Assembly (NCBI GenBank): GCA_947184155.2
Contig: CAMXCT020000434.1
Location: 62,001-126,000 of the forward strand
Reading direction: 5' to 3'
Length of the DNA: 64,000 bases
Origin: Cladocopium goreaui
Taxonomy: Eukaryota > Sar > Dinophyceae > Suessiales > Symbiodiniaceae
The notes under the pieces were generated by a model. It did no database searches and had not been told where the DNA came from. It saw only the letters and a program-made list of their open reading frames with translations. Positions 1 to 64,000 of this stretch are shown here, in pieces. Both the position numbers and the translations under genes were made by a program. The stretch's first letter is position 1; each line of letters begins with the position of its first letter.

Positions 1-580
1 GCTGAACATGCAACGTCCGCAAGTGTGGAAAAGTTTTTCCTAGCGGCAGGCTTGGTTCCCAGCTGAGATTCACATGTCACATTTTTCAGTTTAATTTCAA
101 GCATGGAATTCACGAGTTTTGCGGTCATGTGTTGAACGGCTTTTGGGGGCATGACAACAGGATTCCACAATTTCAGTGAAAAAGAAAAAACCTTGAGGCC
201 ACAGGTGAAAGGTTTTGCATCGATGCTGTGCTCAGAAGTCGTGCATCTCTCAGGGCAGTTTCAGGACTGTCACATCAGCGAGGAATCGTTGAAGCTTGAA
301 GGTTCAAGCAGAAACGATAGGTCGTTGAGATATGGAGAGTTGTGGACATGAGTGCAAAGTTTTAACTTCAATTTTAATGTAGAAAGTCTTCATGGGGTGA
401 CATGCACTGATCATACACACACGAGGCTTTGATTACCAGGGTTTGCACCTTTTTGCATGACAAACACGGTTTGGTTGCAAACCATTGTGCGAACACGTTC
501 AAACTCATACTGATGACTTGCAGTGCCTGAAAAATCTCACTTGATACACAGTCAGACTGGCAGTTTAGCTATCGCCCTCA
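1..580. other. No gene seen
   Basis: No open frame here has the look of a conserved protein. The stretch may hold the 5' untranslated or terminal sequence of the decayed retroelement that starts coding at 581, but I found no match between it and the sequence after that element's 3' end (4763-5325), so no terminal repeat can be drawn. Confidence 0.4.
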
Positions 581-1597
581 ATGTCTCTTGCCGATTCCGA
601 AGCTGCGTTTGAGCAGCACTGCAACAAATTGGTGGGAGATGGTAGCTTGGCAACCTTGTTGGTCAACCATGGTATCAAAAGCTTGAGTGCTTTGGCATTT
701 GCGTCGGGGACACCGCAGTCACCACCAACAGAGGAACAATTCAAAGAGTTTGCAACGCAGGTGAATGGAGGAGTGGATATGAGTTTTGGTATGCAAGCGC
801 ACCTCAAGCGTCTGCATTTCGAAGCCGCTGCAATAGTGATGGCTGAGTTGAAGTCACGTGCAATGGACACTACACCAGATGGGGCTAGGAAGCTGCCTCT
901 AGCAGAAAAAGCAGCACGGTTCAAGGAGCAAGAGGCCAGACTTCCTGGCCTGCGCCTGAAAGGCGAACTACAGCCGTCCTACGCCTTAGTGGATCTGGTG
1001 GCACAGGTCAAAGAGACGAACTGCATCACTTGGATTGCTCCGAGTAAGTGCACTAAGAGAGACAGTGAAGTTCAAAACAGCCTCAAGGAGAAGCCCATGA
1101 TCCTTTCTTTAGAACAGCAGATGGTGAAGTTGGCCACACCCACAGAGCAGCTGGTGGCCGACACTTCTACAGATTTGCAGTTTCAATGGGCGCTTCAGCG
1201 CCGTGGCTTGGCGTACGATCAGTGTACGCTCATCAAGTTTGACGAGCACGAAGCTTGGGTACAACAGCTGCTGAGACAGCTGACCAGAGAACCACCGCCT
1301 GGATTCACGAGAGTTTCAATTAGCCAAGCAATTCGAGCAGACAGGGAACTTTTTACAATAATGGCCCAGGAGCTGCAAGACTCTGTGCAGCCTGACCCCG
1401 GAGGAGTTCTCCCAATGGAGGCCAAGTTGAAAGAGCTCAGAACGGACCCCAGGGTCACAATGTTCTTGCTACCCATGGCAAAGGGTAGCCCAAAGGAACA
1501 GGAAAAAGCTGCTTCCTCTACTCCGACACCAAAGGCCACTCCTGGACCTCCTGCAGCGGGCAAAGACCTCTGCCAAAGCGAAGGCAATGTGCCCTAG
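581..1597 (+). CDS. Gag-like ORF of a decayed dinoflagellate retroelement
   Basis: A 338-residue frame starting MSLADSEAAFEQ. No catalytic motif is visible. The middle is helical and charged, and the C-terminal 40 residues are a low-complexity K/P/T/A tail typical of capsid-like proteins before a nucleic-acid-binding module. It runs directly into a zinc-finger frame (1587-1772) with an overlap of a few bases, and then into a broken pol with RT and RNase H remnants. This order is that of a retroelement gag. The frame is intact over 1 kb while the downstream pol is broken, so either gag decayed more slowly by chance or single-base errors are concentrated in pol. The gag role is inferred from position and composition, not from a recognised domain. 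Confidence 0.6.
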   Translation: MSLADSEAAFEQHCNKLVGDGSLATLLVNHGIKSLSALAFASGTPQSPPTEEQFKEFATQVNGGVDMSFGMQAHLKRLHFEAAAIVMAELKSRAMDTTPDGARKLPLAEKAARFKEQEARLPGLRLKGELQPSYALVDLVAQVKETNCITWIAPSKCTKRDSEVQNSLKEKPMILSLEQQMVKLATPTEQLVADTSTDLQFQWALQRRGLAYDQCTLIKFDEHEAWVQQLLRQLTREPPPGFTRVSISQAIRADRELFTIMAQELQDSVQPDPGGVLPMEAKLKELRTDPRVTMFLLPMAKGSPKEQEKAASSTPTPKATPGPPAAGKDLCQSEGNVP

Positions 1598-1772
1598 TGA
1601 GCTGAAAGGATTTGCACAAAGAGACGCCAATGGACAGGCAATTTGCTGGGCCTTCAATCAGAAAAGTGGGTGCAAACTCGAGGTGTCAAATGGACGTTGC
1701 AAAAAGGGCATGCATTGCTGCATAAAGTGCCAAAAGAGCAATCATAGCTTGGTCACTTGCCGCTCCAGCTAA
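1587..1772 (+). CDS. Zinc-finger/zinc-knuckle segment of the same retroelement
   Basis: A 61-residue frame in a different phase from the upstream gag ORF. It contains two metal-binding patterns: a CCCH-like block (C-WAFNQKSG-C, then C-KKGM-H) and CIKCQKSNHSLVTC, which fits the retroviral zinc knuckle C-x2-C-x4-H-x4-C exactly. Such modules bind the element's RNA. The change of frame at about 1590 implies either a frameshift joining it to gag or a lost base. It belongs with the gag upstream and the pol remnants downstream. Confidence 0.65.
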   Translation: MCPSELKGFAQRDANGQAICWAFNQKSGCKLEVSNGRCKKGMHCCIKCQKSNHSLVTCRSS

Positions 1773-4460
1773 CTATCGACAAAGCAGGACAGCGTTAAAA
1801 CAGCAGCATTCTTAAAGAGAAAAGTTGCACGATGCGAAAGTGGTTTTCTTTGCAAAAAGTCAGATCAAACCACAGCGGCAAGATTCACCCTTTTTGGATG
1901 TTGAACAACAACATGTTGGAATGAATGTGACTCCAAACAATGGGGTACAAGACAGTGTCACCTATCAGAACGCCAAAGGCGACCCAAAGTTCCAGGGCAA
2001 GACATTACAAGACTTGCTTTTGTGGTGATGCTCGCAGGGACGGCAAGGCTTGCAAAGATAGCACGAGATCAAGGAATAGGCATTTTGCCTGTTGACAAAT
2101 TATCGGAAAGGGCCTCACAGATCTTTGTCGCAAATTATGATGTGACCAACCCTGAAGAATTTCAAGACCTCGTGGCTCTTTTAGAGGAGACAGACAGACT
2201 GTTGGCTGTCCACCTTGCGCCAACTTGATACACAGCTTCAAAGGCCAGAAAAAGAAACTTTGGCGATTCAGGCACAAAGGGTTCACGGTGCCTGGACTTC
2301 TTCGGGCAAAAGACAAGCTTGTGGGCTTAGATGAGTGAGCAGGTTTGGATAAAATGCGCACGGAAGCCGCCAACATGGTATTTTCAGCAACCGCAACTAT
2401 CATGAAGTTTTGCATTGCAAACGACATTTGGTGTTCTTTGGAGAATCCTGAAAAAACGCTTTTTCTGGGATCGTCCTGCAATAGCAGAAATTCTGCAAGA
2501 CCATGTTGGCTTCAGCATTTATTTTAATCACCGCATGCATGGGGGTACATGGAACAAAAGACAAGATGGTGGGCCTCGCAAGATGTCTTTTTTCCTTACT
2601 GCTTTAGGTGATGGCAGCCACCAACATGCCACATGGAATCCAACAGTAGTAAGGAAACAATTGAGTTTCCCCACAGCAGAAGAAGCAGCACACCCCATCC
2701 TACTTTGCAAAAGAGTGGTGACTTTGTTGGTTCAACATGCGGTTGCACATGGAGAGCAACAACCACAAACGTTGGATGAACAAGCTCCAACGTACACCAA
2801 CATGGCACACTGATGGATCATGGACATGCTGCCTAAAGGTAAAAACTACGTCATAGTTTGCGAGTTTCAGTTTTACGGTGGAACCGGAACAAAACCAAAT
2901 TTTTATGCAGCAGCCGAGACGTCAGAGTTGTTCATCGACAATTACAATGGGGGAAAGTGCGGGTCGATGAAGGAAGAAAGTTTAAGTCAACAACCCCAAA
3001 AGAGGTGCGACTTGATGATCAGAAGTTGCGAGGGTTTTTTGACCTTGAAGGAGAAACCTTTCGAACTGAAGTTTGCACTGCAGGTATACTCAGAGAACCC
3101 TGGGACTTTGTTGCTCTGGCCATCAACGCGGGCCATTCCAGGTCCATGTCCTCGCAATTGAACTCGGAGGTGACAGAGATGCTGCGGATCAATTTTGCGC
3201 TGGACCCGCATCTGGTTGTCAACGAGAAGGCCTTGTTTGCATCTGGTTGTCAACGAGAAGGCCCTGTTTGCAAGTTTTTGGTCACAACGTTGCAAGGAGC
3301 CCGACAGTGAGTAGAAAGCCTTGCATGCGAACCTAAAGACACATTTGCGTTTAGTCCTGCGGGGCAAGCGTCTTCTGCTTTCCAAAGAGATGCTCGAGGC
3401 ATATGAATACCCAGACAAAACTCTGGTGGACAACATCACCTATGGGTTCCCTTTTTCAGAATGGCTAACAAAGTAGCATGTCTTTCCAGTTGGTTTGAAG
3501 CGACCTTCACAAAGCGCAGAGTCGGCACTCAAAGTGGCAAAGGACATCAATGGGGCATTTGCAAACAGGGGTCGTCAAAAACCCTGACCCTGACCTGGAC
3601 GAAGAGGTGTGGGAACAGACCCTAGAGGAGTTAAGCAACAGATAGACATGGCTGGATGAAGAATATGAGACTTCGAAACACTTGATTGTTGAGTGATTTG
3701 TCCTCTGGCAGGGGGATAAGATGCGATTCATAGATAACTGCACTGGAGGAGGTTAAACTCTACCTGTGGAGTTTGCGAAAGGTTAGAGGGTGCATGCCAT
3801 AGATGAGATGGCCTCATACATAACGTGGTGTCTGACTACGTTGTCTGGGACCTCCCTAGATGAAGTGGTGGACAAGAAGTACGATCTGGAAAGTGCATGC
3901 AAGCAGAATGGAATCAGGAAGTTTGATAGGGAGCTTCTGCGTTGGACTCAACCAATCTACAAACTTGGAGCATGTTTACTGACGGTGCTTGCGAAGGGGA
4001 ACAAAACAAAACTGGATCAATAGGTGCAGTAGTAGTGTATGAAAACGGCCAATCCATGTCTTATCTCTCCGAGCTGCGCCAATAAGTTGGATGCACATCT
4101 TTAGTGTCAAAGCATCCGGTGTTCGAACTGGGACTGTTACCAATGACCGTTGTTTTATTTGCTTGAATAACTCTTCTCCAGCATTGCCGATGCGTGTTTT
4201 TCCTGGATAATGAAGCGGCCAAGGGGTCACTCATCGCTGGATCTACCTCCAGCGAAACAGGCAGTTGGTTAGTTAGAACACTTTCAGTCCATGAGATGAG
4301 ATGTCAACTGTAAGTCAGGTTTGCAAGAGTTTCTATTGGCAACAATGTCGCTGACAAGCCCAGCAGACTTGACGTGACAGAACTGGTCGCTGAAAGCGCT
4401 AGTAGAGTCACTATCAATTGGGACAAACTTTCAGAGCAGATTCAGGAAATACAGATCTGA
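1773..4460 (+). pseudogene. Decayed pol: methylase-like, RT and RNase H remnants
   Basis: No long frame survives, but consecutive short frames read like one retroelement polyprotein. At 2345-2470 there is a methylase-like fragment (CIANDIWCSLENPEKTLF). At 2990-3480 come blocks typical of the pre-RT region (EPWDFVALAINAGHSRSM; RGKRLLLSKEMLEAYEYPD; TYGFPFSEWLTK). At 3690-3960 there is an RT remnant with FIDNC and DLESACKQ. At 3975-4400 there is an RNase H remnant (FTDGACEG, FLDNEAAKGSL, ARVSIGNNVADKPSRLDV). Several frameshifts and in-frame stops separate the blocks, so the copy cannot make a full pol. Domain order matches the dinoflagellate tyrosine-recombinase-type elements; no recombinase remnant was seen. 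Confidence 0.7.
3210..3271 (+). repeat. 31-bp tandem duplication inside the decayed pol
   Basis: A 31-base segment at 3210-3240 is repeated at 3241-3271 with one difference (CCTTG versus CCCTG). The unit length is not a multiple of three, so the duplication itself breaks the pol frame. Confidence 0.85.
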
Positions 4461-4469
4461 TGAGTGGGG

Positions 4470-4762
4470 TGACGGTTGAGCGGGATCGTACTTTCCCCGC
4501 TGCTCTGTTAAGAAAAAAGGTGTGCTCCCAATCTGACATGTTCAGAAAGAATTTCCATCCGAAGGGATTGACAGTTGACATGTTTTATCAAGTTGTGAGA
4601 AAAGATTGTTTCGGATCCGGAGGAGATGCAAAACAAATTTTTGGTGAAGGTTTTTCGACGACTGAGTTTTTGCAGACAAAGAACGTTCAGCGAAAGAATC
4701 ACAAGCGATGTTTTTGCGTGTGGTCGATATGGATATATATATATGTGTGTATATATATATAT
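4470..4762 (+). repeat. 294-bp direct repeat, copy 1
   Basis: This segment starts TGACGGTTGAGCGGGATCG, ends in a TA microsatellite, and recurs nearly perfectly at 5326-5620; the only difference seen is 2 bp in the TA tract. It lies just after the RNase H remnant of the decayed element. In PAT/DIRS-type elements the 3' end has a B1-A2-B2 layout, and this pair could be B1 and B2, but the matching A1 was not found upstream. It could also be a plain segmental duplication. The frame running through it is carried identically in both copies and is not evidence of a gene. Confidence 0.85.
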
Positions 4763-5325
4763 AGTTTTACACGACATGTTACTGTACGATAGCGATAAGG
4801 CTGCAGGTTAAAGGTGGAAACTTCCAACCCAACCGGTTTCCTCGAGAAACAAATAAGGGAGCAACTCATTTCAAAGAAATGATGATCCCCTTATTTGTAA
4901 TGATGAGGAAAAATTTTGTAGTGACAAAATTAGGTTGGGCGGTTGTTTCTGTAACCTGTTTTTCACCTTACGCTAAAATCAGTACAAAGAACAAACGTGA
5001 AAACCTGAGCATTTTAAACTGAAATGGAAATGCTTCTTTGGTTTCACACAAACAAGAAAGGCTCTAGGTTTTTGGTTTTGTGGTTTTGAAGTTGCAAAGA
5101 CAAACTCTCAAAACAACCTGGCAGGGCAGCATAAATAATTTTATGTGCGCGCGCGCCTCAAACCAGGGTGGGTGAGGTGGGTTTTTCACTTCACTTTTGA
5201 GTGAGTGTGAAATTTTACCCGCCCAACTGTCGTTTTCCCGCCCCAAACTTTTCCTTGAAACCTTGGATGCTCCGCGCAAGGAAGGTTTCAAAATCATATT
5301 TCCAAGAGCCTACCCCTCAGCCGTT
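4763..5325. other. No gene seen; spacer between the two 294-bp repeats
   Basis: AT-rich sequence without a convincing coding frame. It contains a local inverted repeat around 4848-4897 (AAATAAGGG and CCCTTATTT) and a short alternating GC tract near 5147. Confidence 0.5.
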
Positions 5326-5620
5326 TGACGGTTGAGCGGGATCGTACTTTCCCCGCTGCTCTGTTAAGAAAAAAGGTGTGCTCCCAATCTGACATGTTCA
5401 GAAAGAATTTCCATCCGAAGGGATTGACAGTTGACATGTTTTATCAAGTTGTGAGAAAAGATTGTTTCGGATCCGGAGGAGATGCAAAACAAATTTTTGG
5501 TGAAGGTTTTTCGACGACTGAGTTTTTGCAGACAAAGAACGTTCAGCGAAAGAATCACAAGCGATGTTTTTGCGTGTGGTCGATATGGATATATATATAT
5601 ATGTGTGTATATATATATAT
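5326..5620 (+). repeat. 294-bp direct repeat, copy 2
   Basis: Second copy of the segment at 4470-4762, essentially identical, including the terminal TA microsatellite. The near identity implies a recent duplication relative to the decay of the neighbouring pol. Confidence 0.85.
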
Positions 5621-5759
5621 TAGCTACGGCCTATAGGCCTCTGTTAGTCTGGCCCCTCAAAACGAAGGCAACAGGCACTGGCAATGAGTCGACGGCAGGA
5701 CAACCAAATGACGACAGCAATGTATCGGCACGCCAACGGCAAGGCAATTAAAGGGCGAC

Positions 5760-5880
5760 GGCATGGCAACGGCATGGCCACAGCATGGCGACGACATTGC
5801 GACGACATGGCGACGACATGGCGACGACATGGCGACGACATTGCGACGACATGGCGATGACGTAATGACAACATGGCGGC
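5760..5880 (+). repeat. 11-bp minisatellite, unit ATGGCGACGAC
   Basis: About nine tandem units with variants such as ATTGCGACGAC, preceded from about 5730 by a looser GGCAACGGCATGGC-type array. Because 11 is not a multiple of three, all frames stay open on both strands; that explains the overlapping arginine- and histidine-rich frames here, which are not genes. Confidence 0.9.
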
Positions 5881-6060
5881 GGTGCGGCGACGACGACGAC
5901 GCCAATGGCGGCGAAGCAACGGCGATAACAACAACAAGGGGCAACCTGCCTGCCCCATCATGCTCAATCACTGTTAGCCCTCCATCTTGGCAGAGTGTGA
6001 TGCTATCTTTGGGTGTGTGTGCGTGTGTGTTTGTTAACGTGTTTTCTCTGCATGATGACT

Positions 6061-6101
6061 ATATATATATATATATTTATTTATTTTATATATATATATA
6101 C
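6061..6101. repeat. TA-rich microsatellite
   Basis: Two TA runs separated by TTTATTTATTT. Confidence 0.9.
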
Positions 6102-6284
6102 ATACGTTGTTTGCTTTTGTGGGTCCTGGAGTGTTGATTATTTTGTATTGGGCTTTTGGCTTGCATGCTTTGCACTTTACAACTGGGTTTTGCACACTTT
6201 GCATATGTTGTTGCATCCCTGACATGCAGACAACGATTGTTTTTACTAAAGCATGTCAGCAGACAATGTCTATACAAGTCAGAT

Positions 6285-6358
6285 ACTCTCAAGTCAGACA
6301 TGCTTGAGTGCACGGAACAGCCTTTAACGCCAAAGGTTGGCGAAATTGAATGCAAAGA
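6285..6358 (+). repeat. Diverged direct repeat, copy 1
   Basis: Pairs with 7534-7606. Read in one frame both copies give TLK-x-DML-x-x-T-x-x-P-x-TP-x-V-x-E-x-ECK, so they may be two relics of one short coding segment. Most differences fall at codons whose residues also differ, so constraint is not proven. Confidence 0.55.
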
Positions 6359-7533
6359 AAGGTGTGCACAAACTTCTGCACGTTCACCGCCAAACTGCCC
6401 TTGGGTTTGCTTGAGCTATGCGCCAGCTGAATTTCAAGTAAGTTATACGCTATATAGGTTTTTGTGACACGTTAGATCCCTTCTAAACGCATTTAGTTTG
6501 GAACAGGTTCTTACCCATTGACACCTTGTCTTCATCGAATTTGTGAGGACATAGTACCTAGGCTTGCATACTGACAATGGGCAGCTACAACAAACAACCT
6601 GAATCTGTTCTGTCCCGCTCTAATCCTACATGATATGTTTTTTCGATCACCATTTTTTACATAAAATGCATGGACTTGACAACATGATCCACATGTATAT
6701 CATTGTATATCAATTCCAGTTTTTGCACGTGTCAATCACAGGTCCTGTATCTCCTTTATCTTCACCTCCCCTTTGCAAACACGCACATTGTGAAATACCA
6801 TGGGCCCAGCATGCATGGCACCCTGGCGATTTTTGAAACCTGCGCAGCAATCTAGATGCTATCAATGTCATATCAGCGATGTTCAAAACCCGCTGTTGGT
6901 GATTGATTTTGCTCGCCTTTCGGAGCTCTGATCAACAAACCAGTATATTGCAATCAGATGGATCTTGAACACTGCTGATATGAATCGTCTACGTGAACCG
7001 ATGTTTGGCACACTGAGTGGTGAACAATGGTTAGATTCTTACCAGGATGTCTGGCACAGTGTTTTCGATACAGCTTCGGTGCATTAGCACCCTGTTAACT
7101 CATTTGGGCCAAGAGCCGGGTGTAAGGAATCATCGCCAGCCCGTGAATCACTGGCAAGTACTTGCAATAAAGAGAGATCAGCTTAGTCACCTTCTTCATG
7201 TGCCCCAAAACAATTTCGCTTTCTGCACATTTTGCAAAACAGGTGACGGGTTGGGAGCACCAATCAACAAAATGATAGGTTTATATACATGTTATTTTGC
7301 CTAAGAAAAGTACCACGGCCAAGGTCACCAAACGGGCGCGCTATTGAATATGGTTGGGATTTTGCTTCAAAATGAGTATTGCGCTGTTCTACTCAGATAT
7401 TCTTCCCCAAGCCCAGCTCTAATTATGAAAATCTACTCCGGTAATAACGTATTTTTTGTATAGGCACCGCATGCTGACCCATGACAAGGTGATATTTCAT
7501 AGGTGAAGCTTGGGCAGAGGTGCTACGTCAAGA

Positions 7534-7606
7534 ACTCTCAAGCCAGACATGCTCAAATACACGGTCGAGCCTTTCACACCAGAGGTTGATGAACTTGAAT
7601 GCAAAA
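7534..7606 (+). repeat. Diverged direct repeat, copy 2
   Basis: Second copy of the segment at 6285-6358, about 1.25 kb downstream, same orientation, with substitutions scattered along it. Confidence 0.55.
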
Positions 7607-7973
7607 GCTTGCAAGGACCCCATCGTTTTTGCATTCTCCTTGCGTTCAATTTGTTTGAATTCTGCGCTTGCTAGGTATCAATGATATCAATGTCAAACAC
7701 TACAACTTTGCATGCTAGATGCATGGTCGCAGGTTGAACCTGGAAAGGTTTCTAGGAAGTCATGTAAATATACAACATGTAGTCCCAGTTTCATCTTGAA
7801 AATTTGAGCATATAGCATCTACATCGTCAACAACGCAGGTTATGTAATGTAGTACCGCATTCAAAAGGAATCTGGTTCACCCACTGTTTTCTGAAAAAAA
7901 GGGCTCACATGCTGATAATGCGTCATACCCTGTGCAAGCACATGTCCAACGTGTTTCTTCATCTAAAACCAGT

Positions 7974-7990
7974 TCACACACACACACACA
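7974..7990. repeat. CA microsatellite
   Basis: About eight CA units. Confidence 0.9.
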
Positions 7991-8308
7991 GATCTCGCGA
8001 AATACAATGGACGTAATGCGCAGGAATTGCCAAAATCAAGCGAGCAAGTGGTTGAAATATTTGATACAACCGGCGATAATTGTGAAGGAAAAAAGCAATC
8101 AACTTTTCTTTCTTTGAATAAGTGTAGCGTAGATTCTCCTCCTCGAGATCCAAATTGGAACCGAAAATCCAAACGTACAGCTGGACTGGGGAAGAACCCC
8201 GCGGAGCGGCTTCCTACAAAGGGGGGACGCATAGGAAGGGGTTTCAAAAGCCAAATAAACAGGAAACATGTTTTTCCGCACCCCTAGCTCCAGACAAGAG
8301 GGGTTCAT

Positions 8309-8391
8309 CTCCGGACAGGGCGGGGGATCAAAAAGAGAATAAACCATTTGTTCCCTGCATTGTCCGGCGAATTCATCCCCCCTGCCTGGAG
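8309..8391. repeat. Imperfect inverted repeat
   Basis: CTCCGGACAGGGCGGGGGAT (8309-8328) is largely complementary to ATCCCCCCTGCCTGGAG (8375-8391), which would form a GC-rich hairpin with a loop of about 46 bases. Confidence 0.5.
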
Positions 8392-9041
8392 ACGGAATAT
8401 ATTGATGCACAGAAACATCAAAGAACCCCGAATTGAGATTCACTACGTTTGTCCAAGTTGTGACTTTAGCAACATGAGAGTTCATGCGCTATCAAAAACA
8501 AACACTGTTGTTTCAAGCCCATTGATCGAACACAATTCAAGTTGAGTGCTGCCAGCACCGGAAACAAACACCCATTTAACGTCACATCTCTTTTCCTTTT
8601 TTGAGCACATACACAGTGCCGATTAGCATCTTCCCAAGGTCACACGCGCTTGGTTCTTGAAACGAATCAAGGCCCATTCGATGACTGCATTGGAAGGCCA
8701 TAGCGGTCATTTCAAATCACATCAATCATATAGGGCAGCTGCATGACGACGACCTTGCAACAACACGGCAAGCAGTGCGGTGTCATCATCAAAAAAACGT
8801 GTTTTTATTTGCCTGTGCGTCGGCACGATTTTGGGTCTTTGGTGGAAGGTGACACTCTGTGAGCAGGGGTTGCGTTTTGCTTGCAAATGCGATGATCCAT
8901 GGATTTCGTGTCGCCGTGTTACTTTTTTGGTTTCTGCGACATGATGATAGGACCAGGAAGAGATTTCAAATTGAAGGATATTTCCATCGTCATGTCATTG
9001 TCCCTTCATTGTCAAAATTGTAAAAAATGTCGTCGTTGTGT

Positions 9042-9241
9042 GGTCGTAACATTGCCACCACATTGCCACCACATCGCCGCCACATCGCCGCCACATCGCC
9101 GCCACATCCGCCACATCGCCGCCACATCGCCGCCGCATCGCCGCCACATTGCCGCCACATCGCCGCCACATTGCCGCCACATTGCCGCCACATTGCTGCC
9201 ACGTTGCCGCCACATTGCCGCCACCTCGCCGCCACAGCTGC
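9042..9241 (+). repeat. 11-bp minisatellite, unit CGCCGCCACAT
   Basis: About 17 tandem units with T/C and A/G variants. Its reverse complement, GATGTGGCGGC, resembles the 5.8-kb unit (GACATGGCGAC in the same phase), so the two arrays may share an origin on opposite strands. Open frames here on both strands are repeat artefacts. Confidence 0.9.
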
Positions 9242-9243
9242 CA

Positions 9244-9342
9244 CAGTAGTAGTACTAGTAGTAGTAGTAGTAGTAGTAGTACTAGTAGTAGTACTACTAC
9301 TAGTAGTAGTAGTAGCAGCAGCAGTAGTAGTAGTAGTAGTAG
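9244..9342. repeat. TAG/TAC trinucleotide microsatellite
   Basis: About 33 trinucleotide units, mostly AGT with ACT and AGC variants, directly after the 11-bp minisatellite. Confidence 0.9.
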
Positions 9343-9536
9343 GGGAGGCCGGCGGGCAGGACGGCGCAAAAATGCACTGTATTGCTTGGTCGTGAAACAA
9401 AAACTACCACGCTTATATGGAATTACTGTTTGGGATCTACGGCCGCTGCTTTCTTGCTGTTGGGGATATTCTTTGGGTTTATTCCCCTAAGCTTCGGTGC
9501 ATTTGTCCCCTCATTGCTCCATTCGCCTGAGCCAAG

Positions 9537-10292
9537 GTGATAGTTGTGGGCCAGCAATCCCGCGAGAGCAACAAGGACGAGGGGCGACTCTTCAGCAAGA
9601 TGTTCATCCGTCGAGTGGGTCTGGGCGAAGCTGAAAGGGCCTTAGCTGAGTATGGCCGGAAGCACCAGATGGCTAATGCGCAGCTTCAGGTGCTTCGGGA
9701 CCAGCTTGCTTCTGCCATGCTGACGCTACCCATCTGGCATTGTGTGGTGGATGCCCTGGACAGACCCAAGATGCTGGGGGTCTCCATTTTCTTCATGCAA
9801 AATATGGATGAGTTGACTGAGCTGGCAAGAGATTGTCTCATTGAATTCCTAACAGAGGACAGCCCTGACGAGCTGCAGGAAGGCATTCGAAATCCGCAGT
9901 TTCAGATGTGGGCGAAACAATGGTATTTGCAGTCCATGGACTTATCCGATGAAAGAAGCATTAGGTACATTTGCAGGCTTCGGAGCTGCAATGTGTTGTT
10001 TCATTGCATCCGAAATGGATTTCACGCGTGCTGTCGCTTGTTACTCGATGAGTACAGCGACCTGACAGCCAAAGAGCGATGGCTGGTGTTGGCGGAGCCC
10101 CTCAGACTTCTTCCAAAGTTTCAGGCCAATAGTATCCACGAAGCAGCCTACTGTGGATCTGCCCAATGCTTGAGGGTGCTGGTGGAGTATGCGAAACGTC
10201 ACAACTTGGACTGGAAGGACGGCCTGGGGTGTTTTGCATTTGTCGCCATGGGTCAATATTTTTTGCGATTTTCATCAGATCCAAAAACTTGA
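9537..10292 (+). CDS. Unrecognised protein, exon(s) with ankyrin-like end
   Basis: A frame of 251 residues with balanced, globular composition and no low complexity. The first ATG in the stretch (M21 of the frame, in LFSKMFIRR) or an upstream exon could provide the start; the given start is a GTG and is unlikely. The region around residues 205-235 (NSIHEAAYCGSAQCLRVLVE) has the A-x-x-G-x-x-x-C-L-x-x-L pattern of an ankyrin repeat helix pair. The coding look ends near 10,230, where a GT donor is possible, and the purine-rich satellite begins at about 10,290. No downstream exon was found before the satellite or immediately after it, so the gene may be truncated or may continue far away. Function unknown. 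Confidence 0.55.
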   Translation: MIVVGQQSRESNKDEGRLFSKMFIRRVGLGEAERALAEYGRKHQMANAQLQVLRDQLASAMLTLPIWHCVVDALDRPKMLGVSIFFMQNMDELTELARDCLIEFLTEDSPDELQEGIRNPQFQMWAKQWYLQSMDLSDERSIRYICRLRSCNVLFHCIRNGFHACCRLLLDEYSDLTAKERWLVLAEPLRLLPKFQANSIHEAAYCGSAQCLRVLVEYAKRHNLDWKDGLGCFAFVAMGQYFLRFSSDPKT

Positions 10293-10294
10293 AA

Positions 10295-11997
10295 TTACGA
10301 AAGCCAGCTAGCTGGCTAGTTGCTGTTTGCGAACGAAGTGAGAATAGGGGGTGTGGGGGGGGGGTGGTTGCCGAAAGGGAACGAAATGCTCGCCGTGGAA
10401 CGAAATCTCGCCGTGCCCCTGTGTTGAGCGCGAGAAAACGGAGCATTTTGCTGGATTATGTACCACTAGGCAATTGGCTGACGGTGGGGTATCGATTCCC
10501 CCTAGGTCCGCCTTTTTGGTGGCCGGAGAGACCATGAGGATGTATTGGAAAATACAATGAAACTGCAGGAGAACATGATAACGATCAGAGGAAATCGTAC
10601 AAAATCCCCTGGAAAACGGACGAAAACGGAGCGAATGCTAGGAACAAACCATGGAAAATCCCTTGGAAAATGGAGGAAACCGGAGCGAATGCTAGGCGCA
10701 AACCATGACGATGCAGTAAACATGCTGGAAAAATACAGTGAAAGTGCAGGAAAATGTGATAACAACGAGAGGAAATGGTGCAAAAAGGATCGGAAAATGA
10801 AGGAGACAGGTAAAACTCTTGGATTAATATTAATATTGAAAAGGTATGAAAATGCAGGAAACCAGAGGAAATGGTGCAAAAACCTATGGAGGAAAGAGGT
10901 GAAAATGATAGGAAACATGTAGTAAAAAAATGCTGGACAAAACATATTGAAAACCCACGAAGAGGATGTATTGGAAAATACAATGAAACTTGAGGAAAAC
11001 ATGATAACGATCAGAGGAAAATGCTAGGAACAAACCATGCAAAATCTGTTGGAACATGGAGGAAACCGGAGTGACTGCTAGGAACAAACTATGACGATGC
11101 AGTAAACATGTTGGAAAAAGACAGTGAAAGTGCAGGAAAATGCGATAACAACCAGAGGAAATGGTGCAAAAACGATCGGAAAATGAAGGAGACGGGTAAA
11201 ACTCTTGGAAAAATACATTGAAAATGCAGCAAACCAGAGGAAATGGTGCAAAAAGGAGACGGGTAAAAATCTTGGAAAAATAGATTAAAAATGCATGAAT
11301 AGACTGAAAACCCACGAAGAGGATATAGAAACTGCAGGAAAACATGATAACAATCAGAGGAAATCGTGCAAAATCCACTGGAAAATGCTGGAAAGATACA
11401 GTGAAGGAAAATGTGATAACAACCTGGCAGGAAAATGTGATAACAACAAGAATAAAGGGTGCAAAATCTGTTGGAACATGGAGGAAACCGGAGCAACTGC
11501 TAGGAACAAACTATGACGATGCAGTAAACATGCTGGAAAAATACAGTGAAAGTGCAGGAAAATGCGATAACAACCAGAGGAAATGGTGCAAAAACGATCG
11601 GAAACTGAAGGAGACGGGTAAAACTCTTGGAAAAATATATTGAAAATGCATGAAATGCAGGAAACGAGAGGAAATGGTACAAAAAGCCATAGAGGAAAGC
11701 GGTGAAAATGGTAGGAAGCATGTAATAAAAAAAGCTGGACAAAACACAGTGAAAACCTACAAAAGAGAAGAAAGTAACCACAGGAAACGGTAGAAAAAGC
11801 AGTGGAAACTGGAAGAAAAGTTGTGACAATATTAGGAAAACGGTGTACAAGCTAGGAAATGCTTGTAACAACTAGAGGAAACGATGTAGAAAACAGTACA
11901 ACATGGAGGACACGCGTGAACATGCTAGGAGGCATGTAACATGTTAGAAAAATACAGTGAAAACCAAGGAAAATGTTATATCTAAAAATGCTTTAAA
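10295..11997 (+). repeat. Higher-order repeat copy A
   Basis: Begins TTACGAAAGCCAGCTAGCTG with a 16-bp palindrome, followed by a G-rich tract and then the purine-rich array. Recurs at 13351 with a period of 3,056 bp and only scattered differences and small indels. Confidence 0.8.
10302..10317. repeat. 16-bp perfect palindrome
   Basis: AGCCAGCTAGCTGGCT, at the head of higher-order copy A; repeated at 13358-13373. Confidence 0.95.
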
Positions 11998-12376
11998 AAA
12001 TATAGTGAAAACCAAGACAATGTTAACGAGCGGAAACGATGGAAAGACCAGTGGCGCGCAGGAAAATCTGCGAAAACGACGTTAAAAAAGAGGAAAAGTG
12101 TTGGAAATTGGTGGACAAAAATATAGCAATTTACAGACCTGCTTCCCCCCCCGGGTTTCGAAAGTAGTGGCAGAAGTGTTGAGAACGCTAGGAAAATGTA
12201 TTGCGACGAGTGCAAGTGGAGAACGTTAAAAGCTAGAGGGTTGGAGAAGTGGAGTGATCATGGTACCGAATGAAAGTAAGAGATGTGTTGGAGAGCAGCA
12301 GATCGGATGACTGTACCTCCGTTTGATTGGTGAATGGGACGTCTTTCCAAGGTGTGAAAGAACTGATAGATCACCT

Positions 12377-13345
12377 GGATAAAACATATTGAAACCCCAC
12401 GAAGAGGATGTATTGGAAAATACAATGAAGCTTGAGGAAAACATGATAACGATCAGAGGAAAATGCTAGGAACAAACCATGCAAAATCTGTTGGAACATG
12501 GAGGAAACCGGAGTGACTGCTAGGAACAAACTATGATGATGCAGTAAACATGTTGGAAAAAGAGTGAAAGTGTAGGAAAATGCGATAACAACCAGAGGAA
12601 ATGGTGCAAAAACGATCGGAAAATGAAGGAGACGGGTAAAACTCTTGGAAAAATACATTGAAAATGCAGCAAACTAGAGGACATGGTGCAAAAAGGAGAC
12701 GGGTAATAATCTTGGAAAAATAGATTAAAAATGCATGAATAGACTGAAAACCCACGAAGAGGATATAGAAACTGCAGGAAAACATGATAACAATCAGAGG
12801 AAATCGTGCAAAATCCACTGGAAAATGCTGGAAAGATACAGTGAAGGAAAATGTGATAACAACCTGGCAGGAAAATGTGATAACAACCAGAATAAAGGGT
12901 GCAAAATCTGTTGGAACATGGAGGAAACCGGAGCAACTGCTAGGAACAAACTATGACGATGCAGTAAACATGCTGGAAAAATACAGTGAAAGTGCAGGAA
13001 AATGCGATAACAACCAGAGCAAATGGTGCAAAAACGATCGGAAACTGAAGGAGACGGGTAAAACTCTTGGAAACATATATTGAAAATGCATGAAATGCAG
13101 GGGACGAGAGGAAATGGTACAAAAAGCCATAGAGGAAAGCGGTGAAAATGGTAGGAAGCATGTAATAAAAAAAGCTGGACAAAACACAGTGAAAACCTAA
13201 CCACAGGAAACGGTAGAAAAAGCACAATATGAGGAAAACGGTGTACAAGCTAGGAAATGCTTGTAACAACTAGAGGAAACGATGTAGAAAACAGTACAAC
13301 ATGGAGGACACGCGTGAACATGCTAGGAGGCATGTAACATGTTAG
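12377..13345 (+). repeat. Partial higher-order copy B
   Basis: Matches the second half of copies A and C (from the block TTGGAAAATACAATGAA... onward) but lacks the palindrome and G-rich head. It joins copy C directly at GTTAGAAAAATTACG. Confidence 0.75.
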
Positions 13346-13350
13346 AAAAA

Positions 13351-15040
13351 TTACGAAAGCCAGCTAGCTGGCTAGTTGCTGTTTGCGAACGAAGTGAGAA
13401 TAGGGGGTGTGGGGGGGGGTGGTTGCCGAAAGGGAACAAAATCTCGCCGTGCCCCTGTGTTGAGCGCCAGAAAACGGAGCATTTTTCTGGATTATGTACC
13501 ACTAGGTAATTTGCTTGACGGTGGGGTATCGATTCCCCCTAGGTCCGCCTTTTTGGTGGCCGGAGAGACCATGAGGATGTATTGGAAAATCAAATGAAAC
13601 TGCAGGAAAACATGATAACGATCAGAGGAAATCGTACAAAATCACCTGGAAAACGGACGAAAACGGCGCGAATGCCAGGAACAAACCATGGAAAATCCCT
13701 TGGAAAATGGAGGAAACCGGAGCGAATGCTAGGCGCAAACCATGACGATGCAGTAAACATGCTGGAAAAATACAGTGAAAGTGCAGGAAAATGTGATAAC
13801 AACGAGAGGAAATGGTGCAAAAAGGATCGGAAAATGAAGGAGTCAGGTAAAACCCTTGGATTAATATTAATATTGAAAAGGTATGAAAATGCAGGAAACC
13901 AGAGGAAATGGTGCAAAAACCTATGGAGGAAAGAGTTGAAAATGATAGGAAACATGTAGTAAAAAATGCTGGACAAAAACATATTGAAAACCCACAAAGA
14001 GGATGCATTGGAAAATACAATGAAACTTGAGGAAAACATGATAACGATCAGAGGAAAATGCTAGGAACAAACCATGCAAAATCTGTTGGAACATGGAGGA
14101 AACCGGAGTGACTGCTAGGAACAAACTATGACGATGCAGTAAACATGCTGGAAAAAGACAGTGAAAGTGCAGGAAAATGCGATAACAACCAGAGGAAATG
14201 GTGCAAAAACGATCGGAAAATGAAGGAGACGGGTAAAACTCTTGGAAAAATACATTGAAAATGCAGCAAACCAGAGGAAATGGTGCAAAAAGGAGACGGG
14301 TAAAAATCTTGGAAAAATAGATTAAAAATGCATGAATAGACTGAAAACCCACGAAGAGGATATAGAAACTGCAGGAAAACATGATAACAATCAGAGGAAA
14401 TCGTGCAAAATCCACTGGAAAATGCTGGAAAGATACAGTGAAGGAAAATGTGATAACAACCTGGCAGGAAAATGTGATAACAACCAGAATAAAGGGTGCA
14501 AAATCTGTTGGAACATGGAGGAAACCGGAGCGACTGCTAGGAACAAACTATGACGATGCAGTAAACATGCTGGAAAAATACAGTGAAAGTGCAGGAAAAT
14601 GCGATAACAACCAGAGGAAATGGTGCAAAAACGATCGGAAACTGAAGGAGACGGGTAAAACTCTTGGAAAAATATATTGAAAATGCATGAAATGCAGGAG
14701 ACGAGAGGAAATGGTACAAAAAGCCATAGAGGAAAGCGGTGAAAATGGTAGGAAGCATGTAATAAAACAAGCTGGACAAAACACAGTGAAAATCTACAAA
14801 AGAGAAGAAAGTAACCACAGGAAACGGTAGAAAAAGCAGTGGAAACTGGAAGAAAAGTTGTGACAATATTAGGAAAACGGTGTACAAGCTAGGAAATGCT
14901 TGTAACAACTAAAGGAAACGATGTAGAAAACAGTACAACATGGAGGGCACGCGTGAACATGCTAGGAGGCATGTAACATGTTAGAAAAAGACAGTGAACA
15001 CCAAACTAAAAATGCTTTAAAAATATAGTGAAAACCAAGA
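13351..15040 (+). repeat. Higher-order repeat copy C
   Basis: Near-identical to copy A. Small differences include loss of about 18 bases after AAAGGGAAC (near 13436) relative to A. Confidence 0.8.
13358..13373. repeat. 16-bp perfect palindrome
   Basis: AGCCAGCTAGCTGGCT, at the head of higher-order copy C, identical to 10302-10317. Confidence 0.95.
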
Positions 15041-15060
15041 CAATGTTAACGAGCGGAAAC

Positions 15061-16570
15061 GTTGAGCAGGAAATCCGATTTGGTTTCTGTAGATAATGTT
15101 AGATGATGAGCAATGTAGTTTGGTGATAGGAAATAGTGGCCGACTCGCGTACAAGACATTGCCATGAAACCTTGGAGCAAGATGCAGATGGTATAGGAAA
15201 AAAGATGTATGAGTTGTAAGATTTTAAGAGTTGCATGGGAAAATTGGTTTCATGGTAATCTGTGTGAAGTTAGAAAAGTGTGATTTCGTTCACAGGGTAA
15301 GAAAAATAAATACAAGCTGCAGATTAGAGTATTTATAATGCTTAAAGCTGTTTGACGTTTTTTGGTGCCTCCCTGATTCTGGTAGTTTTGTGATAAGAAC
15401 TACAAAAACGATCTACTGGTAAACGGAAGGAATAGTCTTTCCGGTTTAGAACTGAGTCGACTGTCAAGTGATGCATAGGCTCCAGGCTTCTGGTTATTGT
15501 CACAAAGCATTGGAATGAAGATTGCGCCCAGGAGCCACCTAGGTTAGGAGACAAATGCTGTAGTATCATTGTAAGAGGCCGTACTGCGAAGGCTGAAACA
15601 GAACTAAAAGTGAATCTTGTACTAAAACATCGAGAAAGAATTTGAATCTTCTAATGGCAATGACGGGAATGATATGCATCTGTACGTCCGTGATAGTATG
15701 TGTGCCTTTAAAAAGGGATGTTTGGCGAGTGTGATAGCTGAGAAGATTTTCCGGGATGCCAAACAATTATCTCTATCGATGTCAGGGATGATGCTATTCC
15801 GCGACATTTCCTGTAAAATACCTATTTTCCAGACCCTTGGGGGGTGGGGGGGGGGTACCCAGGTCTGTAAATGGCCTAAATATATATACTTTTGATTTGG
15901 ACTGCATGTTCGCCACTGTTCTATATTTCCCGTGGGTTTGCATTGTTTTCCTCGATTTTCATTCGTTCTTATACCCTTTCTTACGTATGTTATAATATTG
16001 TCTTGGGTTTGCACTGCCCATTTTGCGAGTAGAGCTATGTTTTGATTTCTCACCGTACGGCCAAAATGTTGCGGAACTTCGCGGAGAAGCATGGACCACG
16101 ATTCTGGGGAGAAAACAATTTAGACTGTGAGAGGTCACATGACCACTGTTCACACAAAAAAGCGGGTATTATTTATCTACAATAGGTGGGAGCAAACTTG
16201 CGCTGTTTTAAGATAAATGAGCAACCAAAGGCGGATTTACGGAACTTGAGATAGAACTTTTCACAATGCCGCAGTACATTGTAGGAAACATATTTGGATA
16301 TAGAAGTTACAAAATCGTGGAGTTTACCCTAAAAAGGTCCATTTAATGATTGGAAAATTATGACCCGATAGCAATTGTTGATGTTGGGGCGCTTCATGTT
16401 TGAGCCATGCCATATGGATGAGGTGGAGTTTCACGCGCCCTGCGCGAGTCAAAAAGCAAGCGCTGGCTTTCGTTCCACCCCTTCTCAGGTATGATAGAAA
16501 TATACTGTACTATATATATATAATACATATATATATATATTTATGTATGAATGACTAGAATGTATGATGT
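15061..16570. other. No gene seen
   Basis: Contains a G-run interrupted by single T (about 15837-15857), which could form a G-quadruplex, and a TA microsatellite at 16512-16545. No convincing coding frame. Confidence 0.5.
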
Positions 16571-16575
16571 AAATA

Positions 16576-16778
16576 GTGGATGTATATGCCACAGATATGA
16601 GCTCGGGTGAACTGCCAAGCTGCCAAGCTGCCCTTTTACAGTCGAGTCATACCCGCTGCATGCTGCAGGATCTGAAGGATTCTACGGATCGGACGGCCTT
16701 GGCTCTGGCCGAGGACCAAAGGAAGCGAGGCAAAGAGGGTGCTGTGGGCGTCTCAGACTGTCAGAGTGCTATGGAAAG
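16576..16778 (+). CDS. Putative exon of an unrecognised gene
   Basis: Reads MSSGELPSCQAALLQSSH.. to ..SDCQSAMER and ends at AAAG|GT, a good donor. The composition (LKDSTDRTALALAEDQRKRG) is protein-like. The matching acceptor CTCTCAG is at 16979, but joining the two gives a frame that soon stops, while the frame that reads well downstream is offset by one base. A small indel or a different junction is therefore likely. The ATG at 16606 is the better start. Confidence 0.45.
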
Positions 16779-16979
16779 GTGGGCGATGAGCCTCAACTTG
16801 ATACTGTAAATTATGTGCTGATACACCATAACCCGAAGCACATCTTGGAGTGCATGCAGTATTTGAACATTCTTGGTATTACTGTGCCAAAAAAAAGATT
16901 ACACGCACGAAATTCTGAATTTGGCAGATTCTTGTTGCATATCTAAACTGACCTAAACGATCCTAAACGCCGCTCTCAG

Positions 16980-17476
16980 GTTGAATGCTGCCACCTGTTG
17001 CGATTGGAATATGGAGAGAGCGCAACTGACCTTGGGACCTTGGACAGTTCCTTTGCCTTTGAAGGCATTCTCATCATCGATGTGGAAAACCAAGCCATGG
17101 AGAAGCGTCGATACAAATATCCCTTGCCAGCCGAGTGCTCCTGGGCACATCTAGGTGCAACTTGTGGCAAGGCCATGCAGGAAGTCTGGCAGCATGGTGA
17201 GATGGGAAGGATTGCAGTTCTGTTGGTCTCTCAGCACATCTATGGTGCCGATACTGATGCAATCCATGCATTTTTTCGATGCTGCAGAAATGCATGGAGC
17301 CTGGGGTTTTCGAAGTGCCGCTTCATGGAACCCCAAGCCTCACTGCTGGTGCTTGATGCGGTAAAGGAGCTATTGGCCGACAGTAACATGCCGAAGTGGG
17401 AGAGGTGCGGGATGCGTTGTATGCAAAATTGAACCAAATGCCGGGCAAAAACATCTATTTTACTGGGAAGAATCAG
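16980..17476 (+). CDS. Putative exon of the same gene, with a frameshift
   Basis: From about 16998 the frame reads RLEYGESATDLGTLDS, then FEGILIIDVENQAMEKRRY, and on to LLVLDAVKELLADS. At about 17400 the reading continues in another frame as VRDALYAKLNQMPGKNIYF, which needs removal of two bases in GAGAG. The exon ends near 17476 at CAG. No known family was recognised; the mixed hydrophobic and charged composition argues for a genuine globular protein. The two-base slip may be a sequencing error or a sign of pseudogenisation. Confidence 0.5.
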
Positions 17477-17565
17477 ATTGTACAATGCAATTAAGGCTTC
17501 TTTGGAAATCATGCTGGCTGGAGTAGGAAACAGTTTTTCCACGTTTTCCTTGCATCTCCCTACAG

Positions 17566-18159
17566 ATTGTCCATCCTGGGAGGCTGTACGTTTTCCAACC
17601 CATGAGTTGCGTGAAAGAGGAGAAAGGCGATCGTGTTTTTCTGGAGGAGCAAATGAAATGCGACAGCCAGAGCTTCATCCAAAAAGTCAATGGCCTTTGC
17701 AATCTCATCGCCAGCAAGCCTCATTTGCCCTTGTGGCGTTGCGACCGGCTTCATTCATCTTGGTACATGGACTACGATCCTGGCTTGGGTGCTTGTTTCC
17801 AAGCAGCTTTGGATGTGAAGAGTTGCGTTCGTTTGCTACAATCTCCAGCTGAAAAGCCCATCTACCGCTCCTTCTGGCCCCGTTTGTTGGCTGTGGACCG
17901 CCGTTGGCTCAACCGCCTGCGGATGCTTTCGGATGCCTCCTTGACGGACCCCTGGCAGGCTGTGGACCCCTGCGCACGGCCGTGCTTGGTGCGCTGCGCG
18001 CAGCTGTGGCTCTGGGCGCTGTGTCCGCAGGGGGATCCGAGCTTCTGGGTGCACAGCCGGTTGTTGCAGAGGCAGCAGCTGGAGGAGCTGTGCTCCGAAG
18101 TGGACAGTGGATTGGTGGGCTTGCTGATGATGTCCAAGTTAATGCCTGGACTGCAGCAG
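17566..18159 (+). CDS. Main exon of the unrecognised gene
   Basis: Continues from the previous exon (frame IVHPGRLYVFQPM, then CVKEEKGDRVFLEEQMKCDS) and runs to LMPGLQQ. It contains a W-, L- and R-rich helical middle (WPRLLAVDRRWLNRLRML). The 89-bp intron before it is bounded by the direct repeat CAGATTGT (17474 and 17563), so its exact ends are ambiguous. The exon ends at CAGCAG, followed by a GA donor. No function can be assigned. Confidence 0.6.
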
Positions 18160-18680
18160 GACTGGGATCCTTTCGGGGTTGCCAAATCTTGTTTGACCTT
18201 ACAGTATTTGCGTGTATTTGCTTTTCCAACCTTAAGGGATCATTTCTTCATTTGCCCAAATCTCTCCGTGACTTCAATCTCAAAGATGCAGACAATTTGA
18301 GCGGGAACCTAGAACCAGCTTAGAGGGCAAGCAGATCCTAGCAGGCAATTCGCCAACAATGCTCGGGGTAGCCTTGGTCAAGACCAGACTTGAACCACGG
18401 AAAAGGGAATCAACGTGCAAAGACATGAGCTTTTGAACCATCAATTCACTAGATTCCTAGCTAAAGAGCAAGGATCATGGGATCTTAGCAGCTGGCCAAC
18501 ACGCAAGGATTCAGTTGTCAACATCAGCTTTAGATGGCCTCATACCGCCCGAACATCTACTGAACAAGCAATCAATTGACCAGCTCTTGGGACTTGACCC
18601 AAGCAAAGATGGTAACCTATGATTAAAGTAAAGCATGGATGGAATGTTAATGTGGAGGGGATTTGAAGTCCGCCTGGCAG
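18160..18680 (+). other. GA-AG intron, 521 bp
   Basis: The junction CTGCAGCAG|GACTGG joins CCTGGCAG|GACCTG in perfect phase, giving LQQ followed by DLNNSLPPLARSW. Dinoflagellate nuclear introns are known to use GC and GA donors, and an AG|G acceptor is typical. Reading through instead gives DWDPFG and a frame that stops at 18300. Confidence 0.65.
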
Positions 18681-18845
18681 GACCTGAACAACAGCCTTCC
18701 GCCGTTGGCCCGCTCATGGCTGCCCGCCACCGCCCGCGTCTTGTCTGCGGCGGATGCTGCAGCGGCTGCACAGGGCGAGGTGAAGCCAGTGAAGTTGGTG
18801 GAAGGTAAAGGCAAAAGCAAGGGCAAAGGAAAGAGGAAACTTTGA
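18681..18845 (+). CDS. Last exon of the unrecognised gene
   Basis: Encodes DLNNSLPPLARSWLPATARV, an alanine-rich helix, and a lysine/glycine tail (GKGKSKGKGKRKL) that ends in TGA. The basic tail could bind nucleic acid or act as a nuclear signal. The frame joins the upstream exon exactly through the GA-AG intron. Confidence 0.65.
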   Translation, partial: DLNNSLPPLARSWLPATARVLSAADAAAAAQGEVKPVKLVEGKGKSKGKGKRKL

Positions 18846-18865
18846 TACTTGGGGGGGCCTTCTTT

Positions 18866-18881
18866 TTGTACAATTGTACAA
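18866..18881. repeat. 16-bp perfect palindrome after the stop codon
   Basis: TTGTACAATTGTACAA, 20 bases downstream of the TGA at 18843-18845. It might act in 3' end formation, but nothing shows this. Confidence 0.8.
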
Positions 18882-20218
18882 TCATACCGTATCTGTGGGC
18901 ATGACCATTCCAAATAGCAACCCCAAATTCTGGGGTTTGTAAAATCCACCTAAGAGTATCCTGAGCTGGCGGTTTAGCCTGGTACAGCTGCAATCACAGT
19001 AAGGTAACAAAATGGTTTGTTGCGTTTTTGTACTCAAACCTCCCAGTTGTTCTGTTCAATGGTTTAGCCTTGGCTAGAGCCGAGGAAAGTTTCCAAAACC
19101 CAGGGGCCCAGCAGGGTCAGATCTTGAAAACAAGAATCATGGGATGGTTACGACCGTTGGATTCTTCAGAATGCTTTGTTGCAAATGGCAGATGTTTTCA
19201 GCCTTGACCCTTTGGGCCCCAGAAGCAAACGACTAGAGGATTAGGTCTCTACTCTGCCAGATGCACGTTGCCATTTGCCAGATGTGCCTTAATATTGTCC
19301 TGTTTCGCTTGCACAGATGTCGAAAGCGTGGACAAGCTGTCAAGAAAAGAACGGGAAATGAACATCGCTAGTTTTAGACTGGGACAATCATCTACCATAA
19401 AGGCATAAAGGGGCCATTTTCTTTGCAGTCGTTTCCCATTGGATTTCATTGAAAGGGTAGTAGCATTTTTCTTTAGAAACACACGTTATAAACACCTGTC
19501 AATGTCAACTGCGGGCAGATGCGTCGCATTGCAAGCTCTTGCCTTCGAATAGTGACAGTCCTGCGATGCATTTCTTTTCTTTGAGCAGAAAAGATTGGAC
19601 TTTCAATAAATTGTGCCTGAGCATTCAGGAGGCTCCCTCAGTGGAATGTTCAGCACCTTTGCCTCATGTTCTGATTCGGGCCTTGAGCTCAGACTTGGAA
19701 GGAGGTGGTTTCAGAAAGGGGCATGGGGTGCATGGGTGCCAGCATAGATTTAGAGCCTAAGCAGAAAACAAGTACACCCAAAGAAACCGCAGTGCTTTTC
19801 CAGTGGTTTTGTTGCAATTGGAGCGTTCCAGGGTTTCACTCCAGGAATCCGAAAATGGTGGCATTTAGGCTTCAAGGGATTCTTTCACACCGACGCCTTG
19901 CTTCCTTGCCGTGATAGTTGATTCTGGGTCAAACCCTGGTGCCTGGTACCCTGGTGATAGCTTGCAGATGAATGATATGAATGCTCACCCCGCCAAATAT
20001 GATAATTTTTAGGGGCCCATTTTTGAAATGGCGGCCTTGCCTGCTGTCCGCCATGGCAGCAGTCTTCATTTTCCAAAGCGTGCAACGGCAGTTGGCAGCT
20101 CTCCACTGCCGTGTCCCAGCTGGACCCAACTAGGCCAGGTCTTTGGTGGGTCCATGAATTAATGTGGTGAGGCGATTGCCATCTTTGGACCATTCTATAC
20201 TATTATATACTATTATGT
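18882..20218. other. No gene seen
   Basis: Short frames only. None has a recognisable motif. Confidence 0.5.
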
Positions 20219-20335
20219 CATATTACATTATGCGATATGAGATGAGATGAGATGATATGATATGAGATGAGATGAGATGATAAGGTATGATATGATATGA
20301 TATGATATGATATGATTATATATATATATTATTGA
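20219..20335. repeat. ATGAT/ATGAG pentanucleotide repeat and TA tract
   Basis: Tandem GATAT/GAGAT pentamers followed by a short TA run. The copia element is inserted 6 bp further on. Confidence 0.9.
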
Positions 20336-20336
20336 A

Positions 20337-20341
20337 TTATA
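20337..20341. repeat. Target-site duplication, 5' copy
   Basis: TTATA, matching TTATA at 34490-34494 directly after the 3' LTR. Confidence 0.85.
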
Positions 20342-20460
20342 TGTTGTTGCACAGTCTTTACATATGTCCTAGCATTTCACCTCTCCTTACTGTGTGGCAA
20401 TGGCTCAAGAAATAGCGTTAGCGGATTGTGGTGTGTTGTGGTTGGTTATCTGTTTCTACA
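20342..20460 (+). repeat. 5' LTR
   Basis: 119 bp, TG..CA ends. It contains GGCAATGGCTCAAG (20396-20409), which resembles the 3' part of the dinoflagellate spliced leader, and an ATG (20400) in frame with gag. Confidence 0.95.
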
Positions 20461-20475
20461 GGTTATCAGCCGTAT
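20461..20475 (+). promoter_or_regulatory. Candidate primer-binding site
   Basis: GGTTATCAGCCG follows the 5' LTR directly. It loosely resembles the TGGTATCAGAGC primer site of many copia elements, which pairs with initiator tRNA-Met. The match is imperfect. Confidence 0.35.
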
Positions 20476-20543
20476 CGCCAAAGGTGATTTGGCTGGTTTC
20501 CTTTCGTCTCACACTTTTCGCTCGTTCCTCTCTGTGTTTAGCC

Positions 20544-23243
20544 ATGTCTTCTCCCCCTGCGTTGCCTGCCCCGGGCGGGAACGCCACGGCTGCACTAGCA
20601 TTGGCTAACACATCACAACCGGAGGAAGTGGTAATCCATTCAGGTGCGGCGACAACAGAAGGCGATATGAGTTACCTGGACGAGGACTTTGACCCATGCC
20701 GTTCTGATCCACGCAGGAATACGCCGGGTGTTTTGGACACCAACATTGACATTAGCCAGCTCAACACCATCAACTTCAATAGCATTGACCAACATACAGC
20801 ACATGTTGCAGTGGTACAGCAAGGTGTTGACCCTTCGATGGCAAATCAACTCATGGCTGCTCAACAGCAGGCATTGCAGAGCGAGGCTAATGCGCTTCAC
20901 TCTGAGGTCATGGAACATCAAAGGAATGCGCTTGTGAGTGAAGCTCGAGATCAACTTGCAAGCATTGAACAACAGGCAGCCGACGAGATTTCCAGGAAGA
21001 ACCTTTTGTTGAACGAGCAAGCCGCCCAGGCGATGAGTGAGCAGAAATCTGCTCAGCTGCAGATCAATGCGCAGGATCATCGCATCAGGGAACTGAGTGC
21101 CGAATTGACACACGTAGTCAACAATGCAGGTATCCTCACATCAACTGCGGAGAAGTCCAACGCTGATCTGCAGACAGCCCGTTCGGAACTTGCAGAGTAT
21201 CGCACTCAGATTGATGCAATGAATCAACATGCATTGAACATGCAGAAGTTGGCCGAGTCTCAAAAGAAGGACTTCGAGGCGGAGATTGAGAAGCTTCGGA
21301 AGGAGCAGAAGGAGCTCATTCGGAACTTAAAGTCTCAACCTCTGGAGGGAACTCCTGGACTCATGATTCACTATGGACCAGGAAAACCCGTTCCACAAGC
21401 TTCGCAACCCGCAAGTCCAATCATTGAAGAGTTGGCATCAGGTAGCAGGAAGCCCAAGCATTCTTCTGATGCAGATGATGAGCATTTCTTGGCAGACCCG
21501 TTGAAGCCGCCAGGACTTCCTGGTGGTGGACCTCCTGGAGATGATGACGATGATGATGATGACTTCGATGACAAAAGAGGTCACAAGGACAAGAAAGACA
21601 AGAAGAAAGGTCGCAAGACCAGCCGTGGAAGATCCAGGCGCCGACGTCGTCGGGATCCCTCGTCTTCTCCATCTTCGTCTTCATCGCCTACCACGTCCAG
21701 TTCGGATTCTGAGAGTTCTTTTGCACGAAAGGCCAAGAGGGCCTTAGAGCGTTCTAGGACTACTGATCATAAGGCCAAAGAGTCTGATAGGATCCTAGTT
21801 CCTAAGTTCCCTCAACCCGAAAATTATAGGAATTGGAGAATCCGAGTAAGGGATGCTATAATTGCTGCTTCAGCCAAACCTGACCTAGCTTTCCAATGGG
21901 TTGAAGAAGTTTTCAGGACAGATCAGTCTGTCGATGCCTTGAAGGACTCAGGTAAATTCGTGACCCTTGACGCAAAGCTCATGTCTTCGCTCACCAACAT
22001 CTGCGAAGGGGACTTTGCACGGCAACTTGACATCTTTAAAGAAGAACAAGCCAAGTCAGGGACACCAGCTAGGGGACGTCAAGCATTGCTCATGATTCAC
22101 AAACACTTTAGTACAAGTAGGAAGCATGGTGCAGTGTACGACATTGAGGACCTCATGGCTGTTACCTTAGTCAATGATGATCTCAGAGGTTTCATCACCC
22201 GATGGGACGCTGTGATCGCTGGAATGACTTCCGAGCCTGACATGATGTGGAAGCAAGCATACTTTCACAATGCCATCAAGACTTTCAAGCCTCTCTCTCA
22301 TGATCTGGCTGTGTACGATCGCACACCGGAGGGGGAACCCAACCGCTCTTATGAGTTTCTCATGAAGGCTGCAAGGGACTACCTTGAGAGGAGACGTCTT
22401 GAGAAGATGCGGCAGGCCACCAAGAAGTCAGTTTCAGGTAAAAGAGACGCTACGCCAGCGCCGACAAGACCGCCATCTGCGGGAAAGCCCACAGGCATTT
22501 GCTATGACTTCCAGGCTGGCAAGTGTACTAGGGGAAAGGATTGCCGATATAGACATGAAAAGTCAGACAAAGGAAAAGGCGGAGGTAAGAAAGGCAAATC
22601 CAGGTCCAAGTCAAGAGGCAACAGTCGGTCTTTGTCTCCAGGATCTAGGAACCAAGTGTGTAAGTTTTGGAAGGCAGGTAAGTGTCAGCGAGGTAATGAC
22701 TGTGCTTTCCAACACCCACCGAAACCTGCAGCTCCATCTACTAAAGATGACAAGCGTGGAAAGAGCCAGAAAAAGAAGAAGAACAAGAAGAAGGGCGATC
22801 GATCTAGATCGTCAAGTCGAGGTTCCAATTCCTCGAGGGGCTCTCAGAGTCTGAAAGACAAAGGGGGAAAACCATCTTCCTCTGGCTCAGCTGCAGTTTG
22901 CCTGATGCGCGCTCTGATGATGGTCGCAGTCGTCAACCCTTCGACCAGTACTCATCGCGTGCCGGAAGGCATCGCCTCTCCGCAGTTTTTCAACCAGCAT
23001 TTTGCCATGCCAGTTACACCCAATCGCACTGTTTCATTTGGGGGCAACGATGAAATCTTCGAAGTTCCCATTGAGCAAAATTGTAATTTGCACCCGTGCC
23101 AAGCCAAGCAACGAACTTTCAATCCAGTTCGCATCACCAAGGACGATCGTACTCGTAAAGATACGATCGAAGCAAGAGAAAGTGATGCCATACTTGCAGC
23201 ACAGATGTTGCAATCAGCTGTCTTTCGGGAGTTACATGGGTAA
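20544..23243 (+). CDS. gag: Copia gag with two CCCH zinc fingers
   Basis: The frame is open from inside the LTR (ATG at 20400), but the protein-like sequence starts at the ATG at 20544 (MSSPPALPAPGG). In order: a long Q/E/A-rich coiled coil (about residues 60-265); an acidic run of eight D; a basic RS/R-rich stretch; a conserved gag core beginning ILVPKFPQPENYRNWRIRV (about residue 415); and two fingers, CYDFQAGKCTRGKDCRYRH and CKFWKAGKCQRGNDCAFQH, both C-x7-C-x5-C-x3-H. Copia gags usually carry a CCHC knuckle, so CCCH fingers are a lineage trait. The ORF ends at TAA 23241, overlapping the protease frame, which is offset by +1. Four members of the hairpin family lie inside this gene. Confidence 0.9.
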   Translation: MSSPPALPAPGGNATAALALANTSQPEEVVIHSGAATTEGDMSYLDEDFDPCRSDPRRNTPGVLDTNIDISQLNTINFNSIDQHTAHVAVVQQGVDPSMANQLMAAQQQALQSEANALHSEVMEHQRNALVSEARDQLASIEQQAADEISRKNLLLNEQAAQAMSEQKSAQLQINAQDHRIRELSAELTHVVNNAGILTSTAEKSNADLQTARSELAEYRTQIDAMNQHALNMQKLAESQKKDFEAEIEKLRKEQKELIRNLKSQPLEGTPGLMIHYGPGKPVPQASQPASPIIEELASGSRKPKHSSDADDEHFLADPLKPPGLPGGGPPGDDDDDDDDFDDKRGHKDKKDKKKGRKTSRGRSRRRRRRDPSSSPSSSSSPTTSSSDSESSFARKAKRALERSRTTDHKAKESDRILVPKFPQPENYRNWRIRVRDAIIAASAKPDLAFQWVEEVFRTDQSVDALKDSGKFVTLDAKLMSSLTNICEGDFARQLDIFKEEQAKSGTPARGRQALLMIHKHFSTSRKHGAVYDIEDLMAVTLVNDDLRGFITRWDAVIAGMTSEPDMMWKQAYFHNAIKTFKPLSHDLAVYDRTPEGEPNRSYEFLMKAARDYLERRRLEKMRQATKKSVSGKRDATPAPTRPPSAGKPTGICYDFQAGKCTRGKDCRYRHEKSDKGKGGGKKGKSRSKSRGNSRSLSPGSRNQVCKFWKAGKCQRGNDCAFQHPPKPAAPSTKDDKRGKSQKKKKNKKKGDRSRSSSRGSNSSRGSQSLKDKGGKPSSSGSAAVCLMRALMMVAVVNPSTSTHRVPEGIASPQFFNQHFAMPVTPNRTVSFGGNDEIFEVPIEQNCNLHPCQAKQRTFNPVRITKDDRTRKDTIEARESDAILAAQMLQSAVFRELHG

Positions 23244-24119
23244 GCCTTGCAAATGCAGCTTTGAATGTGACAGTGATATCGGCTGTCGCCACTGCATCCG
23301 TTCCGATTTGAATGCATTGCCAGGACACATGCCATCTCAGCAGCGTAATGCATCCGCCGAGATAGCATGGATTGCAGACACTGGTAGTGCACAGGACTTA
23401 GTTTGTAGTAAAATGATTCCCGAAGAAGTTGTGTATCACTCTCCTGAACCCCTTGAGTTAATCACTGCAAATGGTTCTCAATCAGCTGATCAACAAGCTT
23501 CTGTTCATATTGATTGCATCGACAAAGAAGTTCATCCTTATGTTCTTCCTGATACCCCGGCTGTAATATCGGTAGGGATGAGATGTATTCAAGATGGATG
23601 GGGCTTTGTTTGGAAAAGCTTTAGTCGCCCATATTTCAAGAAGAAAGATGGAACAAAGATCAAACTTGAAGTTAAGGATTTCGTTCCTTATTTACCATCC
23701 AGAGATGGCCAGGTACCCGCTGCAGTAGGGATTCCATTTTCATGGGACTCCGCTGCCGGGAACGGCAAGCCCATCATCTCACCTGTTCGAAGGTCTCGCA
23801 TGTCAGCCGTTGGTGCAGAGTCCGATGATGAAGTCGAGGAGGTCGAAGAACCTTATGAGGCTTCCATCGCTGACGACGATGAGATTCCCGGACAAGCCAT
23901 CGACGACCTCGAGGAATTCTTTCCTGGTGAACTTGCACCAGGACCTCCAGCAGCCATGACGCCCGACGTTGTTGAAGGTTCGGAAGATGAAGCCGAAGCT
24001 CCTGAAGAACCAGTTGACGGTCGACTTCAGTTGCCTGAACCCAAGGCGATTGATCGTGGTGAAGCTGCACTTCGAGAAGAGGCCAGGACCCTTAGGCACA
24101 TGATGACACACACACCCCA
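23242..24119 (+). CDS. pol: Copia protease and start of integrase
   Basis: This is the +1 frame relative to gag and is open from 23002. Protein-like sequence around the switch (KPCKCSFECDSDIGC) leads into IAWIADTGSAQDLVC, the D-T-G active site of a retroviral-type aspartic protease (GAC at 23377). It then runs through an acidic linker to LRHMMTH, the two histidines of the integrase HHCC finger. The two cysteines of that finger (CETC) follow in another frame. The missing base lies in or near a CA/CCCC tract at 24106-24121. A +1 shift at the gag end could be programmed, as in Ty1, but no classic shift site is evident. Confidence 0.8.
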
Positions 24120-26220
24120 AAGAACCCCTTTTGTGAAACATGCAAATGTGCAAAGATGTACAAACCAACCAAACGTAGTAAAGGGGAGTCTTTGACTGTG
24201 GAATCCAACAAGTTCGGGGACCACATCACTGGGGATCACCTTGTGACTAGGGATGCCAACGAACAATCTATTGATGGTGACAGGGTTGCTATGGTCATGA
24301 AAGATGTCGCTACGAATTTTCGTTGGATTTATCCTTCAGCTAGAAGTCATGCCAAGGATTGTGTTTTAGCTTTTAGACATTTCGTTGCACCTGGTGAAGA
24401 AGTCGGAGTGTTTTACTCCCATGCAGCACCATCCATCAAGCTCGCTTGTCGGGAAGTTGGGTGGAGACAGAACACTAGTGTTGCGTATGTCTCTAAGTCG
24501 AACGCAGTCGCCGAGAGGAATCTCAGGTCCGTACTTGAAGGAACTAGAGTAAACCTAGAACAGGCAGGGCTTCATCACTCCTATTGGAGTTACGCTGCAC
24601 GACATTGGTGTATGGCACACAACATCCAGGACCACCCTGAAATCTTATCTCCTTGGGAGCTTCGTTTTGGGGAAAAGTTCAAGGGACCCAACGTTCCTTT
24701 TGGGGCTCGCATTGATTATTGGACTGGACCGAAATTAAAACCCAAGAAAGACTTACGTTTTGATCCAACTTCGAACCCAGGCGTCTTTTTGGGATATGCC
24801 ATGCAACCAGGTTTCGTTTGGAGAAATGAATTTCTTGTAGCATCATTGAAGGACCTCATGGAAAAAGAATTCAACGAATCTGTTCAAGTTGTCCGCGTCA
24901 ACCAACTCACGGTACCAGATGGACCATTTGTTTTCCCTTTGAAAGGTAGATACAAGGCCATTAGGGAAGGTTTATATGAGTCTCTTAGCCTTGATGCTCC
25001 ACCAGATCCAAAGAAGATGGACGCTCAAACAATTGAAGACTTGGTTTCTCCAAGGAAAGCTGTTGAGCCAGGACCGGTGGAGGGCGAAGAGGAATTTGAA
25101 CAGTTGATGCGTGAAGCTGGACTTGAATCGGATGACATCGAAGTTATTGACCCCAAAACTGGAAAGTCAGAATTTATCTCTAAGGATGACCCTTCATACT
25201 ACGATTCTAGTGGTTTTAAGGGAAGACGATACAAAGGTTCCTCCAAACCAAAAGACATCCCAACATTTCTTTGGCGGGGGGCCTCCAAAGCGGCTAGAGA
25301 AAGGGCCAAGCGTGAAGCCTTGTTGAAAGAGGCAGCTGAGAAGCATGATGCAGCAGTTGCCAAAGAACGTAAGTACAATAGGGTTATAGATCGTTTTGCC
25401 ACTTCAGCTGTCCAAGAACCCAAGAATGCCGATCATCCAGACGAGTTCATCCCCGCAATGCCAGTCATCTGTAATCCGGGCTCGCATGGTGGAAACCATT
25501 GCCATCGAGACAACCTTAAGGATCAATCAGAGCTCATGTGCTTTCATTTTTCCAATGCGCTCGTGGCCAGACCCGTTGGACAGAAGGAGATCAACAACAC
25601 TCCTGCTGCCCAAGCTGCACCCGATAAGGAATGGAATAACCTTACTAGTAAGGGTGCATGGGATTATTCCACTGTTAGGGAATGGGATGATGTTTCAAGG
25701 GAAGCCATCAAGAACAAAACCAAAGTTCATGTAGGCAAGATCTTTGAGATTTGTGTCGAGAAGGGAAGTGAGCTACCGCAGGGTGACCCCATGCGCAAGT
25801 TTAAGGGTCGCACAGTTTTTCAAGGAAACAACGTAAAGGACGAAGCGGCTGATGTTGCTTTGTTCGCGGAGCTCGGAAGTTCACCGGCCAACATGGAGGC
25901 AGGAAAAGCGTTGGATGCTTATGGCTCCATGCCGGGGAACCGGACATCACAAGGTGATGGTAAGCAAGCTTACACCCAAGCATTGATGCAAGGAATTTTA
26001 ACTTGGATTAGATTACCAAGAAATCGTTGGCCAAAAGAATGGATGGGTGTGTGCAAAGATCCGGTTGTACTTCTTATTTTGGCATTGTATGGTCACCCCG
26101 ATTCGGGGGGTCTATGGCAACGTCATTGTGAGAAAGCCTTGTATGCAGCCGGATTTCACCCACTCTACCCCGAATGTTGGCCTTCAATGTTTTGGCATCC
26201 GAAGTTGAAGTTGTTACTTT
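24120..26220 (+). CDS. pol: Copia integrase core and first part of RT
   Basis: Starts in frame with KNPFCETCKCAKMYKPTKRS, completing the integrase finger. The catalytic core has D1 in ITGDHLVTRD (GAT 24234) and E in SNAVAERNLRS (GAG 24513). The middle position, normally Asp before a small residue in FYSD, is His here (FYSHAAPS, CAT 24420). The integrase C-terminal region runs to FVFPLKGRYKA, followed by an acidic linker. RT begins near 25625 (WNNLTSKGAWDYSTVREWDD) and includes GDGKQAYTQA with the first catalytic Asp. An extra T in a TTT run at 26218-26220 shifts the frame just before YVDD. Confidence 0.85.
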
Positions 26221-28566
26221 GGTGTATACGTGGATGACTTCAAGATGTCAGGACCTTCCAAGAACATTGATGAAGGGTGGAAACTTATCGCTTCTCAAAT
26301 CGACATGGATACTCCTGAAGATGCTGGAAGATACCTTGGATGTGAACATGTGTTCAAACAGAACGTCAAACTAGATGTAAGTGCTCATCCATTTGCTCAT
26401 GTCTTTGATGCCAGCATTCCGGATCCTTCTAGTAAGCCAGCCAGTCCGGCCCGTCGAACAAAGGACTACTGGGAGCATATGCCAGAGCTTGGAGTTCATG
26501 TTCATCATCACCTGCAACCTCGTAAGAAGTTCCAGGACAAGCCGAAGGACGATATGTCTTTCCGGGCGGGAACGCGCCGGCTAACAGTGTGTGAACCTTG
26601 CCAAACCCAAGATGAACCCAAAGAATATGTTCATGATATGGAATCTCAAAACCCAACTGGACTTCCATTTTGGTGGACGGGATCAACCTACTTCGTGGAC
26701 AAGTCAATCCAAGAACCCTCAAAAGTTTTGGCAGCGGCTAAGAAGATAAGAGACAAATCGGGAGCAAAGAAAGCGGCTAGGGCACAGGGATTTACTTTTC
26801 TTGATGAACTTGAGCAACAAAAATCCAAGTGCATGACAAAGAATGTCAACACGGTCGAATATGACATGCGACAATTCTTGCAACAATGTATTGACCACTA
26901 CGTTGAGCTAGCAGGACCAAATGTGAAGTTCAAGAAAGTTTCAACTCCTTTCCCAGATGACAAAATTGCACGTCCGATCATGGACGAAGCAGAAGCTCGG
27001 GGGGAACTCCAGCCTATAGCATCACGTGTGTTGATGAAGGTGTTGTTCGCAGCACGAATGGCTAGGTTTGATCTTCTCCGTGCTACTCAGGGTTTAGCGA
27101 GTAGGGTTACAAAGTGGTCACCGGATTGCGACAAGAGTCTTCATCGATTAATGTGTTACATACACTCAACCCTTGATCGTACAATGGTTGGCTTCGTTGG
27201 GGATCCACCTGAGGCTTGCAAGACATGGTTGTTTGCAGATTCAGATCATGCTGGGGAACATGATAACCGTTCAACAAGTGGTTGCCTTCTCGCTTTAGTA
27301 GGACCAAACACGTTTTATCCACTCACAGCTTTTTCAAAGAAGCAGACTTCAACGGCTATGTCATCGACAGAGGCTGAAGTCACTGCGGCGAACCTTGCTT
27401 TACGTGCTGTCGGTTTACCTTCCTCCTGCCTGTGGTCAGTCATACGTCACGCGGGGGGAGATAGCACTCAACAAAGGCCGTTCCGCAGAGTGGAAACTCC
27501 TGCCAAACCCCCAAAAACACAAAAGATGACTATTGGGAGCACGTTCCTTTCACCAACCAAGTTACCAGAGTTCATGTCAAACCCCGGAATAAACTGTATA
27601 ACCCAATTGATTCAGGGATTGGCTAGACAAAGGTACACCATCATGAAAACCAAAACTGGTGATGTTGAATTTGATTTGACATGGGACTGGACGACTCCTG
27701 ATGCTGACGTGGTCAATGATTTTGAATGGACTGGGAAAACTATCTTCAGGATTCCTGGACCAAATGAAGTTGACTACGGGGTTGAGTCACGGGAGATTAG
27801 ATCAGCTTTAACTGATTTCAAGTATGTTGGATCTGAAAAGCGGGGGGATGAAAGTGTGTACATGGCAGGACCCCGTAGTCTTGAGGTCATTTTCCTTGAG
27901 GACAACCAAGCAACCATTCGGATTCTTGAGAGTGGAAGGTCACCGTCATTTAGGCACACTGACAAAACCCAGAGATTGAACTTGTCATGGTTGTCTGAAC
28001 AGTTCAAACGAAAACATTTCAAACTTGTCTATGTTGGTTCATCGCTTCAAGCGGCAGACATCCTCACCAAGCCTTTTACCAACTCCGAGAAGTGGGAATC
28101 AGCTCTGCGATTAATGGGTATTTCATCACAGCCCCTTCAATGGAAGGAGCAACAGAAGATGAAAGCCTGCGCAGGGGAACCTGCACCTTCAACAGTGTCG
28201 GGATCTCAGCAACGCGCAGGGGAACCTGCTTGCCCTTCAGTGGCATCTCATAGCAGGGTACTCATTAAATTTTGTTGTGGACCTGATTCAAAGCTTGGTG
28301 ATCGGTCGCGAAAACATTCAAAAGATTGTTATGTCATCAGATGTACGGAAGAAAGAGATGTTACATCTAGATCGAATAGAATGGACATCAGAAACGAAGT
28401 TGTACAAGCTATTGAGAGTTCAGTTGTTCAACCTTGTCCTGTTTTGATTTGGATCAGCATTCCTTGCACTGGTGGCGCAACATGGTCATATGTGAACTTG
28501 CAACATGAATCAGCCAAACTCAAAGTTGAATATCATCGACATGTTTTTGAGAAGATATGGTCATGA
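26221..28566 (+). CDS. pol: Copia RT end, RNase H and start of a methyltransferase-like domain
   Basis: Opens with VYVDDFKMSG, the RT active site (GAT GAC at 26233-26238). Thumb and linker follow. RNase H reads WLFADSDHAGEHDNRSTSG, SSTEAEVTAANLALR, FLEDNQATIRIL and AADILTKPF, so all four acidic residues are present. After about 28140 come two AGEPA segments that correspond to hairpins, then a class-I methyltransferase-like region: a glycine-containing loop (LIKFCCGPDSKLGDRSRKHS) and ISIPCTGGATWS, resembling the PC motif of cytosine-C5 methylases. The frame stops at TGA 28564-28566 inside that domain and resumes in the same frame at 28567. Confidence 0.85.
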   Translation, partial: GVYVDDFKMSGPSKNIDEGWKLIASQIDMDTPEDAGRYLGCEHVFKQNVKLDVSAHPFAHVFDASIPDPSSKPASPARRTKDYWEHMPELGVHVHHHLQPRKKFQDKPKDDMSFRAGTRRLTVCEPCQTQDEPKEYVHDMESQNPTGLPFWWTGSTYFVDKSIQEPSKVLAAAKKIRDKSGAKKAARAQGFTFLDELEQQKSKCMTKNVNTVEYDMRQFLQQCIDHYVELAGPNVKFKKVSTPFPDDKIARPIMDEAEARGELQPIASRVLMKVLFAARMARFDLLRATQGLASRVTKWSPDCDKSLHRLMCYIHSTLDRTMVGFVGDPPEACKTWLFADSDHAGEHDNRSTSGCLLALVGPNTFYPLTAFSKKQTSTAMSSTEAEVTAANLALRAVGLPSSCLWSVIRHAGGDSTQQRPFRRVETPAKPPKTQKMTIGSTFLSPTKLPEFMSNPGINCITQLIQGLARQRYTIMKTKTGDVEFDLTWDWTTPDADVVNDFEWTGKTIFRIPGPNEVDYGVESREIRSALTDFKYVGSEKRGDESVYMAGPRSLEVIFLEDNQATIRILESGRSPSFRHTDKTQRLNLSWLSEQFKRKHFKLVYVGSSLQAADILTKPFTNSEKWESALRLMGISSQPLQWKEQQKMKACAGEPAPSTVSGSQQRAGEPACPSVASHSRVLIKFCCGPDSKLGDRSRKHSKDCYVIRCTEERDVTSRSNRMDIRNEVVQAIESSVVQPCPVLIWISIPCTGGATWSYVNLQHESAKLKVEYHRHVFEKIWS

Positions 28567-31160
28567 ATGGTCGATTTTCTTAATCTTATTCGTCATTTAA
28601 GTCCAAAGATTGCGATTGAATGGCCAGCCCATTGCATTTATTGGAAGTTTGACCGAGTTGAGAAATTTTGTGCAAAACGTCAACTCATCAGAGTCGCATT
28701 TGATGGATGCATGGTTGGTATTGTCAACAAAGAAGGTGAACCTATTAAGAAACCATGGGCTATTCAAACTGATTGTGATTCAATTGTCACTGCTTTTGAT
28801 GGATTGTCATGTGATGGTAGTCATAACCATGTTCAAGGAAGAGGTCATGACTTGAAGGAAACTGAATCATATTCTTTTCAGATGACGGACATGATCCATC
28901 AAGCTTTCATTGCAGCGACCAGCTCAAAACTCAAACTGACGACTTCTACTGCATTCTGCGCTGTTTCGCTTTCTACATCATCTACAATGGCCTACTACCG
29001 ACGATTTCCACAAGCCGAGGTTGAAGAGGCAGACTACGCCGCTGCTGCGGATGCTGCTGGAATTCGACCCGGGGAACCGGAGTCCACTGCTGAAGATGTG
29101 ACTTTGGGGCCTAATGGAAAGGCGTGGTATGCATTGACTGGGAGCATTTTCAGCTCTGTCACTCAGTGTCGTGTCGTGAACGAAGCCGATGTCATTTCGG
29201 ATCTTACTTCACTCATGGGCCGAACTGACCATTCGCTGTTGGCCAAGGGCTACCTTCGTGACGTGAGCCCGGAAGACGCGAAGCTCCTCGACGGCGTTTC
29301 AAGCTTCTCACTCAGAGGCATGATGTGCCCAGGGGAACCTGAGGCCAATTTCATTTTTGCCGGAGATTCTTCGATGGCACTTGTGGACATGGTCGACGGG
29401 TACGCTTCTACGCGCAGGAACATCGGCGAGTACATCAAGGAGAAGCCGGACCTCCTCCCACCAGGCCGCAGAACGGTCTGGCACGATCTCAAATGGGGTC
29501 GTGGGCTGCCTGACATCATCAAGGGCGTCGAGCACTCTCTTGAATGTTTGCAGCGGAGGGGAACCTCTCGCCCAGCTATCATTGTCATCTCTTACGCTGG
29601 CAACGATATTTTTGGGAACTACGGCTTTATCCACTGTGATTGGCTCAATCAGGAGATGGCGTGTTACTCACAGAAGCGCCGGGACGCAGCAAACGATCTC
29701 ATGGAGGAAAGGGTCAATACCCATTTCTCCGCCCTCAACGACCTCGTGAAGCTGACAACCCGTGCCGACGTTGGGAACATCGTCCTCGTGATGCCATGGT
29801 ATGGTCGAGGTTATGGGCTTCATCCTGACTTTGACCGGCAGATGATCCGCGAGGCTGAAACACTCAGAAAGCGTGGGCTTTGTGTGCTTGATGCCACGTC
29901 GTTGATCAAATGCACGACGCGATATGACAAACAACACATGGAAAACTCCGAGCACAACCGCCTCCAGTGCATTCGATTCTACTCGGAAGCAGGCGCTTTG
30001 GGATATCATCTCTTCCGACTTCGGTCGTGCAAGCCATTGATTGAAATGGCGGAGATGAAGAAGCGCCGTGAGGAATCGCTGGCCGCCCCGCTTCCGGAAC
30101 CCAATCCGGAGTGGGAAGAAATGGAGGAGGTGCTTGTCTCCATGGACGTGGACGGTTGGGAAATCTATGTGAAGGAGACCCGACCCAAGGGGCAACGACT
30201 TCCCAATGAAGTCGATCCTGAACGTGCACAGCTACAACAAGCTCCTGTGGTGCAGGATGATGCGGCCGTGGCCTCATCGAACTGGCAGCTTTTGGAGTCC
30301 GTGGATGTTGCACTGCCGGGGGAACCCGAGCACTTTGAACCACATGAGGTCAAAGAGCCGGAGATGGATGGTGAGCTCATTGACGCCATCCTCAAGCCCT
30401 TTTTGGATCGGTTGCCAGGTGTGTCGGACGAGCGTGACATCGACGAGCCGGACGATGACGAGGAAATTGTCTTCAAGGACCCCATTGTCGGCGGCTCGGC
30501 GTCGTTGCTCGGCCAGCGGAAGCTGCGCTCCCATCTGATGAACAAGATCCACGCTGTGGACTTCAAGTTGGATGGCTCTGGCGTAGTGAACATCTTGGAC
30601 ACCGACGTCACACGTGATCCTGCCAAACTCGAACTTCGGCAGGAGTCCATGCAGCAGACGGAGGAAGGTGCAGTCATCATTCGTCGCTTTGACTTGACGG
30701 ATGAGGAAAAGCATCGTCAGATGGAACGTGAAATCTTTGAGGAGCCCAAGTCCGCCGAGGAGAAACTTCGCGCGGGTGACCCCGCTGCCTCTCTGCAAAT
30801 TGTGTCGAAAGCCAAATCGAAGGCGGCTCCCAAATCGGAAGCGGCATCGTCATCGAGCGGCATCGCACAGGTGATTGGAGATGCAGTCGGCCAGTTCATC
30901 AAGCCGAAGACGAAGGACCAGAGCACGATGGCTTCGTACAAACGTGCTCCTCAGCTCCCCAAGATTTCAACGGCGACGGGAACGTCTCCCATGGCGTCCC
31001 CAAAGCCAAGTCCGCCACCAACTCCGAAGAGTGCAATCGGGTCCCCCAAACCGGATCCACCTGCACTCCCAGCGGAAGCTGCGGACCAACCTATGCCCAA
31101 GGCATTGCCTTCCACCACCGACGTTGACAACAACCTCACCAAGGGCACCTCCTCAGAAGT
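28567..31160 (+). CDS. Methyltransferase-like C-terminal half fused to an SGNH/GDSL-like hydrolase domain
   Basis: Same frame as the preceding ORF, separated only by TGA. Residues 1-130 finish the methyltransferase-like region (KIAIEWPAHCIYW, GEPIKKPWAIQTD). A second ATG at 28987 starts MAYYRRFPQAEVEEADY. Residues about 255-480 look like an SGNH fold: block I FIFAGDSSMALV (Ser of GDS at about residue 267), a central IIVISYAGNDIFGNYG (block III G-x-N-D at about residue 345), and a late EHNRL that could supply the catalytic His. The rest is acidic and P/S/K-rich linker. The reading moves to the +1 frame near 31160. SGNH esterase domains occur in ORF1 of some LINE elements; in a copia element this is unexpected. 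Confidence 0.65.
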
Positions 31161-32214
31161 CATCGGCACCAGCCGCTGCGCCTTCGACGGAGCCTGCCCC
31201 GAAGATTGCCAAGAAGGAGCCGCCTATGGCAAGTGCTCCTCCCCCGGGAATGGGTGGACCTCAGCCTCCAACTGAACCACCTTTGCGACCATCGGGATAC
31301 CCCAAATGGTACTTTTTCTCCCCGGGAACGGGCGAGCGCAGGGAGTTCACCGTCAGGTGCACTGAACTGCCTGGCCTTCGAGATCTTGGACATCTTAGCT
31401 ACGACGACTTCAAGTTTTCCAAGCGGGTCACTGGATTGTTGCGCGGCTACGACCACAAGTTTTTGGAACCCCATCATCGTCACATTCCACCGGAATTCGA
31501 TGACGAGCTCTACCTCAACTTCGAGAGCATGTACAGCTACTTGAAGAAGAGGTACAGGGCCCAGCTCTCAAAGGAGGATCTCTATCTGATCCTCAGGACG
31601 CAGGACAGGTTCATGTGTCGCATTGAAGCTGGAATTGTCGGGGAACTGACAACTTTGGACATGCCGTACCGCATCACGCATGTGAAAGCCTGCCAAGGTC
31701 ACGACCAATCCCTCATCGACAAGGTGGGGACGGCTCCATTGGTCAAGCAGATCATCTCGCTTGACTACCAGTTCACGGTGGAGGATTTGAAAAGGGGATT
31801 CTACCCAAGGGTTCCTATTTATCCTCACCTGGCGGAAGCCGAGGTCCCAGAAGAGTTCCGTGTAATTTACCATTACACGTCATGGAACGCCCTTCAGCAG
31901 ATCATTTGCACGGGAATTTTCCCCGGGGCTTCGTCTTGCAAGGGTCATGTTTACATGACCCGACATGCGCCTTGGGAAATTTGAAGGCAAGGATCCTGGT
32001 GTCAGGACGAACAGACCCGTGTGCATTGCAATTGACACCGATTGCGCTTTGCACTATGGTCTTCGCCTGGTGGAAACCTTGGCCGGTGCCCTCATCTGCG
32101 AGGACTGGATCCCGAACCATTGCCTCATCTACGCATTCGATTGCGAGAAGTCGCAATACCTTTGGGCCAACCACGGCTACAACGGGGTCAAGAAGTACCT
32201 TCGGCAGAAGGCCT
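31161..32214 (+). CDS. Tpt1/KptA-like RNA 2'-phosphotransferase domain
   Basis: Reads in frame from about 31161 (APAAAPSTEPAPKIAKKEPP) to 31984, then in the next frame to 32222. The KptA features appear in order: FKFSKRVTGLLRG (compare SKxLSxxLRH); a helical winged segment ending YLILRTQDRFMCRIE; YRITHVKACQGHDQ (the A-x-Q-G-H-S motif); EFRVIYHYTSWNALQQIICT (the YHGT motif); KGHVYMT (the H-V-H-L motif); then RPVCIAIDTDC. This family transfers a splice-junction 2'-phosphate to NAD+ in tRNA splicing, and its fold is an ADP-ribosyltransferase. The leading Arg-His dyad reads R-G here, so activity is uncertain. One-base slips occur near 31977 (GGGAAATTT) and 32214 (CTTGAAAGG). Confidence 0.7.
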
Positions 32215-33507
32215 CCGCTTGAAAGGTATGAGTGTTCGGACTTGGAGACGTTGAAGGTGCTCTTCACGAATGAATATGATCAGTGGAAGGACGTGGTTAC
32301 TTTGCGCCGTCCACTCATCTACAAAGAAGTTCCAACACCTTACCCTGTCGTCGACGAACTGCTGCCGAAGACCAGGCAGCGACCGCTCAACTTCACCAAC
32401 CTTCTCTGTGTGGCGCGAAAACCAACTGTGACGGCTGCTGCCTTCGACATTGCCCCTGACAACACGCGGGAACGCCGTTCTGATCGCTTCGATCAGGAGG
32501 CCTTTGACCCATCCGCGGAGGGGAACCTCACGCGCTGGCGGTATGTATCCATGCTGGCTATGCCAGAATTGACATGCCCCCGGTGCAGGAAAATTTTTCC
32601 TGAGGGGATGTTGGTATGCCTTGCATGCGGCTTGTCCTTGGCGACTATGTCCGACATGCGCCGTGCATGCCAGGTCTTTCGACTTGAGGAGCTGGCCGAG
32701 AAACTTGGTTTTGAATTGACCCTCGACTTGCTGGGCGATGACGATGTAGCAGGCACCACACAAGGTGCCAAGCAGATCCGCTCTGCTGCTGCTGTCCTCA
32801 AAAATCATGCCCGCTCATACATGAAGCAGGCACGAAAAGCGGGGATGACATTGCTCCAGCGTCTGGGAACGGACGCCCACTACGCCTTTAACTGTGCGGT
32901 CCAAGACCTGACGCCGAGGTGTATGCATTGGATTACCGTCCTCGGCAACGTCCTGCTCCCGAGCATCAAGCGCACGCGGGAGGAAATCCGAACTGGAAAG
33001 GTTCGGCAGTACAAAGCGCGTATGTGCATGGTCGCATACGAAGGTGGACAGATGCAGACGATCGTCGTTGACGATCATGTTCTCATCTGGTACAAAAACC
33101 GCTTTTACAGAGCCAACCAGTTCGCCGCCGCCTATGCCTTGATCCCCGTGGCCGACAGATTCGAGGTCTTGAGCATCGCCAACACGACGTTCCAATCCCT
33201 TGCGTTGTCCAAGCAGGATGTGTATGCCGACATTCTCAGCTATGTCGACGACATCTTGCGCCCCCTCACGGAGGCAAAGGACACGGAAGGCGGAAGCCGA
33301 CCCCTGCCTGCTACCAAACAGCAGAATCCAGATGTCACCAGGTCTTCGCGTTCTGGGTATGGATCACATCAGGGACCCACGCATGGCTACAGTCAACAGG
33401 AATGGAACGATTTCTACAACCAGTGGACTGACCAGGAGTGGGAAGATTGGCGCCGTCGAAACCAAGGCCACCAATACAGGGATCGACGTTGGTCGGGCTA
33501 TTGCTGA
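32215..33507 (+). CDS. Zinc-ribbon protein at the end of the copia polyprotein
   Basis: Protein-like sequence begins at ERYECSDLETLKVLF (about 32223), although the frame is open from 31882. It contains CPRCRKIFPEGMLVCLACGL, a C-x2-C...C-x2-C zinc ribbon (about 32575-32634), a helical region (SAAAVLKNHARSYMKQARKA), a small beta-rich part (VDDHVLIWYKNRFYRANQF), and a C-terminal tail rich in W, Q, D, R and Y (QWTDQEWEDWRRRNQ). The tail looks like a low-complexity RNA-binding or assembly segment. Family not recognised. It ends in TGA at 33505-33507; the next hairpin begins 7 bases later. Confidence 0.6.
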   Translation, partial: PLERYECSDLETLKVLFTNEYDQWKDVVTLRRPLIYKEVPTPYPVVDELLPKTRQRPLNFTNLLCVARKPTVTAAAFDIAPDNTRERRSDRFDQEAFDPSAEGNLTRWRYVSMLAMPELTCPRCRKIFPEGMLVCLACGLSLATMSDMRRACQVFRLEELAEKLGFELTLDLLGDDDVAGTTQGAKQIRSAAAVLKNHARSYMKQARKAGMTLLQRLGTDAHYAFNCAVQDLTPRCMHWITVLGNVLLPSIKRTREEIRTGKVRQYKARMCMVAYEGGQMQTIVVDDHVLIWYKNRFYRANQFAAAYALIPVADRFEVLSIANTTFQSLALSKQDVYADILSYVDDILRPLTEAKDTEGGSRPLPATKQQNPDVTRSSRSGYGSHQGPTHGYSQQEWNDFYNQWTDQEWEDWRRRNQGHQYRDRRWSGYC

Positions 33508-33513
33508 GACACC

Positions 33514-33532
33514 GCGGAGGGGAACCTCTCGC
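33514..33532 (+). repeat. GGAA hairpin in the 3' tail
   Basis: GCGGAGGGGAACCTCTCGC: GCG-GAGG pairs with CCTC-CGC, bulge T. Confidence 0.85.
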
Positions 33533-33587
33533 CTGGTGAATTCCTTTTTCAACTGAGGCGGGATAGTTTTTCTCTATGTGAAGTGTC

Positions 33588-33606
33588 GCACAGCGGAAGC
33601 TGTTGC
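33588..33606 (+). repeat. GGAA hairpin in the 3' tail
   Basis: GCACAGCGGAAGCTGTTGC: GCA-CAGC pairs with GCTG-TGC, bulge T. Confidence 0.85.
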
Positions 33607-33841
33607 CTACTCTGATTTAATTCGGGTAGGCGATTAGCTTCATTTGCACTGGTGGGTGCGCGATTCCACCAACACCCAAACAGGTGTGTGCTAAGTAGGA
33701 ATTTTTGCCAACTCATTTCAAGTTCACAAAAACTCCCATTAACGCTTTGAATGCATATAATTTGAAGCAGGCATTTGGCACTCATTTCATTCTTGCCATG
33801 ATTCCTTCTTGCTGAGCACACGGCTGGTAGTTGCATGTACC

Positions 33842-33860
33842 GCAGAGCGGAAGCTCTTGC
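33842..33860 (+). repeat. GGAA hairpin in the 3' tail
   Basis: GCAGAGCGGAAGCTCTTGC: GCA-GAGC pairs with GCTC-TGC, bulge T. Confidence 0.85.
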
Positions 33861-33997
33861 CTTGCGAAGTTAAGGCATCTTTGAAGCATTTCTGAAAGCT
33901 TCCCTGCGGGTTCACACCAAAACTGAATTCAGCATTTTGCTATAATTCATATCGCTTTGCTTTGGCAAGCTCCCGGGCGTCCACAAGAACTTTTGAT

Positions 33998-34016
33998 GCC
34001 GCGTGGAAACGCAGGC
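33998..34016 (+). repeat. GGAA hairpin in the 3' tail
   Basis: GCCGCGTGGAAACGCAGGC: GCC-GCGT pairs with ACGC-GGC, bulge A. Confidence 0.85.
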
Positions 34017-34364
34017 CTATGTAACGGGCCAAGTCCTTTTTCCACTGTGCATGTTCGATCGCAAGCCTGGTAGAGCCTAAAACTTGAAGCCGAATGCATT
34101 CGACCGAATTGATGTTCCTTGCATCCGTTGATCGCAGCACTTGATGTCGGGTCAAATGAAATGCATTGTCACTTTTTGCTCTTGTTGTCAACTTTCACGC
34201 CACACTGAGGTGAAGACGCAAAAGACATCAAAAGGTTAGGCGACGGTCGGGTTTGGGTTTGTTGTTTTTTTGTTTCCCTAATTTGGTTAATGTAACGGCA
34301 TCCCTTACTAGACTGTACATAGTTAATTTGCAGCTTCACTTCCTGTGCGGTAATTACACTGCAC

Positions 34365-34370
34365 GGGGGG
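34365..34370 (+). promoter_or_regulatory. Polypurine tract
   Basis: GGGGGG directly before the 3' LTR, where the plus-strand primer is expected. It is short for a polypurine tract. Confidence 0.5.
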
Positions 34371-34489
34371 TGTTGTTGCACAGTCTTTACATATGTCTTA
34401 GCATTTCACCTCTCCTTACTGTGTGGCAATGGCTCAAGAAATAGCGTTAGCGGATTGTGGTGTGTTGTGGTTGGTTATCTGTTTCTACA
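34371..34489 (+). repeat. 3' LTR
   Basis: 119 bp, 118 identical to the 5' LTR. A frame opening at 34423 reads from the LTR into flanking DNA and is not a gene. Confidence 0.95.
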
Positions 34490-34494
34490 TTATA
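34490..34494. repeat. Target-site duplication, 3' copy
   Basis: TTATA, matching 20337-20341. Confidence 0.85.
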
Positions 34495-35130
34495 TATACT
34501 ATAGAATGTAAGGCTATACATACACTATTGTTGTTTTTGTCCCTCAAGCCTGGAGCACCATTTTTTTCGCCTTGCTTTGCTTCCCCTGAAATGCGGTGGT
34601 TCTGCTTTGCCATCATCCCCTTCATCCCCTTGTATTCCCTGCTCCAGGCAGATGCACTCTGTTGGCCAGCGCCGTTGCGATTCGTTGCCGCGGCCGCACA
34701 GTGGCAAGGACAGGAGTTTAAAACGAGCTCTTTCTGGATCCAGTGTTGGTTGATGGTTTTGTGGTTTGGACATGTTGGGGCACAAGGGTATTGATTCTTG
34801 CAAACTGTTGGAATTCCTACCACGGGACTACTGGCAGCCAGACACAACAGTCACAGCACTTCTGCCACGTGAGTCATGAGGAAAGAAATTGCTTGCAGGA
34901 CTGCCGCAAAGACTAAGGCTGCGACAGTCGAGCCAAAGGGTGTATCGGTCTGGGGCCCTGGGTTTTTTCCAATCATCTCGAAGAAGGGAAAGAAGCACAG
35001 GAATCCCTTCCGTTCATATTAAGTAAACATCCCATCATTTAGGGGGTGTCCAATATTAGAGGGATGGGATTACTTTGATCCTTGCAGCGCTGCAATTTGA
35101 GACTGGCGTCCTAAGGCCGAAACAGCGCTG
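34495..35130. other. No gene seen; upstream region of the dynamin gene
   Basis: No coding frame is supported. Promoter or trans-splice acceptor elements of the dynamin gene should lie here, but none can be singled out. Confidence 0.5.
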
Positions 35131-35627
35131 ATGACAACACAGGCAGAGGTTTCGAAGAAATTGGACATGTTCGAAAGTGTTCGCCATGTATGCCAATCTG
35201 TTGACATTCCACTGCCCGGAGTTGTGGTGGTTGGGGAGCAGTCGGCTGGCAAATCATCCCTGCTGGAAAACATCTCCGGGATTCAGTTTCCGAGAGCACA
35301 GAACACTTGTACAAGGATGCCTTGCGTGCTGTCGCTGCTTACCGATCCAACAGTTAAGGAATCCCACGCCATGGTTTCCATCGACCCAGGTTTTGCTAAT
35401 GATCCTTGGGCTGTGCACCGCAAAATTGGTTCTTATTTTGCCAGTATACAGCGGGAGAAGCTTCATTTTCTGGGCCAAAGGTTGGTGCAAGCAATGATGG
35501 ATATTTTGCTGAGCTTGTTTTGTATGCAGCCAAGGCAACAACATGCACCGTGCCGGAAGTTGAAAAGCAGATCAAACAGCTGACCGAAGAATATGCGACT
35601 GGCGGCGACCAGTTCATCTCAAGCCAG
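35131..35627 (+). CDS. Dynamin exons 1 and 2
   Basis: Exon 1 (35131-35389) starts MTTQAEVSKKLDMFESV and carries the P-loop; it ends at CCCAG|GTTTTG. Exon 2 (35530-35627) follows TATGCAG and ends ISSQ at CAG|GTTTCT. Confidence 0.85.
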
Positions 35628-38600
35628 GTTTCTGTGCTGCACAGCCAGGATCCGCCGGGCCTTTGTTGGCTGTTGGATTGTGCAATCTTCATTGAACACA
35701 TTTAATTTATAGTTATACCGTGGTTTTGTCACACAGGCTGGTGTGGGGCGCATCTAAGCATCTAAGGATTGGACGCGCACACACACTGCTGATGGGAGCA
35801 TGTTACTGAGTAACATTACTCGAATGAGGAACTTTATAGTGGTGAAGTAGTTCATGCCTTGAGGGTTCCTAGGTCCAAAATCCTGGTCAGTCGAGTAGGG
35901 AAAGCAGTGGGAAACTCTGATTTCTGAGATAATCTCAAATTAGCAACATATACGCATGAAAATGGACAGCTTGTTCAACAGTTCAAAACCAACTTCTGCA
36001 GGTACAGGGAGGTGATCAGTCTCCCCTTCCCACCAATGGCAATAGCTTCGTTGCGTGCAGTATGCCAAAGGTGCTGCACGCCCCTGCATCTGATGGATTG
36101 TTTGAATCAACTTGTTAACAGAAACTCAGGTCCGCATGAGTGATAGCGGATTTCACACACACAATGGCCCCCCCGGCAGGGGAGGCAGCTGCTGGTGAAC
36201 GCTGTTTTTCATCGCAGTATCAGTTTGCAATATATACATGTCCTAGAAATTCTTGTACAACATATGGGAAAGGTTCACTGTAAATCAAATGGTCTCCTTG
36301 GGACAGAATAAGGGTCCAGACTGCGTTCCCGTTGGAGAGCGACTCTTCTGAAAACGATCGGTTGAAGGGAAAGAGGACTGAACAGATGAACCATCAGCTG
36401 CAGTGAAAGACCGATCTTGACGTCGATATGATGTAGAACTTGCATTTTCAGAAAGTGGCTCGATCAAAACGTTCTTGATACTCGAGCGTGTCTGACCATC
36501 ATAACTATAGGGCTCCCGGACTTGCGATCTGGATCGTTCACTTTCATTTTCGAAACGAGACTCAACTGAAGCGTTCTTGATACTCGAACGTGTCTGACCA
36601 TCACAAATATAGGGTTCCCGAACTGGCGATCTGGAGCGATCGGTGAGACGTTTCCGAAGGGACCACTGTTCCAAAGTATTGCTAAGTTCACGCAACGAAG
36701 GCATCGTAAGAAGGAGATAGATTGGTTTGAGTTTGAGCTTAAATACACTCTTCAAAATTCAAAAACGTGTGATTCGAACTGTCAAAGTCAAGATTCGCAA
36801 TCGGCAAAAGTATGATGAACACAACTGAGTTGAGAAAAACACAACATGAACATAACTGAAAAGGTAAATGAAAAAGAAGAAAACAGTGTGACGTTATCGA
36901 ACTTCAGATGAAAAACGTCAAAGAATGCCCATTGATGAAAATGTCCAACATCAAATGACTTCACGAAAGTGATGGCGAATGACGACAAAACACGACAATG
37001 CGAAATCCAGCAACTGTTTTGTCTGCGTTTCCTGTCATGGTATCTAGTCAAAGTGAAAAAGAGAATCAGGATCAAGTTGTGGATGACGTGAGCGTACCAA
37101 TTTGATAATCTGACTTCTCAAAGTAGAAGACAATACATCACGTTGTCGTCGAGACCAAATGGACAGAAAATCTTGAATTTGAGGTATTTGTAGAGAACTG
37201 GGCCATGTATTCTGCAAAATGAGACGAATTCTGGCCAGAGCTCCGGACGTGAGTGCCTTAGTCGTACTTGAACTCCTTGTTGAACGAAACGCTTTGTCCA
37301 CAGGTTGAAGATATGTAGTTGTACGCTGTAACACGTCAGCGTTGTATCCTAACAATTCAGATCCTTCAACTTGTTCAAGTAGAATGGGAGGTGAATAGAA
37401 TGAAAGATTCCAAAATAACTGCATTTCTGAGTTCCAGTGTCCCACAGGAAGTAGCATCACTCGATTGTCAACGTAACGATGATGAAAAGTGGAATTGTTG
37501 GTAAATTGACGAAAACAGGACAGAAAAGTATGTTCTCGCATGAGTGCGACAGCTGCACAGAAAATAGGTGCCCATTGACTACCCATGCTGGCACCACGTT
37601 TTTGTAAAAATGTAGACATTCCGACGGTGAAAAAACTGTGATTCAACAGAAAGCTACAAATAGGTAGAATGTCGCCCAAGCGAATATCACGATACATCTT
37701 GGTGTGTTGTCGCCATTGACCTCTAAAAACTCGCAGGGTGCGTTCATGTTGATATACGTGTGCTTGAAGTACAGAATCGAAGGTCTGTCCATGTTGTAAA
37801 ATATATTGATGAATGGCGAATTCAATAGATCCGAGAATGCGGTCATGTTCAACTTGGTTGTAGAAACCAGCAATATCAGTCTGAAAGAGAAGAAGGTCAG
37901 CACCATGATCAATTTGGAAAAAGCATTTGATTTCGTTCATCACCTTGTTGATATCACTGTAGCGAAGTAAGGATGGATAAACAACTTTCAAAATATCTTG
38001 CAACACCACAGACAAAATATAACCCATCTGTTTTGGCCAAGATCGACTGTAATTAACGATGGGTCGTGCTTTCATAAACGAGCGTGAAGGTTTTGGAAGA
38101 ATATACGCCTTGCTTAATGACAAATGAAAATCGAAAGCCCAAGGATATCTGTCAGTGATCCATCCAGGAAGATCATACTGAATATTCTTCAGAATAGTGG
38201 CTGAATCAACACTACAAAGATGAAAAACAGAGGTGTCTTGAAATGTCTTACACAGCAAATTGTGCCACTGGACAGGACAATGTAAGGTGAGAGACGATGG
38301 AAAATGATCTGCTGGGGAAGCAATAAGTCCGTCGATCCTTTGTCGAGCCTGTTGAATACGTTTTTGAGTGTACAACTGACCTGAATCAAGTTGCAAATTC
38401 CAACAGTCTTGTAGAAAAGCCTGCCAATACTGGATCAGATCTCGGCGAAGTTTCCAACGTCGCAACCATTTTTCAAATTGGAAAGTGTTTTGATGGAAAA
38501 ATTGTGTCCACGTAGGTGTAACTTCATCCTCCAAATGTGCAGTCAGAATAGGATCCAGTGGAAAACATTCCGAGGCGAAGGATGAAATATGATCTGTTTT

Positions 38601-41600
38601 CCGTGGATTGTGTTGAACATGAAGAGGAAACAACTGACAAGCACACTGAGGGCGAAACTGAGGTGTCCACAACTTTAGAAAAGAACGAAAATTGTACAAA
38701 TATTGAGCTAAAGTTCGATTTTTCACTGTCACAAACGGTGCACGAACTTTGTGAAAAATGGGAAAGTTACAGCGATGATGGTGAGTGAATCCCAGCAACC
38801 ATTGTCGAAATCGACGTTCCATTGTATCCGACAAAACCTGTAACTGCATGGGTATATTCGCTGGTGGCGATTCAGTAGCATAGAATTTGAAAATATAACG
38901 CAATTGAGATTGTGCTCTGGTCCGAAAAGGTTCCGACATATGGTGGCTCAAGCGCCATAACAAGAAAATCAACTGCACATTTGACAACTTCGAACGTAGA
39001 ATGCGAGAACAAATGAACTTGTCATGCGTGTCAGAACCAAGGGAATACATGAAAATGTACAAACTTGTAGTATCCGTAATCCGACGACTAAGAATGCATT
39101 GAGCAGTTTGCAGACTGCGTTTGCGAAATCGTTTCACAAATTTCATCCCTTGAGTACTGGTCTTCAAAGTTGAAGGTCCGAATTGTTGCTTACCAATCCG
39201 AAGTTGTTTCATCAAAGGATTGATCCAAGGCCAATTGTAAATGGGGCGAAAAGTCCTTTGGCATGCTGTTTCAACTGCAAGAAGCTTGTCAACGTCAGTC
39301 TGGAGTAAAGGAAAACCAATAAATTGAAAATAATTGCGTTGTGCTGACCAGGCCTTCAAAGCTGGTTCGTAGTAAGCAAGTTGGTCTTTCTTTAACTGTC
39401 GGTATTTTCGTAACCGACTCTGTTCTCTCGAAAACATGGTTTGTTCAGTAGAGCCAATGTAAAACTGAGCATTTCGAAAATGTAAACGACAGTACACGAT
39501 GCTCGACCTGTTCCACCATGTCCATGACAAAATTTCTGGAAGTTCGCACTGCCGCAAAATAGTCAGAAGACGTCGATTTTTGGCTGAAAAAGGTCGAATG
39601 AAGTAAGCAAAAATGGTCCAAACACTAAGTATCCACATGATCCGTTCCTGTACATGCCATGGTAAAGCTGGAGAAAATTGCAAAGTGTAAATCATGAATT
39701 GGATGCTAGCAAACCACAGCGACTGAAAATGTGAGGCAAGCTTCGTTGTCTCTGCACCATGCATATGCTTGGAATACTTGCGAAATGGCTGCCCCCATGA
39801 TGATGGAGGACTTACTTCACTGGTTTTTAATCCAAAATGTCAGTTTCGAAGGAATTGAACGGCGGCCAAAACCTTCAAATTGTATTCCGCCTTTGTTTTG
39901 GCCAGTACTGTACTGGGGAGACCCCAATCTGAAAGAATCGATTCTAAATTTGGTCTTTCAGAGGCTGGAAACTGATTGTATTCGTCAGTAATGGTCTTCA
40001 ACATGGCATCAACATTGACTTGTTCCGTCTTAGGAACATTGTTCTTGATCCACTTGTCGAGTTCAGTCATGGTATGTTTGGGTGTGTGTGTGCCTAAGAT
40101 GGGTGCGTTTTGTCCACGTCGATATTGTGAGAGTGGAGAACGGTCATCTTGGGCTCCCGGCATACTTGGCATCGACTGACTTTTTTGGCGTCTGAGTTCC
40201 TCTCTTGCTGATTGACGAAACATGGATGGGAGTGTTCCGCCTGGTGGTTCCTCAGTGTTCTGAGTCTGTGATCCTTCCTGAGTAGGAACTTGACTTTGGT
40301 TGGCACGAAGAGCTGCGTTCTCTTTCTTCATTCTTTCCAGTTCTTCTAACAATGATTGATTGGAATCTTTGGGTGCCAAAGTCTTGAACAAATCAACAGT
40401 CTGTTGAATCAACGCCTCAATTCCTGAAAGCTTGTATTTCCAATCTTGAGAATCACCTGGTTCTGAAGACAAATGCTGGATGAGCTTCGCAAAATCAACA
40501 TTGTCTTTTTGTCGGTAGAGTTCACGAAAAAGCATGGTAGAAAATGTGGCTTCAAGGCGATTTCGAAACATCTCACATGCGACATACCTACCATTGGCAA
40601 CAAGGCGCAAAGCCCAATTTTCAAGACCGTTGGACACAATGTCGACAAGCTTAACATCAGAAATAGGAATGCCAGCTGTATTGTTCTTTCGTGAAAAATT
40701 GGTCGACTCAACATGTCGTGGAAAAGTCAATCCATACTCCGTCTTTGTGTCATAATGGGTTCGTGTGGATTGCCACGAATCAGGTAAGTCTGGTGATCGT
40801 GCACGACTGAGGTCTTGGGTCCGGGACAGCGGTCGTCTTCGATCACGGTATTCCTTAGACTCATGTCGACGATGTCCACGACTGCGATGTCGAGATCTGG
40901 ATCGAGAATCTCGGCGTTGAGACTGCATCTGTCCAAATACTGATCACAAACGGATTGAAGAACGACTTACTGACGGGTTTGATCCACTGTGAATTATACC
41001 AATCATGGAAAACAGTAGTGAAAAAATTTTGAACAGAACCAGACAATTTTGATGCAAGTCAAATTGTAGTACTCAAGAATAACAGCAGCTGAATTAGACT
41101 TAACAAAATGTAAATACTCTTGATTTCGAAATCGTCACTGGGAAAAACATCAAACGTATGTGACTGTAACTCACAAAAAGGTGACTTGGACGAAATCTGA
41201 AATGACTCATGAAGAGATGGCTTGATAAATGAAACCGCTCAAAAAGTGATACAACAGAGCGCAGCTTTTGATCTACGGAGCGCAACAAAATTGTGTGACT
41301 TCCATGATCATTGATCATGATGATGGGATGATACAAGCTAAATGGCTAAGCGGACTCAAATGAGAACGAAGACCCCAACGTTTGTCACGTCCATGTACAC
41401 TGTCAAAATAGTGTGTACAAGCATGTTCTCCAATAACACCGCCGAGAACGTTGGTCACATGTGGTTGTCTTGATTTAGACATACCGAGCAAACATGTAGG
41501 ACGATCAGTGGTAAAATTGGAATATTTCTGTGCCTTTCTCAAGGTTGTGAGCATCTCTGATCTGGTCATAACAGGTCTTGCCACAGTAACGCCACGACAG

Positions 41601-44600
41601 AAAAAGGTCAATGCCGGGATCCATGTCTCGTCTTGTGGGTCAGTGGATGATGGTCTGATATACCCATGGAATAAACTGTCTGCAGCAGATTGTGGATTCG
41701 TGTTGTGTGCGTAACATATGTATTCTGCAGCAGGAATTTCTGGTTCTTGTGTAAAAACGACTGGTTCCAAGCGAGCGACAATGGCCACAAGAGACTGATT
41801 CTGGTGATCAAAGAGTAAGTCGATGCACTCCACGAAAGCCCAAACTTCAGAATGTAGAAGGAGAGTAGAGATCAATACTTCGAGTGCGGAATGGATGATT
41901 GAGGAGAATTTTTCAAACTTGGCGGAATACTCATCTTTGAGGATCTGCATATGGTCAGTCATAAGTTGTTGTTTTAACAGCGCAATCGAGTCAATAGTTC
42001 GAAAAGAGTATTGTTGCTGAAAATATGTCAAAGATGGCGTCCATTTGTCAACTGCCAAAGTGAGTGCACCAGTTTCATATGCATTCTTGATACGGTAAGG
42101 ATCTTGATAGAGTTCTTCACGAATGCGGCCCATGCACTGATATAGGAACCACCAAGGTGATTTCTCAGGTTGTTCTAAAGTAATACAATCACAGCAAAAT
42201 GTGGCAGTGGTGGGTAGCGTCCAAAAAGAAATCTGATCACTCTGAGGGTGTAAAAATTCAATAATTTCAACAGTCAAAGGAGGCCGTCCAATGCGAGTCG
42301 TAACCTTTGGTCTAGGTCCGGGTAGTCTTCGATCACTAGTGAAGGTCTTCTTGTGTCCATGATGGTCATGTAAACAATGTACGAACAATCCCCAACGTGG
42401 AATGGGAGCAACTGAGACTGACGGCTGGTCTATAAACATTGATGCCCGAACTCGATCCCGTTGATCTGATTCAGAAGTCAGAGGCACCCGGACCGTTCCA
42501 TCTCTTGGTAAATCAGCTGTAACAGTGGGACGTACTCGATCCACTCGGTCATTTGATGTGATCTGATTTTGACGATCATCAGTGACTAAGGGCAGTGCAA
42601 CTTGAGAGCTACGGTTCTGACGTTCCACAGTGTCTGAGGGCAGTGCAGAATGAGAGCCCAATCCAGAAACTACGTTCGATCCGTCCATTCGATCATCACG
42701 ATCAACAATTGGTGCATGAAATGAGCTGGGTTGAATGCCAAGAGCATTGGAGAACATCATATTTTGTGACAAAGTCAACATTTGTTGAAACTGCATGTGT
42801 TGAACATGTTGAACATGTTGAGACTCCGTATGAAGAACAGTCTGGAGTAAGTCCCGTGTCTCTTGAATGTTGGATCCTTCAATTCGATATTGTCCGCATT
42901 GTCCTGTAAATCCAAGAACTGTAGGACGACTTTGGCGACTTACAGGTGTGATCCAGGATGGTGGAGGAGTAGGACTAGGTGGACATCGCGACTTTGGTAC
43001 TGCAGCTGGAATATCAGATTTCGACATGGCTCAAACAGATACAGAGGAAAGGTGAAAAACAAAAGAACTAAATGATGACAGAACAGATCTGAGTTGCCCG
43101 AACGTGTAGAATGTAATAAATTCGTGTCTGTCTTTCAGAATTCCAGCCATACGGCTTGCTGCTGTCTTGTGACGTATTCCAAATCTTGTGAAATCTTGCA
43201 TTGTATTTGATTCATGTATTTCGGCCTGAAGCCAATTCACACGGGAATTAATACCCGTCAGATTTCGAGGTATTGCAGTACCCCACTATTCTTCCGGAAG
43301 GCCGGTACCGATTCAACGCGTGTCACCAAACACGCGGACGGCAGTCACAAGTCAGTGACACTGTGCCCGTTACACACTGCTGATGGGAGCATGTTACTGA
43401 GTAACATTACTCGAATGAGGAACTTTATAGTGGTGAAGTAGTTCATGCCTTGAGGGTTCCTAGGTCCAAAATCCTGGTCAGTCGAGTAGGGAAAGCAGTG
43501 GGAAACTCTGATTTCTGAGATAATCTCAAATTAGCAACATATACGCATGAAAATGGACAGCTTGTTCAACAGTTCAAAACCAACTTCTGCAGGTACAGGG
43601 AGGTGATCAGTCTCCCCTTCCCACCAATGGCAATAGCTTCGTTGCGTGCAGTATGCCAAAGGTGCTGCACGCCCCTGCATCTGATGGATTGTTTGAATCA
43701 ACTTGTTAACAGAAACTCAGGTCCGCATGAGTGATAGCGGATTTCACACACACACACACAAATTTACCATCCAGGGTCTTCTTATGAACGGCGTTATTAG
43801 CGACCCAGGGCGAAACGTACGTTTGATAGATCTTGATTCGATGATGCGGGTCGGGTTGGGTGGGGTGGGGTCGGGCAATAGCAGAGCTGATGAGATGATG
43901 CTCACAGGCACACAAAAATAATTATGTTTGTCCACAAGTCCCACATCAGGGCAAAGCAATCGATAGGCGTCTGCACCAACGAGCCTTAGAGATGATACAC
44001 AAATCAGCAGAAATCACGGCGGAAGTCTGCCAGCACTGGTGGAATCTCCTACAACAATGCTGCTGGATACTGTTGGTGACCCCCAGCATAGAACTAGCTT
44101 CCACATTTTTCCCATCGTCTGTTATGGCCCCTGCAAATACCTGGTTTCCTTCACGTCAGACTTTTCAAAGAGTTCATACGGGTTGCGAACAGTGCTGTAG
44201 CCTTTTTTTGGCCCACTTGAGGCTATGTATATTCGCGTGGTTCGCAAGGAAGGACCCCAGCTGAGTTTGATTGACCTTCCTGGTGTCACGCACAACTCTG
44301 ATGAGATGAAGGACATCCATGAGGCGGGAAATTATTTTTGATGGAAAGCTGACGGAAAGAGTCCTTGCCGATATTTATGGGATATTGTAGGTGTTTACAA
44401 AATTGGGGTAACCCCAAAATGATTGATTTTCTTACTAGAATCGATACATTTGGGATGATCTTGAGAAACCACCACAGGTGGCTGCTGGAGCTAGTTGGCT
44501 TGGCCTTCCTGAGAGAGCCACCCCAAGTTCCCCAATGACTGATGGGTGCCAGGTGACTGTGAACTTGGTGGAAGAATACATCCGACCTAAAGAGATGGTC

Positions 44601-46861
44601 ATCCTTTGCGTGATCCCTGCCATGTCTGACTTTGGTAATGCGGAGGCAGGGTGCGGTTCTTCTCAACTGGATGGCGCAAGGATTTGCCTAAAGTCAACTC
44701 AAGTTCTTCGGATTTCGGTGGACTTTGTCTTGTGTAAGTCGCAGCTTTCAAAAACAATCTCACTTGCTTTCGTGCAGGTGGTGAAATTGGCGCGGAAGTA
44801 CGATCCAGATGGCATCCGAACTTTGGGCGTTGTAACAAAGTGCGATGATGCCGCCAATGCCGAAGCTTCTGATATTGTGAAGAAGGTGCGTCGTTTTTTT
44901 TCTCCTTTGCATGGGCAGTGTTGGATGTGATTGCAGGGTTCAAATCATAGTATATAGTTTGGCCCAAGAACCTTATCGCGATTCTCAAGCCACTTTTTGT
45001 GTTTGTCCCTGGGCTTTGCGATATGCAACCGAACAGTCGAACATGTGACGAATCTGAACAACCGCACGTGCGCCTGCCTTGGTTGCAAAAAACGCTTCTG
45101 AATCTCACATTCTTTCTAGGCTGAATTTCGATCGATTTTCAGCTTTCTGCCAATCATTGATGCGACGATAAAATAGTTTCTTAACTATGTGGGCGAACAC
45201 AGGCAAAACCATTTTCCAACGCAAAGCCAAAAAGAATGGTTGTACAGTTTGAAACGCGAAATGGCTGTCACAAAGGGACTTTCTTTTGTTCTTTTGCCTC
45301 CCCTGCCTTTGGTTTGCAAAGCTCGGTTAATCTTTTGATTTGCCTTTGCTCCTTGAGGTTTTGATGTCGAGATCTTCGGATGTTCGTCTGGAGCTGGGTT
45401 TTCACTGCGTGGTGAACCGCTCGCAGAAGAACATCGACGAGGAAATGAGTCGCGAAGATCTTTGGGCCAAGGAAAGGAAGATCTTTACCAAGAACGAGCG
45501 CATGAAGAGATTGCCAGAGAAGAACTGGGGCACCCTGCGCTTGATGGAAAAAGTTGCCAAGATTCAGGAAGCCCGTGTGGATGAGTGTCTCCCGAAGATC
45601 AAGGAATCAGTACGCAGGAAGATGGGCGAATTGCAGGCAGAATTGCGAGAGGTGCCCCCTCAGCCGGAGACGGGGGCAGACAAGTCCAGGCTCTTAAACA
45701 GACTTGTATCACAGATCCGAGATGATTTGGCGCGCCGAATCCGAGCAGAGTTCATGTCTGCTGAGCCTTCTGATCGACACTTGACTATTGCTCCAATTGT
45801 TGCTTCGATGGTTCAGAACTTCAAGAGTCAGCTGCTGAAGAAAAATCCAAATTGGTTGGGAGAAGCTATGATTGAGGAGGTGGATTACACCGTGCAGACC
45901 TTTGTGACTGGCTACACCGTGGACAATCTCACAGGTCCCCAGGTCTTCAACAACCTCATCAAGCAGACCTTCATCGATGAAGGGCTGTTGAAACGCAGCG
46001 TTCATGGCTTGGTCACAGATGTTGGTGAGCACCTTCGCAGTGTGGTGATGCATGTAATTGAAGTCCACGCGAACAACTATCCCATCCTCTCCAATCGTTT
46101 GGATGCCAAGGCTGAGGAATGCATTGACCAACTCGCAGCCAAAACCCGAGATGTATGCGGGATGCTCGCAGAGGCTGAGGAAGTAACGTCCACCACGTAT
46201 GGTCAGTACACAGTCAAGCTGACGGAGTTTCGAAAGTCTTGGCTTCAGGATCCCGAGGATGGGGGCACAGATACTCTTGCGACAGCGCTTCGGGGAGCTG
46301 AAGGGCAGAGTGAGGTACCAGTAGAGTTCCTGACCTTAGTCGAGGAAGCCCAAGAAGAGCCTCGAAAACTCGCAACCCTTGAAATCTGTGCCTCGCTACA
46401 CGTCTACACTGGGTTAATGATTGAGGGATTTGTGGAATCGTCTGCGAAACTTGTCAAGTTCTTCATGATGTTGCAACTGGCAGACCAGCTGGAGGCAATC
46501 TGGAGAGGGGATTTGGGTGCGCTGGATGAACTTTTCCCAACGGATCAGACACTGGCTCTGAAAAAAGAAGACCTCACAAGGAAAATCGACGAGTTGTCCG
46601 GCTTCAAGGCGCGTGAAACGGGCACTCCTTCTGTCCTAAGAAATATTGGAATTGTTTTGAAACAAAGGATGGTAAAGATAAAGGCCCCAACCTCTTCAAG
46701 TCGAACGGCTTATATATATATATTCTTCTATGTCTTCCTTGTTCCCAATCTAACAGGACAAGCTGATGAATCTGCGACCTGCGGCGCTGCCGGCCAAGAG
46801 ACGAAAGCGGACGCTTTCCGCGAACGCCCAAACCAGGGCAAGTGCATCGAAGAGACCATAG
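35131..46861 (+). CDS. Dynamin-family large GTPase, seven exons
   Basis: Proposed exons: 35131-35389, 35530-35627, 44222-44323, 44553-44645, 44778-44885, 45358-46608 and 46757-46861, totalling 2,016 bases (671 residues plus TAG) with all junctions in phase. G1 is GEQSAGKSS, the G2 threonine is in NTCTRMP, G3 is DLPG in LSLIDLPGVTHNSDEM, and G4 is TKCD in LGVVTKCDDAANAEAS. The large exon carries the stalk and effector region. There is no PH or proline-rich domain, as in dynamin-related proteins; the C-terminus is basic (LPAKRRKRTLS). Such GTPases assemble on membranes for fission or fusion. Introns 3, 4 and 6 use GC donors (GAG|GCGGGA, GAG|GCAGGG, AAG|GCGCGT); the others use GT. Intron 2 is 8.6 kb and holds another mobile element. 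Confidence 0.88.
35781..36163 (+). repeat. 383-bp direct repeat, left copy
   Basis: Starts ACACACTGCTGATGGG and ends TTTCACACACACA. I see no difference from 43372-43754 by eye. The pair exactly flanks the minus-strand retroelement inside dynamin intron 2. It may be the element's terminal repeats (LTR or Penelope-type pLTR) or an unusually long target duplication. Confidence 0.9.
36285..36755 (-). CDS. ORF4: small RS-rich protein with internal repeat
   Basis: 156 residues from the first ATG; MPSLRELSNTLEQW (residue 18) is a likelier start. It contains two copies of a unit, RSPVREPYICDGQTRSSIKN and RSQVREPYSYDGQTRSSIKN, about 36 residues apart, and further SR/RS dipeptides. RS-rich basic proteins usually bind RNA. 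It lies about 290 bases after the RT ORF on the same strand. No known family. Confidence 0.55.
   Translation of the reverse strand: MKSVFKLKLKPIYLLLTMPSLRELSNTLEQWSLRKRLTDRSRSPVREPYICDGQTRSSIKNASVESRFENESERSRSQVREPYSYDGQTRSSIKNVLIEPLSENASSTSYRRQDRSFTAADGSSVQSSFPSTDRFQKSRSPTGTQSGPLFCPKETI
37044..39764 (-). CDS. ORF3: GIY-YIG-like endonuclease plus reverse transcriptase
   Basis: 906 residues, intact. Residues about 88-130 (SIVYCRLHFRNAQFYIGSTE followed by SRLRKYRQL) fit a GIY-YIG nuclease, with VY and YIG blocks about ten residues apart. A long helical middle follows. RT motifs: KARPIVNYSRSWPKQM; motif A LLLFQTDIAGFYNQVEHDRI; motif B GASMGSQWAPIFCAAVALM; motif C FHHRYVDNRVMLL. Motif C has YVDN instead of YVDD, so the second catalytic Asp is Asn. 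No RNase H or integrase is visible. Order GIY-YIG then RT recalls permuted Penelope-like elements. ORF2 starts upstream on the same strand with a 75-base gap. Confidence 0.75.
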   Translation of the reverse strand: MHGAETTKLASHFQSLWFASIQFMIYTLQFSPALPWHVQERIMWILSVWTIFAYFIRPFSAKNRRLLTILRQCELPEILSWTWWNRSSIVYCRLHFRNAQFYIGSTEQTMFSREQSRLRKYRQLKKDQLAYYEPALKAWSAQRNYFQFIGFPLLQTDVDKLLAVETACQRTFRPIYNWPWINPLMKQLRIGKQQFGPSTLKTSTQGMKFVKRFRKRSLQTAQCILSRRITDTTSLYIFMYSLGSDTHDKFICSRILRSKLSNVQLIFLLWRLSHHMSEPFRTRAQSQLRYIFKFYATESPPANIPMQLQVLSDTMERRFRQWLLGFTHHHRCNFPIFHKVRAPFVTVKNRTLAQYLYNFRSFLKLWTPQFRPQCACQLFPLHVQHNPRKTDHISSFASECFPLDPILTAHLEDEVTPTWTQFFHQNTFQFEKWLRRWKLRRDLIQYWQAFLQDCWNLQLDSGQLYTQKRIQQARQRIDGLIASPADHFPSSLTLHCPVQWHNLLCKTFQDTSVFHLCSVDSATILKNIQYDLPGWITDRYPWAFDFHLSLSKAYILPKPSRSFMKARPIVNYSRSWPKQMGYILSVVLQDILKVVYPSLLRYSDINKVMNEIKCFFQIDHGADLLLFQTDIAGFYNQVEHDRILGSIEFAIHQYILQHGQTFDSVLQAHVYQHERTLRVFRGQWRQHTKMYRDIRLGDILPICSFLLNHSFFTVGMSTFLQKRGASMGSQWAPIFCAAVALMREHTFLSCFRQFTNNSTFHHRYVDNRVMLLPVGHWNSEMQLFWNLSFYSPPILLEQVEGSELLGYNADVLQRTTTYLQPVDKAFRSTRSSSTTKALTSGALARIRLILQNTWPSSLQIPQIQDFLSIWSRRQRDVLSSTLRSQIIKLVRSRHPQLDPDSLFHFD
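39840..40928 (-). CDS. ORF2: RS-rich coiled-coil protein
   Basis: 362 residues. The first 50 are R/S/D-rich (SRSRHRSRGHRRHESKEYRD). The middle is globular (FPRHVESTNFSRKNNTAGIP), then a coiled coil (ELERMKKENAALRANQSQ) and a C-terminal conserved-looking stretch (ELDKWIKNNVPKTEQVNVDA). Likely an RNA-binding, capsid- or scaffold-like partner of the RT. Family not recognised. Confidence 0.6.
   Translation of the reverse strand: MQSQRRDSRSRSRHRSRGHRRHESKEYRDRRRPLSRTQDLSRARSPDLPDSWQSTRTHYDTKTEYGLTFPRHVESTNFSRKNNTAGIPISDVKLVDIVSNGLENWALRLVANGRYVACEMFRNRLEATFSTMLFRELYRQKDNVDFAKLIQHLSSEPGDSQDWKYKLSGIEALIQQTVDLFKTLAPKDSNQSLLEELERMKKENAALRANQSQVPTQEGSQTQNTEEPPGGTLPSMFRQSAREELRRQKSQSMPSMPGAQDDRSPLSQYRRGQNAPILGTHTPKHTMTELDKWIKNNVPKTEQVNVDAMLKTITDEYNQFPASERPNLESILSDWGLPSTVLAKTKAEYNLKVLAAVQFLRN
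41315..43027 (-). CDS. ORF1: large protein with an ADP-ribosyltransferase-like C-terminus
   Basis: 570 residues starting MSKSDIPAAVPKSR. The first 220 residues are low complexity (Q-, D-, R- and P-rich with HVQHVQHMQ repeats). A globular part follows (ISFWTLPTTATFCCDCITLE, SPWWFLYQCMGRIREELYQD). Residues about 430-490 read EYICYAHNTNPQSAADSLFH and GYIRPSSTDPQDETWIPALT, resembling the Y-H-x-T...I-L-x-x-G-x-I-R-P segment of ADP-ribosyltransferase/Tpt1-type folds. The similarity is short and needs structural comparison. It precedes ORF2 by 386 bases. Confidence 0.55.
   Translation of the reverse strand: MSKSDIPAAVPKSRCPPSPTPPPSWITPVSRQSRPTVLGFTGQCGQYRIEGSNIQETRDLLQTVLHTESQHVQHVQHMQFQQMLTLSQNMMFSNALGIQPSSFHAPIVDRDDRMDGSNVVSGLGSHSALPSDTVERQNRSSQVALPLVTDDRQNQITSNDRVDRVRPTVTADLPRDGTVRVPLTSESDQRDRVRASMFIDQPSVSVAPIPRWGLFVHCLHDHHGHKKTFTSDRRLPGPRPKVTTRIGRPPLTVEIIEFLHPQSDQISFWTLPTTATFCCDCITLEQPEKSPWWFLYQCMGRIREELYQDPYRIKNAYETGALTLAVDKWTPSLTYFQQQYSFRTIDSIALLKQQLMTDHMQILKDEYSAKFEKFSSIIHSALEVLISTLLLHSEVWAFVECIDLLFDHQNQSLVAIVARLEPVVFTQEPEIPAAEYICYAHNTNPQSAADSLFHGYIRPSSTDPQDETWIPALTFFCRGVTVARPVMTRSEMLTTLRKAQKYSNFTTDRPTCLLGMSKSRQPHVTNVLGGVIGEHACTHYFDSVHGRDKRWGLRSHLSPLSHLACIIPSS
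43372..43754 (+). repeat. 383-bp direct repeat, right copy
   Basis: Matches 35781-36163 throughout. After it the intron continues with CA repeats to dynamin exon 3. Confidence 0.9.
44222..44885 (+). CDS. Dynamin exons 3 to 5
   Basis: Exon 3 (44222-44323) AMYIRVVRKEGPQLSLIDLP.. carries G3; exon 4 (44553-44645) starts VTVNLVEEYIRPKEM; exon 5 (44778-44885) VVKLARKYDPDGIRTLGV.. carries G4. Exons 3 and 4 end at GC donors. Confidence 0.85.
45358..46608 (+). CDS. Dynamin exon 6, stalk and effector region
   Basis: 417 residues from VLMSRSSDVRLELGFHCVVN to IDELSGFK; acceptor CTTGAG|G, donor AAG|GC. The frame stays open past 46608 but the continuation is AT-rich intron. Confidence 0.88.
46757..46861 (+). 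CDS. Dynamin exon 7, basic C-terminus
   Basis: DKLMNLRPAALPAKRRKRTL to SKRP and TAG; acceptor TAACAG|G. The cluster KRRKR could bind acidic lipids or act as a nuclear signal. Confidence 0.75.
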   Translation, partial: DKLMNLRPAALPAKRRKRTLSANAQTRASASKRP

Positions 46862-47750
46862 GCGAAAACATGAATTGCATTGAATTGCGCACTCGAGGGC
46901 AGAGTGGTTCATCTTCAAGAAGTAGCTTGAAGGAATAAGACGGTGCCGCACATTCATCATGGGGTGGGAAGTCTTCAGATGATGGAATAGAATATTGGGC
47001 AGAAGCGGCATAGAGAGATGGGTTTGTATGTGCAGCATGGCCCGACTTTTTTTTTACAATTCAAAAGTGCCCTGATAATATTGCCAAATTACATCAAATC
47101 ACCAGGTTTTGCAAACTTTGCTGTGAGGATTTACTTTGAATGTTGAACAATTTCAGCCTCTTCAGCTACAGGATGCTGCAGGCCACTTCCAACAAGTCAT
47201 ATGACGGACCCCTTGAGACAGCCATGAGCATTTGTGTGATAATAAGAAGCAGATATAAACAGATAGCAAATGATAGAGATGGACAGGTACCATCCTTTTT
47301 AGTATGTCTTTTTCTTACATATCACCTGTGGCTGGCTATTCCCCCAAATTTGTCCATGGGTTGACCATGGCCTTGCAGGTCTGTTTCGTCACCACGCCCT
47401 GCTGAGTCAGCCGAGAGCGGGTGGTGAAAAGAGGTGTTGCGTTGACCGAAGCAATTGGTGTATCCGTGTCATATCCAAAGATGGGGGAGAAGGATCCCCC
47501 ATTGAAACTCTAGACTAGATCAAGAAATGATGGATCTTGGTGAGGTAAGCATTTTTGAACTGGAAGCACCTGTATCTTGGATCGCTAGGATGGCTTTCAC
47601 ATTCTTTGAGAGTCTGTTCATATCCTTCTAACGAATAAACCAGCCCCTAAACATTTGCCGGGCACGTTGAAAGAGTCTTGGAAGCCTTACGACCGAATGC
47701 AACCGCAGTCGCCAGGTCAACTTAGTCACTTAGTGAGTTGAGCTACAGTA
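46862..47750. other. No gene seen
   Basis: Dynamin 3' flank and upstream region of the next gene. Earlier exons of the next gene may lie here but none is clear. Confidence 0.45.
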
Positions 47751-48860
47751 GTGAACATAGCCATGGGAGAAACCTTCCTAGATCCCCTCAGCATCCGCTT
47801 TTCTCAAGATACGATTTCAGAGCATTTCAAGGTCAGGGCCGAACTTGTCCGTTGTCGGGTCAACTGTTGTTATGCAGTTATGCCTGCTTTCCTGTCCTTA
47901 TTTTACACTTGTTTTGGTGATTTGGTGCTACTTGCATACTGAATTTCCCGCAGTCTGGACGCTTCAGCATCTTGCAATCACAACTGGTCATGGCCCACTC
48001 CCCACCTCAGAATCTTAGCCACTAGCACCAGGGATTCAGGGATCATTCCAGCCCTCTGCTTTGGGCCAGGATGATCCTGAGATGTCAATCTTCGACACTT
48101 TCGAGAAGATCACGGCGGGAATGCAGAAACGTGAGGTGCCCATGATGCACGTGGTGAGGCGCATGGATGGCCAACTGGTGACCTTGGACAATCGCAGGCT
48201 GGCGGTCTACAAGATGGCAAGACGTGCTGGTGGCTGTGGGAATGTCAAGTTGAAGCTGGTGGCTTGCGGGACAAGTCTGGAGGGGATGGGTCAAAATTGA
48301 TCAAAGCTGGGTACCTTGAATCTAAAGTGGCGTAAGAATGGATGAAATTATGATGAAATGGGATGGTTTGCTATTTCTGAGAGGTGCTTGGGACTGTAGG
48401 GCCTTCAGGTTTGACCGTTGCTATTTGAAGTGTTGGTTTTCGCCGGCAAGCTTTGTGCGGCGACGCCATGAATGACGCCTTGGAATTGTTGCTTCGAACG
48501 ACCATGCACATGCCACAGCTCCATACATTGAGTCACACTTGCATTCATTGTTGTTTGGTAAGAAATGCCTGCACAACGGTGATGTACTCCTTTTCAACTG
48601 GCCAGTGGCCCGTCAGCTATCGTGATTTTCAGGTGCCAATGGAGCAGGTGAAGAATGAATTGCGCCACAAATCAGATTCAAAGGTGGATGGATTGTCAGT
48701 GAAAGTTCGCGGAACCGATCGCATCATCCATGCCGACGGCAGCGTCACAAGAGGACCAGCCCTCTCAGACGGGCAGCTACAACATCGTGCAGACACAGGA
48801 GCGATGGGAACAATCTTGTTGGGGGCAGCGTCTAGTGGTTCAGCTGATGGATTGGAGTAA
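47751..48860 (+). CDS. Small conserved-looking protein, three exons
   Basis: Proposed exons: about 47751-47831 (AMGETFLDPLSIRFSQDTIS, donor AAG|GTCAGG), 48070-48258 (DDPEMSIFDTFEKITAG.. to VKLKL, acceptor GGCCAG, donor CTG|GTGGCT) and 48633-48860 (VPMEQVKNELRHKSD.. to ADGLE and TAA, acceptor TTTTCAG). All junctions are phase 0; together about 165 residues, possibly lacking upstream exons. The core MHVVRRMDGQLVTLDNRRLA resembles repeats seen in many predicted dinoflagellate proteins, where a D-N-R-R-L motif follows a short beta hairpin. Function unknown. The C-terminus is serine/glycine-rich and probably disordered. Confidence 0.6.
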
Positions 48861-49541
48861 CTTCCAGGCCAACCCAGATCAATGGATTGGTGATTTAACG
48901 TTAGAATAGGCAAGAACTGTATACAGTAGTGGGTTTCAATCATGTTCGACTTTCCAACATTTCAACCTACTGTACCTCAAATGACAATCCCTGTTCAGCA
49001 GCATATTGCGGGATTAGTTGCAGCTAAGTGTGCCAGTGTAGTTGCAGCTAAGTGTGCCAGTGTAGTTGCAGCTAAGTGTGCCAGTGTGGGGTGGGACATC
49101 TAAGGAGGGCATTGGAGTCAAGAGCAGCTTGCCGTCATCTCGCAGGGAATTGTCGACTTTGAGGCGGTGGTCAAGTCTGTGTTGGGTGCGTCGGCGAAGT
49201 TGATGATTCTTATTCTTTGTATGTGTTTGATTCATGATGGTCGTCGCAGTCCTGACGTAAATGGATCAAGCATGGGGTAAGAATTACACGACTGACTAAG
49301 TGTGTGATTCCACCAATTAGCGCCATACACAAGCGTGTTTGCCACAATGGAGGTACTAAAACCAATCGTTTGCAATATTATACAAGCATCATTTTATCTT
49401 CGTTTGGTTACCTAACCTTTGGATTTGGCCAGGTTCAAAAATTAGGATTCAATTAGGAATGGGGATGTTTTGCGTTGATTGAGGATTAAAGGAGGAAACC
49501 AAAATATGGTGCTTTCCAATGTGTGACTCGCAGAAATTATC
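48861..49541. other. Intergenic, with a 24-bp tandem repeat
   Basis: Only the tandem repeat at 49016-49088 stands out. Confidence 0.5.
49016..49088 (+). repeat. 24-bp tandem repeat, three copies
   Basis: Unit TTGCAGCTAAGTGTGCCAGT plus GTAG, three perfect copies. Confidence 0.95.
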
Positions 49542-50720
49542 ATGAGTGTACAGTACCTGCTCACTCCAAGGAAAGCTGGAAGCTTTATGAAGGGAACTGA
49601 CATCGCTGGAGAGTCGGACATCGATGTGATGGTTTTTGGATGTGGTGCGAGTCCAATTTTTGAATATCAATGGAATTCGATTGTGTCCGGCATCAAGCAA
49701 AGAGGCTACACCATAGATGGTGTCAACCCGAGGTGCATTCACGTAAAGGTTGAACGGGCTAGGAACTGCTTGGTGACAATCGAATTTGATGTTGTTGCTC
49801 ACCATCGACAAGGTTTTCCACCAAACAAAGAGCCTAACAACCCGTTTCGAGAGAACCGTGTGGCAGCTCGAGCAGTTCGGAACATCAAATTGGATTTCAA
49901 GGAGTCAGGTGAGAAGGGCTTCAGTGGCAATGACATCGAACAAGCAGTTTTGGACGTCCAAGAGAAATGTTCGCCTGGCCTTGGGATGCTGATTGATGCA
50001 GCCAAGGCTGAGCTGAAAAGTGGGAGGCTCCGAGCTCGCAAGCGTCCGGCCACAGCTGCACGGGAGAACGATGCAGCTGAGGGCACGACGGACTGGACCA
50101 AACCTATTGGTGAAGGACAGTTTCGAAAGGTCTTCAAGGGAGCGTACACCGTCGGACCTCGGACTGGGCAGGCGAAAGTTGCCAAGATCTTCAAGGATGG
50201 GACAGAAGCCTTTGAAGGCTCCTTCTTTGCTCACGATGTTGCCCTGTGTGAGAAGTCCATTGAAATTGCTGATGCCTTCAACAAGGTCAAAAAGTTCAAG
50301 CACATGGTGCAGGTCTGCAAAGCTGAAGTTTGGGTTCAGAAGAAGACCAAGCAACGTTTTTTGTCTGAGCCATTCCTGTTGAATTTTGAAATTTTCAATT
50401 CCAACAGCGGGTGGCAGGCTGCAGGTGAATGGTCCAATGCTTTGCAAAGCTTGAGCCATTTCTCCTATCACCACAGCCAGGGCGATTTGGTCCTTTGCGA
50501 CCTGCAGGGTGCCATTGAAGATGATTGCGTTGTGCTGACGGACCCAGTGTTGAATTCCAAGGACAAGCGCTTTGGCCCCACGGATTTGGGCCAAAAGGGC
50601 ATTGAAAACTTCTTCCATCACCACATTTGCAGCAAATGGTGTGATCCTGCCTCGTCCAAACCGCGGACCACGAACAAACACTTTGTTCCTCAGGCTGGGA
50701 CGACCATGATGTTGAATTGA
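49542..50720 (+). CDS. Nucleotidyltransferase-like domain fused to an alpha-kinase
   Basis: 392 residues without introns. Residues 1-110 contain GSFMKGTDIAGESDIDVMVF, the G-S/T..D-x-D signature of polymerase-beta-type nucleotidyltransferases, and a third acidic position in VTIEFDVVAHH. Residues about 185-370 are an atypical alpha-kinase: a nucleotide loop PIGEGQFRKVFKGAY, the lysine strand AKVAKIFKDG, SEPFLLNFEIFN, then LQSLSHFSYHHSQGDLVLCD, LQGAIEDDCVVLTDPVLNS, FGPTDLGQKGIENFFHHHIC and a final C that would complete the zinc site. Alpha-kinases (MHCK, eEF2K, TRPM6/7) phosphorylate Ser/Thr in helices. The N-terminus begins abruptly at the nucleotidyltransferase strand, so an upstream exon ending near 49530 is possible. 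Confidence 0.82.
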   Translation: MSVQYLLTPRKAGSFMKGTDIAGESDIDVMVFGCGASPIFEYQWNSIVSGIKQRGYTIDGVNPRCIHVKVERARNCLVTIEFDVVAHHRQGFPPNKEPNNPFRENRVAARAVRNIKLDFKESGEKGFSGNDIEQAVLDVQEKCSPGLGMLIDAAKAELKSGRLRARKRPATAARENDAAEGTTDWTKPIGEGQFRKVFKGAYTVGPRTGQAKVAKIFKDGTEAFEGSFFAHDVALCEKSIEIADAFNKVKKFKHMVQVCKAEVWVQKKTKQRFLSEPFLLNFEIFNSNSGWQAAGEWSNALQSLSHFSYHHSQGDLVLCDLQGAIEDDCVVLTDPVLNSKDKRFGPTDLGQKGIENFFHHHICSKWCDPASSKPRTTNKHFVPQAGTTMMLN

Positions 50721-51508
50721 ACTAGTATATGCAAATTTGATTAACGGAGAATATGTGACAATGAGTTTTTTTATATTCATTTTTTGATAGGTGGCCATGC
50801 TTTTTTGGCGCTCCTCACTACCAAGTCGCAAGGGGAACAGCCAGAGTGTCTTGGCCAAGTAGTTTAGCCAATTCTGTTATGATTCTGTTGCATACCTGAA
50901 ACGGTTTGCTCCAGAATGGACCGTTGCGCTCACATCCGGCAAATTGAGAGCTTGAAAGGTCGGACTGCGAACATGAACAACGGGACAGGTGACCAAGACC
51001 TGAAAGACCGAGTCACGATGATCCAGATCCTGCTCTGATTCTGAACTCAACCAGTGGATTTGCGTTCTGATTTTCATATTATATTCATCCTTTCCAGTCT
51101 CAGTGCCTTGTGAGAAGCACCCAATTTGACGACTCGCTGTCCAGCAGCTTGGGCTCAAGATCACTTCCTCTGGACACGAGGCCGCAGTTGGGTGGCCCAG
51201 GGAAGGTGCTTTCTTAGCATTGAGACTTGATTTGAACGATTTTGGCATTTGATGAACATTTCTGAAGTTGACATGCTTCATCCAGTGACCATCGGTCAGC
51301 ATGGACTCCACGAAAATCTGAAACAACTCTCCGCACTGCTGAAATAGCTGGCAGGTAAGTCAGAATCCGTAGGCCGTAGGCATATCAGGCCATGAAGGCG
51401 AACGAAGCAGATAATTACATACTATCCTTCACTCATCTTCACTCTATGTGTTTGATGTTTTTCAATTTGTTTTAAACCATTTTTCCACCGCTCAGTCCAT
51501 GATTCTGC
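50721..51508. other. No gene seen
   Basis: Short frames on either strand without motif. Confidence 0.45.
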
Positions 51509-51650
51509 CGTGATTTTGCCAAGATGCTGGTTCTTGAGCCTGGGTTCCGTTACCTCGTTGTTCAGGGGGATTCGAAGATCGGCTTCGCGTGCCAGGTGGA
51601 AACTGGTGGCACCCGGAACCTGCATCGGATGTGGCGGATGTACAAGGTTC
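51509..51650 (+). CDS. Possible exon of an unrecognised gene
   Basis: The frame reads LEPGFRYLVVQGDSKIGFAC, then QVETGGTRNLHRMWRMYK and a GT donor. Alternating hydrophobic strands look protein-like, but no partner exon or family was recognised. Confidence 0.3.
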
Positions 51651-52275
51651 GGAGCGTATATCACAAGATATCACAAGACCTGGCGCTGGCATATCGCATA
51701 TCTGGTATGTATACATTCCATGCCCATGAATTGGGATGCTTTGCTGGGTTGGAAGGCAATGGCCGATTCTTGTTCATAGGCAAAGAAACTTTTTGCACAG
51801 TATGTTGTTGCTGCTGTTGACTGTTTATACACTCGAGAGGGTTGCAAAACTTGAGCCGGGCACTTTAGGGCCTTGACTTGTTTATTGAGTGCCAAAGGTT
51901 TCACCAAGTTTGCGGCTTTAAAGAAGCGTCTCACGTTTCAGGATGGACCTGGAGGGGTTGCGTTTTGCATCATCTAGATGGACATGGCTCGGATGTGCCC
52001 CGGGCTCAGTTGGGAGGTGCTGGTAGGTGCACCAGCCGCTTAGATGCTCAGTGGGAGGACCATCAGGATTTGGTAATTATAGTGCGTATACATGTACCTC
52101 AAAGACAGAAGATATTCTTTCAAAAAACGACCAAATAGAATATATTCACCCCGCTTCGCGTGGGGTGGCCGCCCACACCGCAGGTTTATTTCGGTCCGTG
52201 AGAGGGGCTAAGGGTGGTGTGGAATATGAGGAGCAGAGCAGCACAGGAGAATTGACATACATAACTGCTGGGTTC

Positions 52276-52490
52276 GTGAATTTTCACTTTCCCCCCGTGA
52301 AGCTTCCCAAGCTAAGAATTTTCACTTTCCCCCCCCCTGTGGGGGCTCCCCAAGCTAGGGAATTTTCACTTTTCCCCCCCGTGGGGGCTTCCCAAGCTAG
52401 GGAATTTTCACTTTTCCCCGCCGTGACAGCTTCCCAAGCTATGGAATTTTCACTTTTCCCTCCCTTGGAGGCTCTCCAAGCTGCGGAATT
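52276..52490 (+). repeat. Tandem repeat of about 42 bp, five units
   Basis: Each unit starts AATTTTCACTTT, continues into a C-run and a G-run, and ends AGCTTCCCAAGCT or a variant. Units 2 and 3 have CCCCC paired to GGGGG; unit 5 has CCTCC paired to GGAGG. The frame open through it is repeat-derived. Confidence 0.85.
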
Positions 52491-52529
52491 TCAAATAGCT
52501 AGACAACGACGCCTAGATAGTCCTCCAAA

Positions 52530-53000
52530 TCCCGTGTTCTTTGAATGTGTTTCCATGTTTTTGCAATGGTTTCCTTCAAAGCACGGTACTTTACACTTTT
52601 GTCGCCATAAAACCGGTCGAAAACATCATGTTCGACAATGCTTCCAATTTCCTTATCTCCTCCCCAACCGTTGAAAATACCGCTATTTACAGTGTTTTCT
52701 TCAATTTTTCCATGTTCCAATGCCGGTAGCCAACTCCAACATATATATATATATAATATAAGAAATCCTTCCAAAACATTGTTTTTGACAGTGTTTTTCC
52801 AATGTTTCCAGTCAAACAGACGGTAATTTACACGTTTTTTGCCATAAAGGCAGTAATTCCTTCCAAAACATTGCTTTTGACAGTGTTTTTGTAATGTTTC
52901 CAGTCAAGCATACGGTAATTTACACGTTTTTTGCTATAACGTCAGTCCAAAACACTTGTTTTTGCAGTGTTTTCAATGCTCTGGCATCCAAAAACCCTGC
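52530..53000 (+). repeat. Degenerate tandem repeat of about 90 bp
   Basis: Blocks TTCCAAAACATTG, TTTTTGACAGTGTTTTT, AATGTTTCCAGTCAA and GGTAATTTACACGTTTTTTG recur at about 52545, 52780, 52860 and 52940. The two central units are closest. Confidence 0.75.
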
Positions 53001-53344
53001 AAAATCTTGCTATGTACAATGTTTTTTTCATTTTTGGCCGTTTTTCCATTGCCGGAAAGCTACCAAAATGACCCAAAATTCCATTTCAATACCCTCTTGC
53101 GCTCAGACACCCAAAAATCCTCGAAAAATGTCGAAAACACCACCGAATTCTGGTCTCGGTGCGAAACCGTTTTTGGCCCCCCCAGCTAAAGCTGATATAG
53201 CGACTGCTATATTAACAAATGTGATTGAGAGCGGTGTGGGCGGATTTGTTTGAAAGTGTCTTCCAAGAGGAAATTTTGATGGTTGTTTGGTATCCTTGTC
53301 TGCTGTACCTTTGGACCCGTGGCAATCTCAGCGACCGGGTCTGG

Positions 53345-53660
53345 GGATAGGTTATGGCAGGATATGGCAGGTAGGTAGTTGCAGGTGATGGCAGATAGAG
53401 GTAGTAGCTGGTAGTCAGGTAGTAACAGATAGTGGCAGGCAGTGGCAGGTAGTGGCAGGTAGTGGCAGGTGGTGGCAGGTAGTGGTAGGTAGTGGCAGGT
53501 GGAAACACAGGTGGCAGGTGGAGGTAGTGGCAGGGAAGTGGCAGGTAAGTGGCAGGTAGTGGCAGGTAGTGGCAGGTAGTGGCAGGTAGTGGCAGGTAGA
53601 GAGTGGGAGAAGCTGGCAGGTAGTGGCAGGTAGTGGTAGGCAGAGGTAGTAGTAGGTAGC
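53345..53660 (+). repeat. 10-bp minisatellite, unit GGCAGGTAGT
   Basis: About 30 units of GGCAGGTAGT and variants. Minus-strand frames rich in LPLPATTCHY are translations of it and not genes. Confidence 0.9.
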
Positions 53661-55184
53661 AAATCTTCCTTTTTTCCTTCCCAAAAGGAGGTGATGTTGG
53701 TCAAAAACCAGGGTTTCAAAGAACAAAATAGAATATATTCTTTGTCACGATGATCCTTTTTCCTTTTTAAAAAGTAGGGTTTCAAGAAACATCAAGAAAC
53801 AAACCAAATAGAAGATATTCTTTGTCGCAAATAGCCTCCCAAGAGAAAAATGTGAAAATTCGATGCCAAGGCTCTAAATGATAGAAAATTGCAGTGCAAT
53901 TTGGAGTTGCAAAGGGGTCCTCCCCCGGAAAGGGTGGGCCATCAGCAACGATTATGAATGATTTTCCAACTAAAAACTCAAGCTTTAGGGCCTGTCCAAT
54001 TGCCATGGTTGATTACCAGAGGGTATCTTGATGGTTTTACCACGCACCGATGAATCCACCAGGCACGGAAGAAGGCTTAGCGGGACGTCGCAGAACCTTT
54101 CAGCAGCTCGGTAACTGAGCCATGCGGCAAACCTGATGATGCTTGTGGGGGGAATAAATTTTATACAGGTGTATTGTTTTGTTCAGCCATGTCCGAAAAT
54201 TCCGCGCCCACCAAGTTAGCCTTCCTGGAATTAGACCGGAAACCGCGGATGGGTTCTGTGTGCCCATGGAAGTGGGGCTCATGCTTGAAGACATTCATTA
54301 CATCCAATCCAAATTGTTGATTGGAACGCCTTTCTCCCTCAACACACCCTGATCAAACAGATGGCCGTCTCACAAAGACGAGTCAAAAGTTGCATCTAGT
54401 TCTTCAATCTACAGACGCTCATGCGCATATCACAGATCAGTAACTTGGCCATGACCCAAAATTACGGACCCTTCAAGAATTGGATATTAGATGATATTAG
54501 TCATTAGTTGAAACTCATCGATAATTGACACCACTCTATGGGTCTACTAGTATCCCATGACAGTAGTACCTTATTGGTGCGCAATTGGTACCCCATTGAT
54601 TTTGGGTCGCCACTCCCCAGATAGCCAACTATTGCTGGCTGCGATTGAGGTAAATGCTCACCCCTCACGTGCGCCAGCCTGAGGGCCACGTGCCCTTGAC
54701 GGAGCCTGGGATGGCAATTGATCGACGGATAGCACTCTCTGCAATTTGTCAAAGAGTTCGGAGAGGTTACAGGTTGAGACCATGATTTGATTTTTTCTTG
54801 CAGCGGGTGGCTTAATCTTTTTATCCTCAAGCATCCTCGTCAGAATGCAGACTAGTGACTAGAGTCTGAAAGCTTTGCAGGGACGTGGAATTGTTTCAAG
54901 GGCCCTTTTGGTGGAGACCAGTGTGTGTAACCAGCAAAAACAATGATTTCCTGGAATCTCAACCCGGTGAAGATGTATTCTTCGATCTTTGAACTTCTCA
55001 GCACTTGAGCATGCAGGACATGATGAGTCTGCACACCAACCGCTTCCGCACAGACGCTCTGCGGAGGTTTACGGCCCGGGCACCCAAGCTGTCCTGCCGT
55101 CCGACTTCTATTGGGGCCATCATCCCAACAGCCACAAATATAATATAATATAATATGGCGGATGTCAGGAAGGAGAAAGCAATG
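53661..55184. other. No gene seen
   Basis: No convincing frame. A short ATAAT repeat precedes the next element at about 55137-55155. Confidence 0.5.
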
Positions 55185-55321
55185 ATTGTATCAACATACC
55201 CATGTTTAGTCGTTCATGTACCCCAATTTGTGGTGGTTCATCTCTTGGTGGCTCATACCAGGTCCCATTCGTCCCAGAATTGGTTGAAGGGGCTGCGGGA
55301 AGCCCCCAGACGTTCCGTCTT
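55185..55321 (+). repeat. 137-bp outer direct repeat, left copy
   Basis: Matches 62729-62865 except CTGCGG versus CAGCGG. Tyrosine-recombinase elements normally make no target duplication, so an outer repeat of this length is unexpected. Confidence 0.9.
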
Positions 55322-55361
55322 GACTCTCAACAATGACTTGCCGTTACCATTCTCAAGCTTC
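55320..55361 (+). repeat. Split direct repeat A1
   Basis: 42 bp, TTGACTCTCAACAATGACTT and on to CAAGCTTC, identical to 62579-62620. Confidence 0.9.
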
Positions 55362-55626
55362 ATGCCCCGGTGGTTCGAAGAGGTTTCCGTCTGCCTGCTG
55401 TTGGGTCGGGTTCGTCGTGGTTCGGTTGGTCTGTCCTGCCCACTGCACGACTTCCGTCCCCTACTTGCTGGCCTTGTTTGGTTTCGGGTGGTGCTTGGGT
55501 GTGGTCCTGACCTTGTGCCTTGGACTTTATCTTACTTTTGCTTGTCCTTTGGCCCTTCTGTTGGTGTCCCACTTGTTCGCCCACCTCTTCGTCCCACTTC
55601 CTCTGCTAGGCTCCTTGCCTACCTGC

Positions 55627-56235
55627 ATGAGCGCACCCACCCTCCTAATCACTGTGATTAGGAGTGCTGTGTCTTCACTTCGTGCCATTGCCAACTCACT
55701 TGAGGCTGCATTGAACGGTGCCGAGGCCGTAAGCTCTGCTTTTGCTGGCCTCCGGGCCCCGGATCCTGGTCTGTCTGTGGACTTTGACTTGGAATCTGCT
55801 CCTTGGGCTTCTGCCGGTGTTTCTTCCAGCCTTTCGGTTTCCCGGGCCTCCAGCCACGACGAAGTTGCTCAGCTTCTCACTTCTGCTCCTCCTGCTTGCC
55901 ACCAGATCTGCTCAGCCCTTCAGTGTTCCTCTGAGGAGAGAAATCATAGAACCCAACGCGCCTGGGAGGCAGGACTTTGGGCCAAGGCCACCTTGCAGGG
56001 GCAGATTGATCGACCTAGGCCTACCCCAAAGCTGGACAAGAAACCTGTCACCTATATCATCCTCAGGGCTCCTGGACTTGCAGCCCCCACCAGAGTGGCA
56101 ACCTCTGCGGAATACTTCCAAATCATCCCCAGGTTCACGCCTGAGAGTGTCTCCCATTCTTTCGCCTCTCTCTGTGAAGGGAAGGTGTACTGTTTGGCCG
56201 CTGGAGTTGATTTTCCTGAGCTCAGGTCTAAATGA
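55627..56235 (+). CDS. ORF1 of the tyrosine-recombinase element, gag-like
   Basis: The ATG at 55627 (MSAPTLLITVIRSAVSSLRA) starts the protein-like part; the frame is open from 55333 but the upstream translation is C/W/L-rich noise. It encodes about 202 residues with an amphipathic helix, an S/A-rich middle and a folded C-terminal part (KKPVTYIILRAPGLAAPTRV, VYCLAAGVDFPELRS). The TGA at 56233-56235 overlaps the ATG of the next ORF (ATGA), as expected for stop-restart translation. No known domain. Confidence 0.65.
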   Translation: MSAPTLLITVIRSAVSSLRAIANSLEAALNGAEAVSSAFAGLRAPDPGLSVDFDLESAPWASAGVSSSLSVSRASSHDEVAQLLTSAPPACHQICSALQCSSEERNHRTQRAWEAGLWAKATLQGQIDRPRPTPKLDKKPVTYIILRAPGLAAPTRVATSAEYFQIIPRFTPESVSHSFASLCEGKVYCLAAGVDFPELRSK

Positions 56236-57950
56236 TGGATCCTGTCCCTCCATTGCGGTCTCTTGCAGAGGTGAAGACTCTAGATCAAGGTCCTGCCCCT
56301 CTCTATGTGCTGCTTCTTCCAGAAGTGTCCAACCCATCTTCAGGAGTCATCCTCCCCGAGGTTCAGGTGTTGGCCATCCCCATACTCTCCAGGCAAGACG
56401 GTCTGCTCTTGGCCATCCCGTCGGATTCATTTCCTCCCGAGGTGATATATCCAGCAGAGCCTCCCTTGCCTCGAGCCCTGATAGGTCCTGCAAAAGAGGT
56501 CTTCGTGCAGGCCGCATCAGACGACGATGCTGGTTTGGAAAGGCCCTTGGACTACCAGATAGCATGTCTCTTGGTGGACTTCACTGCCGTGCTGCCCAGG
56601 TTACGAGGATTGGACCCTGTGACAGAAGGCCCAGGGATCCATTGTTTCTCGGAAGGCGCAATGGAGATATATCCTTCATCCTCGGAGCTACTGACAGCAG
56701 CCTACACATGGTTCCAAGAGGAACAGGAGGGAAGGGTGGCTTTCTACTCGGCAGCAGAGGATTTGCCCCCTCAGCAAGCACCCACAGTTGCGAAGGCAAC
56801 CCAAGCCAAAGCCAAGCAGAAGCAGCTCCCCCCAAAGAGGATTACAACAGCCACTCTGTCTCAGCAGCTTGCCACCTTGACAGAGACAATCCCGGCCCTG
56901 TCTACCTCTCTTGTAGCTATGCAACACAGGCAGGATCAAATGGAGCAGTCCCTGGCTCAGCGCCCCATCCAGCCTCCCGCACCACAACGTCAGGAGTTTG
57001 GATTTTTGACTCCAGGTGCCAAGCAGCCCTTGCCGAGCCCTTCCCAATTCCTTCGCCAGGTGGGACCCCCGCCGAAAGTTCGGATGCCCCAGCGTTCCAA
57101 GCAACAGGAGCAGATGCCAGAAGACGAGCCTACTGCACCCCTGGAGGAGATGGACTTGTCCTTGGTGGAGGAGGGCCCGCAGGCTTCCATAGCACAGATG
57201 TTACTCAAACAACAGATGGCCCTGAACACCTTGGTGTCCCACATGGCCAGCCAGGATGGGTTTCAAGATTTGGGAGGATCTACATCAGCATCTTCGACCA
57301 TCTCCCTGAAGGGGTCCGCCCGCCGGGATCGCTTGCTTGCCGATCTAGCTGCCAGGAAGAGCGATTTCTTTCTGAAGGTGGCCCAGAATGCTCACCGACG
57401 CCTGAAGCCCGCGGAGATGGTTCCGCCTGCACTGGCAGACTTCCCCCAAAAGGCCCTGTTCACCAAGTACCTAGAGAAGCAGGGAGGCTACACTGGCTTT
57501 CAGAGGGACCAGGGATTGACGATGTGGCTCCTGGGTCATGTGGCAGACCAATTCCTCGTGCAGGACTTCAAGGGTGCTCAGGAGATGTTGGCCCTTGCAA
57601 TGGTGGCCATCGAGCAGAGTGCCATGGACAATGGGAAGTGGGAGGTGGCATGGATTTTGGCCCTGCAGGAAGATCCACCCCAGCAGCTTTTTGCACACAG
57701 ACCCCAGGCTACGAACCCGAGGCTGAGGGCTTTCGGGCCTTTGTGCCCGGCAGACGGGGGAGCCACTGCACTGGCTTACATCAAGGAGTTGGATCTTCTC
57801 AGCACTCGACGTGCCGAGGCCCTCCCCAAGAAGCAAGGAGGAGAAAAGCTGGAGGAGGATTTGGAGGACCCTGCCAAGAGGCCAAAGCAGCCCAGGTATC
57901 CAAGGAAGCCAAAAGCCCAAGGAGGGCAAAACCCATCAGAAAGCACATGA
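56232..57950 (+). CDS. ORF2 of the element, gag-like coiled-coil protein
   Basis: 572 residues. The N-terminal third is proline-rich and hydrophobic (ILPEVQVLAIPILSRQDGLL), then a folded segment, a Q/K-rich linker with a coiled coil (LSQQLATLTETIPALSTSLV), and a conserved C-terminal domain (RRDRLLADLAARKSDFFLKV, KYLEKQGGYTGFQRDQGL) ending in a K/P/Q basic tail that may bind RNA. The terminal TGA (57948-57950) overlaps the pol ATG (57947), again as ATGA. It has no zinc knuckle. Confidence 0.7.
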   Translation: MMDPVPPLRSLAEVKTLDQGPAPLYVLLLPEVSNPSSGVILPEVQVLAIPILSRQDGLLLAIPSDSFPPEVIYPAEPPLPRALIGPAKEVFVQAASDDDAGLERPLDYQIACLLVDFTAVLPRLRGLDPVTEGPGIHCFSEGAMEIYPSSSELLTAAYTWFQEEQEGRVAFYSAAEDLPPQQAPTVAKATQAKAKQKQLPPKRITTATLSQQLATLTETIPALSTSLVAMQHRQDQMEQSLAQRPIQPPAPQRQEFGFLTPGAKQPLPSPSQFLRQVGPPPKVRMPQRSKQQEQMPEDEPTAPLEEMDLSLVEEGPQASIAQMLLKQQMALNTLVSHMASQDGFQDLGGSTSASSTISLKGSARRDRLLADLAARKSDFFLKVAQNAHRRLKPAEMVPPALADFPQKALFTKYLEKQGGYTGFQRDQGLTMWLLGHVADQFLVQDFKGAQEMLALAMVAIEQSAMDNGKWEVAWILALQEDPPQQLFAHRPQATNPRLRAFGPLCPADGGATALAYIKELDLLSTRRAEALPKKQGGEKLEEDLEDPAKRPKQPRYPRKPKAQGGQNPSEST

Positions 57951-60900
57951 GGCATGACAGCACAAGCATAGCAAAGTCTAGCTCCCAAAGCAAAGGTGTC
58001 CCCTTCGTAGGCCAGTCTTGCCCTAGTTCCGGGAATGTGGATTTTCCTTTCTCCTGCCGGGCCCATGGACTTTCGGCCGATGATGCCTTGCCTAATTGGT
58101 CTTCTCTTCAGACCTTTTCTTTCTTGCAATGGACTTCGTCGCTTTGTCGTCAGGTCTTAAGCAGTTGTACCCCTTTTGCATGTTTCCTGAAGCGGACTCT
58201 CCACATTGCCAGGTCGCCCGAAGTTGCACCTGCAAAAGTTTTGTACCCTCTCCCTCTGCCGAAGGTTGGTGTTTTTCAAGTTTCAGCAAGGGCGGGTTCC
58301 AGAGAGCGAAGGCGAAAGGCTTTTGACCAGGCAGTTCATATCACCGTAATGGCTTTGAACTTTTGGCATGCCGATTTCAAGTTCCCGCCTTTGGACTCTT
58401 TGGCTCTCACCCCGTCGCCTTCCCAAGCAGATGTCCTTGACGGAATTAGGAGAATGGTCAAAGCTTTCGGTAGCTGTAAGGATGCCTTTGAGATTCCTTC
58501 CGGTGGCCGTAGATCAACCTCTTTGATTTCCCAGCTTGCCGACCTTTCAGATTTTGTTTCATGGGGGGGTTTGGCTGGTGCGTCCTATTCACGTGGTTTC
58601 CGGGGTTCCCAAGAGCCTCTAGGAGCCTTCATGCATGTTCCTGTGGATAAGACTAGGGCCCCTGAGCTTGTCCCATACAGCAGCCTCAACCCAGAAAGGC
58701 TCAGGCTGTCAGGTTCAGGATCCTGGGATGCTTCACAGTTTTTGTCTGATCCACTTTGGATGGCATTTTGTGAACCTTCTTCACTCAGATGGACCTTGAG
58801 TGAGAGGTCGTATGATGTTCCGGATGTTGAGAAGGAAGACTACGATGCTGTTCGAAGACTGATGAAGTTGTGGGATGTTAGAGGACTCCTTTTCCTGCGT
58901 GATGAGCCGCTGCCATGTGATGAGACAGACCTCTCGATGCGTTTCTTCAATTGCCATAAGAATGCCAGTGCAGACCGCATGATAGGGGATAGAAGAGCTA
59001 TGAACTTTGTGGAGGGCACCATCCCAGGCGCTTCGCGTTGTTTGCCCTCAGCCCTCCTTTTGGCAAATTTGGAGTTGAAGCCCAATTCAGAGAAGGTCAG
59101 TATCTACATCTCAGATAGAAAAGACTTCTATCATCAGTTCAAGGTGAGCAGAGAGCGGGCATCATCAAATGCACTGTGGCCCTTGATCCACAGGAGTGAC
59201 TTGGAAGAGACCCTTGCGTTTTCGGCTTGGTGTGAAAGAAATCTGAAGAAGTCCGCCTATGATCGACTGAAGCATGGCGACCTTTTTGAGAAAGGGGGTT
59301 TGGGCTTTCAAAAGAAGAAGTCAAAGGTGCCAGATTGGTTCCAGGGTTGTTTCGCTAGCATTCCTCAGGGCGACCACCTGGGTGTTGAGTTTGCAGTGGA
59401 TGCCCACCGGAACCTTTTGAAAGCATATGGACTTCTTTGCGATGACCAAGAGCTGAGGTCCGACAGGTTGTTTCGTGGAAAGAAGGTTGCCTCGGGTTTG
59501 GTGATTGATGACTTTTACACGGTGTCTGTGCAGAACGTGAATGTCAGCCATGTGTCCTCTGCCTCCCATGCACAGTTTCTCACAGCGGCAAAAGCTTACG
59601 CGGATCAGGAGATTTTAGGCTCTGAAGAGAAGGATGTCATCGGGGCTGACAAGGCAAAGGTTACAGGAGCTGAGTTGGACACGTCTGCTGCCTTGAGGGA
59701 GCTCAACATGGCCACCTTGGCATCACCTGCAGCAAAGCGTTTGGCCTTAGCTTTCGTTTCCTTGGAGCTGGCAAAATTGCGTTGGACCACAGACCAGCTG
59801 CATCTTTGTTTGATAGGTGGATGGGTTCATTCTCTGCTTTTCCGCCGGCCCATGATGTCAATTTTGGACTCCAGTTTTGGATTTGTCTCGAATGACGAAG
59901 TGCGAGGAGATGGTCCCAAGCTGGTACCCTTGACACGAGCGGTAGCCCAAGAGTTGGTGCTTCTGGCTGTGCTATGCCCCTTCATGACTACTGATTTGAC
60001 GGCCCGGATGTCATCCACTGTTTTTGCAACTGACTCTTCAGACAAGAAGGGAGCCATCGTTGCTGCGGAAGTGAATGAAGAGGTTGCCCGCGCCCTCTGG
60101 AGATCAGGTAGGAAGAAAGGTGGTTATATCAGGCTGCTGAATCAGTCTCAAGCCCTGCTGAAGAAGTTGGACCCTGACTTTGAGGAGCCTCCTTTGCCTG
60201 GTGAAGAAAGCAAGCAGTCGGTCGAGAGGCCTTTGGCTTTGCGTTTCCACTTCCTAGAAATTTGCGGAGGAGCTGGGAAAGTTGCTGCTGCAGTTTCAAG
60301 GCATGGATGGAATGTGGGGCCTGTCATTGATCTGGACAGATCGGCCTTTTATGACTTGCGCTCCTTACGAGTGATCAGCTGGTTGATCCATTTGCTTGAG
60401 AGAGGCCTGCTTGATGCTTTCATGATTGAACCTCCATGCACAACTTTTTCACCAGCGCAGCATCCGGCGTCAAGGGGCTATGATTGTCCTCGAGGTTACG
60501 ACCCTACAGACCCTCATACCCTGACAGGTACCACCCTGGCATTGAGATCTCTTACACTGCTGGATGTGGCAAGTGACATGGGCTGTCCGGGGTTGCTGGA
60601 GCAGCCCAGGCGTACCAAGATGCGTCGTCTTGAAGAGTGGCAGAGACTTGTGGAGTTAGGCAAGGCTGAGGAGATTTGGACTGCAAGTTGTATGTTTGGC
60701 AGCATTCACAACAAGGAGTTCATTTTCCTGTTTTGCCATTTAGCTGCCCAAAACCTGCACCGGAAATGTGATCGCAGCCACGTGCATGTGAAGGTTCCAG
60801 GCCAATTCACCAAGACTTCAGCCGTCTATACAGATGACCTAGCAGATGCCCTTGCCGCCGTTTTCAGCAAAGCAATTGCCAAGAAGTTGCGGAAAGAAAC

Positions 60901-62470
60901 GTTTTTGGAACCGGAGGTCCGAGGTTTAGAAAGCCCTTTATGCAATGATGTGCTTGTCAGTGCGCAGTGGAGGACTGTCTCTGTCTGGACTTGGAGGAGG
61001 CCACTTCATATCAACATTTTGGAAAGCCGTGTGGTGTTGTCCTTGTTGAAGAAGCTTGCCTTGACCTCCCCGGGTGTCCGTCAGGTTGTTGCCTTGGACT
61101 CGAACGTTGGACTGTCTGCGCTTGCCAAAGGCCGTTCCCCTTCTTATGGACTTCGCCCTTGCGTCAGGAAAACAGGGGCCACGGTAGTTGCAGGCCGCCT
61201 GTATCCCGCATATCAGTTTGCCCCAACACGTTTGAATCCGGCAGACCACCCAACTAGAGATAACGCCTTGCCGCCCCCCCTGCTGAGTTCTCTGTCCTCT
61301 TCGCCGTGCCTTGAGGAACTTTTGGATTTTGCAGAGATTTCCATGCTCTCAAGACCGGCTGCAAACTGGGTTCGACTTGTGGTCTTGTTGAGGGGGGCAT
61401 CCTTTCCTTGGTTTCGTCCCGGTGAGTGTTGGAGGTTTGGTGAATATGCTTTCAAGCATTATCCCTTCCAGAAAGCCGTGGCCTCTCGATCTAGCCATTT
61501 CCGCTCTGGGGGCTTCGATTCCACTTTGGGTTTTCCTGGCGAAGGACCATTCTGGATTTTGGCTTATGGTCTCCTCCTTTTGGATTGTGCTGGATTTTGC
61601 CGATGGATTTCTCTCCTTTTCGTGCGGTGGGCAGGTTGGTGCGTGCTCCTATGTTGTGGCTTCTGTTTGGTGTGCGTGCGTCGGAGGTCTTGGATTTTTG
61701 TCGGATCTTCCCTTTGCTTGCCGGTCGGTTCGTGTGTCAGCCATGGTCCAGTGCCTGCCCCAAAGAACCCTGGCGACAAGAGACGGGCTGGCCTGAGGTC
61801 TTCCTTCGTTTTGCCAGAAGGGAGACCGATCCTGGGAAGAACACAGCTCCAACGAGATCGTTTCCTGGATGAGTTCAACAGATGGCTTAGGGAAGATGGT
61901 CTCTCACTGGAACCATTGATTGGGACTGCAGAAATAGATATTGAGCTTTTGAACTTTCAACTGGAAAGGTATGGCAGGTCACTTTTCTTGTCAGAGAGGC
62001 TCTACAATCGCTATGCAGAAACAATCAATGGAGTTGGGAGCCTTCGACTTTGCGTGCGTAGATTGCTACAGCAGGCGTTTCTAGGCTTGGTTGCAACTGT
62101 TTTCTACTGGGTTTGGATAAAAGAGAGCGACGAGCCAAAGACCAAGTGTCGTGTGGCCCGACACCAAGTAGAAAAGATCGACCAGCCTCAATTGATGTCA
62201 GTGCTGGATGTGGCTTTTGGTTTAGATTTGGGAAGTCTCAGAGCTGGAGGGTGGACCACCAATAAGGTGATCGAAATCTATGTGCAAGACCCCTGCCGTA
62301 CAATTCATCCCCAATCTGCCTCAAGCATCGAAACATCAGATCACAAACGGAGCGGCTCTTTTTCCATGATGATGGAACAGGTACAGTGCCTGAATAGAAT
62401 GCAGATTCCTTCAAGTGTTTGGCCAATTTTCTGCCAGGAAGCAGCCGACAAGCTTGTATCAAATGGGTGA
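57947..62470 (+). CDS. pol: Pol: RT, RNase H, cytosine-methylase-like domain, recombinase remnant
   Basis: 1,507 residues from MRHDSTSIAKSSSQSKG; an upstream open frame reaching back to 55742 is the shadow of ORF1/ORF2. RT: motif A YISDRKDFYHQFKVS (about 388), motif B SIPQGDHLGVEFAV (about 471), motif C GLVIDDFYTV (about 519). RNase H starts STVFATDSSDKKGAIVA (about 693) and is split by a methylase-like insert (residues 766-945: FLEICGGAGKVAAAVSRHGW, FMIEPPCTTFSPAQHP, GLLEQP), resuming with HINILESRVV and LNPADHPTRD. From about 1,298 a recombinase N-domain reads RFLDEFNRWLREDGL and YAETINGVGSLRLCVRRLLQ. The catalytic part is compressed to TKCRVARHQVEKIDQPQL, SLRAGG and IEIYVQD, so two internal stretches seem deleted. 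Confidence 0.85.
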   Translation: MRHDSTSIAKSSSQSKGVPFVGQSCPSSGNVDFPFSCRAHGLSADDALPNWSSLQTFSFLQWTSSLCRQVLSSCTPFACFLKRTLHIARSPEVAPAKVLYPLPLPKVGVFQVSARAGSRERRRKAFDQAVHITVMALNFWHADFKFPPLDSLALTPSPSQADVLDGIRRMVKAFGSCKDAFEIPSGGRRSTSLISQLADLSDFVSWGGLAGASYSRGFRGSQEPLGAFMHVPVDKTRAPELVPYSSLNPERLRLSGSGSWDASQFLSDPLWMAFCEPSSLRWTLSERSYDVPDVEKEDYDAVRRLMKLWDVRGLLFLRDEPLPCDETDLSMRFFNCHKNASADRMIGDRRAMNFVEGTIPGASRCLPSALLLANLELKPNSEKVSIYISDRKDFYHQFKVSRERASSNALWPLIHRSDLEETLAFSAWCERNLKKSAYDRLKHGDLFEKGGLGFQKKKSKVPDWFQGCFASIPQGDHLGVEFAVDAHRNLLKAYGLLCDDQELRSDRLFRGKKVASGLVIDDFYTVSVQNVNVSHVSSASHAQFLTAAKAYADQEILGSEEKDVIGADKAKVTGAELDTSAALRELNMATLASPAAKRLALAFVSLELAKLRWTTDQLHLCLIGGWVHSLLFRRPMMSILDSSFGFVSNDEVRGDGPKLVPLTRAVAQELVLLAVLCPFMTTDLTARMSSTVFATDSSDKKGAIVAAEVNEEVARALWRSGRKKGGYIRLLNQSQALLKKLDPDFEEPPLPGEESKQSVERPLALRFHFLEICGGAGKVAAAVSRHGWNVGPVIDLDRSAFYDLRSLRVISWLIHLLERGLLDAFMIEPPCTTFSPAQHPASRGYDCPRGYDPTDPHTLTGTTLALRSLTLLDVASDMGCPGLLEQPRRTKMRRLEEWQRLVELGKAEEIWTASCMFGSIHNKEFIFLFCHLAAQNLHRKCDRSHVHVKVPGQFTKTSAVYTDDLADALAAVFSKAIAKKLRKETFLEPEVRGLESPLCNDVLVSAQWRTVSVWTWRRPLHINILESRVVLSLLKKLALTSPGVRQVVALDSNVGLSALAKGRSPSYGLRPCVRKTGATVVAGRLYPAYQFAPTRLNPADHPTRDNALPPPLLSSLSSSPCLEELLDFAEISMLSRPAANWVRLVVLLRGASFPWFRPGECWRFGEYAFKHYPFQKAVASRSSHFRSGGFDSTLGFPGEGPFWILAYGLLLLDCAGFCRWISLLFVRWAGWCVLLCCGFCLVCVRRRSWIFVGSSLCLPVGSCVSHGPVPAPKNPGDKRRAGLRSSFVLPEGRPILGRTQLQRDRFLDEFNRWLREDGLSLEPLIGTAEIDIELLNFQLERYGRSLFLSERLYNRYAETINGVGSLRLCVRRLLQQAFLGLVATVFYWVWIKESDEPKTKCRVARHQVEKIDQPQLMSVLDVAFGLDLGSLRAGGWTTNKVIEIYVQDPCRTIHPQSASSIETSDHKRSGSFSMMMEQVQCLNRMQIPSSVWPIFCQEAADKLVSNG

Positions 62471-62497
62471 GTGTGTGGTAGCCTCTTTGAAGATGAT

Positions 62498-62579
62498 GGG
62501 TGTTTTCAGACATTTTTGGTCAAATGACCGTGTCGAGACTCCTGCAGAATGTGGAGAAATGGGTGAGGCATTGAATTGT
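62498..62579 (+). repeat. Split direct repeat B1
   Basis: 82 bp, identical to 62652-62733. Confidence 0.95.
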
Positions 62580-62620
62580 TGACTCTCAACAATGACTTGC
62601 CGTTACCATTCTCAAGCTTC
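62579..62620 (+). repeat. Split direct repeat A2
   Basis: 42 bp, identical to A1 at 55320-55361. Confidence 0.9.
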
Positions 62621-62651
62621 CCCAAAACCTGCGCCACCCTGCTGCTTCCTG

Positions 62652-62733
62652 GGGTGTTTTCAGACATTTTTGGTCAAATGACCGTGTCGAGACTCCTGCA
62701 GAATGTGGAGAAATGGGTGAGGCATTGAATTGT
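62652..62733 (+). repeat. Split direct repeat B2
   Basis: 82 bp, identical to 62498-62579. It overlaps the start of the outer repeat by 5 bp (ATTGT). Confidence 0.95.
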
Positions 62734-62865
62734 ATCAACATACCCATGTTTAGTCGTTCATGTACCCCAATTTGTGGTGGTTCATCTCTTGGTGGCTCAT
62801 ACCAGGTCCCATTCGTCCCAGAATTGGTTGAAGGGGCAGCGGGAAGCCCCCAGACGTTCCGTCTT
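62729..62865 (+). repeat. 137-bp outer direct repeat, right copy
   Basis: Pairs with 55185-55321, one mismatch. Confidence 0.9.
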
Positions 62866-64000
62866 AACTATAAGAAACCATGATTTGTTCAATATTTTTC
62901 CTGTAGATGTTCATGGATGTTCATAGATGTTCATGGATGTTCATGGATTTTCCTATGGATGATCCTATGATGTTTCCCGTAGTTTTCCCACATTTTCTGG
63001 TGTATTCGACTCACCTGAGGACTGCATTGATTCCTGGGGTGGGTGGCTCTGATCATGGGATGGCTGCAGACCTAGAAATGGCTGGTGAGTTTGACGATCT
63101 AACCCATCCAATGTTTCGCAAAAAGAATGGGATTTGCAGCGGCAACATCGACATTTTACCCCACAAGAGGGTTCAATTTTGAGGCCCCACAGCCACCACC
63201 CGAGTTGCCCAAGTTCCATCTCCATCCAAGCTGCATGAGGCAAGCTATCAAACTCACAGCACTCTTTGGCCTCAAAGCCGAACAATATGTGTCACCTCAC
63301 TGTACCAAACAGATCCCACTTTCAGTGGACTTAAATCACCTTATGTATAGTATCACTAGTATCCATATGCTGATTCCAACAAACTTTGAGTCATAAATTC
63401 ATATAAGAGTACACTTCACGCCTCACACCCCATTTCCATTCTTGTTAGCGGTTAGCGTTTCCATGCTTTTCCAATGACGAACAGCCCACAAAGCTTGAGC
63501 TGTTGAAGCCACGAGGGGGTGCCTCCAGCATCACCCACAACTGCACTCCCCAACCCCACCACATCCACCACTCCTCCGAGGTGCATCTGCACCTTTTTGG
63601 GACGAGGGGCTAAGATGCTCAGCTGGAATCAAGACAGGGGTGGAGAATCTTCAGCTAGCTCGCTCGCAGTTTTGGAGATACAGGTTGAGGGTAAGCCTGG
63701 GAACTGAAAATCCTTGGAACCGCATCGTTTCTTTTTTTGAGGGGGGGCGGTCAGAATTATTTAAGAAAGCACAGTCATCTACAGCCATCGAGTTTCGCAA
63801 ACTCAGGATCTTTCGCTGGAGCTGCGGAGCTAGCAAGAGACTGAAGAAACAATGGCGGCAGCACCTGCAATCTTTGATAATCTTTGGTCATTTTGATGGG
63901 GGAACTGTGAGTTGGCACATGTTGGGACTGAGAATCCGACACCCAAAAACCTGGCAGGTTGGGATTTGGAGGATGTTTCGATGCATGTGGAGCCTACTTT
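62866..64000. other. No gene seen
   Basis: Short frames only. A 10-bp tandem repeat lies at 62907-62946. Confidence 0.5.
62907..62946 (+). repeat. 10-bp tandem repeat, unit ATGTTCATGG
   Basis: Four units, one with ATAG in place of ATGG. Confidence 0.9.

Follow-up and report, generated by a model that had tools for sequence, protein, structure and literature searches.

Selected, dispersed hairpins in a copia-type LTR retrotransposon family: a candidate recognition element on its RNA

A 14.1-kb LTR element in the window, the 64-kb stretch of DNA analyzed here, carries an array of short hairpins with a single architecture, and in its family (family A) and the related family B the stems and loops are under strong purifying selection beyond that imposed by protein coding. 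Because the hairpins are sense-only, are conserved independently of the protein and have family-specific loops, the best-supported reading is that they are binding sites repeated along the element RNA, one of two roles offered by the initial annotation. On balance, we think it probable that they form a dispersed, multi-copy cis-acting recognition element that is read by an element protein, probably Gag, for RNA packaging; we infer the existence of a reader, Gag as that reader, and packaging as the purpose.

Element A (20342–34489, plus strand) holds all the hairpins, and its reading frames are broken in the window copy. Its terminal direct repeats (5′ LTR, 20342–20460; 3′ LTR, 34371–34489; both plus strand) are 119 nt long and 99% identical, the element ends in TG..CA with a 5-bp TTATA target duplication, as expected of an LTR element, and a GGTTATCAG-type primer-like site is present. 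By homology, family A is a Ty1/copia LTR element with a copia-type reverse transcriptase: its main pol blocks align at 45–61% to those of families B and C, both of which match the Pfam model for this enzyme, RVT_2 (family C, 1.3e-6; family B, 8.8e-4; both under the curated 31.6 bits). Pfam gave no match for family A pol itself, and a precomputed annotation places PF07727 on several family A homologues. The family A Gag contains two CCCH zinc fingers by Pfam CCCH models (22500–22715, plus strand; residues 710 and 763 in the frame that begins at 20373), which are the candidate hairpin reader. Two such fingers are present in each of the four gags read (families A, B, D, and E), and their nearest solved relatives are muscleblind-type fingers, which bind RNA. 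The hairpin-bearing families also have in common a Tpt1-like and zinc-ribbon 3′ part: the Tpt1 domain scores 28.7 bits in family B (Pfam cut-off, 26), and BLASTP finds a part homologous to this region in families A, D, and E.

The strict pattern, N3N4-GGAA-N4′-b-N3′, occurs 18 times, exactly as first annotated, and all copies lie on the plus strand within 20571–34016. They are found at 20571–20589 (near the gag start), 21082–21100, 22957–22975, 23752–23770, 25484–25502, 25929–25947, 27485–27503, 29066–29084, 29327–29345, 29553–29571, 30314–30332, 31067–31085, 31318–31336, 32515–32533, 33514–33532 (3′ of the last stop codon) and, in 3′ noncoding sequence, 33588–33606, 33842–33860, and 33998–34016. 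No strict hairpin is present on the minus strand or, bearing out the expectation of a lower density outside the element, in the remaining ∼50 kb of the window. Another 12 near copies (GGAA loop, at least six of seven pairs) fall in the same interval; the initial annotation was right that such copies exist, but put their number too low, at about nine. Near or variant hairpins, also on the plus strand, include those at 21341–21359 and 24510–24528 (one G-U pair each), 26562–26580 (seven pairs, bulge after 3 bp), 31827–31845 (bulge after 3 bp), and 32988–33006 (seven pairs, bulge after 2 bp), a variant with a 2-nt bulge at 28214–28233 that all ten other copies read keep intact, and three sites (30065–30083, with seven Watson-Crick pairs in the other copies, 30511–30529, and 31240–31258) that are near copies in the window and strict in every one of those ten.

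This array is far above chance. Dinucleotide shuffling, a control suggested at the outset, gave a mean of 0.01 and a maximum of 1 strict hairpin in 300 shuffles against the 18 observed, and permuting synonymous codons within the coding stretches 300 times gave a mean of 0.10 and a maximum of 2 against 13. Among 25 GGAA geometries tried, four plus three pairs with one 3′ bulge yielded the 18 sites and the next, a plain 5-bp stem, yielded six. When G-U pairs and other bulge positions are allowed, 28 of the 125 GGAA tetramers of element A have seven pairs; the runner-up sense loop, TGAC, has 4 of 74. The rest of the 64-kb window showed no array of this kind. Beyond the element, the three GGAA hairpins at 10547, 10973, and 12415 belong to one duplicated AT-rich stretch. 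Rfam covariance models run on 20000–35000 gave no match above the gathering score; the only two matches, to snoRNAs and both below gathering, are at 23821–23875, away from any hairpin.

The sites have features in common beyond the loop. The following base is C in 17 of the 18 strict sites, confirming the initial count, the preceding base is C in 14 of 18, and the outer two stem pairs are usually G-C and C-G. The statement that the bulge is never G did not hold: it is G at 21082 in the window copy, and other family A copies have G at 27485 (10 of 10, where the window copy has C) and at 25484 (1 of 10). As the bulge varies at 4 of 15 strict sites yet at 0 of 11 near sites among ten copies, its freedom to vary is only suggestive. 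In predicted folds, the mean pair probability is 0.81 with 10-nt flanks on each side, 0.57 with 30 nt and 0.19 with 100 nt; this lack of robustness in long context may speak against recognition.

Selection was measured in other copies. At least 27 contigs, the window's included, carry all three landmark hairpins (29553, 32515, and 33514), which, having served to find the copies, do not enter the conservation counts; ten of the other contigs were read, each with its copy on the plus strand of the contig. With codons in overlapping frames omitted and a poorly matching site at 22242 counted as background, third-codon positions are variable at 4 of 114 positions within hairpins compared with 1250 of 3836 elsewhere (Fisher p = 3e-14), so the stem conservation anticipated for other copies is indeed found. 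In the 3′ noncoding region of the ten copies, 0 of 54 positions vary in hairpins versus 259 of 748 outside, and none of 2000 random block sets was as conserved as the family A hairpins. Across nine copies and five sites of family B, stems (0 of 70) and loops (0 of 20) are invariant, and third positions vary at 0 of 28 in hairpins (stem plus loop) and 373 of 1948 elsewhere.

The same hairpin plan recurs within one genome with family-specific loops: GGAA in families A, B, and C, GCRA in family D and a hexaloop near NYAANN in family E. Family D has 14 sites and family E has 10, with none antisense in either and means of 0.08 in 100 shuffles. The family E definition is post hoc, since the hexaloop was seen only after families D and E had been aligned and loop lengths of 4–8 tried, and the later flank and shuffle checks used the same 17.5 kb; with the flank rule dropped, there are 10 sense and 3 antisense sites (shuffle mean 0.99, maximum 4). 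Neither a GGAA nor a GCRA array is present in family E, and with seven Watson-Crick pairs no loop of length 3–7 is enriched there; the use of this family as a negative control was dropped once the hexaloop version was recognized. Six family D sites also fit the family E definition, because their innermost pair may be assigned to the loop. The base before the hairpin is A or T in the listed sites of families B and C and G in 10 of 10 in family E; the base after it is C in 11 of 12 in family B and 10 of 10 in family E, but in only 9 of 14 in family D, which counts against recognition.

Compensatory change keeps the pairing at a few homologous sites. The hairpin at 29327 in family A and that at L032:4898 in family B occupy the same codons and differ by two pairs changed on both sides, and D L043:4463 and E L047:3628 differ by one such pair; D L041:4203 and E L045:4862 differ by a one-sided change, T-G to C-G. 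At A 28214, B L032:3749, and C L029:3755, identical GGG GAA CC codons carry the hairpin in three families. The covariation first read from differing stems between sites is not covariation in the strict sense, and it is these homologous sites that separately supply it. Only two of eight mapped family B sites are common to family A and two of nine mapped family D sites to family E, a low sharing that tells against recognition and also implies that single positions are replaceable.

Searches further afield found no relatives, either in viral contigs with one exact hairpin pattern or in GTDB and viral contigs with query P0012. A more distant copia family, F, showed none of the three hairpin types in the 3 kb read, which is too short a stretch for a conclusion. 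Genome-wide, GCN5GGAAN6GCC has 10714 matches and a version one base shorter, without room for the bulge, has 7619 (reversed controls, 2956 and 3548). These counts are uninformative, since pairing is not enforced and a bacterial-looking contig, C1, alone gives a similar ratio (the first 100 matches listed span 3.8 Mb versus 5.4 Mb).

How might the hairpins work? We suggest that a clade of large copia elements, probably of a dinoflagellate, carries them on its genomic RNA as a recognition element and that an element-encoded RNA-binding protein, for which Gag and its pair of CCCH fingers is the likeliest candidate, would recognize the short stem with its usual G-C and C-G outer pairs, the single 3′-side bulge, the family-specific loop and the following C. 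Many sites per RNA could allow high-avidity, family-specific capture of an element's own transcript into virus-like particles; export and protection of the RNA may be an alternative or added role. More tentatively, and with some doubt, the hairpins might constitute a family-specific address code in which each element genome bears 7 to 28 hairpins whose loop, bulge position and flanking base are particular to the family, and each family's Gag takes only that family's RNA. As families diverge, loop, bulge position and flank would then switch together across nearly all sites, and families coexisting in one nucleus would not cross-package. Two observations run counter to Gag as the reader. The CCCH fingers of families D and E are similar and their loops different, so that specificity may depend on more than the fingers, and the shared Tpt1-like/zinc-ribbon 3′ part is an equally possible candidate.

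Another element domain, such as the Tpt1/KptA-like RNA 2′-phosphotransferase, the zinc ribbon or a methyltransferase- or SGNH-like region, could bind the hairpins to process, repair or modify RNA instead of packaging it. It is unusual for an element to carry an RNA enzyme, which would need RNA substrates, and the Tpt1 score in family B and the homologous 3′ parts elsewhere agree with this idea; we nevertheless consider it unlikely, because nothing connects the domain to the hairpins, ∼28 sites per RNA suit stoichiometric binding better than catalysis, and Tpt1 acts on 2′-phosphates rather than GNRA loops. Similarly improbable is a host RNA-binding protein exploited for nuclear export, stability, localization or translation: sites in both coding and 3′ noncoding RNA are what a transcript-wide tag would show, but the GCRA and hexaloop versions in sister families of one genome fit element-specific readers better. 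We give still less credence to a role of the complementarity in reverse transcription, as pause or strand-transfer sites, even though conserved stems are dispersed over the whole internal RNA, since a generic pause site needs no invariant loop, one-sided bulge or preferred 3′ C.

Alignment indicates that the sites were made by substitution, not insertion. On protein columns common to families A and B, 9 of 14 alignable coding sites are ungapped (the other five have gaps that differ in length), and the coding hairpins occupy all three frames; those at 25929 (RT region) and 24510 lie in conserved codons without insertion. Seven of nine sites have no gap between families D and E, and the two gaps within hairpins run in opposite directions (D, four codons longer in one and two shorter in the other). 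A tiny self-spreading hairpin, the other role first proposed, which would move by insertion as byp or double-hairpin elements do and would account for many copies of one architecture within one element, is therefore very improbable, its stems also being mostly unlike in sequence and its strict form absent from the window outside element A.

Read as recognition elements, the hairpins recall several known systems. The HIV SL3 psi stem-loop has a GGAG loop, and short purine tetraloops with a zinc-finger reader, here a candidate one, are common to both; retroviral psi stem-loops, however, are few, lie near the 5′ end and involve CCHC knuckles, whereas the copies here are many and dispersed and the fingers are CCCH. 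The array also resembles dispersed packaging signals, with a shared motif from gag start to 3′ noncoding sequence, sense-only counts above chance (shuffle means 0.01–0.10) and constraint beyond coding. Signals of this dispersed kind are a proposal made for RNA viruses (PMC6281560, in the part available), and the sections available describe an (x)xYA loop motif with an A in a 5′ bulge for MS2 (PMC6281560) and RGAG loops for hepatitis B pregenome signals (PMC7612645). As in those systems, many stem-loops across the genomic RNA share one short loop motif. Unlike them, the motif here is more tightly defined, in stem length, bulge side, loop and usual 3′ base, is conserved relative to synonymous sites, belongs to an LTR retrotransposon and has a loop that differs between sister families; coat-protein contact is reported for the MS2 and hepatitis B type, while for these hairpins protein binding is proposed. 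The literature searched held no precedent for this arrangement. A paper on DNMT-bearing Symbiodinium retrotransposons, likewise dinoflagellate retroelements with captured enzyme domains, does not use the word "hairpin" in its main text, and its available portion describes copia elements as lacking the DNMT domain (PMC5890265).

A further parallel is Ty1 and Ty3, LTR retrotransposons in which Gag also selects its own RNA, as we infer here. According to the excerpts available, their packaging sites are not clearly defined and scattered sites are likely, leaving the choice of own RNA by a retrotransposon Gag open even there (PMC4974528); the excerpts on Ty1/Ty3 packaging describe no repeated hairpin array and do not use the word "hairpin". 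Ty1 Gag is reported to bind different RNAs with similar affinity and to prefer one only when they compete, a pseudoknot being linked to this (PMC8396678). The elements described here offer a natural system with many sharply defined sites under measurable selection, and the presence of several loop versions in one genome makes the coevolution of reader and site directly testable.

The hairpin array is almost certainly real and under strong selection. An exact scan of both strands of the window reproduced the pattern of the initial annotation, N3N4-GGAA-N4′-b-N3′ (7 pairs, one 3′-side bulge), in 18 strict copies, all on the + strand and all within 20571–34016; the hairpin had been described correctly except for the statement that the bulge of strict copies is never G, and a relaxed scan of the same interval yielded 12 further near copies (six or more of the 7 pairs formed) rather than about nine. 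Strict copies average 0.01, with a maximum of 1, in 300 dinucleotide shuffles, and in coding stretches 13 are observed against 0.10 expected (maximum 2) in 300 synonymous-codon permutations. Among 25 geometries compared around GGAA, 4+3 pairs with a 3′ bulge gave the 18 copies and the runner-up, a plain 5-bp stem, gave 6. Within the internal region of the element, 28 of 125 GGAA tetramers can form 7 pairs with at most one 3′-side bulge; in the same test the second-ranking sense tetraloop reaches 4 of 74. Rfam returned nothing above gathering score in 20000–35000; sub-threshold matches to the snoRNAs sR41 and sR45 at 23821–23875 (21 bits against gathering scores of 54 and 40) are at chance level.

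The case for selection comes from ten other copies of this element, family A, in the same genome (read as pairs of stretches, L009/L010 to L027/L028), which are mutually 91–99% identical and were compared piecewise, with the three sites that served to find them left out of the conservation counts. The stems are indeed conserved in these copies: mean pairwise difference is 0.006 in stems and 0.003 in loops of strict sites, and 0.007 and 0 at near sites, against 0.058 in the element outside hairpins. Third codon positions are variable at 4/114 in hairpins versus 1250/3836 elsewhere (Fisher p 3e-14), and positions of the 3′ noncoding region at 0/54 versus 259/748, counts that do not represent independent events because the copies are related by ancestry. 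None of 2000 random block sets matched the conservation of the hairpins. The bulge is variable at 4/15 strict sites, near the background level, and at 0/11 near sites; the flanking bases are held too, the base before varying at 0/15 strict sites and the base after at 1/14. Across nine copies of a related family, B, five sites had 0/70 variable stem and 0/20 variable loop positions.

The carrier is a copia element flanked by 119-nt direct repeats (20342–20460 and 34371–34489); the ends are TG..CA, the target duplication is TTATA, and a primer-like site reads GGTTATCAGCCG. Its internal region encodes Gag with two CCCH fingers, then pol, assigned to the copia type through the homologous families B and C, and then a long 3′ part; one relative of the pol bears the name Symbiodinium. 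The coding region of the window copy is split into several frames, and open frames reach 4,422 codons among the same-genome copies listed. The 3′ part of family B contains a Tpt1/KptA-like RNA 2′-phosphotransferase domain (PF01885; L040:889–1572; score 28.7 bits, cut-off 26) with zinc-ribbon and zinc-knuckle motifs after it; the homologous part of family A lies around 31300–31980. Such an enzyme is unusual cargo for an LTR retrotransposon. Between RNase H and this part, at about 28300–29900, methyltransferase-like (IPCTGG motif) and SGNH-hydrolase-like stretches were named by eye; Pfam gave no match for either.

Loop definitions scarcely overlap between families. Counts of GGAA, GCRA and six-base loops are 25/0/0 in family A, 7/1/0 in B, 2/0/0 in C, 0/14/6 in D (the 6 arising when the inner pair of D is read as open), 0/0/10 in E and 0/0/0 in the 3 kb of F. 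Family B (L030–L040), 48–55% identical to A across the main pol blocks, has sense-strand hairpins of the same kind, preceded by A or T and followed by C at 11/12 listed sites, in which the bulge follows the third or fourth pair, is missing, or at two sites sits on the 5′ side; under the common definition its 19.9 kb contain 7 sense and 0 antisense matches. In family C (L029), whose identity to B is 67%, two hairpins fit the definition; they occupy the codons used in B, with the bulge shifted. Family D (L041, L043, L044) lacks a GGAA array in these stretches; its 14 hairpins have GCAA or GCGA loops, which surfaced from a tally of all loops, and 0 are antisense. Its sister E (L045, L047, L048; 58% identity in pol) has ten hairpins with six-base loops, NYAANN in 9/10, every hairpin being preceded by G and followed by C. 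The window outside the element gave 3/0/0; the three are a duplicated AT-rich stretch with a GGAA hairpin, at 10540, 10966 and 12408, within a repeat that is not part of the element and has no relation to the array. A separate contig of the assembly (C1 of G000, over 5.4 Mb) looks bacterial by its size and evenly spread pattern matches and is possibly a culture associate.

How did the sites arise? A protein motif is rejected, as the hairpins of family A use all three reading frames; two of them, 45 nt apart at 28169–28233, each code for one copy of a repeated peptide, AGEPA, and the second, whose bulge is 2 nt long, has counterparts in B and C. The self-spreading hairpin that the initial annotation had proposed is not borne out, since the hairpin aligns without a gap at 9/14 alignable coding sites between A and B (sites 24510 and 25929 lying amid well conserved codons) and at 7/9 between D and E. 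Because most aligned sites are ungapped, the hairpins arose mostly through substitutions in coding sequence that was already present. At shared sites the pairing is kept: two inner G-C pairs at A 29327 are C-G in the same codons of B (L032:4898), and three sites have the codons GGG GAA CC in common with different but paired stems, namely B L032:3749, C L029:3755 and A 28214, the last with a 2-nt bulge. Of 9 alignable D sites, 2 coincide with codons of an E hairpin, each family keeping its own loop type; one pair is altered on both sides between L043:4463 (D) and L047:3628 (E), and a T-G pair at L041:4203 (D) is C-G at L045:4862 (E). Since most other sites are not common to families, the hairpin plan persists while individual sites are gained and lost.

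With many copies on one strand, a strict shape, family-typical loops and flanks and selection independent of protein, the array looks like a repeated binding site on RNA. The initial annotation had named a protein-binding site among its possibilities, with packaging as one of its uses, and the array, strand, family loops and selection all fit; Gag as candidate reader and packaging as the probable purpose are what we infer. The best explanation, toward which we lean with modest confidence, is that a protein of the element reads the hairpins as a recognition code and so selects the RNA. The reader would be a protein made in many copies, with Gag the first candidate. Two CCCH fingers, whose closest solved relatives are muscleblind-type, occur in Gag of all four families whose gag was read; however, the fingers of D and E are similar and their loops differ, which speaks against the fingers as sole reader. 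Alternatively, the 3′ zinc-ribbon/Tpt1-like region could read the hairpins. Since predicted folding is weak in long sequence context, hairpin formation may require bound protein or local unfolding by ribosomes.

In LTR elements, genomic RNA is chosen by Gag. By this analogy, and because scattered packaging sites are suspected for Ty1/Ty3 in the excerpted text of one source (PMC4974528), packaging would be the most likely purpose of a recognition code. The open-access titles and abstract openings listed on dinoflagellate copia/LTR elements, Symbiodinium stem-loops, GNRA loops in Gag packaging and retrotransposon hairpins, a set with subscription journals mostly outside it, describe no such array. 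The dispersed packaging signals of RNA viruses, as excerpts of two papers present them (PMC6281560; PMC7612645), work in a way similar to the one proposed here.
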